Origin: a virus
DNA: 38,186 bases
IMG/VR virus record: IMGVR_UViG_3300034198_002642
Coordinates: 1-38,186 of that record
Reading direction: 5' to 3' (one strand)
The position numbers and the translations under genes were made by a program. Positions 1-38,186 of the stretch are shown one piece after another (the stretch's first letter is position 1; each line of letters opens with the position of its first letter). The notes beneath the pieces were generated by a model. It saw only the letters and a program-made list of their open reading frames with translations, was not told where the DNA came from and did not search any database.

Positions 1-3000
1 CCAGTAGGATTAGATCCAGTGATAGTGGCTACAGTGATAGTGCAATCATTAGCAGGACTAGTTCCCCCTAGATCAGTACCTGATACAACAAAACTATCTC
101 CCACTGCATATCCTACACCTGGTGTAGTAACAGTAGCACCATACGTACCTGAGTATATCAAGTTATACACAGTGAAATGAGCACCTAATCCTAACACGGT
201 GGTTGCAGAATAATCCGGATCTTCGTGTGGGATACCATACGCCAAAGAATCACCAGTACTGGCATCGTTACCTAGACTGTTGAATAGGCTAGGCCAGAAA
301 AGACCTGATTCCCACTGCTCTACTTGTGTGTTATAACTAGTTCTATCTAGCTTTATAGTGGATACAAAATCACGTACTACAGATTGATGTGCGTTAGAGA
401 TAGCCCTAGGTCTCACACCCAATGTGTACACATTAGTTGGATCAGACAGACTATTTTTAAATATCAGTCTATGATCTCCGGATATACTATTCCTGTGTTC
501 GGTATGCAATGATATCACGGATTCAGTTGCAGATTCATTGATCAGAGAGATATAATAATATCCTTCAGGGATCGCACCGGGCTTCACTGAACTTATGTAG
601 ACTACAGAATGATTCTCTAGTCCTATTATAGGTAATACTAATAAGTCTGCAACGAAACTCATCTCGGTTTCTGTGAAATTCACTTCTACACTGGATGTGA
701 ATCTGATCTCAGGAGTTACTACATATCCTGCACCTTCATCTAGAATCTCTACACCGATGACCCTGTCGCCTGACATGATAGCTTGTAATCTAGCTTCTGT
801 TTTAGGAGCAGGATACTTGGTAGTATCTAGATATGCTGTCACTACCGGAGGATCGATGTAACCATAACCGGAATCTAGTACAGTCACGCCCGTGAGGTCG
901 ATGTAGACATTGACGTTTGGATTGTGTTCTGTGATGACAGTATTATCTAGACCTCTGCTCAACCCCGATAATTTACCTGTATCTCTATCTATCGTGTTGT
1001 AACCGATCAATTCTCCATCGATCTTTATCACTGCCTCTACCGGCATTCCCCTAGCATTCACAACATATATCTCTTGTGCGGTAGCGGTGATGTATCTGCG
1101 GGTAGTAGTTATCACATAATCTGGTTTAGCAGTTAGGGTCAATCCATGATTCTCGAACCAAGGACTATATTCTCCGGTCCATATAGCATCATCTATGTCC
1201 TTTTGTTCATATCTGCTAGGTACACCGTATGTCAACTCAGGTGTCACATATTTGTTGACCTCAGAATCATATCTAGCTGGTAGATCGAAGTCAGTTATAT
1301 CCGCATCGAATGTATCGGTTCCGGTATAATTGAAATAGAAATCTTTCAATACTACATGATATGGTTTCACTTCGTTAGCATAACCACTCAATAGATTCAG
1401 ATTATCACTCTGGTATTTCTGGTAGGGCAACAAATCTCTGATATTATAGCTTATATCTGCTAGACTAGTCTTGTTTAGCCACGGCAGATGATTATTCGAT
1501 GCGATGTTCTCACTCTGGATGTACTCGAACAATAGTATCAAACTCTTGTTTCTATGTTCATACAATGGACCCACATAAATCTGTTCGTTCAATGCACGTA
1601 TTACATATCTCGTTTCTATTGTAGGATATGCATCGAATGCACCTGTATCAAAGAAATTGTCTCCGTAACCAATCTTGTTTGCTTGGTAATCCCATAGGGT
1701 GCTTAAGAATTGTATGGTACCATCCTCTAGACCAATCCTAGTCCACGAAGAATCTTTGTATGTGTATACTTCTCTCTTATTCTCACTATTGTAAAGAACA
1801 CCCACGATCATGTTTTCTATGGCCTCTATTTTTGCCAGATCGTAATAATATTCTACTTCGAACGCCGTCTTAGTAGTATCAGAATATCCTTCTGCCCACC
1901 AATATATAGTCTCCCAGTAATTCCTAGTGTCGTAATTATCCCCGTTAGCACTCAGGAAAGTAAGATTATCGATCTCGCTCACCGGATATTGTTTCAGTAT
2001 CGTGTTGGCATAACCTAGATAATTCTTCAATGCCCCGAATCTATCGAGGAATAATGATTGATTAGGTCTGATTCCTATGCCAGTCTGCAATAACTTAGGC
2101 AGCATAGGATTAGGTAATATCGCACCCAATTCATCTACTCCGGCTAAGCTGCTCAACATCTTGTTATACAGACCACTAGGTTCTGTAGATGTAGCACTAG
2201 GTAATCCCTGCAAGAAATCATCAGGATAATCTGTCCTGATCAATTGGAACTCGATATGATTAGGAACATCGATATCGTTAGTGCTATAGCCTACATGCAA
2301 GTTAGTCTCTTTGCTGTAGATATAATCACGTGAGTTATACAATGCATACACATTAGGTAATAATGGAGAGAAGTATGCGATTCCAGAATTCTGTGGATCA
2401 TTGATATACTGTTCTATGACAGCATCAGTCAATGTCTTGCCTATGTTGCTGAACAAGATATTGCTATTTCTCACCCAATAGTAATATTTAGGTACTAGAT
2501 TACCGCTGGCATCAGTCTCGAAACTAGCACTGTATCTAGCGAAATCGTAAGGTGTCCCGTTACCTATGTACAATGCAGGGATGACATTGCTCTCTATCCA
2601 AGTATATACTGTGACAGTACTTCCCGGAAAAACATTACCCCAGTATTTGATGTTATATTGGATATCTTCTTGGTGATAATTGATGAACTTCGTCGTAGTC
2701 ACATCGAACCAGATCTTACCGACCTGTTCTTTGCCCCATACTAGATTACCTTTGAATTCAGATGGATTGTTATAACCTGCAGGATCCGCGCCTGAGATGA
2801 AATCGATATTCTCTCTGACAGGACCTAATAATTTACCTTGCAATGGATCGAAATAATCTAATGAACTGATAGTCACATCAGATATATTGTTGTAAAGTTG
2901 TATGCGCTGTATCTTAGAGATATCTACTACATCAGAAGATTTCCTGAATACGCTCCAGTCTGGTTTACCGAGATTATTCTTGTAAAATACTACCCTACCG

Positions 3001-6000
3001 CCCTCGTCATCTGGCTTGAATCTAGGCACACCGATCAATAGTTTATTATCACGGAACGCTAGTTTCTCACCATAGTATGGTTGCTTGCCGTAATCACTTA
3101 TCGTGTCATTGCATGACTGTGCATAGATATAGTTGCCGAAAGTAGATAACGTCTCGCCATATGATTCTATGTAATCATACATATACACGCTACCTGCATC
3201 TGTGAATTCATCTTCCCAGGTAGTGAAGTTGTTGTCGAACACAGTATCGTTGTGTGTATCATCATCTTCGATCCTGTCGAAGAAAGTTCCTAGATAGCGA
3301 TTAGCTACTGGTGCGCTGACAACGAAGGAATTATTCTCGTTGAACTTGACTGTATATCCAAACTGCGTCCTGCCCTCTGAGTGTGGGTCTAATATGACTT
3401 GTGTCTTTAGATAATCAGCGATGCCCAACTCTGCCAAGATAGTGCCATTCAATACAGTTAGATTCAACTTGTTATTGACTGGATTCAGATCCATATCACG
3501 CAAGCGTATCACTAGCCTGTTATCTTCTGTAGCATATGCGAACACATTAGTGATGATGTTCTGATTGATCACGTTAGCGACATACAATGCATTACCACCA
3601 TGTGGTATGTTGACTCCGTAACCATTGATCAATATATATGTACCTGATAGTAGGTTACATTGTATTATACCTGTAATCCTACCAAAGCGTTTACCTTCGT
3701 TGGTATAGCGGAACACTGCACCTTCTTTGCGCTGTGCGTTTAGATTGAAGGGGCTGCCTACGATCAATTCGCTACCTGAACTGTTGCAATCCATAGTGAA
3801 GCCAAACTTCTCACCTGGATCTATATCTTCTAATACATCATAGCTAGCTAGTTCTTGCTTCAATACCATGTTTCCGCTGCTCACAGTGATGATGTCACCA
3901 GACTTTAATGGCATGGACATGATCAACAAGTTAGATACGATCAGATAATAACCAACATCTAATCTTTCTCCGTTCACATATACTGCTGATCCATAAGCAG
4001 GTGACCATGGCATGAAGAATAAGCTGAATGCATATGGTGGAGTATCTGCTTGTAGTTCCCAATTCTCCACTAATCTATCGTACACGAAAGAATAACCAGT
4101 GTCTTGATTTGAATAATTAAAATCTGATTGTGGGGACCCAACAAACAACTTAGTACCATCATAGTTGGTAGCCATGCTATAGCCGAACCTATCAGTACCT
4201 ATAGATAGACCTTCGGATGTGACTGCCCCTAATAATGTATAGCTGACGCTCTGTCTCAATACTTCTGTCCCTTCTGGGAAAGAATATGGAATTTCTTCAT
4301 AGACATAGAATCTAGTATTATCGGTAGATGGATTGTACTGGGCAGTGACGATAGTATATGCCAATTTTGTCAGTATCCCATATCCGGATGGTGCGAAGGT
4401 GACATATTTTCCAGGTGTAGCACCTGCTGTCACATCACCATAGCACACGAATTCTTTAGTGCCAGAGATAGTGGCCTCGCTCAATACTAATCCTACATTG
4501 CTCGGTGTATAATATTGATTGCGTTGGAACTCGACTACTGCTCCTACATCTACATCGTTGAATAAGCTAGCATATAGATAATTACCATCACCGGACAGAG
4601 CCATGGCCTCACCTACGTAATAGCCACCTAGCAATATTATCTGTTCTTCTACAAGTGCTACAACTCTGTCATTCTTGACCATGCGATATACATATAGCAC
4701 GCTGTCACCGAACGAATCTGGCTTAGAGACCACCATGATATCATCGTTATGTACTACGACTTTTCCATAGCCGCTAACTTCTGTTATAGTATTGTATAGA
4801 TATAAGAATCCAGCATTGTCTCGGTAATTGTATAACTTACCTTCGCTAGGGTCAGATACGAAATATCCCAGTTTAGTTATTGCTACTGCGCCACCGAATT
4901 CGGTAGATATAGGCTTCAAGAAATCTTCAGGTTTGTAATTGATAGATTTACGATACACACACCATTCATTGTTTGGATCGCTATCTACCCAGACTTTATT
5001 ATTTACATATTCAGCGTTGGTGACTGGTAGACCGAGTATGTCTTTTGCTACGCTCACACGCTGGTTAACTAAGCTGAAACCTAGACCTGAACCCTTTATA
5101 GTAGTGACCGCGGTAGGTAATGACAGGGATACCACTATTGTGGTCAGATTAGAGACCGTCGTCACGATATAGTAACCATCTACCCTAGTGTCGAAGTTGA
5201 TGATTCCGAAAGGATCATCTTCGCTGAGATTATGATGTCCGTCAAACGTGAATGTCGCCGTGCCGTTCAAGTTATTCAACACAGACACTAGATTGACACC
5301 CAATGGCAATGGAGTATATACTTTCCATTCGCCTACTTTATCAGCTACCCATATATAATCATTCTTGTATAGATCACCTATCAATGCGTCATCGAGTCCG
5401 CTGACATAATATGAAGTCTGACGAACATCATCTAGATTGACATATCCCGCAGTAGGCAACTCACTAGCAGTAGTAGACGGTATCGTAGGTAATATATCTG
5501 TGTTGTTAACAGTGTATGCATAATTCTTTATAGAATGCAATGGTATCTGCTGTTCTATGCCATCGACATCGTTGGCGTGAGTTATTGCGATTGTTGCTGG
5601 GTTACCTAATAGTTTAGATTCATCTAATGTTACTTCTATGAAATTCTTATTGAGGATGCCACCGAACTCGCTTTTCTTTATAGCCCAATTCTCGTGAAGG
5701 GTGTAATTCATCTTGGTCTGTTGCAATGTAGCGCCGATCAATGCATCTAGTGAATGCCTCGTTCCCTTATTGCTCAACAGATTCTTATAGATGTTCACTT
5801 GTGTCGTGTCATCCAGATTAGCTTCAGCTAGATATGTTCGTGGGCGATATCCTATCAATGAGAAACTCAATAAATCTGCGTCTTGTTTTAGATTAGCTAC
5901 ATTGGTGTTATAGTATAATGTAGATTCATATGCCCTAGTGCTTGGGTTAGGCAACAGACCAAGCTGTATATCTTCATATACTGTTTTATGCCATTCTTCA

Positions 6001-9000
6001 GTATTGAACTTGACGTTAGGTACGATTGTGACTTTATTAGCGACCCAGTATTCGTTCTTGTATTTTACGATAGTACCTTTATTGTACTTGACGTTTGACT
6101 TCCATTCTTCTATATTGTCTTGGTTGATGATGAAACCTGCTGCTGTCATAGTACCGTTCCAACTAGCAGTCTTTACTCCCTTGACATATATCCTCTGCTG
6201 GCGCAGACCAGTGATCAGATTAAACATCGTGTCATTGAACACAGTGGAATTATCGAACACTACTAGGTGTTCTATGCTATTGACTTTAGCTTTCAAGAAA
6301 CTGATAGTGTCACCTGAGTTCAATGCTTTAGCAATGAATGTCGTATCTACTCTGGTGATAGCTAAGTCTTTCGGCTGTATAGGAACTAAGTTCTGATTCA
6401 ATATGAAATTATCTTGGAACATAGTCAATGGTTGGATGACACCACTATCATTTTTGATGGTGATCTGATTAGCACATGGATTGACGTTCACTGTGCTTCC
6501 TACTTCCCAACCAGACGACACCCAATATAATATCTCAGCCACCATCTGCTTCCAGTTCAACTCGATAGCACTCTCGACATCATCAAAAGTTACACCTTGT
6601 TGTTCTAGATAGTATCCATATCCGTATACGAAATCAGCTAAGTCTTGTATAGAAGTGAACTCAGTGCCATATGGAACGATGACGGTCTTAGTGAAATGAT
6701 TCTTAGCCAAGAACACTTTATTCGCACTGACTTCTACTACATCATATGCTCCATTCTTCATAGGAACATTGACTATGAAGTATGCTTTCTCTTGTCCGTT
6801 GCCATAGACTTTGTAACCGTTCACAGTTTTCTGTACGATCAGTGAACTATAGATTATGCTCTCATATGGTTCATTCTGGTACAGTATTATGTTGTAACTC
6901 TCATCAGGTATCAACAATGAATTATTCTTGCTGTTAGGTGAACCTTTCTCAGCGAAGAATTTCAATAATGATTTGTCGCTGAAGCCAGCCATCCTATAGG
7001 CTAATCTGACATCGACATTCGATATCAAATCTGAGATTTGCTGGTATCCATCGACTCCATATTGATTCAAATAATCTACGATCCAGTTCAGATAGCTATG
7101 TGTGGATGTAGTATCATCTTTTCCATAGACTTCATTGTTGTAGAATTCTGTCCTGGATCTATCGTTAACAAGATACTGATCGAACTCTGCGTTGTATTTG
7201 TATGTGTCGAGGTTCAATCCCAAAGCGAAGAATCTTGCTGGTTTGGTCAATGCAAAGATATGCATGAGGTCGAAGGGCCATGTGCTGCTCTTGCGATAGC
7301 TATATTCAGCTGGTCCCATATCACCCACGCTCCAGTCATTACGGAACGTATCTACATCATATGAATTCACTATGCTTGTGAAAGGTGATACTAATCTTCC
7401 CGTAGAACCTACTGGTAATACTTTCAATAGATCAGGACGGACCCTCTTCGTATTGATATATGGGGAACCATTATTCCATACACTACCATTGGCTATGTCT
7501 GTCCACAATAATGTGTTATCACTAGTATATGGTGCATCACCGTATCTAGTATCCCACCATGTAGGTTTGTTATATAGTCCCAGCATCTCCCATGGCTTAG
7601 TATCTGGATTAGCAGTATCATATAACCACAGATACACACCACGCCAATTGCCTTGCTTCAACGTGGTCTGATCTAACTTGTTGATGGACTTATTATAGTT
7701 CCAAGTGAATTCATTGGTCTTGAAATATGTCTGTGGAATATACTCGATGCGATTCAATCCTACCCAATTCAAGAACTGTGCAGAGTATATCTGCTCTATC
7801 TCATCATATGAGTAATCAGTCGTCCTGAATTGACCAGGAATTACGTCATCAGCCTCTAATGGTATAGTGGCGTTGACTTTCAAGTTGTTGTATATCCTAG
7901 TCTCAAACTCTAATAGTACCCTATCTCTGAAATCTTCTAAGTATCCATCATTATATGCACCATGCAACTTAGTGTATGAACCATCATGACCTTGGATGAA
8001 ATAAGTAGGTGTCAGATAAGAACTATCTAAGATTACTGACGGGATGAACGAAGGGTAAAGACCTAGTTTAGTAGGTGTGTTTGGTACGAAACTACCATAA
8101 GTCTGTGTATATTCTTTGATAGTGATGACATCATTCACCAATAAGTCTTTCTCTATCTTGACAAATTTATCAGTCTCACTGATATTGTAATCTACGTCTT
8201 TCACTAATTGGATTGTACGCAATATACCATCGACATTTCTAGTCAGATATATCAATAGTCCGGCATAATTAGCATTCTTGAAATCATATACTTTAGATAG
8301 ATTGAAATATGATGATGTCAATCCACTCTTGAAAGTATAACTCTTGGTGATCGCCGCACCCTTCGAAGGGATCATATCACTCCAGAAGAATGGATTAGTA
8401 TCATTTTTGACACTAGTAATCTGATCTAGTGCATCGTCTAGTATATCTGCGTTTTTACTCAATATGTTATAGTCTGTTTTGTTGACAGTATCCATCAATA
8501 CTGTCTTGAATTTAACATATTCAGTAGCGTTATAGCGCAGTGCATTCAAGAAATTGTTATTCGATTCCTTCAAGAATATAGAAGGGGCAATCATCGATGC
8601 GCTGTTCTGTATGATCCTAGTACCATATGGTACTATGTTTCCTAAATCTCGATAATTATTAGGTCCGAATGCAGAGCCTTCTAACGTAGTCACGTTATTG
8701 CAGATACTCTTGAAATGCCCACGAAGATCACCCAAGTTGACAGTCTTTAATTGTTCATTGAATGGGTTGTGATCGAAATTTGATGGTATCTGATAATATG
8801 CAGTCTGTGATACTTTGGCGCTATGGATCAATATCTCTACTGGCGTGTCTAGTGGTGGTAGAGAAGTCAATGATACTTTAGTCGCCCCATTTTCTACGAT
8901 ATATGTATAATCCGTAGTGCGTTGATTATCTACATAGACCACGATAGCGGGCCACTCTATCGATGTGTCTACCGGAATGTCGCAGATTAGATCGTTTCCT

Positions 9001-11474
9001 GTATAAGTCAGATTGAATATCTGATATTGGACGCTTGGAGCAACCGCTGTCTGCCAACCAATATGTCTCTTATACTCTGCGATAGTATCATAAGTATGGA
9101 CATAACCAGAGTTCACTACTGTATTGATAGACTTATTATCGTATGCGTAATTAAATGTAGCAGTGTTTATGCTGACATCGAAACTGATATCACCGATATT
9201 AGTGATAGAACTATACTTTATCGGGAAACCCAACACAGGATCATTGGCTCCTGTGCCTTCAGCATACTGGAATAATGTACATCCATCAAAATCGCTACCT
9301 TGATAGTATTCTTGATCTCCAAAACTTATACCAGAAGAATTGAATACATCAAATCTAGGTAGTTGATTGACCTTCTCTTTTTGTTGTGCTTCTATCCAAT
9401 TAGATCCATCAAAATAAAAAGAACGTCCTTGATAAGTCTCGCCTTTGGTGACGACTACTTGTTCGTTGAATAAAACATCTCCATCGAATGATTTACTCAA
9501 CGTTATGACTTGTGGGCCGCCCGTAGCTACTCTGGCTACTGCGACTGTATAAATCTTGTTCCTTACTTCGGGGTCGGTGTCACCTGCAAATATCACTCTT
9601 GCACCATCAAACATGACGCTACTATTACCATCGATGACGAAAGATGACTTACCTTCGACTTGATTGAATGCGTCGGTCACAGAATAATTTATGTAATCGA
9701 CTGGCACTTTACCCATAGTACCCGAATTAAACAATTTGATATTAGGATAGAACTCGATGATCGGACGTCTGGCTCTAGTGGTCGTGCTCTTGAATGCTGC
9801 ATCTATGTTAGGAGTATTAGAATTCTTTTCTAATGTATAATTCAACACATCGATATGGAACCAACGATTGCTGCGGCTCCATGCATTCTTGTTTATGCTA
9901 TTCCTGTGGATGAGTATATAATCTGGTATCTTAGGTACAGACAATGCGCTACCATATACCTCAGAATCATACGGGGACATATCATAGGGAGCATAATACG
10001 CTTCTGCAAACGTCTCAGGCACCTGTTGTTCGCTCACCGGTAGTAATACGATGCTAGTACCTACACCCTCTACATAGTATTCATCCTGCTTATATGATTC
10101 TGGATACACCGTACCTACAAATTTTACTTTCAATCCATTAGTGAATTTTATACCATTCGAGCTAGTGAACGTCTTTTTACCTAACACATCTGTCTCTATG
10201 TTGATAGATTGGCTGCTGACAGTATCGACTAATTTGATCATACCAAACTTATCTGCATTGCTACTATCTTGGTAGTATAAGGTGTCTAAGTTAGCAGTTA
10301 TGAATGGTAATAAGATTATCTCACCATATGCGTTTCTGACGAATCCTCGATTAGCGTATTGATTGCCTAATAATGCTGTTATTTTCTCATCATTGGGTAA
10401 TAGGCTATACTCGGATAATTTTATGATGGGATCTGTGGGATCTCCAAAATATTGTATCAGATACACATTGTTGTTTAGTACTGTATAGCTACCTTCTTCG
10501 AAGTTAGGATACCCATCATTATTGGGATCACCGTCGAAGCCCGAAGCATCATCAAAAAACGTACCCAAGAATCCAGTCTCAGCGGGAGTGTGACCGTAAA
10601 ACAATAATGTTTTCCCATTGAGATTGCTGATGCCATCGATGTCTTTTAGTTCACTTAACTTTTTTCCATGTATCTCATCTACTGATTTAGAAGTGACTAT
10701 ATCTACTGTCCCGTTGCCGGCATAGCTATAATCATCTTGTGCGGTGGATAAAGGAACATCAAATATGATCTTGCCGCTTTTAGTACCATTATTCGTCACA
10801 CCATATACTTCTCTAGTAGAGAAATTAGTATTGACAGGATCATAACCACTAGTACCAGGTTGTGTCTGTACCCAGAAATTAGTAGTCTGGCTCACATCGA
10901 ATTCATATGTGCCACCGCGCACCAAAGTTATTATAGGGTTATCTTGATTGAATTTGATGAGTCTACCTTCAAAACTATATGATATATCTTTAGATGTGAC
11001 AGTGAAGGTATCACCGGTATAGATAGAATCTAGAGCTACAGTGACAGCATCCGGACCCATAGGCAACCAGTAGTACTGGCTATAATTTATAAGTTTATCT
11101 AGATCGACAAAACTATCCCAAGAATAAAATTCGTTCTCGAAAAGCCTATCGTTTTTACCTGTCAGTGCTCCATTGATTCCTAACGAATCTAATAGACCGG
11201 GATAGGTGATCGCATCGATAGCTGTAGTCGTATCTTTTTTCTTAAATACCACTGCAGGTTCGAACTGATAATCTCTCCTCGCCTTAGTAGATTCTGCTAG
11301 ATAGGTATCTTCTGCTTGGACTCCATAACCAAACTTGCTACCTATATAACCCTGTATCCTCTTATACTCAGGAGGTTGTACGAGTTGGTCTAGTGTAGCA
11401 CTTAAGAACTGTTCGTTAGTTTTTGTCCTAAAGATTTCTGGTAAGAAATCGATTGTTCTGACTCTTGTTGCCAT
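1..11474 (-). CDS. Giant baseplate/tail structural protein, partial (at least 3,824 aa), in the gp7 position
   Basis: An uninterrupted reading frame starts at ATG 11474 (MATRVRTIDF) and is still open at the left edge. It begins 17 bases after the gp6 stop, with a modest TAGGTAA ribosome site, so it belongs to the baseplate operon. In T4 the gene after gp6 is gp7, a wedge protein of about 1,000 aa; this one is several times larger, as giant structural ORFs here are in some marine relatives. The N-terminal ~130 residues (DFLPEIFRTKTNEQ; FYSWDSFVDLDKL) look like a conserved docking region. Residues ~2186-2836 (nt ~2965-4915) hold about seven FG-GAP-like repeats (FGYSM...DGTKLFVGSP; FGFTM...SELIVGSP; FGYTV...SFVVSAP), suggesting a beta-propeller. 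After residue ~3500, G-x-GY...P-x-V strands (SGYGYIDPPVV; EGAGYVVTPEI) resemble marine phage fibre and wedge repeats. Structural role is fairly sure; wedge versus fibre role is inference. Confidence 0.8.
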   Translation of the reverse strand, partial: MATRVRTIDFLPEIFRTKTNEQFLSATLDQLVQPPEYKRIQGYIGSKFGYGVQAEDTYLAESTKARRDYQFEPAVVFKKKDTTTAIDAITYPGLLDSLGINGALTGKNDRLFENEFYSWDSFVDLDKLINYSQYYWLPMGPDAVTVALDSIYTGDTFTVTSKDISYSFEGRLIKFNQDNPIITLVRGGTYEFDVSQTTNFWVQTQPGTSGYDPVNTNFSTREVYGVTNNGTKSGKIIFDVPLSTAQDDYSYAGNGTVDIVTSKSVDEIHGKKLSELKDIDGISNLNGKTLLFYGHTPAETGFLGTFFDDASGFDGDPNNDGYPNFEEGSYTVLNNNVYLIQYFGDPTDPIIKLSEYSLLPNDEKITALLGNQYANRGFVRNAYGEIILLPFITANLDTLYYQDSSNADKFGMIKLVDTVSSQSINIETDVLGKKTFTSSNGIKFTNGLKVKFVGTVYPESYKQDEYYVEGVGTSIVLLPVSEQQVPETFAEAYYAPYDMSPYDSEVYGSALSVPKIPDYILIHRNSINKNAWSRSNRWFHIDVLNYTLEKNSNTPNIDAAFKSTTTRARRPIIEFYPNIKLFNSGTMGKVPVDYINYSVTDAFNQVEGKSSFVIDGNSSVMFDGARVIFAGDTDPEVRNKIYTVAVARVATGGPQVITLSKSFDGDVLFNEQVVVTKGETYQGRSFYFDGSNWIEAQQKEKVNQLPRFDVFNSSGISFGDQEYYQGSDFDGCTLFQYAEGTGANDPVLGFPIKYSSITNIGDISFDVSINTATFNYAYDNKSINTVVNSGYVHTYDTIAEYKRHIGWQTAVAPSVQYQIFNLTYTGNDLICDIPVDTSIEWPAIVVYVDNQRTTDYTYIVENGATKVSLTSLPPLDTPVEILIHSAKVSQTAYYQIPSNFDHNPFNEQLKTVNLGDLRGHFKSICNNVTTLEGSAFGPNNYRDLGNIVPYGTRIIQNSASMIAPSIFLKESNNNFLNALRYNATEYVKFKTVLMDTVNKTDYNILSKNADILDDALDQITSVKNDTNPFFWSDMIPSKGAAITKSYTFKSGLTSSYFNLSKVYDFKNANYAGLLIYLTRNVDGILRTIQLVKDVDYNISETDKFVKIEKDLLVNDVITIKEYTQTYGSFVPNTPTKLGLYPSFIPSVILDSSYLTPTYFIQGHDGSYTKLHGAYNDGYLEDFRDRVLLEFETRIYNNLKVNATIPLEADDVIPGQFRTTDYSYDEIEQIYSAQFLNWVGLNRIEYIPQTYFKTNEFTWNYNKSINKLDQTTLKQGNWRGVYLWLYDTANPDTKPWEMLGLYNKPTWWDTRYGDAPYTSDNTLLWTDIANGSVWNNGSPYINTKRVRPDLLKVLPVGSTGRLVSPFTSIVNSYDVDTFRNDWSVGDMGPAEYSYRKSSTWPFDLMHIFALTKPARFFALGLNLDTYKYNAEFDQYLVNDRSRTEFYNNEVYGKDDTTSTHSYLNWIVDYLNQYGVDGYQQISDLISNVDVRLAYRMAGFSDKSLLKFFAEKGSPNSKNNSLLIPDESYNIILYQNEPYESIIYSSLIVQKTVNGYKVYGNGQEKAYFIVNVPMKNGAYDVVEVSANKVFLAKNHFTKTVIVPYGTEFTSIQDLADFVYGYGYYLEQQGVTFDDVESAIELNWKQMVAEILYWVSSGWEVGSTVNVNPCANQITIKNDSGVIQPLTMFQDNFILNQNLVPIQPKDLAITRVDTTFIAKALNSGDTISFLKAKVNSIEHLVVFDNSTVFNDTMFNLITGLRQQRIYVKGVKTASWNGTMTAAGFIINQDNIEEWKSNVKYNKGTIVKYKNEYWVANKVTIVPNVKFNTEEWHKTVYEDIQLGLLPNPSTRAYESTLYYNTNVANLKQDADLLSFSLIGYRPRTYLAEANLDDTTQVNIYKNLLSNKGTRHSLDALIGATLQQTKMNYTLHENWAIKKSEFGGILNKNFIEVTLDESKLLGNPATIAITHANDVDGIEQQIPLHSIKNYAYTVNNTDILPTIPSTTASELPTAGYVNLDDVRQTSYYVSGLDDALIGDLYKNDYIWVADKVGEWKVYTPLPLGVNLVSVLNNLNGTATFTFDGHHNLSEDDPFGIINFDTRVDGYYIVTTVSNLTTIVVSLSLPTAVTTIKGSGLGFSLVNQRVSVAKDILGLPVTNAEYVNNKVWVDSDPNNEWCVYRKSINYKPEDFLKPISTEFGGAVAITKLGYFVSDPSEGKLYNYRDNAGFLYLYNTITEVSGYGKVVVHNDDIMVVSKPDSFGDSVLYVYRMVKNDRVVALVEEQIILLGGYYVGEAMALSGDGNYLYASLFNDVDVGAVVEFQRNQYYTPSNVGLVLSEATISGTKEFVCYGDVTAGATPGKYVTFAPSGYGILTKLAYTIVTAQYNPSTDNTRFYVYEEIPYSFPEGTEVLRQSVSYTLLGAVTSEGLSIGTDRFGYSMATNYDGTKLFVGSPQSDFNYSNQDTGYSFVYDRLVENWELQADTPPYAFSLFFMPWSPAYGSAVYVNGERLDVGYYLIVSNLLIMSMPLKSGDIITVSSGNMVLKQELASYDVLEDIDPGEKFGFTMDCNSSGSELIVGSPFNLNAQRKEGAVFRYTNEGKRFGRITGIIQCNLLSGTYILINGYGVNIPHGGNALYVANVINQNIITNVFAYATEDNRLVIRLRDMDLNPVNNKLNLTVLNGTILAELGIADYLKTQVILDPHSEGRTQFGYTVKFNENNSFVVSAPVANRYLGTFFDRIEDDDTHNDTVFDNNFTTWEDEFTDAGSVYMYDYIESYGETLSTFGNYIYAQSCNDTISDYGKQPYYGEKLAFRDNKLLIGVPRFKPDDEGGRVVFYKNNLGKPDWSVFRKSSDVVDISKIQRIQLYNNISDVTISSLDYFDPLQGKLLGPVRENIDFISGADPAGYNNPSEFKGNLVWGKEQVGKIWFDVTTTKFINYHQEDIQYNIKYWGNVFPGSTVTVYTWIESNVIPALYIGNGTPYDFARYSASFETDASGNLVPKYYYWVRNSNILFSNIGKTLTDAVIEQYINDPQNSGIAYFSPLLPNVYALYNSRDYIYSKETNLHVGYSTNDIDVPNHIEFQLIRTDYPDDFLQGLPSATSTEPSGLYNKMLSSLAGVDELGAILPNPMLPKLLQTGIGIRPNQSLFLDRFGALKNYLGYANTILKQYPVSEIDNLTFLSANGDNYDTRNYWETIYWWAEGYSDTTKTAFEVEYYYDLAKIEAIENMIVGVLYNSENKREVYTYKDSSWTRIGLEDGTIQFLSTLWDYQANKIGYGDNFFDTGAFDAYPTIETRYVIRALNEQIYVGPLYEHRNKSLILLFEYIQSENIASNNHLPWLNKTSLADISYNIRDLLPYQKYQSDNLNLLSGYANEVKPYHVVLKDFYFNYTGTDTFDADITDFDLPARYDSEVNKYVTPELTYGVPSRYEQKDIDDAIWTGEYSPWFENHGLTLTAKPDYVITTTRRYITATAQEIYVVNARGMPVEAVIKIDGELIGYNTIDRDTGKLSGLSRGLDNTVITEHNPNVNVYIDLTGVTVLDSGYGYIDPPVVTAYLDTTKYPAPKTEARLQAIMSGDRVIGVEILDEGAGYVVTPEIRFTSSVEVNFTETEMSFVADLLVLPIIGLENHSVVYISSVKPGAIPEGYYYISLINESATESVISLHTEHRNSISGDHRLIFKNSLSDPTNVYTLGVRPRAISNAHQSVVRDFVSTIKLDRTSYNTQVEQWESGLFWPSLFNSLGNDASTGDSLAYGIPHEDPDYSATTVLGLGAHFTVYNLIYSGTYGATVTTPGVGYAVGDSFVVSGTDLGGTSPANDCTITVATITGSNPT

Positions 11475-11491
11475 TATTGTTTACCTATCAA

Positions 11492-14400
11492 TTAGCTTCC
11501 GGATTGCAATTCGCTTGGGGTCAATGCAGCGATTACCATTATGTCAGATGCCTGGGCACCATTCACAAATATCTCATAAGGAGCACTACGTATCTCATAT
11601 AGATCGCCGAATGTTAGATTTGGATCGTTTGGTACTAACACTACTGAGTTGACTAGATCGCCTATCCTAGAATGCAGATATGCGCTCAATTCACTGAAAT
11701 AGAATGTATCCCCGAAGTTCCAATTCTCGATATTGAAATACGTGTTTATCTCGCTCAATACAGCACTCCTGATCTCGCTATCACTAGCAGTAGTAGAACT
11801 AGACTTGATAACTTTGATAGTAGCTCTCAGTTGTGGTGCTGCTTTATTACCAAACAATGGCTTGAATTTGACACTATTCAATATCACGCTATCCGTCAAC
11901 ATCTTATAATCATTGATCTTTGAGTAAGTGAGATTCAATTCATTGATTGTTGGTGGGGTAGGCTCGACCAATGTGTCTGTGTTATCCTTTATCCAGTTCT
12001 GATAATCAGTGTAGTAACTCTGTGTGACAACATATAAATCGATGATGTTCGTAGTAGCAGGATCTATCCTAGTAGTATTGCTAGAGTTATGTCTATATTG
12101 AAAATTCAAACCCTGGCGACCTATCTTAGCTACATAGTTATCTAATTGCACTAGGTCAATCACGTTCTCATATATAGAATCGCTGACAGATTGATAGAAA
12201 ACATTCTCTTTAGTAGCGTAATATATCTGACCTGCTGCATATTCATATTTCACTAATGCTATGTCTGCCCTAGTAGTGTATGCATAGTTGATAGATGTAG
12301 ATGGAACCAAGCGATATCTAGTCAACAGATTCGCATCTGTGATTCGCTCGAAGAACGCGAAATGACGATAGTTAGTAGCACCTGTGACATATCCAGTTAC
12401 TGTAGCGAAGAAATCTGGATCCTTGACTGCACCTGATATGTTTGGATCAGTGCTGGCTACCTCTACACTGTAATCATCTACATATCCATCGGTCTCTACA
12501 AGTTGACCCACTACGCTCAACTTCAATTCGTTAGGGAAAGGATAATTGCTATCTGGCTGGCTGTTTATCTTCAGTATATTCACGAAGTCCTGTAATAGTT
12601 TACCTGTAGCAGGATCATAGACTACACGATTAGTATCAAATGTGAATCTCACATTGTTTGCGCTGCCAAAATAATAAGCGATAGACTTATAGACTACCCT
12701 ATATCTGTTCGAACCTAGGCTCTCGAACTTCACGAAATAATTGGGATCGGTATATGTGCTCAATGACCAGCGTGTCTGATTAGCTAACAATGAATTATCG
12801 AATATCAATGTGAAGCTCTTATTCAACACGATCTGCTGTACGCATTCTTGTATTATGTCGTTTGGTAACAGATTAGTGAATGAAGGGATGACAGTAGTCA
12901 ATATGATGCCATCTGGTAATGCGTTGTTCAATGTCACAGGACCTAGACCATTGTCTAGATTACCATTACCATTGTTATTTCCGTCACCGGTCACTGCTGC
13001 TACGCTAGTCCACAAGAATGTAGAATCTGCTGGTGTTGGTATTCCCTCGACTAGTCTATAGTTAGTATCGAAATATTTTCCCGGCGGAGCGACAAACTTT
13101 AATAATGCGCCAGGGGTGATATATTTCACATGACCCGTGCTGTATATACCTACTGGGATAGAACCTAGATAGTTATAGAAATATCCCGTAGACTCTAATG
13201 TATTGAATGACGATTGATTCCAATATATAGTACCATCACCTGACGCAGGGCTGATATCATATCTGTCATAATACTGATAATAATATTGCAGAGTACGATG
13301 ATTGTTTAATTGGTTATTCAACACATCAGTCAGGAAGCTCACTATATCATTCGTGCTATTAGCTGTGAACGTAGTATATCCATCACCTTCTTCGATGTAC
13401 AAGCCGCCGTCGTCGGAGAAATCATTAGTGCTAGAATATTTGGCGCTAGGATCGATCAGATCGAAACTACGGCTGACACCTACACTGCTGCGATTCAGTG
13501 CTTTGCTCTTTATGATAGAACCATATAATGTATATGGGAAGTTATTATAGTCCTCACCATTCACCATCCTGTTCTGTGAGTAATACCTCTGTGGAGCACG
13601 TTGTTTGATGTTCTGTAATGTCTCACGTGCTTGCGCGTTCGATACTGGAACAGTCAACTCTAATGTCATAGTCAATGTCTCGATCCTACCTACACGGCTG
13701 ATATAATTCAATGTTATGGTAGTACCTTGCATCTCATCTGGATTGATAGTATATGTGAGAGCATTTCCCGAACGCACATACGCTAAGTAATTTCCTACAG
13801 GTATATCACCGAATACTCCGTCACCAAACACATAGCTGACTTGATCATTGAAACGTGATACTACGCTGAATATCTTTCTCTCTTTGTTGACACCTTGATT
13901 ATTGTTGTCATATATGCTGTCTACATGATTCCATTGTGTCAATGCATTAGTGGATGTGTTCAATGCATATAACCATGTGTCAGTATTATTGACACCTTGG
14001 ATATCGATATCTACCACTTGACTGCTGATCTGTTCAGGCAGAGAGAAACTATATTGTTGTAGTGCTCCTTGCTTGAAGTAGAAGAAAAATCCTGTGTTGG
14101 GGCTTCCATAACCTAGTTTGTCGTTCCTGTACAGTATATTGAACACACCAGTGGGTCCTGGTGGCAACTCATATACATCGTTGGAATTCACGCTAGTGAC
14201 GCTGACACATTCGAAATTCATACCTACACCGTCTACTGTAGCGGAGAACGGGGCAGTAGCTGTCACGCCAGCCGGGATGCTTATGCTATATTCATCGGTC
14301 TTGACATTCAATATGTTCTGGCTGTTGCCTGGACGACCTACACGCTGGGCGTTGATCAGGGCAGCATTGATGATAGAGTTGAATTGTTCTTGCCAGTTAG

Positions 14401-14848
14401 GGTTGCCCGGATCATTCCACAATATAGTGAGATTGCTCAGGTTCAGCCCAGTTATGTCTTTGACTTGCTCAGTAGTCTGTATGCTTGTGAGTTTCAGATA
14501 GCCTTGACCTGCGATGTTTCTCTTGGGGTTATATCCTACCAAGTTAGCTAGTTTGATGACGCTATCACGGCGCTCTGCTGTATCGATGAAGTTCTCACGT
14601 GTGTTCAAATCATCACGGAAGCTCAGTGCTTGCCCCATGAAAGCCATGACATCCAATAAAGCGACATATTCGCTGCTCTCTACATAGTCATTGAACGTTT
14701 CTGGGTAATAGGTGCGAAGGTAATCGACAAAGGTCTTACGCAATGTCTCATAATCATAACTCTGAAAATCAGCCTGTTTGTACGTCTTATAGATCGTTTT
14801 CCAATCATTGACTCCAAACAACGATGACTGTCTTGAACTTGTGGCCAT
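11492..14848 (-). CDS. gp6: Baseplate wedge protein gp6
   Basis: This 1,118-aa protein is recognisable as T4 gp6, which forms the inner ring joining the six baseplate wedges and is part of the contraction trigger. The N-terminus carries the family pattern (YETLRKTFVDYLRTYYPETFNDY, then SEYVALLDVMAFMGQALSFRDDLN and NFIDTAERRDSVIKLANLVGY). The C-terminal part (LRATIKVIKSS...ALSEINTYFN-like, SELSAYLHSRIGDLVNSVVL) resembles the J/gp6 fold shared with P2 gpJ. It is far longer than T4 gp6 (660 aa); the extra length lies in the middle (~450-900) and looks beta-rich. ATG 14848 has a purine-rich GAGAGAAGA ribosome site and a GATAAATA motif 17 bases upstream, so it probably starts its own late transcript as well as being read through from gp25. 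Confidence 0.92.
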   Translation of the reverse strand: MATSSRQSSLFGVNDWKTIYKTYKQADFQSYDYETLRKTFVDYLRTYYPETFNDYVESSEYVALLDVMAFMGQALSFRDDLNTRENFIDTAERRDSVIKLANLVGYNPKRNIAGQGYLKLTSIQTTEQVKDITGLNLSNLTILWNDPGNPNWQEQFNSIINAALINAQRVGRPGNSQNILNVKTDEYSISIPAGVTATAPFSATVDGVGMNFECVSVTSVNSNDVYELPPGPTGVFNILYRNDKLGYGSPNTGFFFYFKQGALQQYSFSLPEQISSQVVDIDIQGVNNTDTWLYALNTSTNALTQWNHVDSIYDNNNQGVNKERKIFSVVSRFNDQVSYVFGDGVFGDIPVGNYLAYVRSGNALTYTINPDEMQGTTITLNYISRVGRIETLTMTLELTVPVSNAQARETLQNIKQRAPQRYYSQNRMVNGEDYNNFPYTLYGSIIKSKALNRSSVGVSRSFDLIDPSAKYSSTNDFSDDGGLYIEEGDGYTTFTANSTNDIVSFLTDVLNNQLNNHRTLQYYYQYYDRYDISPASGDGTIYWNQSSFNTLESTGYFYNYLGSIPVGIYSTGHVKYITPGALLKFVAPPGKYFDTNYRLVEGIPTPADSTFLWTSVAAVTGDGNNNGNGNLDNGLGPVTLNNALPDGIILTTVIPSFTNLLPNDIIQECVQQIVLNKSFTLIFDNSLLANQTRWSLSTYTDPNYFVKFESLGSNRYRVVYKSIAYYFGSANNVRFTFDTNRVVYDPATGKLLQDFVNILKINSQPDSNYPFPNELKLSVVGQLVETDGYVDDYSVEVASTDPNISGAVKDPDFFATVTGYVTGATNYRHFAFFERITDANLLTRYRLVPSTSINYAYTTRADIALVKYEYAAGQIYYATKENVFYQSVSDSIYENVIDLVQLDNYVAKIGRQGLNFQYRHNSSNTTRIDPATTNIIDLYVVTQSYYTDYQNWIKDNTDTLVEPTPPTINELNLTYSKINDYKMLTDSVILNSVKFKPLFGNKAAPQLRATIKVIKSSSTTASDSEIRSAVLSEINTYFNIENWNFGDTFYFSELSAYLHSRIGDLVNSVVLVPNDPNLTFGDLYEIRSAPYEIFVNGAQASDIMVIAALTPSELQSGS

Positions 14849-14865
14849 ATCTTCTCTCTTTTATA

Positions 14866-14873
14866 TATTTATC
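14866..14873 (-). promoter_or_regulatory. Late promoter motif GATAAATA before gp6
   Basis: GATAAATA reads leftward, one base from the T4 late promoter TATAAATA recognised by gp55. It lies in the 43-base gap between gp25 and gp6, with 17 bases to the gp6 ATG. That leaves room for a start site and the AGAGAAG ribosome site. Confidence 0.6.
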
Positions 14874-14891
14874 ACTAGGGAAAATGGCGTT

Positions 14892-15347
14892 TTATTGTAT
14901 GCCAAATGCGCTGCTAGTCTTTTGATCAAACATGATAGATAGTGTCATGGGATCATTGAATGGAGTGACAGCCATATCAAGTTCTATCAATATACCTTCA
15001 TCTTGTGGATACGCAGTTACAGTATTGAGTTCTATCCTAGGATCTAATGATGCTACACGTTGTATCTCCCTCTCTAACTGGCCGCGCACATCGGGAACGT
15101 TAGGTTCGAACACAAAGCTCCATAACGTAGTACCATACTCAGGTTTTCCGGGCTTCTGTCCTTGGGGAATGTTCAATGCATTGATGAAATCTCTAATGAC
15201 TAGATCAGTATCGCTCAACCTAAACTTCTTTCCCGATGTAGTCACTGGATAATTCTTTACCAGATTGGATCCACCATCCACTCCGCGGTTGAGATTTGTA
15301 CGGACTTGATCGATATTTTGTGTGTTGAATCCAAAAAATGTTGACAT
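14892..15347 (-). CDS. gp25: Baseplate wedge protein gp25
   Basis: This 151-aa protein belongs to the GPW/gp25 family, a sheath-initiator component of baseplate wedges in contractile systems (T6SS TssE is the counterpart). The family signatures are visible: SDTDLVIRDFINALNI, then KPEYGTTLWSFVFEP (the conserved G-T-L-W/F-S region) and LEREIQRVASLDPRIEL, including the E-x-R-x-R-V/I-like region. Length is close to T4 gp25 (132 aa) and the whole domain is present. It starts at ATG 15347 with AGGAAC upstream and lies 22 bases after the gp5 stop. gp25 binds gp6 and gp53 in the T4 wedge, and both are encoded in the same operon here. Confidence 0.93.
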   Translation of the reverse strand: MSTFFGFNTQNIDQVRTNLNRGVDGGSNLVKNYPVTTSGKKFRLSDTDLVIRDFINALNIPQGQKPGKPEYGTTLWSFVFEPNVPDVRGQLEREIQRVASLDPRIELNTVTAYPQDEGILIELDMAVTPFNDPMTLSIMFDQKTSSAFGIQ

Positions 15348-15363
15348 TTTAGTTCCTATGAAT

Positions 15364-15371
15364 TATTTATT
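15364..15371 (-). promoter_or_regulatory. Possible late promoter motif AATAAATA before gp25
   Basis: AATAAATA on the minus strand matches the GATAAATA/TATAAATA set at seven of eight positions. It ends 16 bases before the gp25 ATG, nearly the spacing seen at gp6. It overlaps the gp5 stop codon. The region is A/T-rich, so a chance match is possible. Confidence 0.35.
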
Positions 15372-18300
15372 ATGTGTAGCCCACTGACTTTTGCATAGCT
15401 GCTTTTATCTGTTCTATATCTGCTAGGCATGCTTTCCATGCCTCATTCGCTGTTATAGTCTTGGGATCTTCTGGACCATATTTACCCTTAGCATCTAAGT
15501 ATGCTTTCCTGAGATCCCATTGCTGATCTTCTTTTGCTGCTAATTTAACTTTCAATTCATCATATGCTTTGATCTGGTCCGCTGATACTGGTTTTCCTGC
15601 ATTTGCTGAGATGCCACCGAAATTGATCGCAGGTATCTTAGCATCTCCCAACAACAACTTAGCTTGTGCAGCCATTGGACCAAAGTCGAATGTCTGTGTT
15701 CCTACTGATGGGAGTCTGACTTCAGTAGAGCCACCGGTGCCTACGGAACTTATCGCGCCGGCTAATTTAGCGGCATCTGCTGATCCTAATCCTGTAGATG
15801 CTAATGATTCTAGACCATCACCAACTGATGCCATCTTGCTCTCTAATCCACCTACTATAGATTGGATCTGTGGCAATCCGGTCTTGACGGCACTCAACAC
15901 ACCACCGATAGCTTTGCTCAGGTCTGCGCCTCCCGGTACGTTAGGTATTCCTGGTACGCTAGGAACGCCCGGCACATCCATTGTTTTGAATGTCTGTTCT
16001 AATGTTCCACCTAGATTCTTCACGCTATCTACTACGCTACCTACTGCACCGCCAGGCGCAGTCGCACTCTCAGCTAATCTCTTTAATTCTGGTGCATAAC
16101 TCATCACTGAATTGATAGATGCTGCACCACCGGGTATACCAGACAACATGTCAGTGGTATCTCCGCCGAAAGCTCCAACTGCCGATGTGGCTAATCCACT
16201 CAATATACTAGTACCCCTAGCTATGGCATCGCCGGGAGACTCTGCATTTGATGTAGCAGCAGTCATGGCTGCTCCTGCCGATTCTAGTGTAGTTCTCAAT
16301 GAACCACCTGAATTCAAGCCCAATGATCTAGTCAATGATGCGTTGATATCAGCTGGAGTAGCTGTAGGCAGATTAGCTGCTTCTGTTGCTGCTTTTAATT
16401 CTTCTGCGGCTTTTTTCAATTCAGTCAAGTTTACTGGTTCACCAGATGCGAATGGCTTGAATGCGGCAGTGACCGAACCAAATACTCCTGCAACAGCACC
16501 TTGCAATTGATCTCCTGGTGGAGTGACTCCACCTAATCCACTCAGCGTCTTGTCAGCCATAGTAGCAGCGAGTTTACCTGCTGCCATGAGGTCACTCACA
16601 GAACCTTTGATATCGGGGAACGATTCAGGCATCTTCAATCCTTCACCGGTAGCATTCAATTTCAGACCGGCACTCGATAGACCGGCAGTGAGATCGGCAC
16701 CTGATGTCAACTTAGCGACATCTAGACCAGCGCCACCTGCTAGCGTAGATGCTATCGCTGAACCAGTAGCTTCATTACCGATGACACCTTTAGCGAATTC
16801 TAATGTGCGTGTGATGCCCGCAGTAGCGGCGGCTAACACTGGGCCCGCAGTCTGTGTGGGACTCTCAGACGGATCTATCAGACCAGCAGATATCAATGCT
16901 TTCTCACCTTGTCCTAATAGATTCATCATAGCGCCTGCTTGTGCAGGAATGTTCCTGATCAATTGATCTATAGAGGTCACACCGTCTTTGCCAGTAAGCA
17001 CGTTCTGAGGAATGCTCTGCGATAGTGATCTGGTACCTGATTGTATAGCCCCATTGACTAATGCTGCTGCGCCCGGTTTTATCAATCCCGATGCTTCTAA
17101 TTGATCTGCATTCAGCGCGAAAGGACCCACTGCTGGCATGGCCGCGCCACCTGATGTTACCACGCCTGCTGCTGCACTCACTGCATCGGCTGTAGGACCT
17201 GTCGCTGCGTTCACTGCGCTCTGTGACAACAATGAGCTGGTCACGGCAGGTGTGAGGCTTCTGGATACACCTGCGGTCGGTGTCACAGTAGCTGCTACTG
17301 CCGGTGTTGTCCCGGTTTCCGGTGCATCAGGTATAGCCCTGTTGACTTGAGATAATGCCGGAGATGGCGCAGGTGGGAATGCTGCACTAGCACTGAGATT
17401 AGAAGGTACATTGACACCTTGATTGGCATTCGCCCATGGGCTATGTGCAGGCGCACGTGAAGTGATGCTCTGTAGTTTGCCTGGCGCTGGTGCATAACCT
17501 TTCTTGTCATCGAACAATGTGTCCGTGTGTGCTACTAATGGTATAGGCTTCACTGCTTGTGGCACTAATCCACTAGCACCTGTGTTCAAGTTGATCTTAG
17601 AACCATTGATGTATGTGATAGCACTGCTCAGGAAACTAGAATCTGCGCCTGACGCATAACTCATCTTACCATCTACCTTAGAAGTCAATTCTCCTTTGGT
17701 GTGTTGTTTGAAATTAGAACCTATCAGTTGGGTAGTTTCTTTGCCGCTCTCCATTCTGATATTCTCTGCTGATAGATTGAAGTCTTTTGTGGCATGCATA
17801 TTGATGTTATTATCAGCGTGTAGGTTCAGATCACCTTGCGTCCTGATGTTGACGCTATTGGTAGAGTACATATCGATAGTACCCTCTTTACCCAACTCTA
17901 CATAACTCTGACCATTAGCATGTATGATGAACAATGTCTGCGCTGAATCATTCATCATTATCTGATGGCCCTGCGCTGTCCTGATACGCACTAACTGATC
18001 TTTGCCTACTATGTCACCATCATCCATGACGATGCTATGTCCGCCCCTGCGACCTATGATGCCGAAATTCTTGTCGGGTATAGAACTGTTCTTCACTGCA
18101 TCAGCAATAGTCTGATCATCATATCCGCCGCGATAGATCGGTCTACCCGGCGTGCTTATACCAAATACCCTGCTTGGACTCTCTCGCAGGCTGCTGCTAC
18201 CTATCGTGCCCCTGTCGGGGTCACGTATCAGTCCTTGCTTGTTCAGTATCGCAGCCTGATAGCTATGCACAGGTCTGGCTTGATCTATAAATGTGGGTTG

Positions 18301-18828
18301 GCTATCTAATTTTTTATTCGCATTGTTTATCTCTGCGACAGGCAATCTAGTCGCACCACCATAACTCTCTGCTTCTCCTGAATTGGCTATGACCTTATCG
18401 CTGGCTGCGATGGCAGGAACCATGTGCGTCATTCCGATAGGAGGAACACAACCTATATAATATCCAAACTCTAATGATCCATTTAAGAACACACATACTA
18501 CTTCGGTATCTAGATCAGGAGGTGTAGCCCATATACCATAGCTGTGCGGATTTCCTGCATATTTTCCTAGGTCATTCGAACTGCTGTCGTTGGGGGTAGC
18601 TCCAAAGAAAGGACTCATGTAGCTGACCTCGGTCCATGAGTTGGGATCCTCTTGATTTCCGCTGGCTCCTTTTATTTTCAGATAGACCTTTATCTTACCC
18701 GAACGTGTCTTATCTACGTTGTTCTTCACTATTCCTATACAAGGATAAGGTACTAATACGGCTCCGCCAGCTTCTTCTGTCTGACTCTTTAGTGTTCCTC
18801 TAGTTTTAATGATATCTTCTGCTGACAT
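15370..18828 (-). CDS. gp5: Baseplate hub needle protein gp5 (OB-fold and beta-helix, no lysozyme domain seen)
   Basis: This 1,152-aa protein corresponds to T4 gp5/VgrG, the trimeric membrane-piercing needle of the hub. Residues ~27-135 form the OB-fold part (VPYPCIGIVKNNVD, GKIKVYLKIKG, GIWATPPDLDTEVVCVFLNG). A conserved linker follows (RPVHSYQAAILNKQGLI), then at ~255-300 the entry to the needle (GRRGGHSIVMDDGD, VRIRTAQGHQIMMND). Short strand repeats at ~300-430 (GTIDMYSTNSVNIRT, GDLNLHADNNINMHA) are typical of the triple-stranded beta-helix. The T4 protein has a lysozyme between OB-fold and helix; I see no such domain. Residues ~440-1100 are Ala/Gly/Pro/Thr-rich low complexity (PGVPSVPGIPNVPGG), ending in a charged helix. 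The start codon lies one base after the upstream stop (TAAAATG), implying coupled translation. Confidence 0.88.
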   Translation of the reverse strand: MSAEDIIKTRGTLKSQTEEAGGAVLVPYPCIGIVKNNVDKTRSGKIKVYLKIKGASGNQEDPNSWTEVSYMSPFFGATPNDSSSNDLGKYAGNPHSYGIWATPPDLDTEVVCVFLNGSLEFGYYIGCVPPIGMTHMVPAIAASDKVIANSGEAESYGGATRLPVAEINNANKKLDSQPTFIDQARPVHSYQAAILNKQGLIRDPDRGTIGSSSLRESPSRVFGISTPGRPIYRGGYDDQTIADAVKNSSIPDKNFGIIGRRGGHSIVMDDGDIVGKDQLVRIRTAQGHQIMMNDSAQTLFIIHANGQSYVELGKEGTIDMYSTNSVNIRTQGDLNLHADNNINMHATKDFNLSAENIRMESGKETTQLIGSNFKQHTKGELTSKVDGKMSYASGADSSFLSSAITYINGSKINLNTGASGLVPQAVKPIPLVAHTDTLFDDKKGYAPAPGKLQSITSRAPAHSPWANANQGVNVPSNLSASAAFPPAPSPALSQVNRAIPDAPETGTTPAVAATVTPTAGVSRSLTPAVTSSLLSQSAVNAATGPTADAVSAAAGVVTSGGAAMPAVGPFALNADQLEASGLIKPGAAALVNGAIQSGTRSLSQSIPQNVLTGKDGVTSIDQLIRNIPAQAGAMMNLLGQGEKALISAGLIDPSESPTQTAGPVLAAATAGITRTLEFAKGVIGNEATGSAIASTLAGGAGLDVAKLTSGADLTAGLSSAGLKLNATGEGLKMPESFPDIKGSVSDLMAAGKLAATMADKTLSGLGGVTPPGDQLQGAVAGVFGSVTAAFKPFASGEPVNLTELKKAAEELKAATEAANLPTATPADINASLTRSLGLNSGGSLRTTLESAGAAMTAATSNAESPGDAIARGTSILSGLATSAVGAFGGDTTDMLSGIPGGAASINSVMSYAPELKRLAESATAPGGAVGSVVDSVKNLGGTLEQTFKTMDVPGVPSVPGIPNVPGGADLSKAIGGVLSAVKTGLPQIQSIVGGLESKMASVGDGLESLASTGLGSADAAKLAGAISSVGTGGSTEVRLPSVGTQTFDFGPMAAQAKLLLGDAKIPAINFGGISANAGKPVSADQIKAYDELKVKLAAKEDQQWDLRKAYLDAKGKYGPEDPKTITANEAWKACLADIEQIKAAMQKSVGYT

Positions 18829-18829
18829 T

Positions 18830-21319
18830 TTATCTTCTCAATTTAGATACATCTATTATATTCTGGCTCTGCAATACTCGTCCAGCACCTAATAGATTTT
18901 CAAGCACTCTGGGTTGTGCGTTAGTCGTGGGTGTCTCAGTGCGCCCTGCGTCTGCCGGAGGCGTGGTACTGACCGGTGCAGGCGTTCCTGCCCTAGCTGA
19001 GTCATCTGATACTGTTCCCCCAACAATAGGTGGCAAGCCGGCTTGTCTCAATAATGTCGATCCGGGCATGCTGTTCGCCACCAGTGGACTGATAGGTATA
19101 GGTGCAGGTCTAGCAGTTCTCTCCTCGATAGCGTTATCCGATCTCCTCACATCAGCTTGAGAGGCAGCAGGGGCTGTCGGAGCTGTAGGTGTTCTCTCAG
19201 GTTCTGCTGGCTTTGTTTCTTCTCTTGGTTTTTCTTCTGACTGTATGTCAGTGAATAGGGGAGGTAACACTCCCCTCAATTCTTGTTCGAATCTTCCCCT
19301 AGAGAATCTGCTAGTCACTTCCATCAACATATAGCACATACCTTTAACTTGCCTAGCCAAAGCTTTGGGGTAATCCCAGAACTTTATGCTATCATTAGTC
19401 TCTAATAGACCGGTCTTGAGGTCATAATCTACAGGCTGCTTGAAATCTATCTCTATGAACACTTGACCACTATTTGGATTTATCGTGAAATTATCACCGT
19501 ACCATTTTTTATAGACATCGTTCAAGCGACCACTGACTGCTTCCATGAGATAATCAGGGTCACCTAATATTTTTATCCTGGCATGTAGTTGATCTTTGGG
19601 GCTATACAAGAAAGCCTTTATACTATTCTCAGGCTCTAATGATCCAGGTATACGCATAGTAGAGTCACCTTCACTTGAACCCATCCTTGCTTGTGGAGCG
19701 GGATCTCTGTTGTCTGTTGCTGCTTTACTGGAAACGACTGATGCGTTGAAGTAAGCTAGATTGTACTCTTGCTCATAACCAGTGATCTCTGTATTCTCTC
19801 CTGTATACCAATAATCATACCTCTTATGCGGTCCATAGTATTTGGTCGTAGTACCATACGTCAGTGCTCTTACGTAAGGTATCTCATATTTCTGTATATT
19901 ATATGTTATGTCATACACATAATCATTTCGTTTAGTATCTTTCTTGGGATTGATCTTGACACTAGGTAATACATTGAACCAAGATAATTTTTTTACATCT
20001 GAGTTAGGTACATATGTAGGATCACCGGGTTTCACTGTATCATTTTCTTCTATCACGCTGGCTTTCAAAGCGTCCCTGATATAGCTGCTCTGTGTGATTA
20101 TAAGATCGATAGCTTGGACTATGGGCATTCCTGCAGGAATAGCGATCTCGCGCTGTGTCTTTTCTATAGAGCCTAGTTTGTTGAGATATTCCGCACGTAC
20201 ATTACTGGCTTCTGAACTCAATACTTCGAACATAGGTGTTTTCTGTTTAGTGTAATAATCTTTAGGAACTATCAGTGCCTCTGCTATGTCTGAGTTTTTT
20301 TCGAATTCTGCGGTTATAGTCTGCTTTATCTCTATCTTAGGATTCTCTGCTTGTAGTTCTAATTCTTCTGCTTTGTTCAATGCAGTGAATAGACCATTTG
20401 GACCTAAGAGCAGATCATTCACTGTCTCGCCCTTGATAGTTATCGGACTCTTGATCGTGCCTAACTTAGTTCCCAATCCTGCTTGCAGATTGACTGGTTT
20501 AGCTTCTATGTTATAGATCACTGATTTATTCTCTAACCTAAAATTGAACTTGGTTATGACTATAGGAAATCCTCGCTCGAATATAGCTTGTTCATCTGTT
20601 TTCTTTATATCAGCTTGTGGATAATCTTTTCCGCTAACTACTTTACCATCTTTGTCATATCCAAAGAAATTTATCATCAGAAAGAAATGTTCTTTCAGGC
20701 TAACGATGGCATCGCTAGCAGCAGAAGGATCCATCGCTAATCTATCTTTCTGTAATCCTATCGCAGCTTCTACTATCTTATTAGTGAACGTGAATCCATA
20801 TGGTTCTATGACCTGGAATTTGAATTCTATAGTATTCGATACTGCTTGATTAGACCCCACACCAGTCTTGGTATGCATCTCTAGGTTGTCTATGTAAAAA
20901 TCTAAGTCGAATCCCTTCGCTCGTTCAGAATCTACTCCTTTTGTTATTCCGCCGCTCTGTGCTATCAATTTGAAATTCTTCACAGCAGATTGATCACCTT
21001 CCATGTAAGCATTGAAATATACAGGGTCTAGGAAATATAGACCAATCTTATAAGTGTAGCTGCTTAACTCTGATAATGGATTATATACGCGCCTACCTAT
21101 GATGTTATCTGTGCTACCTAATTTGCTCGTCCCGGCAGCACCTGAAGATGTCGTTCCTGCGTTAGGGGTGACAATAGTAGATGCGGGACTAGAAGTACTG
21201 GTAGTAGTAGGAGTAGCAGTAGCAGTACCGGCTGGGGTAGCACCTGTTGGTGTAGTACCCCTAGGAGCTCCGCCCCCATCATCATCTGCACCACTTAATG
21301 TTGGTCCGGGTGTTGCCAT
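18830..21319 (-). CDS. Baseplate hub structural protein, gp27 candidate (829 aa)
   Basis: I cannot assign this firmly to one T4 protein. Residues 1-70 are disordered Thr/Ala/Ser/Pro-rich sequence. A folded core runs ~75-680, starting NIIGRRVYNPLSELSSYTYK and IGLYFLDPVYFNAY, with FEFKFQVIEPYGFTFTN-like strands and a charged region of ~120 residues (KIEIKQTITAEFEKNSDIAE). It ends FEQELRGVLPPLFTDIQ. Residues ~685-829 are again Pro/Thr/Ala-rich and look disordered. It lies directly before gp5 and is translationally coupled to it and to gp53 (TAATATG at its start). T4 gp27 is the trimeric partner that plugs gp5 into the tail tube, so a gp27-type hub role is the best inference from position; T4 gp27 is only 391 aa. 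Virion structural role is likely, exact identity uncertain. Confidence 0.6.
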   Translation of the reverse strand: MATPGPTLSGADDDGGGAPRGTTPTGATPAGTATATPTTTSTSSPASTIVTPNAGTTSSGAAGTSKLGSTDNIIGRRVYNPLSELSSYTYKIGLYFLDPVYFNAYMEGDQSAVKNFKLIAQSGGITKGVDSERAKGFDLDFYIDNLEMHTKTGVGSNQAVSNTIEFKFQVIEPYGFTFTNKIVEAAIGLQKDRLAMDPSAASDAIVSLKEHFFLMINFFGYDKDGKVVSGKDYPQADIKKTDEQAIFERGFPIVITKFNFRLENKSVIYNIEAKPVNLQAGLGTKLGTIKSPITIKGETVNDLLLGPNGLFTALNKAEELELQAENPKIEIKQTITAEFEKNSDIAEALIVPKDYYTKQKTPMFEVLSSEASNVRAEYLNKLGSIEKTQREIAIPAGMPIVQAIDLIITQSSYIRDALKASVIEENDTVKPGDPTYVPNSDVKKLSWFNVLPSVKINPKKDTKRNDYVYDITYNIQKYEIPYVRALTYGTTTKYYGPHKRYDYWYTGENTEITGYEQEYNLAYFNASVVSSKAATDNRDPAPQARMGSSEGDSTMRIPGSLEPENSIKAFLYSPKDQLHARIKILGDPDYLMEAVSGRLNDVYKKWYGDNFTINPNSGQVFIEIDFKQPVDYDLKTGLLETNDSIKFWDYPKALARQVKGMCYMLMEVTSRFSRGRFEQELRGVLPPLFTDIQSEEKPREETKPAEPERTPTAPTAPAASQADVRRSDNAIEERTARPAPIPISPLVANSMPGSTLLRQAGLPPIVGGTVSDDSARAGTPAPVSTTPPADAGRTETPTTNAQPRVLENLLGAGRVLQSQNIIDVSKLRR

Positions 21320-21320
21320 A

Positions 21321-21620
21321 TTATATACCTAACGCTTGTCTCAACGCAGGTAATTGTGGGATATATATACCAGTGCCGGCAACGAAATCGAATAACGGAT
21401 CTTTTATCCTATTAGGATTGCGCTGTGCGAACACCCACCACAATCTACTATCTTCATACAAGTCGAATGCCAATAGATCCGGGCGCATATGATATGTCTG
21501 TGTTATCTCCCAATAGATGTCCGATGGATCCATAGGGATCACTCTATCTACCATCACATCTAAGAATTCATTATTATAGATAGATGTTAGATGATAAGGG
21601 CTTGTCTGACCGTATGCCAT
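21321..21620 (-). CDS. gp53: Baseplate wedge protein gp53
   Basis: This 99-aa protein matches the conserved core of T4 gp53, which joins adjacent wedges around the hub. The pattern is YHLTSIYNNEFLDVM, then YHMRPDLLAFDLYEDSRLWW, FAQRNPNRIKDPLFDF and TGIYIP, the LysM-like end typical of phage baseplate proteins. It is shorter than T4 gp53 (196 aa) and keeps only this core, as in many marine relatives. Its ATG overlaps the upstream stop (TAATG, one shared base), so it is coupled to the gp48/54-like gene. Confidence 0.85.
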   Translation of the reverse strand: MAYGQTSPYHLTSIYNNEFLDVMVDRVIPMDPSDIYWEITQTYHMRPDLLAFDLYEDSRLWWVFAQRNPNRIKDPLFDFVAGTGIYIPQLPALRQALGI

Positions 21621-23371
21621 TACCAGATTCCTCCGCTATTCCTCTTCGATCCCCTCAGCAATGAACCAGTTGCGTATTCTTTCAAACTGAATGTCTGGCT
21701 GATATCTCTCCTGGTCACTATCGGGATCAATGTCAATGTCAATGATATTTTTGTAGGTACATATGTATATGCAGGCTTGCTCAGGCTAGCACCTGTACTA
21801 GCATTGTTGAATGCAGAAGCAGGCTTCACTCCCCCTTTAGGCAATTTACCAGAACCAGGTTTGAATATGTCAGTCAGACCACTCAACACTGCTGATCCAG
21901 GTCTGGTAGTAGGAGCTTTCGATGCATATGATTGTATATTCTGTCCCGCCCATTGATTCGTAGTTCCAGCACGTATATAGTCTACATCGTTAGGTAGATT
22001 GTACTGGAAGTTAGACAGTGCTAATGGATGATTATCGAATTGAAACGCCCCATACCCTGTGAGATATAACAATGGGGGAGGTGTACCTGCTCTAGGATTG
22101 ACATCCCGTCCATAAAACATCTTAGTAGCAGACTTGAAGAAATGTATCACAGCTAATAAGTAATTCGCTTCTACCGTATCCTGGGCTGTGAATTCTGCTG
22201 TTATCGATACATCTTCCACAGTACTATTTTTATAGAACTGTGTTTTATAGTTGGTATGTGTTATATCTGCTGCTTCGTAATTGGCGCGATAGTTTGTGTT
22301 TATCGTTGGCGTATAAGGAAATACGACACCGTCAGTACCTTGTAGGGGATATAGTATATCCTGTGGTTTAGCTGCCCTATACAGATAATCTGCTTTGGGT
22401 GACAGGCTCAAGCGCACTCGCCAATCATCTTTGGCTTGGAAAGATTCTGCTTTGGCTTTGGCGACTGCTTTAGCTTGTGCTGCCTTCGATGCCGCTGCCG
22501 CGTCTGCGCGGGACTGTGCTGCACTTGCTGACGTTGCAGGTTCTACGAAACCTGCACCCACATATACAGGATTGTTATTCTCATCTAGTGACCACCCTGG
22601 ATTGAGATTACCTTCATCATCGTATGCAGTACCAGTAGTCGCACCAGCATCACCGGGTGTATCTACTGTCTTTTCATCTGCGAAACCTTCGGGTACACTA
22701 CCAGGAACAGGTGTGTATAACTCTCCTGTCTCTGGATTCTTTCTCAATGTAGAGACTGCTCCGGTCTCGTCGCGTAACGCTAGACCACTGACTATAGGAG
22801 TTGGCTCTGATCCGCCCGGTGAATCTCCTGGGTACGCCGGTGTCACTGCGTTAGGATCGGCAGCTAGTTGTGCTTCGACAGTGGGTGTAGCTGGACTGGT
22901 GTTGACACTAGGACTCTCTGGTGCCGGCGTAGGTACATTGGGGTTGGTTGTGTCTGGACCATATGCAGGTCTGCTCAATGTACCATCAGCTTCTGAATAC
23001 ACTGAATTGGCTGCTATCGCTCCTGCTTGCTCTAAGTTACTAGCACCAACTGTTGTCTCTGCTACTGCCTTATCACCCTCACTCACATTCGCTAACAATT
23101 TAGTTTCTTGTATAGCTAATTCGTCTTTCCTTTTTTGCAATGCTTCTGCTTTAGCGATATCACCCGATGCACGTGCTTCGGCTATCGATGCCCTGGTGAT
23201 GGAATTCTTCTCCTCTTGTACAGTAGCCAGATCGGATTTGTTCTTCTCTAGTATACTAGCTTGTGTGAGTTGGTTATCCCTAGCCATCTTCAATGCCACA
23301 TTACGGTCTTGTGGACTCAATGTCTTGATGAAGTCAGGGTTAGTGAGTTGTTGGGGTGTCCATGATGCCAT
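21620..23371 (-). CDS. Tail tube cap/initiator protein, gp48/gp54-like
   Basis: This 583-aa protein opens the baseplate operon. I chose ATG 23371 (MASWTPQQL) over an in-frame ATG seven codons upstream because that one overlaps the GATAAATA motif; an AAGGATAAT ribosome site precedes the chosen start. Residues ~1-320 look disordered or coiled: a charged helical stretch (LQKRKDELAIQETKLL), then Pro/Thr/Asp-rich sequence and an Ala/Lys helix (SRADAAAASKAAQAKAVAKA). The folded part begins at ~325 (DWRVRLSLSPKADYLYRA) and contains FPYTPTINTNYRANYEAADIT, HTNYKTQFYKNSTVEDVSITAEFT and LLAVIHFFKSATKMFYG, followed by TKISLTLTLIPIVTRRDIS. This resembles the tube-like domain of the gp48/gp54 class that caps the hub and starts the tail tube. 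Which of the two is not decidable by eye. Confidence 0.65.
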   Translation of the reverse strand: MASWTPQQLTNPDFIKTLSPQDRNVALKMARDNQLTQASILEKNKSDLATVQEEKNSITRASIAEARASGDIAKAEALQKRKDELAIQETKLLANVSEGDKAVAETTVGASNLEQAGAIAANSVYSEADGTLSRPAYGPDTTNPNVPTPAPESPSVNTSPATPTVEAQLAADPNAVTPAYPGDSPGGSEPTPIVSGLALRDETGAVSTLRKNPETGELYTPVPGSVPEGFADEKTVDTPGDAGATTGTAYDDEGNLNPGWSLDENNNPVYVGAGFVEPATSASAAQSRADAAAASKAAQAKAVAKAKAESFQAKDDWRVRLSLSPKADYLYRAAKPQDILYPLQGTDGVVFPYTPTINTNYRANYEAADITHTNYKTQFYKNSTVEDVSITAEFTAQDTVEANYLLAVIHFFKSATKMFYGRDVNPRAGTPPPLLYLTGYGAFQFDNHPLALSNFQYNLPNDVDYIRAGTTNQWAGQNIQSYASKAPTTRPGSAVLSGLTDIFKPGSGKLPKGGVKPASAFNNASTGASLSKPAYTYVPTKISLTLTLIPIVTRRDISQTFSLKEYATGSLLRGSKRNSGGIW

Positions 23372-23391
23372 AGTATGATTATCCTTATACA

Positions 23392-23399
23392 TATTTATC
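23392..23399 (-). promoter_or_regulatory. Late promoter motif GATAAATA heading the baseplate operon
   Basis: GATAAATA on the minus strand is identical to the motif before gp6 and lies 20 bases upstream of the ATG at 23371. It would drive the whole leftward operon. It shares the intergenic space with the rightward gp55 promoter. Confidence 0.65.
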
Positions 23400-23442
23400 G
23401 CTAAATAATAGTGCGTTTTTTACCCTTTCTACTTGCACTCTA

Positions 23443-23471
23443 TTGCAATGTGACACCTGAGGTGTTATAAT
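23443..23471 (+). promoter_or_regulatory. Sigma-70-type promoter for gp55
   Basis: TTGCAA (23443-23448) and a perfect TATAAT (23466-23471) are separated by exactly 17 bases and lie 24 bases upstream of the gp55 ATG. This is a host-type promoter, fitting early or middle expression of the late sigma factor, and differs from the GATAAATA motif of the structural genes. Confidence 0.7.
23453..23465. promoter_or_regulatory. Operator-like palindrome in the gp55 promoter spacer
   Basis: ACACCT-G-AGGTGT is a perfect 6+6 inverted repeat with a one-base centre, placed entirely between the -35 and -10 hexamers. A protein bound here would block RNA polymerase. The binding protein is unknown, and a chance palindrome is possible. 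Confidence 0.4.
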
Positions 23472-23495
23472 AGTGCAAAACAATAACGGAGAATC

Positions 23496-24389
23496 ATGTC
23501 TATCCCATCAAAGAAACCAATAAATTATTTGAATAACAAGGATATTCTCAAAGAAATCCATGCAAGCAAGAACACATATTGCACATATCTAGACCCCAAA
23601 AACGATCATAGATATGATTTCATTGTAGATTTACCCACAAATACCATAGAGCAGAGCCTCAAATATGCGTCAAAACCAAGCAGTATCAAGGCTGCGAAAG
23701 AAGCTAGAGCAGCAAGGATTCTACAGGAAACTGGCGAGAAAATAACAACTAGGAACATCCCTTATAGCGATCTAGTATTCAGGATAATGACTTGGGATCA
23801 TATCCCGGTCGCCCCAAAACAAGCCCGCAAATCGGATAAAAAGAAGACCGCTAAAGATATCTTCGAGTTCGAGGACCCAGCTGAATCATTATTCGCTGAG
23901 TTAGAAGACAATACCTTCAAAGCAGAAGTCGATGACATGGTTCATGTCAAGGTCAATTTTCCCCCGTTCCAGCATTTCAGGATGGACGAGAACAAGACAT
24001 TCCAGTGTATCGGTAAGAGCCACTGGAAAGGTACATTAGACGGTGGTGAGTTCTCTAAAGATCATGGGAACATCACCAATAAGTTAGCCCGAATGTATAT
24101 AATGATGTGCGAGAAATACGCCATGAAGTTCAATTGGCGCGGTTACACATACAACGATGAGATGCGTAATAGTGCTATCTTGCAGTTGACTTATGTGGGC
24201 TTGAGATTCAACGAAGCCAAGAGTGCTAACCCATTCGCTTACTATACTGCGGCTATCACCAATAGTTTCTGCCGTGTACTGAACAGCGAGAAACGCAATC
24301 AGAATATACGTGATGATATCTTAGAGATGAATGGATTGAACCCAAGCTGGAGTCGCCAATCTAGCAGCAATAACGTATACGAAGAATGA
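23496..24389 (+). CDS. gp55: Late-transcription sigma factor gp55
   Basis: This 297-aa protein looks like T4 gp55, the minimal sigma factor that directs host RNA polymerase to late promoters together with the sliding clamp. The start (KPINYLNNKDILKEIHASKN) matches the family N-terminus. The region at ~190-285 (ITNKLARMYIMMCEKYAMKF, NWRGYTYNDEMRNSAILQLT, FNEAKSANPFAYYTAAITNS) is the sigma region 2-like core-binding and -10 recognition helix set, including the aromatic-rich helix N-P-F-A-Y. It is longer than T4 gp55 (185 aa) because of ~100 extra charged residues in the middle (ARKSDKKKTAKD...EFEDPAESLF). GGAG lies four bases before the ATG. It is divergent from the late operon it would activate. 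Confidence 0.9.
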   Translation: MSIPSKKPINYLNNKDILKEIHASKNTYCTYLDPKNDHRYDFIVDLPTNTIEQSLKYASKPSSIKAAKEARAARILQETGEKITTRNIPYSDLVFRIMTWDHIPVAPKQARKSDKKKTAKDIFEFEDPAESLFAELEDNTFKAEVDDMVHVKVNFPPFQHFRMDENKTFQCIGKSHWKGTLDGGEFSKDHGNITNKLARMYIMMCEKYAMKFNWRGYTYNDEMRNSAILQLTYVGLRFNEAKSANPFAYYTAAITNSFCRVLNSEKRNQNIRDDILEMNGLNPSWSRQSSSNNVYEE

Positions 24390-24401
24390 TTGCCAAACAC
24401 T

Positions 24402-24430
24402 TTGACATTACCTAATAGAAACAATATCAT
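24402..24430 (+). promoter_or_regulatory. Sigma-70-type promoter before gp47
   Basis: TTGACA (24402-24407) is a perfect -35, and TATCAT (24425-24430, five of six) follows after 17 bases. Transcription would begin almost exactly at the gp47 ATG (24437), leaving little or no leader. No ribosome site is visible before that ATG. Confidence 0.55.
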
Positions 24431-24436
24431 ATACTG

Positions 24437-25450
24437 ATGACTAACCTATTCAAGAAGGCTGCTGTTTTTACTGATATTCATTTTGGATTGAAGTCTAACA
24501 GCCTACAGCATAATAACGATTGCGAGAATTTTGTCGATTGGTTCATCAAGAAGGCAAAAGAAGAAGATTGCGAGACATGCATGTTTCTGGGAGACTGGAA
24601 CCATCATCGTGCTAGCATCAATATCCACACTATGCAATATGGACTCAGGGCTTTAGAGAAACTCAGCGATAACTTTGATCGTGTGTTCTTTATCCCAGGT
24701 AATCACGATCTATATTATCGTGATCGCCGTGATATCCACAGCGTAGAGTGGGCTAAACATCTACCAAACGTCACTATCGTCAATGATTGGTTCAACGAAG
24801 GTGATGTAGTCATAGCACCATGGTTAGTACAAGACGATTACAAGAAGGTACAGAAGTTGACGGGCAAGTATCTGTTCGGTCACTTAGAGTTACCACAGTT
24901 CTTTATGAATGCCATGGTAGAGATGCCAGATCACGGAGAGATCAATGCTGATCATTTCCATGGTTTCGATACTGCGTTCAGCGGTCACTTCCATAAACGG
25001 CAAGCTAGGAAGAATATCTGGTATATAGGCAATGCTTTCCCGCATAACTATGCTGACGCAGGCGACGATGCCCGCGGTATGATGATATTAGAGTGGGGAC
25101 AAGACCCGATATTCCATAGCTGGGACAAGCAGCCCGTGTTCCGTGTATATAAATTGAGCGAGGTATTGGAGAACGAAGGCTTGCTATTACCTGATAGTAA
25201 TGTTAGAGTTCACCTAGACATAGATATCAGCTATGAAGAAGCCAATTTCATACGTGAGACATTGATTCCTAAACATAGATTGCGTGAGATGGCATTGATA
25301 CCTATAAAACTAGAACAGCACACGCAAGACTTAGCACCAGGAGAACTGAAGTTCGAGAGCGTGGATCAGATCATCATCGATCAGATCGGTGCTATCGAGA
25401 GCGAGTTCTATGATAAGAAATTACTCTTAGAAATATATAACAGTCTATGA
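24437..25450 (+). CDS. gp47: Recombination endonuclease subunit gp47 (Mre11/SbcD-like)
   Basis: This 337-aa calcineurin-like metallophosphoesterase is the nuclease half of the gp46/gp47 complex, which resects DNA ends for recombination-dependent replication and degrades host DNA in T4. Metal-binding motifs are in order: D13-x-H15 (FTDIHFG), GDWNHH at ~57, PGNHD at ~94, and GHFHKR at ~182, with further histidines (GHLELPQF) between. Length equals T4 gp47 (339 aa). Its stop overlaps the gp46 start (ATGA), giving coupled synthesis of the two partners. It begins 47 bases after gp55 with its own promoter and no clear ribosome site. Confidence 0.94.
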   Translation: MTNLFKKAAVFTDIHFGLKSNSLQHNNDCENFVDWFIKKAKEEDCETCMFLGDWNHHRASINIHTMQYGLRALEKLSDNFDRVFFIPGNHDLYYRDRRDIHSVEWAKHLPNVTIVNDWFNEGDVVIAPWLVQDDYKKVQKLTGKYLFGHLELPQFFMNAMVEMPDHGEINADHFHGFDTAFSGHFHKRQARKNIWYIGNAFPHNYADAGDDARGMMILEWGQDPIFHSWDKQPVFRVYKLSEVLENEGLLLPDSNVRVHLDIDISYEEANFIRETLIPKHRLREMALIPIKLEQHTQDLAPGELKFESVDQIIIDQIGAIESEFYDKKLLLEIYNSL

Positions 25451-27210
25451 TTTCATTGAAAAACATCACCCTGCGCAATTTCTTGAGCGTAGGGCAAGTC
25501 ACACAAGCGGTCAACTTCGACAGGCAAGACCTCACATTGATCTTGGGAGAGAACTTGGATCTGGGAGGTGATGGCGCACGTAATGGTACAGGCAAGACCT
25601 CGTTGATACAAGGTCTGAGCTATGCATTGTTTGGATTGCCTATCAACAGCATACGCAAAGATAACCTAGTCAATCGCACGAATGGCAAAGGCATGATGGT
25701 CACACTAGAGTTCAGTGTGTCCGGCATCGAATATAAGATCGAGCGTGGTCGCAAACCAAACATACTCAGATTCTATGTCAACAATGATTTGCAGAAAGTG
25801 CAGGACGATGCGCAGGGCGATAGCCGTGAGACACAGCAAGCCATCGAGCGTGTGATAAACATGACTCCTGATATGTTCAAGCATATCATAGCATTGAACA
25901 CGTATAGCGAACCTTTCTTGGCTATGAAGTCTAATGATCAGAGGAACATCATAGAGCAGTTATTGGGCATCACATTGTTGTCCGAGAAGGCTGATATCAT
26001 CAAGAACCTGATCAAAGACAGCAAAGACAACATACAAGCAGAAGAATATCGCATCAAAGCGGTAGAAGAAGCTAACAAGCGCATCATAGAACAGATCGAG
26101 GCATTGAAACGTCGCCAGACATTGTGGACTAACAAACACAAAGATGATCTGAATAAATTGCAATTAGAATATGATGAGTTATCTAAACTAGATATCAATG
26201 CTGAGTTGCAGGGTCACAAAGACTTAGCCGCATATAATCAGCGCAAGAAAGCGCATGAGGACATAGACAAGTCTATCACACGTAACGGAACTGATACGGA
26301 TAGAGAGATCAAGTCTATAACCAAGCTCAATGCTGAGATAGAGACATTGAACGAACACAAATGCCATACTTGTGGACAAGAGTTCCACGATGAGAAGCAT
26401 AAGAAAGTATTGGAAGATAAAAAGAAAGCGTTAGAAGACGCTACCGAGACGTTGACTGCTCTTGTAGATCAAGCTGATCAATTGAAAGCCAGCAAAGAGG
26501 CTATAGGAGAGATAGGTAAGCAACCAAAACTCTATTACGATACTGAAGAAGAGGCTGTAGAGCATCGCAGCAAATTCAACAATCTAGGTACACAGATCGA
26601 AGCTAAGATACAAGAAGTCGATCCATATGCCGAGCAGATAGTAGACATGGAGAACCAAGCATTGCAAGAGGTAAACTTCGACACTATCAATGTACTGACA
26701 CGCAAGATGGATCATCAGAAGTTCCTGTTAGACATATTGACTAGCAAAGACAGCTTCGTCCGTAAAAAGATCATCGACCAGAACCTCAGCTATCTCAATG
26801 CTAGATTGACACACTATCTAGACCGTATAGGATTGCCGCATCAGGTCGTGTTCCTCAATGACTTGACTGTGGAGATCACTGAACTAGGTCGTGAGTTAGA
26901 TTTCGACAATCTATCTAGGGGTGAGCGTAATAGACTGATCTTGGGACTGAGTTTCGCGTTCCGTGATGTATGGGAGAACTTATATCAACCCATCAATACA
27001 CTGTTCATCGATGAATTGATCGATAGCGGGTTAGATACTATGGGTGTAGAGAACAGCATAGCCATCTTGAAAGAGATGAGCAGGCGCAGGCAGAAGTCGA
27101 TATGGCTAGTGAGTCACCGAGAAGAACTAGCCGGACGTGTGCCTAGCGTGTTGAAAGTGGTCAAAGAGAATGGTTTCACCACATACAACACAGCAGTAGA
27201 CATAGAATAA
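25447..27210 (+). CDS. gp46: Recombination endonuclease subunit gp46 (Rad50/SbcC-like ATPase)
   Basis: This 587-aa SMC-type ATPase partners gp47. Walker A is at residues 43-52 (GARNGTGKTS), preceded by the family's ILGENLDLGG. Two long charged coiled-coil arms flank a zinc hook at C306-H-T-C309 (CHTCGQ). The ABC signature is at ~487 (LSRGERNRLILGLSFAF), Walker B at ~519 (LFIDELIDSGLD), and the switch histidine follows (VSHREE). Every expected motif is intact and the length is close to T4 gp46 (560 aa). Its ATG sits inside the gp47 stop, as expected for a stoichiometric complex. Confidence 0.95.
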   Translation: MISLKNITLRNFLSVGQVTQAVNFDRQDLTLILGENLDLGGDGARNGTGKTSLIQGLSYALFGLPINSIRKDNLVNRTNGKGMMVTLEFSVSGIEYKIERGRKPNILRFYVNNDLQKVQDDAQGDSRETQQAIERVINMTPDMFKHIIALNTYSEPFLAMKSNDQRNIIEQLLGITLLSEKADIIKNLIKDSKDNIQAEEYRIKAVEEANKRIIEQIEALKRRQTLWTNKHKDDLNKLQLEYDELSKLDINAELQGHKDLAAYNQRKKAHEDIDKSITRNGTDTDREIKSITKLNAEIETLNEHKCHTCGQEFHDEKHKKVLEDKKKALEDATETLTALVDQADQLKASKEAIGEIGKQPKLYYDTEEEAVEHRSKFNNLGTQIEAKIQEVDPYAEQIVDMENQALQEVNFDTINVLTRKMDHQKFLLDILTSKDSFVRKKIIDQNLSYLNARLTHYLDRIGLPHQVVFLNDLTVEITELGRELDFDNLSRGERNRLILGLSFAFRDVWENLYQPINTLFIDELIDSGLDTMGVENSIAILKEMSRRRQKSIWLVSHREELAGRVPSVLKVVKENGFTTYNTAVDIE

Positions 27211-27242
27211 TTTAAAATAGAAAGTAGCTGATAAGTAGTAGC

Positions 27243-27809
27243 ATGCCAAGTCCACAGAAAGCAAAAGGGTCAGGATTCGAGCGAGAGATAGCTAAATATC
27301 TCAGCGAATTGTACGGGGAGAGTTTCATACGCGCCCCGGGCAGTGGCGCATATGTGGGCGGCAAGAATCAATCACGCACACAAGTGTTGCATGAAGGGCA
27401 GATACGTAGTTTCAAGGGCGATATCGTTCCTGGACAGAGTTTTCCTAGATTGAATACTGAATGCAAATTCTATGCTAATTTTCCATTCCACTTGTTATTG
27501 ACAGGTGAATGCAAACAGTTCGATTCTTGGTTAGATCAGTTACTAGAAGTAGAAGATGAAGGGGATTTCAACATACTTTTTATGAAGTTCAATCGCATAG
27601 GAAGATATGTAGCAGTACAACCAAAACTGACATGGATCACAGATAATTTCGTGTTCTATGGCAGCAAGACATATGGGGATTGGTACATCATGGAGATGAC
27701 ATCATTCTTCAAACACAACACAGCACTTTTCAAAGCATATTCAGGCTCAACAAATCCAGACACCAAGTCAAATTCACATATAACAATAGCTACAGAAACG
27801 ATTCAATAA
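27243..27809 (+). CDS. PD-(D/E)XK nuclease, Holliday-junction-resolvase-like
   Basis: This 188-aa protein starts KGSGFEREIAKYL, the helix with the first catalytic acid (E13) seen in Hjc-type resolvases. Residues KGDIVPG and LNTECKFY give the D60...E73-x-K75 core of the PD-(D/E)XK fold. Aromatic-rich strands follow (FNILFMKFNRIGRYVAVQPK). It lies 32 bases after gp46 and no other resolvase is seen in the window. It may do the branch-cleaving job that T4 gives to endonuclease VII (gp49), clearing junctions before packaging; this is inference. Another DNA end-processing role is possible. The last ~25 residues are polar and probably disordered. The ribosome site is weak, so it may depend on readthrough from gp46. 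Confidence 0.75.
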   Translation: MPSPQKAKGSGFEREIAKYLSELYGESFIRAPGSGAYVGGKNQSRTQVLHEGQIRSFKGDIVPGQSFPRLNTECKFYANFPFHLLLTGECKQFDSWLDQLLEVEDEGDFNILFMKFNRIGRYVAVQPKLTWITDNFVFYGSKTYGDWYIMEMTSFFKHNTALFKAYSGSTNPDTKSNSHITIATETIQ

Positions 27810-27818
27810 AATTCGTCT

Positions 27819-27836
27819 GATTGGGGTTCCCCAATC
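27819..27836. other. Strong hairpin just after the nuclease gene
   Basis: GATTGGG-GTTC-CCCAATC forms seven pairs with a four-base loop, ten bases after the nuclease stop. No T-run follows on the plus strand. On the minus strand a weak AATTTTATT comes several bases later. It may stabilise mRNA ends rather than terminate. Confidence 0.5.
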
Positions 27837-27853
27837 CTCCTTGAGTTTGTACA

Positions 27854-28209
27854 GGTAGTGCTGTGCTGACAGATCTGGAGCAAGCGTGTCAGAACATTAG
27901 ACACGGAATACCGACAGGGCAATCGTCAAAGCGAACCCTGAATGAGATCATGGTTACTCTATCTTGACACCATGATACATGCGTTGCTGAGGAATCAATA
28001 ATATCTGACAGCCTCACTACAGTCCATAAACTTTACAGGGCAACCGGTAGCACTAGGTGGCACAAATAGCCGATCTAGTGGGAATAGATAGCAAAGGATG
28101 ACGGGCATGGCAAGTCACCATTGGTAGTGCTGAATAGCACTACCATGGCTTCAAAGCGGCAAGTCATGTCTAGAAGCAGATAGATTGATAACAGTAAAAA
28201 GAATACCGA
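27854..28209 (+). repeat. Four dispersed 9-10-base direct repeats inside the gene-free region
   Basis: GGTAGTGCTG occurs at 27854 and 28123, GAATACCGA at 27906 and 28201, ACAGGGCAA at 27914 and 28035, and GGCAAGTCA at 28109 and 28158. Less than one repeated 9-mer is expected by chance in a stretch of this length. The copies mostly lie at hairpin arms, so they could allow alternative pairings. Both GGTAGTGCT copies can pair with AGCACTACC at 28136-28144. Confidence 0.55.
28118..28148. other. 13-base-pair hairpin, the strongest in the gene-free region
   Basis: GGTAGTGCT (28123-28131) pairs with AGCACTACC (28136-28144) around a GAAT loop. The stem continues with CCAT/ATGG after one bulged T. 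This is a strong, GC-containing stem unlikely to arise by chance. Confidence 0.6.
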
Positions 28210-28245
28210 ACGATGTGTGAGCGAAGCGAATACAAGTGAGGTATT
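28196..28245 (-). terminator. Possible terminator of the gp26/gp51 transcript
   Basis: On the minus strand AATACC (28245-28240) can pair with GGTATT (28207-28202), followed by C and five Ts. It lies about 60-110 bases past the gp51 stop. The loop is long (~32 bases) and the stem only six pairs, so this is weak. Confidence 0.25.
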
Positions 28246-28303
28246 AGATGACCGTAGGTCATCTTCAGAGATAAGCCTAAGTTATTACAATGAATAATTA
28301 CGG

Positions 28304-28534
28304 TTAGAAGAATGGTAATTTGCTGTTCTTCGTAGTCTCAAGATTTTCCTCTATTATCTTACTGATAGATTCTCTCTCAGGCCAAGATAGATTCAATATA
28401 TCCGTATAGGATATGCCACCACGCATGTACCAAGACATTTTCAATGCTTGATGCTTTATGGCATTGACCTCCTTTTCGTATTGCTCTATCAGCTTACTAA
28501 CACCCTCGGAGTCAAGGGAGAGAAGCCTTAACCG
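28304..28534 (-). CDS. gp51: gp51-like baseplate hub assembly factor, read by -1 frameshift from gp26
   Basis: The -1 frame after the gp26 slippery site encodes 76 residues (CGG at 28534 to TAA at 28306-28304). They form a charged helix (SKLIEQYEKEVNAIKHQALK), then SWYMRGGISYTDILNLSWPE and RESISKIIEENLETT, ending KLPFF. The W-Y-M-R-G-G motif and the ENLETTK...LPFF tail match what I recall of gp51 in T4-like phages, where gp51 is a non-structural catalyst of hub assembly encoded next to gp26. A TGA closes this frame just upstream of the slippery run, and no ATG, GTG or TTG occurs before codon 31 of the frame. Independent initiation would therefore lose most of the helix. The reading as a fusion is inference. 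Confidence 0.7.
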   Translation of the reverse strand, partial: RLRLLSLDSEGVSKLIEQYEKEVNAIKHQALKMSWYMRGGISYTDILNLSWPERESISKIIEENLETTKNSKLPFF

Positions 28535-29355
28535 AAAAAATCAGATACGTTTACTGTGAAGGTCTGCTGGAACTCATGTGAGCAATGGATACACTTGACA
28601 TCTAATGGTTTGTTCTCTGTAGACTTGCGTAACTCGAATGCCACACTCTGGATCTCATCATATGTTTTCTTATCTACATTGGACAGAAATTCATATATGT
28701 AGTTCTTGTCTAATACTGTCGCTTCGGGAGTCTTGATGTATTCGATTGTGTTGGCGATCAATTGCATAGTCATCTCACCTATCACTTTCACTAATTCATT
28801 GCCCCGAGTGATCTTTTCTTCCCCTTCGGGCATAGCTTCTAGGTTACCTAGCATGCGCTGGATGTTGAACTGCTCAGTGTTGGCCTTGTTGATCTCTCTG
28901 TATTTTAGTGGTCTGAATTTGATCACTAGATCACCCAGTCTAGTAGGTGTAGCGTAATCACCTGCACGGAATCCAGCAAGAATCATAGACAGATTCACAT
29001 CATATTTCGAATCTTCGCTGCAAGCTGGACAGACAGTCTCGATCTCCATCTTGTCACCTGTGCTAGCAGTACGTATAGCTACTAGGATAGGGTCTAGATC
29101 CAAACCATTGACTTCCCAAGGATCGATGATATTGGGTACACAACTCTTTATGATCTCTACTACCGCTGATCCATTGAACAACGCGTCCGGAGTCTTGGTA
29201 GTGATATCATCTATCGCAGTCATAGGATACACGGGCAATTCGCCGTTCTCAGGCAGATTCAACGATCCTTCTGCATAGCCTAAGCCTTCGCTAGGTAGTT
29301 TCAGATACAATGCAGGCCTGCGGAAATATTGCTTTAACGGGTTTACTTCATTCAT
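28528..29355 (-). CDS. gp26: Baseplate hub subunit gp26
   Basis: This 275-aa protein starts at ATG 29355 (MNEVNPLKQYF), with AAGGA five bases upstream. An in-frame ATG 23 codons earlier lacks this and lies next to the late promoter. It resembles T4 gp26, a hub assembly protein. The N-terminus (FRRPALYLKLPSEG, LPVYPMTAIDDI, PDALFNGSAVVEIIKSC) and the two-part zinc ribbon C109-PA-C112 and C255-IH-C258 (CPAC; CIHCSH) are visible. It ends SDFFG, with the slippery heptamer over the last F-F codons. With the frameshift the product would be 274 + 76 = 350 residues. The gene is divergent from the tape-measure gene, 72 bases away. Confidence 0.82.
   Translation of the reverse strand: MNEVNPLKQYFRRPALYLKLPSEGLGYAEGSLNLPENGELPVYPMTAIDDITTKTPDALFNGSAVVEIIKSCVPNIIDPWEVNGLDLDPILVAIRTASTGDKMEIETVCPACSEDSKYDVNLSMILAGFRAGDYATPTRLGDLVIKFRPLKYREINKANTEQFNIQRMLGNLEAMPEGEEKITRGNELVKVIGEMTMQLIANTIEYIKTPEATVLDKNYIYEFLSNVDKKTYDEIQSVAFELRKSTENKPLDVKCIHCSHEFQQTFTVNVSDFFG
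28534..28540 (-). promoter_or_regulatory. -1 ribosomal frameshift site T TTT TTC
   Basis: In the gp26 frame the codons read GAT TTT TTC GGT TAA, giving the canonical slippery heptamer T_TTT_TTC two codons before the stop. Two mutually exclusive stems follow: TTAAGG/CCTTGA (loop of eight), starting two bases downstream, and CCCTTG/CGAGGG (28518-28513 with 28508-28503, loop ACTC), starting 15 bases downstream. No upstream Shine-Dalgarno-like stimulator is evident. Confidence 0.65.
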
Positions 29356-29408
29356 ATAGATCCTTATTTTGGAGTAAAATACGGTACTAAATACACTACA
29401 GTACTGAA

Positions 29409-29416
29409 TATTTATA
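29409..29416 (-). promoter_or_regulatory. Late promoter TATAAATA for gp26/gp51
   Basis: An exact T4 late promoter consensus, TATAAATA, reads leftward, 53 bases upstream of the gp26 ATG. It lies in the 72-base divergent gap before the tape-measure gene. Confidence 0.6.
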
Positions 29417-29427
29417 ACGGTCAAAAC

Positions 29428-32268
29428 ATGGCAGAAATTAACCCAGAAGAACTGAGCAAAGCACTAAAGAGCCTTACCGATAGCACCGGCGACGCCTCTA
29501 AGGCTACGAATGCTAGAGCCGCTGCGGAACAGAAAGCAGTAGAGACAGCCAAGATTGCCGCGGCTGCGTACAAGAATGCTGCTACTGGTATATTAGGTGG
29601 TGCTAAAGAATTAGGTAATGCTATGACCAGCAGTGCTGCAGGTCTAGAGAAATACAGCGGTGCTGTAGGATCCGTCACTAACACTACGTATGGGTTGTTA
29701 GCTGCTATGGGTCCTCTAGGACTAGCCATAGGTGGATTAGTAAAACTGTTTGGCATGGTCGCTACTGCATCGTTGAAACAGAACGATGCATTGAGCAAAG
29801 CATTCGATCAGTTGAGCGAGTTCGGAGCTATCGATACTAGGGGATTCAGGGGCGTACTAGATGATCTAAAAGCCGTAGGTGGTAGTTCAGAGAACATACA
29901 GTTCTTTCTGGAAGGCTTGCGAAAAGTAGGACCTGAATTAGGAACTTTTGGTGGTACAGCAGCAGTAGGCCGTAAAGCATTAGTCGATGTATTCCAAAAG
30001 ACTTTGCAGGGAGACACTGAGTATAGATTGAGGCGTTTCGGTGTCACTATGGAAGATGCCTTCAAGTTTACCGGCAATTACATAAAGCAACAAACATTGT
30101 CTGGTGGAACGTTAGGTAAAACTACAGAACAGTTGAATCAAGAGAGCGTGAGATATATAGGAAATCTCAGCGATATCGCAAGATTGACTGGTCTCACCAG
30201 AGATGAGATGGAAGAAGCTAGAGAAGCACAACTGCAAGATGCTAGATTGCAATTGCATCTACAAGAATTACGTGCTAGTGGAGCTAAAGGTGAAGCAGAA
30301 GCTAATCGCATACAGACTAGTCTAGCCTACGTAGAAAAGGTATATGGTAAATCGTTTGGTGACGGTATGCGCGACATGATACTCAATAATGGGGCTATCA
30401 CAAGTGACAAAGCAGCAGCCGTAGCCATGTCTTTGGGTAATGCAGGATTTGAAGGTATAAACAAGGTCGTCAAAGGTAGTGGAGATTTAGCCACAGACCT
30501 GGGAAATATGACTAACGATTTTGGTCCCAGATTAGAAGGCAACTTCAAGCGATTAGGTCCTGCGATGAAAGCCGGAGCTATGGGGGCTATGGATGAACTC
30601 GGTGTGAGCGTAGAAGCATATGCTGGAATGCAGAGGGCCAAAACAATAGATGTCAAAAAATTCATAGAAGAACGCGAAGCTATAGAGAAAGAAGGTGTCA
30701 ATGCTCGTAGAGATACAGAGACTGCGATAGTGAAGCAAGAACGTAACGTGAGAAACGCTATGGAAGACTTCAAATTTGCTATAGGAGACAAATTGTTACC
30801 GGCAGTGCTAGGTGCTACTAGCATATTCCATAGCTTTGCTAAATTCTTAGCTAAGATGATCGATAAATTCGGTACATACGTCGGTTTAGGAAAGACTAAT
30901 CTATCTGCTAATTTCAGAGACCTCACTGATAATGCGGAAGATTTAAAAGTAGCTAACCAAGAATTAGCAGAATCTAATCAGAAAGCAGCCTTAGCACAGG
31001 AAAGAAAAGCTAAACTAGATGAGATAGCAGCCGCATTGACTGAAGCTGGAGCACAAGGTGCTACTCCACGTGAGCAGGGCGCAGCTGCCCAACGTGCGAT
31101 AGACAAGCTAGTACAAGACCAAGAGAAATTGAGCGTAGCGAAAGAAGAGGCATGGAAAAAAGAGACTGACGCTACCAAAAAAGAACAATTGATGAAAGAG
31201 AAGCTAGCGGCTGATGAGCAGAGAGCCCAGTACTGGGATATAGCTAACTCTATGAGAATGGCAGGGGTCGACAGGAAGAAAGAGGTCTTCGATACTTTCA
31301 TGCAAAAACAGCAAACTGTCGAACAAGAAGAAAGAACGAAAATCCTCGAAAGAGAAAAAAAGATATTAGAACTCAAAGAAGAAACCGCAAAGTTAGGTGG
31401 TAAACAAGATACTAGAGACTTTGATAATATCACTCAGTCTTATATGGAGAAGGTTGCGAAAAAAGAATCCGGTGGCCAATACAACACTACTTTTGGTAGA
31501 TCCGGTACAGGTGATATCAATGGTAAAAAGGTAACTGAGTCTACCATCGCTGAAGTAGCAGCTTGGCAAGCCGAGGAGAAAAGATTAAAAACAAACAAGC
31601 AAGCTGCAGGAGCATATCAATTTATGGATGTTGCAGGCGCTGCGAAACGTGCCGGCATCGACATGACTGCTAAGTTTGACAAAGAGACTCAAGATAAGAT
31701 GATGCGCGCCTATACAGACGAAAATGCAAAAGTCTTACAGAGTCTAGGTGTATTTCCAAATGAAGAAAATCTGTCTCTAGCCCATGGTGTAGGTGCAGCG
31801 GGCGCTGCAAAATTGATCAAAGCACAAAAAGAAGGCAAAGGCGCCGACAAAGCTGCTGATGTCTTAGGGTTAAAAGAAGGTCCAGAAAGAGATACTAATC
31901 CGCATTTGATGAAACCTGTCAACACTGTTATTGCTGATTTTGCTAAACGTGTCGCTAAGACCGCTGCCACTGGCGGTGTGTTTGAAGGACCTTCTAGCGG
32001 TTACCCAGTCATGCTGCATGGTCCGGGTAAAGAGTTCGTGTTCAGGGAAGATCAATTACGCACTATGGTAGAGTCAGTGCAGAAGTCTACACTAGAATCC
32101 CAGATAGGTTCATTGACTACTAGACAGGGTTCTTTTGGATCAATGATGAATCCTAGTGATGATATCAAGACTATGGTGACTATGTTATCACAGAAGTTCG
32201 ATGATGCTATCGATGAGATACGTAAGGGAAATCGCATACAAGAAAAGGTTGTGACTGCACTAGCTTAA
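29428..32268 (+). CDS. gp29: Tape-measure protein (gp29-like) with lysozyme/transglycosylase-like domain
   Basis: This 946-aa protein has tape-measure architecture. It has an Ala/Lys-rich helical N-terminus and a hydrophobic segment at ~88-114 (LLAAMGPLGLAIGGLVKLFG). Long charged helices follow, densest at ~500-660 (LAESNQKAALAQERKAKLDE; EEERTKILEREKKILELKE-like). Residues ~671-815 look like a cell-wall hydrolase: KVAKKESGGQY with candidate catalytic E680, then KQAAGAYQFMDVAG, like the GxYQ motif of lambda R-type transglycosylases and phage lysozymes, then NLSLAHGVGAAGAAKLI. The C-terminus (GGVFEGPSSGYPVMLHGPG, EFVFREDQL) resembles the end of other tape measures. T4 gp29 is 590 aa without such a domain. 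Its role is setting tail length and helping DNA cross the cell wall. It is divergent from gp26/51 and precedes the portal. Confidence 0.78.
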   Translation: MAEINPEELSKALKSLTDSTGDASKATNARAAAEQKAVETAKIAAAAYKNAATGILGGAKELGNAMTSSAAGLEKYSGAVGSVTNTTYGLLAAMGPLGLAIGGLVKLFGMVATASLKQNDALSKAFDQLSEFGAIDTRGFRGVLDDLKAVGGSSENIQFFLEGLRKVGPELGTFGGTAAVGRKALVDVFQKTLQGDTEYRLRRFGVTMEDAFKFTGNYIKQQTLSGGTLGKTTEQLNQESVRYIGNLSDIARLTGLTRDEMEEAREAQLQDARLQLHLQELRASGAKGEAEANRIQTSLAYVEKVYGKSFGDGMRDMILNNGAITSDKAAAVAMSLGNAGFEGINKVVKGSGDLATDLGNMTNDFGPRLEGNFKRLGPAMKAGAMGAMDELGVSVEAYAGMQRAKTIDVKKFIEEREAIEKEGVNARRDTETAIVKQERNVRNAMEDFKFAIGDKLLPAVLGATSIFHSFAKFLAKMIDKFGTYVGLGKTNLSANFRDLTDNAEDLKVANQELAESNQKAALAQERKAKLDEIAAALTEAGAQGATPREQGAAAQRAIDKLVQDQEKLSVAKEEAWKKETDATKKEQLMKEKLAADEQRAQYWDIANSMRMAGVDRKKEVFDTFMQKQQTVEQEERTKILEREKKILELKEETAKLGGKQDTRDFDNITQSYMEKVAKKESGGQYNTTFGRSGTGDINGKKVTESTIAEVAAWQAEEKRLKTNKQAAGAYQFMDVAGAAKRAGIDMTAKFDKETQDKMMRAYTDENAKVLQSLGVFPNEENLSLAHGVGAAGAAKLIKAQKEGKGADKAADVLGLKEGPERDTNPHLMKPVNTVIADFAKRVAKTAATGGVFEGPSSGYPVMLHGPGKEFVFREDQLRTMVESVQKSTLESQIGSLTTRQGSFGSMMNPSDDIKTMVTMLSQKFDDAIDEIRKGNRIQEKVVTALA

Positions 32269-32292
32269 TTTAAGACAACCTACATATAGAAC

Positions 32293-32300
32293 GATAAATA
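32293..32300 (+). promoter_or_regulatory. Late promoter motif GATAAATA before gp20
   Basis: GATAAATA is identical to the sites before gp6 and the baseplate operon, but only five bases from the gp20 ATG. Transcripts starting at the usual distance would have almost no leader. Confidence 0.5.
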
Positions 32301-32305
32301 TAACT

Positions 32306-34072
32306 ATGGCATACAAAAAACGTTTCCGCGCACCCAATCTAACGGGTCAGATGAGTCCTATATCGGGTTCCAATAGCAATAATGGAGCTTGGAATGGTGA
32401 TGGTTATGGGGTGACTGCTAGTACTGGTACGAATAACACAGATGTATCATACAGGAACTATCAGAACAGATTACCTGAAGTATACACAGGACACCCAAAT
32501 CGCGTAGAGCGTTATAATCAATATGAGATGATGGATGCAGATGCTGAAGTCAATGCATGCTTAGACATCATCGCTGAGTTCAGCACACAGTTAAACGAAC
32601 AGAACAGGACACCATTCGAGATAGTTTTCAATGAGGATCCTACCCCACACGAAGTAGATATCGTGAAGAAACAACTGCAACAATGGTGCAAATTGAACGA
32701 ATTCGAGACTAGGGCGTTCAAGATTTTCCGCAACACGATCAAGTTTGGCGATCAGATTTTCATACGCGATCCAGAGAATTTCAAGCTATACTGGGTAGAT
32801 ATGACTAAACTGACTAAGGTCATCGTCAATGAGACAGAGGGAAAGAAACCTGAGCAATACGTTGTCAAAGATATCAACCCTAATCTACAGAACTTGACTA
32901 TCGCTGAGAAGATCAGCACAGATTTCCAGACTCCTACGGGAGCAGGTGGCTATAGCGCACCACATACTTATACGGTACCCAATCAGCCTTCTACTACAGG
33001 AAGCAGATTCAGCATGGGGTTGAACGAAGCGGCTGTCGATGCTAAACACGTTGTGCATCTCAGCTTGACAGAAGGCCTAGATCGTTACTGGCCTTTTGGA
33101 CAGAGCGTATTAGAGAACATCTTCAAGGTGTTCAAGCAGAAAGAACTGTTAGAAGATGCTATATTGATCTATCGTATACAACGCGCCCCAGAGCGCAGGA
33201 TATTCAAGATCGATGTGGGTAACATGCCAAGTCATATGGCCATGGCTTTCGTAGACCGTGTAAAGAATGAGATACATCAGCGCAGGATTCCAAGCATACA
33301 GGGTGGTCAGAGCGTGCTAGATTCTACATATAACCCATTGAGCATGAACGAAGATTACTTCTTCCCAGTCACTGCTGATGGTAGGGGTAGCGATGTCACT
33401 ACACTGCAAGGTGGACAGAATCTAGGTGAGATCGATGACTTGCGCTATTTCAATAACAGATTAGCGCGTGGTCTACGTGTTCCTAGCAGCTATCTACCGC
33501 AAGGTCCTGAAGACAATCCTACACCATTGAGCGATGGCCGTGTAGGAACGGCTATGATACAAGAGTTCAGATTCAATCAATACTGTGAGAGATTGCAGAA
33601 ATATATCAGCCAGAAACTCAATGATGAGTTCAAACTATTCATGCGCTGGCGCGGCCTCAATATCGATAGCAGTCTGTTCGATATCAAGTTTAATGCACCG
33701 CAAAATTTCGCTGCATATCGCCAGAGTGAACTAGACTCAGCACGTGTCACAGTATTCCAGACTATGGAAGCGTTCCCATACGTCAGTAAACGTTTCGCTA
33801 TGGAAAGATTCTTGGGCTTGTCTGAGGAAGAGATCGAGAAGAACAGCCGTATGTGGTTCGAAGAAAGAGAGAAACCTGAAGATAGTGAAGCATCAGGTGG
33901 CGATCTACGTAGTATAGGTATCAGTTCCGGTGATCTAGAAGCAGATTCTGAGACGGCTGAGAACATGCCGGACGAAGAGAACCCAGAACAGATGCCAGCT
34001 GAGATAGGCCCAGCAGTAGGTGGACCTGAAGCAGCCCCGGCGGGAGTACCTCCCCCTCCTCCCCCGCTATGA
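32306..34072 (+). CDS. gp20: Portal vertex protein gp20
   Basis: This 588-aa protein is gp20, the dodecameric portal through which DNA is packaged and to which the neck binds. Family stretches are clear: YNQYEMMDADAEVNACLDII, NEFETRAFKIFRNTIKFGDQ, YRIQRAPERRIFKIDVGNMP, YFFPVTADGRGSDVTTLQGG and DLRYFNNRLARGLRVPSSYL. The length matches other gp20s (T4 524 aa). The last ~70 residues are acidic and end in poly-Pro (PPPPPPL). The start is ATG 32306 without a clear ribosome site. The next in-frame ATG (codon 15) is no better, so the start is a little uncertain. It opens the T4-like head cluster 20-67-68-21-22-23. Confidence 0.95.
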   Translation: MAYKKRFRAPNLTGQMSPISGSNSNNGAWNGDGYGVTASTGTNNTDVSYRNYQNRLPEVYTGHPNRVERYNQYEMMDADAEVNACLDIIAEFSTQLNEQNRTPFEIVFNEDPTPHEVDIVKKQLQQWCKLNEFETRAFKIFRNTIKFGDQIFIRDPENFKLYWVDMTKLTKVIVNETEGKKPEQYVVKDINPNLQNLTIAEKISTDFQTPTGAGGYSAPHTYTVPNQPSTTGSRFSMGLNEAAVDAKHVVHLSLTEGLDRYWPFGQSVLENIFKVFKQKELLEDAILIYRIQRAPERRIFKIDVGNMPSHMAMAFVDRVKNEIHQRRIPSIQGGQSVLDSTYNPLSMNEDYFFPVTADGRGSDVTTLQGGQNLGEIDDLRYFNNRLARGLRVPSSYLPQGPEDNPTPLSDGRVGTAMIQEFRFNQYCERLQKYISQKLNDEFKLFMRWRGLNIDSSLFDIKFNAPQNFAAYRQSELDSARVTVFQTMEAFPYVSKRFAMERFLGLSEEEIEKNSRMWFEEREKPEDSEASGGDLRSIGISSGDLEADSETAENMPDEENPEQMPAEIGPAVGGPEAAPAGVPPPPPPL

Positions 34073-34074
34073 TT

Positions 34075-34082
34075 GATAAATA
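34075..34082 (+). promoter_or_regulatory. Late promoter motif GATAAATA before the core-protein genes
   Basis: The motif starts two bases after the gp20 stop, with seven bases to the next ATG (34090), almost the same close spacing as at gp20. It could separate core and capsid expression from portal expression, of which fewer copies are needed. Confidence 0.5.
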
Positions 34083-34089
34083 GTAAACT

Positions 34090-34317
34090 ATGAAACTATT
34101 TGAGATGTTCGATAAACCCGTTGATGGTTACCAAGATGTTGCTACAGACAACAGCGAACCTAAATGGAAACAGTTTAGAAAAACGAAACTGACATTGAAG
34201 CAGATACGTAAATTACGCAAGATGAATGATGTGCGTAACTATGAACATGCACAGAACCTCAAGAAAATCCGCAAACAATATACCCCAGTGACTACAGAAG
34301 AACAACCTTCTCTGTAA
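34090..34317 (+). CDS. gp67: Small basic prohead core protein, gp67 position
   Basis: This 75-aa protein lies directly between the portal and the acidic core protein, where T4 has gp67. It is rich in Lys/Arg (RKTKLTLKQIRKLRKMNDVR; NLKKIRKQYTPV) and contains EPKWKQFRKTKLTLKQI, a pattern I recall from the short gene at this place in marine T4-like phages. T4 gp67 is small but acidic, so equivalence rests on position rather than composition. It is probably an internal core or structural protein. No cleavage motif is obvious. Function is inferred from context. Confidence 0.6.
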   Translation: MKLFEMFDKPVDGYQDVATDNSEPKWKQFRKTKLTLKQIRKLRKMNDVRNYEHAQNLKKIRKQYTPVTTEEQPSL

Positions 34318-34430
34318 TCTATTCCGGCTATTCCTGCCAAAAACGTAAAAAAACAGTACTTATTGAGCACTTTTCCTGAATACGTGCTAAGTAGATATTA
34401 CAAAGCCATTTTATCTACAGGAGATCTGCA

Positions 34431-35267
34431 ATGGATAACAAAAAATTTGAACAGTTGATCGATTTGATCATTAACGAAGATGAAGACAAGGCCAAGGCCT
34501 TATTTCATGATATCGTAGTAGAGAAAAGCCGTGAAATCTATGAAAATATGATGGAAGAAGAAGAAGATGAAGAAGATGATGAGGAAGAGACAGTTGAAGA
34601 AGGTCTTTCCATCAATGTAGAAGAAACAGGTCATAGCGGTGATCAAGTCGAAGGCTTGATGAGCGAGATCGGTGCCGAAGAAGAAGGCATGACCGAAGAA
34701 GATGACGAATTTGCTGATATCGATGTTGACGGTGAAGAAGCCGCTGACGATATGGACGATATGGGCGGCGAAGCAGGTGAAGAAGAATTAGAAGACCGTG
34801 TAGTCGAGCTAGAAGATAAGCTAGACGAGTTGATGGCCGAGTTCGAAGAAATGATGGGCAAAGACTCCGGTGAAGAAGATATGGGTGATGAAGAAGGTGC
34901 CGAAGAGATGGGCGGCGAAGAAGGTGAAGAAGCCGGTGAAGAAGGTGAAGAAGAAGGCGTGATGGAAGCTGTTCAACTTCAGAAAGTCTCCGTGACTCAC
35001 GGTGACAACGGTCAGAACACTAAGAGCCCAGTAAGCGGCGGACCAAAAGTATCCGGCAACGGTGCTAAGGCAGTCAATGCATTTGGTGGCGATGAGAAAG
35101 GTGGCAAAGCACAAGCTCCTAAGACTATCCCAGGAACATACAAAAATGCTCCAGGACAGAAAGGTCAGGATCTAGCAGCAGCTCCTAAGCCAAAGCATGG
35201 TGACGATGGTCAAAATACTAAGAGCCCTTTAGGTGAGTCCAAGAAGTCGAAGAAAAGCGTTAAGTAA
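34431..35267 (+). CDS. gp68: Acidic prohead core protein, gp68-like with gp67-like acidic domain
   Basis: This 278-aa protein begins with the gp68-type helix (FEQLIDLIINEDEDKAKALF, HDIVVEKSREIYENM). Residues ~40-180 are almost entirely Glu/Asp/Gly/Met, and in composition resemble the acidic T4 gp67. A basic, Gly/Lys-rich tail (~180-278) has two copies of HGD(N/D)GQNTKSP, at ~195 and ~257. The protein would fill the prohead core and be cut up by gp21; VMEA near residue 178 fits the T4 protease pattern (hydrophobic-x-E before A/G). AGGAG precedes the ATG at good spacing. The 113 bases upstream hold only a weak AGCAC/GTGCT hairpin (34366-34388) and a poly-A run. Confidence 0.72.
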   Translation: MDNKKFEQLIDLIINEDEDKAKALFHDIVVEKSREIYENMMEEEEDEEDDEEETVEEGLSINVEETGHSGDQVEGLMSEIGAEEEGMTEEDDEFADIDVDGEEAADDMDDMGGEAGEEELEDRVVELEDKLDELMAEFEEMMGKDSGEEDMGDEEGAEEMGGEEGEEAGEEGEEEGVMEAVQLQKVSVTHGDNGQNTKSPVSGGPKVSGNGAKAVNAFGGDEKGGKAQAPKTIPGTYKNAPGQKGQDLAAAPKPKHGDDGQNTKSPLGESKKSKKSVK

Positions 35268-35280
35268 GGAAACCTGAGAT

Positions 35281-35922
35281 ATGGCTTTGTATCTTAAGGA
35301 GCATCTAACTTTCGACCGTGCTAACATGGTGGTCGAGAGTGCAGGTGAAGGTGATTTGAAGAGCCTTTACATGAAAGGCATCTTCATTCAGGGTGGGGTA
35401 AAGAACGCGAATGAGCGTGTTTACCCCCTTTCTGAAATCGAATCAGCCGTCGAGACTCTTAATCAGCAAATCCAAGAAGGTTACAGTGTTCTGGGAGAAG
35501 TCGATCACCCAGATGACCTCAAAATCAATCTAGATCGTGTATCACACATGATAACTAACATGTGGATGGACGGTGCCAACGGTTTTGGAAAACTCAAGAT
35601 TTTACCAACTCCAATGGGTCTGTTAGTAAAGACTATGTTGGAGAGCGGTGTCAAATTAGGCGTGTCTAGTCGTGGTAGCGGTAACGTCAATGATCTAGAT
35701 GGCCGTGTCAGTGACTTCGAGATCGTCACTGTGGATATAGTTGCACAACCAAGTGCACCTAATGCATATCCAAAAGCAATTTATGAAGGGCTTATGAACA
35801 TGAAGAATGGTCATAAGATGTTGGGAATCGCAAAAGATGCACAAAGCGATAAAAAAGTACAGAGATACCTGAAAGACGAAGTGGTTCGTCTTATCAAGGA
35901 CCTCAAGATTAAAGGGGAATAA
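35281..35922 (+). CDS. gp21: Prohead maturation protease gp21
   Basis: This 213-aa serine protease processes the scaffold and capsid proteins before packaging. The family motifs are YMKGIFIQGGVKNANERVYP, the histidine motif GEVDHPDD (H76) and the serine motif KLGVSSRGSG (S129/S130), followed by DFEIVTVDIVAQPSAPNAY (D152 may complete the active site). AIYEGL at ~167 fits the consensus cleavage pattern I/L-x-E before G/A and may be the self-processing site. Length matches T4 gp21 (212 aa). It lies 13 bases after gp68 with AAGGAA upstream and two bases before gp22. Confidence 0.95.
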   Translation: MALYLKEHLTFDRANMVVESAGEGDLKSLYMKGIFIQGGVKNANERVYPLSEIESAVETLNQQIQEGYSVLGEVDHPDDLKINLDRVSHMITNMWMDGANGFGKLKILPTPMGLLVKTMLESGVKLGVSSRGSGNVNDLDGRVSDFEIVTVDIVAQPSAPNAYPKAIYEGLMNMKNGHKMLGIAKDAQSDKKVQRYLKDEVVRLIKDLKIKGE

Positions 35923-35924
35923 GC

Positions 35925-37022
35925 ATGTTAGATGCTATCAAGCCATTACTTGAAAGTGGCTTAATCAACGAAGAAACCAGCCAAGCTATCAATGAGGCAT
36001 GGGAATCAAAGTTGGTTGAGGCGCGTGAACAAGTACGTGCAGAACTCCGCGAGGAATTCGCACAACGTTATGAACATGACAAGAACATAATGGTTGAAGC
36101 CCTTGACAATATGGTTACAGAAGGTCTAGAAGCTGAGATTTCCGAATTTCAGTCTGAAAGACAAGCAATGCACGAAGACCGTGTAAACGCAAAGCGCAAG
36201 TTGCAGGAAAACGCAGCTAAGTTCAATGAATTTATGGTTACTAAACTAGCCGAAGAGATCAAAGAACTACGCGGTGAGCGCCAAATACAGAAAGAAAGTC
36301 AGCAGAAGCTAGAGCAGTTCATCGTTCACGCTCTTGCACGTGAGATCAAAGAGTTCTCACAGGACAAGAAGGCTGTAGTTGAAGCAAAGGTCAAGTTAGT
36401 TGCTGAAGGTCGTAAGCAGTTGGAAGCTCTCAAAGCTAAGTTTGTAACTGAGAGTGCCAAACGCATGAACGAATCTGTAGCTAAACACCTCAAGAGTGAA
36501 ATGCAGCAGTTGAAAGAAGATATCAAAGCCTCACGTGAGAACGATTTTGGCCGTCGTATTTTCGAATCTTTCGCAAGCGAGTTCAGCACAACTTATCTAA
36601 ACGATAAGGCTGAGACACGTAAGCTAATGGCAACATTACACCAGAAAGATGAACAACTAGCTGAGTCCATGAAGTCAGTCAAAGAAGCACAGAAGTTAGT
36701 TGAAAGTAAAGAACGTGAAGTCCGTATTATCAAAGAGAGTAACCAACGTGAGAAGGTTATGTCTAGTCTGCTAGGAACTCTCAATGAGGAAAAAGCAGTG
36801 ATAATGCAGGATTTACTAGAGAGCGTCCAAACACCTCGTCTTCAGGCCGCTTTCGATAAATATCTACCAGCTGTACTCAATAGCACAACCGAGAAGAAAG
36901 CTGTAAAGCAAGTAATCAAGGAAAGCGTTAATGAGGTCACTGGTGATAAGTCTGCTAACAAACAAACTGAAGTTGAGCAACGTGATAACGTTATCAACCT
37001 TAAGCGTTTGGCAGGGCTTTAA
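35925..37022 (+). CDS. gp22: Prohead core scaffolding protein gp22
   Basis: This 365-aa, nearly all-helical charged protein lies between protease and capsid genes, as gp22 does in T4. It starts LLESGLINEETSQAINEAWE and continues with long Lys/Glu coiled coil (LVEAREQVRAELREEFAQRY; EEIKELRGERQIQKESQQKL). The family end follows (LLESVQTPRLQAAFDKYLPA, then NLKRLAGL). Several hydrophobic-x-E-G/A/S sites (such as MVTEG) could be cut by gp21. Length is above T4 gp22 (269 aa). The ribosome site GGGGAA overlaps the gp21 end, giving coupled expression. Confidence 0.93.
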   Translation: MLDAIKPLLESGLINEETSQAINEAWESKLVEAREQVRAELREEFAQRYEHDKNIMVEALDNMVTEGLEAEISEFQSERQAMHEDRVNAKRKLQENAAKFNEFMVTKLAEEIKELRGERQIQKESQQKLEQFIVHALAREIKEFSQDKKAVVEAKVKLVAEGRKQLEALKAKFVTESAKRMNESVAKHLKSEMQQLKEDIKASRENDFGRRIFESFASEFSTTYLNDKAETRKLMATLHQKDEQLAESMKSVKEAQKLVESKEREVRIIKESNQREKVMSSLLGTLNEEKAVIMQDLLESVQTPRLQAAFDKYLPAVLNSTTEKKAVKQVIKESVNEVTGDKSANKQTEVEQRDNVINLKRLAGL

Positions 37023-37030
37023 TATATCGA

Positions 37031-37038
37031 CATAAATT
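37031..37038 (+). promoter_or_regulatory. Possible late promoter variant CATAAATT before gp23
   Basis: CATAAATT keeps the ATAAAT core of the late motif and lies 15 bases before the gp23 ATG, with an AGGAGA ribosome site between. T4 gp23 has its own strong late promoter. The two mismatches make this tentative. Confidence 0.35.
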
Positions 37039-37053
37039 TAGGAGAAAATAAAA

Positions 37054-38186
37054 ATGTCACAAGTTCTATTAGAAAGCCGTTGGGACGAGACCAAAGAAGC
37101 CCTGTTAGAAGGTCTTAAAGGTACTCGCCGCTCAACAATGGGTGTTATTTTAGAAAACACCAAGAAGTCACTACTCTCAGAAAGTAGCGCAGGTACTACT
37201 ACTGCAGGTAACATCGCAACATTGAATCGTGTGATTCTACCAGTGATCCGTCGTGTTATGCCAACTGTTATTGCTAATGAGTTGGTTGGCGTTCAGCCAA
37301 TGACTGGCCCAGTTGGTCAGATCCATACTCTACGTGTTCGCTATGCTAATTCATTGGGCGCTTCTGGTGCTAATGATACAGCAGTTGTCGCAGGTGAAGA
37401 AGCATTGAGCCCATTCAAGATCGCTCAGGCTTACTCAACTGTTCAAGCTAACGCAGCTTCATCATCTTCATACACTGCTGCTAACACAGCATTGCTAGAA
37501 GGTAATGGCGGTAAGCAGATCAGCGTTCAGATTCTACGTCAAGCTGTAGAAGCTAAGTCACGCAAGCTACAAGCTCGCTGGACTTTCGAAGCAGCACAAG
37601 ACGCACAGAGTCAGCATGGTATCGACGTTGAAGCAGAAATCATGGCAGCACTAGCACAAGAAATCACTGCTGAAATTGACCAAGAGATTCTATTGAGCCT
37701 ATCAACATTGGCTACAACTGAGTACACTTACAATCAAGCAACTGTTTCTGGTACAGCTACATTCGTTGGTGATGAGCACGCCGCATTGGCAGTGTTGATC
37801 AACCGCGTTGCTAACTTGATCGCTCAACGTACTCGTCGTGGTGCTGGTAACTGGGCAGTTGTTTCCCCAGCAGCATTGACTGTTCTTCAGTCAGCAACCA
37901 CTTCAGCATTCGCACGTACCACAGAAGGTACATTCGAAGCACCAACAAACACAAAGTTAGTTGGTACATTGAACGGTGCAATGCGCGTGTTCGTAAACAG
38001 CTATGCAAGCGACACACAAGCAGTTCTAGTCGGCTACAAAGGTTCTAGCGAGACAGACGCAGCAGCATTCTACTGCCCATACATCCCATTGATGAGCAGC
38101 GGCGTTGTCCTAGATCCATCAACATTCGAACCAGTCGTGAGCTTCATGACTCGTTACGGGTACATAGAGCTCACCAATACTGCGTC
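37054..38186 (+). CDS. gp23: Major capsid protein gp23, partial
   Basis: 377 complete codons are present before the right edge; homologues run to ~450-520 aa. The protein starts MSQVLLESRWDETKEALLEG, and the T4-like core is plain: NIATLNRVILPVIRRVMPTV, ANELVGVQPMTGPVGQIHTL, RVRYANS, FEAAQDAQSQHGIDVEAEIM, EITAEIDQEILLSL and RRGAGNWAVVSPAALTVLQS. LLSES at ~43-47 is a candidate gp21 cleavage point removing the N-terminal delta region. A strong AGGAGA ribosome site sits nine bases upstream, fitting the most abundant virion protein. Codons here look more regular (GCA/GCT, CGT) than in the baseplate genes, consistent with high expression. Confidence 0.97.
   Translation, partial: MSQVLLESRWDETKEALLEGLKGTRRSTMGVILENTKKSLLSESSAGTTTAGNIATLNRVILPVIRRVMPTVIANELVGVQPMTGPVGQIHTLRVRYANSLGASGANDTAVVAGEEALSPFKIAQAYSTVQANAASSSSYTAANTALLEGNGGKQISVQILRQAVEAKSRKLQARWTFEAAQDAQSQHGIDVEAEIMAALAQEITAEIDQEILLSLSTLATTEYTYNQATVSGTATFVGDEHAALAVLINRVANLIAQRTRRGAGNWAVVSPAALTVLQSATTSAFARTTEGTFEAPTNTKLVGTLNGAMRVFVNSYASDTQAVLVGYKGSSETDAAAFYCPYIPLMSSGVVLDPSTFEPVVSFMTRYGYIELTNTA

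Follow-up and report, generated by a model that had tools for sequence, protein, structure and literature searches.

Many tailed phages make their tail assembly chaperones as two products of one gene. In lambda (gpG/gpGT) and P2 (E/E+E'), a short form and a -1 frameshifted long form are made near the tape measure gene; the lambda slippery heptamer is G_GGA_AAG. The question raised by the present locus is whether a T4-like gene, gp26, is joined in the same manner to the open -1 frame that overlaps its end. The locus lies on a 38,186-nucleotide stretch of viral DNA, here called the window, which spans positions 1 to 38,186 of IMG/VR record IMGVR_UViG_3300034198_002642 and represents an uncultivated relative of jumbo phages (Atu_ph07, 121Q, and PA5oct groups). 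The features considered here are as follows.

28528..29355, minus strand: gp26-like gene, putative short form of a tail assembly chaperone (TAC-N), 275 aa, with a T4_baseplate domain
28534..28540, minus strand: slippery heptamer T_TTT_TTC, in phase at the end of gp26
28528..28530, minus strand: 0-frame stop TAA, one sense codon past the heptamer, an offset kept in most relatives
28491..28527, minus strand: putative stimulatory stem-loop with a 6-nt spacer; outer arms 28527-28521 and 28497-28491, inner hairpin CCCUUG/CGAGGG
28304..28534, minus strand: -1 frame C-terminal domain (TAC-C), 76 codons plus stop, predicted to be reachable by frameshift only; open in all relatives, dN/dS 0.40
29428..32268, plus strand: 946-aa open reading frame, candidate tape measure protein by position and length, divergent from gp26

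The slip site and the -1 reading frame

The gp26 gene starts at the ATG at 29355, with AAGGA upstream (minus strand), and its 3' end reads GAT TTT TTC GGT TAA (minus strand). A sequence-only reading of this DNA had proposed a slippery heptamer there, and a sequence of the form X_XXY_YYZ is indeed present before the gp26 stop, as T_TTT_TTC at 28540-28534 in the correct 0-frame phase. The coordinates of the continuing frame also agreed with that reading: the -1 frame stays open for 76 codons past the heptamer, to 28304, and is closed directly upstream of it by a TGA (28543-28541). Its earliest candidate starts in the window are a TTG at codon 30 and an ATG at codon 32, just before the WYMRGG motif. 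A ribosome that had slipped would read FF followed by RLRLLSLDSEGV...SWYMRGG...ENLETTKNSKLPFF and terminate at the TAA at 28306-28304; the junction peptide predicted for the fusion is ...NVSDFFRLRLLSLDSEG....

The C-terminal domain encoded in the -1 frame gave a helical AlphaFold2 model (pLDDT 84). Profile searches with this domain gave no match, and a fold search returned mostly unnamed viral proteins (best E value, 1.3e-3), with named chaperones matched weakly at E values of about 1 or worse. By eye, the order of its C-terminal motif, SY..IL.L...ER, resembles the YSL..I..M.P.ER of cyanophages and T4 gp51.

A strong Shine-Dalgarno-like AAGGAGG is found inside the -1 frame at 28474-28468 (minus strand). 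It was rejected as a real ribosome site, as the ATG that follows it (28464) is off the -1 frame and meets a stop after two codons; its occurrence is probably due to chance.

gp26 belongs to the T4_baseplate family

Profile searches assigned gp26 to Pfam T4_baseplate (PF12322; E = 2.7e-19, 70.2 bits against a cutoff of 24.5) and to the baseplate hub family phrog_150 (E = 1.4e-21). The nearest named phages by gp26 are jumbo phages with T4-like genes, at 27 to 33% identity, namely, Sinorhizobium phage Phosso, Agrobacterium phage Atu_ph07, Pseudomonas phages of the Paride/PA5oct group, and the 121Q and GAP32 groups. Relatives in IMG/VR are closer, at up to 60% identity. An AlphaFold2 model of gp26, built from a 34-sequence alignment (pLDDT 87), resembled viral models of T4-like baseplate hub assembly proteins (best E = 2e-23). 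Searched against the PDB, the model had no match at E values of 0.001 or below, and among the matches listed there was no tail assembly chaperone; no solved structure with the lambda/HK97-type chaperone fold was thus matched in this search.

The gp26 protein also carries two invariant CxxC pairs, C109/C112 and C255/C258, the second of which lies shortly before the slip site. The sequence pattern of these four cysteines suggests a possible zinc-binding site.

Conservation of the junction in relatives

The junction was surveyed in 85 related loci from independent contigs (68 unique sequences) and in a second set of 84 loci, mostly cyanophage-like, that was seeded with gp26 from cyanophages, Cr30, phiM12, 121Q, and Paride. 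In the first survey, T_TTT_TTC was found at the end of gp26 in the same phase and followed by an open -1 frame in all 85 loci; the second gave an in-phase heptamer and the -1 offset in 84 of 84, with T_TTT_TTC in 83 and T_TTT_TTT in 1. The heptamer and frame offset, whose conservation the sequence-only reading had proposed to check, were kept in every locus of the two surveys. When the window is counted with the 85 loci, a complete -1 open reading frame of 71 to 77 codons follows the heptamer in 83 of 86, and the other 3 run off their contigs. The distance of one codon between heptamer and stop is kept in 65 of the 68 unique sequences.

The site is fixed at positions where the protein sequence leaves a choice. 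In every first-survey locus TTT is preceded by a T, even though the same amino acid could be encoded without one, and TTT is invariably used for the first Phe, compared with 66% TTT elsewhere in the gp26 genes. The chance of codon usage alone keeping T|TTT is about 10^-23, a figure that treats the 68 unique loci as independent, which they are not.

The -1 frame itself bears the marks of a coding sequence. Among 65 sequences of equal length it contains zero stops in 65 of 65, whereas stops average 7.7 and 7.4 per sequence in the other two frames, and its dN/dS is 0.40, compared with 1.11 for frame 0 and 1.81 for frame +1. Over the first 30 codons, a stretch that often lacks a start codon, the value is 0.46. 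ATG, GTG, and TTG are all absent from the first 12 codons in 48 of the 68 unique first-survey sequences; the frame, which is under protein selection, usually has no early start of its own and has none in the window. An ATG does occur close to the junction in some relatives (within 12 codons in 16 of 68 in the first survey and within 6 codons in 37 of 78 in the second).

A conserved stem-loop downstream

The sequence-only reading pointed to two possible stimulatory stems. One conserved stem-loop was found, beginning 6 nt past the heptamer, in which, in most relatives, GGCTTCT pairs with AGAAGCT to form the outer stem. For the seven outer pairs, 92.1% of cells across 47 distinct sequences show standard pairing, compared with 36 to 59% for slid controls, and cells with double changes number 11, compared with 2.3 in shuffles, a count that was reached in 0 of 500 shuffles. 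As a further control, each sequence was redrawn by sampling synonymous codons at the frequencies it uses itself, and the stabilities were compared. The stem region was more stable than its redraws (mean z of -3.7 over all sequences, with 92% below -1.5); control regions further downstream gave z values of -0.6 to -1.2. Covariation and the synonymous-codon control both support a downstream structure, and its 6-nt spacer falls in the range of 5 to 9 nt expected of a stimulatory element. The window's own stem, whose outer part has one mismatch and two G-U pairs, is weaker than those of its relatives (z of -1.3; -14.3 kcal/mol compared with a control mean of -10.6). RNAalifold at default settings reported no consensus structure once a set reached 40 sequences; with RIBOSUM scoring, and also in smaller sets, it recovered the stem.

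The same layout in other T4-like phages, and T4

The layout is common to cyanophages, a pelagiphage, KVP40, Cr30, phiM12, and jumbo phages: T_TTT_TT(C/T) followed by a -1 extension of about 57 to 77 codons was found in P-SSM2, S-PM2, HTVC008M, Cr30, phiM12, KVP40, GAP32, 121Q, Paride, Atu_ph07, and Phosso. Downstream pairing is predicted in all 11, with varying strength, and is weak in HTVC008M and GAP32.

T4 gp26 belongs to the same Pfam family, T4_baseplate, as gp26 of the window. Unlike in the window, gp26 and gp51 of T4 are separate genes in divergent orientation, and the slip site is absent, the 3' end of T4 gp26 reading GAG TTC TTT. T4 gp51 is 249 aa long and consists of a full T4_baseplate domain (aa 1 to 201, E = 3.9e-52) followed by a short C-terminal domain; it aligns weakly with T4 gp26 (161 columns, E = 2e-6). 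Its C-terminus is of the YSLxxIxxMxPxER type and resembles the -1 extension of other T4-like phages. T4 gp51, being a T4_baseplate domain plus a C-terminal piece, therefore corresponds to the whole fusion, and since it has the full domain and T4 gp26 has no slip site, the T4 long form is a separate gene. Outside T4, the long form appears from these sequences to be made by frameshifting. The second gene is annotated as gp51 in S-PM2; in KVP40, its record mentions a resemblance to a stretch of 40 residues at the C-terminal end of T4 gp51. The -1 piece in the window, described as a gp51-like end, parallels T4 gp51 by eye in the order of its motif. T4 gp51 is the equivalent of the entire fusion; "gp51" is a loose name for the 76-codon piece, which is not a whole gp51.

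Proposed mechanism and alternative explanations

We propose that gp26 would be the short form of the tail assembly chaperone (TAC-N) and that at T_TTT_TTC, helped by the stem-loop 6 nt downstream, some ribosomes would move back by one base, read past the TAA, and extend the protein by 76 residues to yield a long form (TAC-NC) of about 350 aa. The pair would be analogous to lambda gpG/gpGT and correspond to T4 gp26 and gp51, and both forms would be expected to coat the tape measure during tail assembly. The site, its phase, the coding -1 frame, and the stem are established by comparison of sequences; slippage itself, its frequency, and the coating of the tape measure by both forms are inferred. 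Comparison of relatives argues very strongly for a programmed -1 frameshift, and gp26 with its frameshifted long form very probably constitutes a TAC-N/TAC-NC pair made by stem-assisted slippage at the heptamer. Conservation of the heptamer, of the -1 offset, of the coding signal, and of the stem that follows gives strong support to the original suggestion of a G/GT-type pair.

The C-terminal piece could instead be an ordinary separate gene coupled to gp26 by termination-reinitiation, as its annotation as a separate coding sequence in Phosso, 121Q, S-PM2, and KVP40 and the ATGA or TAATG junctions of some relatives would suggest. Some of these phages have an ATG at the junction, but no start codon lies near it in the window, locus L006, Paride, GAP32, or most first-survey IMG/VR relatives, and phages without a junction start still keep the heptamer and a -1 frame that is coding from the heptamer onward. 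A separate start for the -1 piece was therefore rejected for the window and most first-survey relatives, and we regard reinitiation as an improbable account of the locus. Relatives in which gp51 has its own start and ribosome site and the slippery run is not conserved had been named in advance as evidence against frameshifting; a start near the junction is lacking in the window and most first-survey relatives and present, as an ATG, in some others, and a heptamer is kept in all surveyed loci. Because of that ATG, a separately initiated C-terminal product is possible in some relatives. It is even conceivable, if rather unlikely in our estimation, that many T4-like phages have a dual-output junction, at which slippage would give the fusion and a -1-frame ATG a few codons on would give a free C-terminal domain. 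If so, there would be three chaperone forms, and the window lineage, which lacks that ATG, would make the fusion but no free domain.

Two further explanations would do away with frameshifting altogether. Invariance of FF in the protein alignments might mean that the heptamer is kept merely because the protein needs Asp-Phe-Phe. Yet the synonymous positions are fixed too (T before TTT and then TTT TTC throughout the first survey), selection acts on the -1 frame, and synonymous drift has not eroded the stem; moreover, T4, which encodes its long form separately, retains FF but as TTC TTT. Given the fixed synonymous positions and the contrast with T4, we rejected protein-level constraint alone, which we consider very improbable as an explanation. 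The heptamer also includes a 6-base homopolymer, and the sequence-only reading had itself raised the concern that a miscounted A-run at 28535-28540 had split one gene. The offset recurs across 85 independent loci as well as finished phage genomes, and the heptamer with its -1 offset is therefore neither chance nor sequencing error; the probability of such an artifact is negligible.

Relation to earlier reports

The heptamer of the window, T_TTT_TTC, is unlike the G_GGA_AAG of lambda, and no sequence relation or solved-structure match was found between the chaperone of the window and the lambda or P2 tail genes. Vladimirov, Gautam, and Davidson (Virology 2022, 566:9-15) are said to have identified the tail assembly chaperones of T4-like phages in the gp26/T4_baseplate family, and their abstract reportedly mentions genes 26 and 51 together with frameshifting that is conserved in several groups of T4-like phages. 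Passages in the PRFect paper (PMC10885494) and the Adele paper (PMC12846349) credit the T4-like chaperone genes to Vladimirov et al. (2022); the former takes from that work that some T4-like phages have separate short and fused long genes, and the latter cites it in connection with slippery poly-T sequences in the TAC-N genes of T4-like phages. As described there, those chaperones are like that of the window, with one gene family and poly-T frameshift signals. The frameshift reading of gp26/51 is therefore not new, contrary to the impression that it was undescribed; it has been reported since 2022, and a similar trick is known from many tailed phages. In phage Adele (Vandenendeviridae/Andersonviridae), a conserved -1 frameshift at a poly-T slippery site at the end of TAC-N, upstream of the tape measure gene, is described in a passage of PMC12846349; the poly-T slip at the end of TAC-N is like that of the window, whereas the phage lineage and the GTTTTT motif differ.

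What the present locus adds is a large uncultivated clade, with its jumbo-phage relatives, to the T4-like phages that apparently frameshift their tail chaperone, and a conserved stem-loop as a testable signal. Current annotations of such genomes either divide the protein in two or overlook its second half.

Neighboring genes

The sequence-only reading placed the tape measure gene right beside gp26. A large open reading frame, of 946 aa at 29428-32268, does adjoin gp26, but no profile library names it a tape measure: it had no match to a tape measure family, and residues 721 to 800 match only an unnamed PHROG, phrog_22520. A large open reading frame also adjoins the chaperone in S-PM2, KVP40, and most named jumbo phages and, where tested, had no tape measure profile match. 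From position and size, it is plausible that the 946-aa product is the tape measure protein.

On the other side of the chaperone, the open reading frame at 27243-27809 (plus strand) matches Pfam PDDEXK_15, a putative phage PDDEXK endonuclease (E = 5e-23). The approximately 490 bases between it and the chaperone (27810-28303) hold no open reading frame of 60 aa or more and include a palindrome-like sequence, GATGACCGTAGGTCATC, at 28247-28263, which is possibly a terminator.
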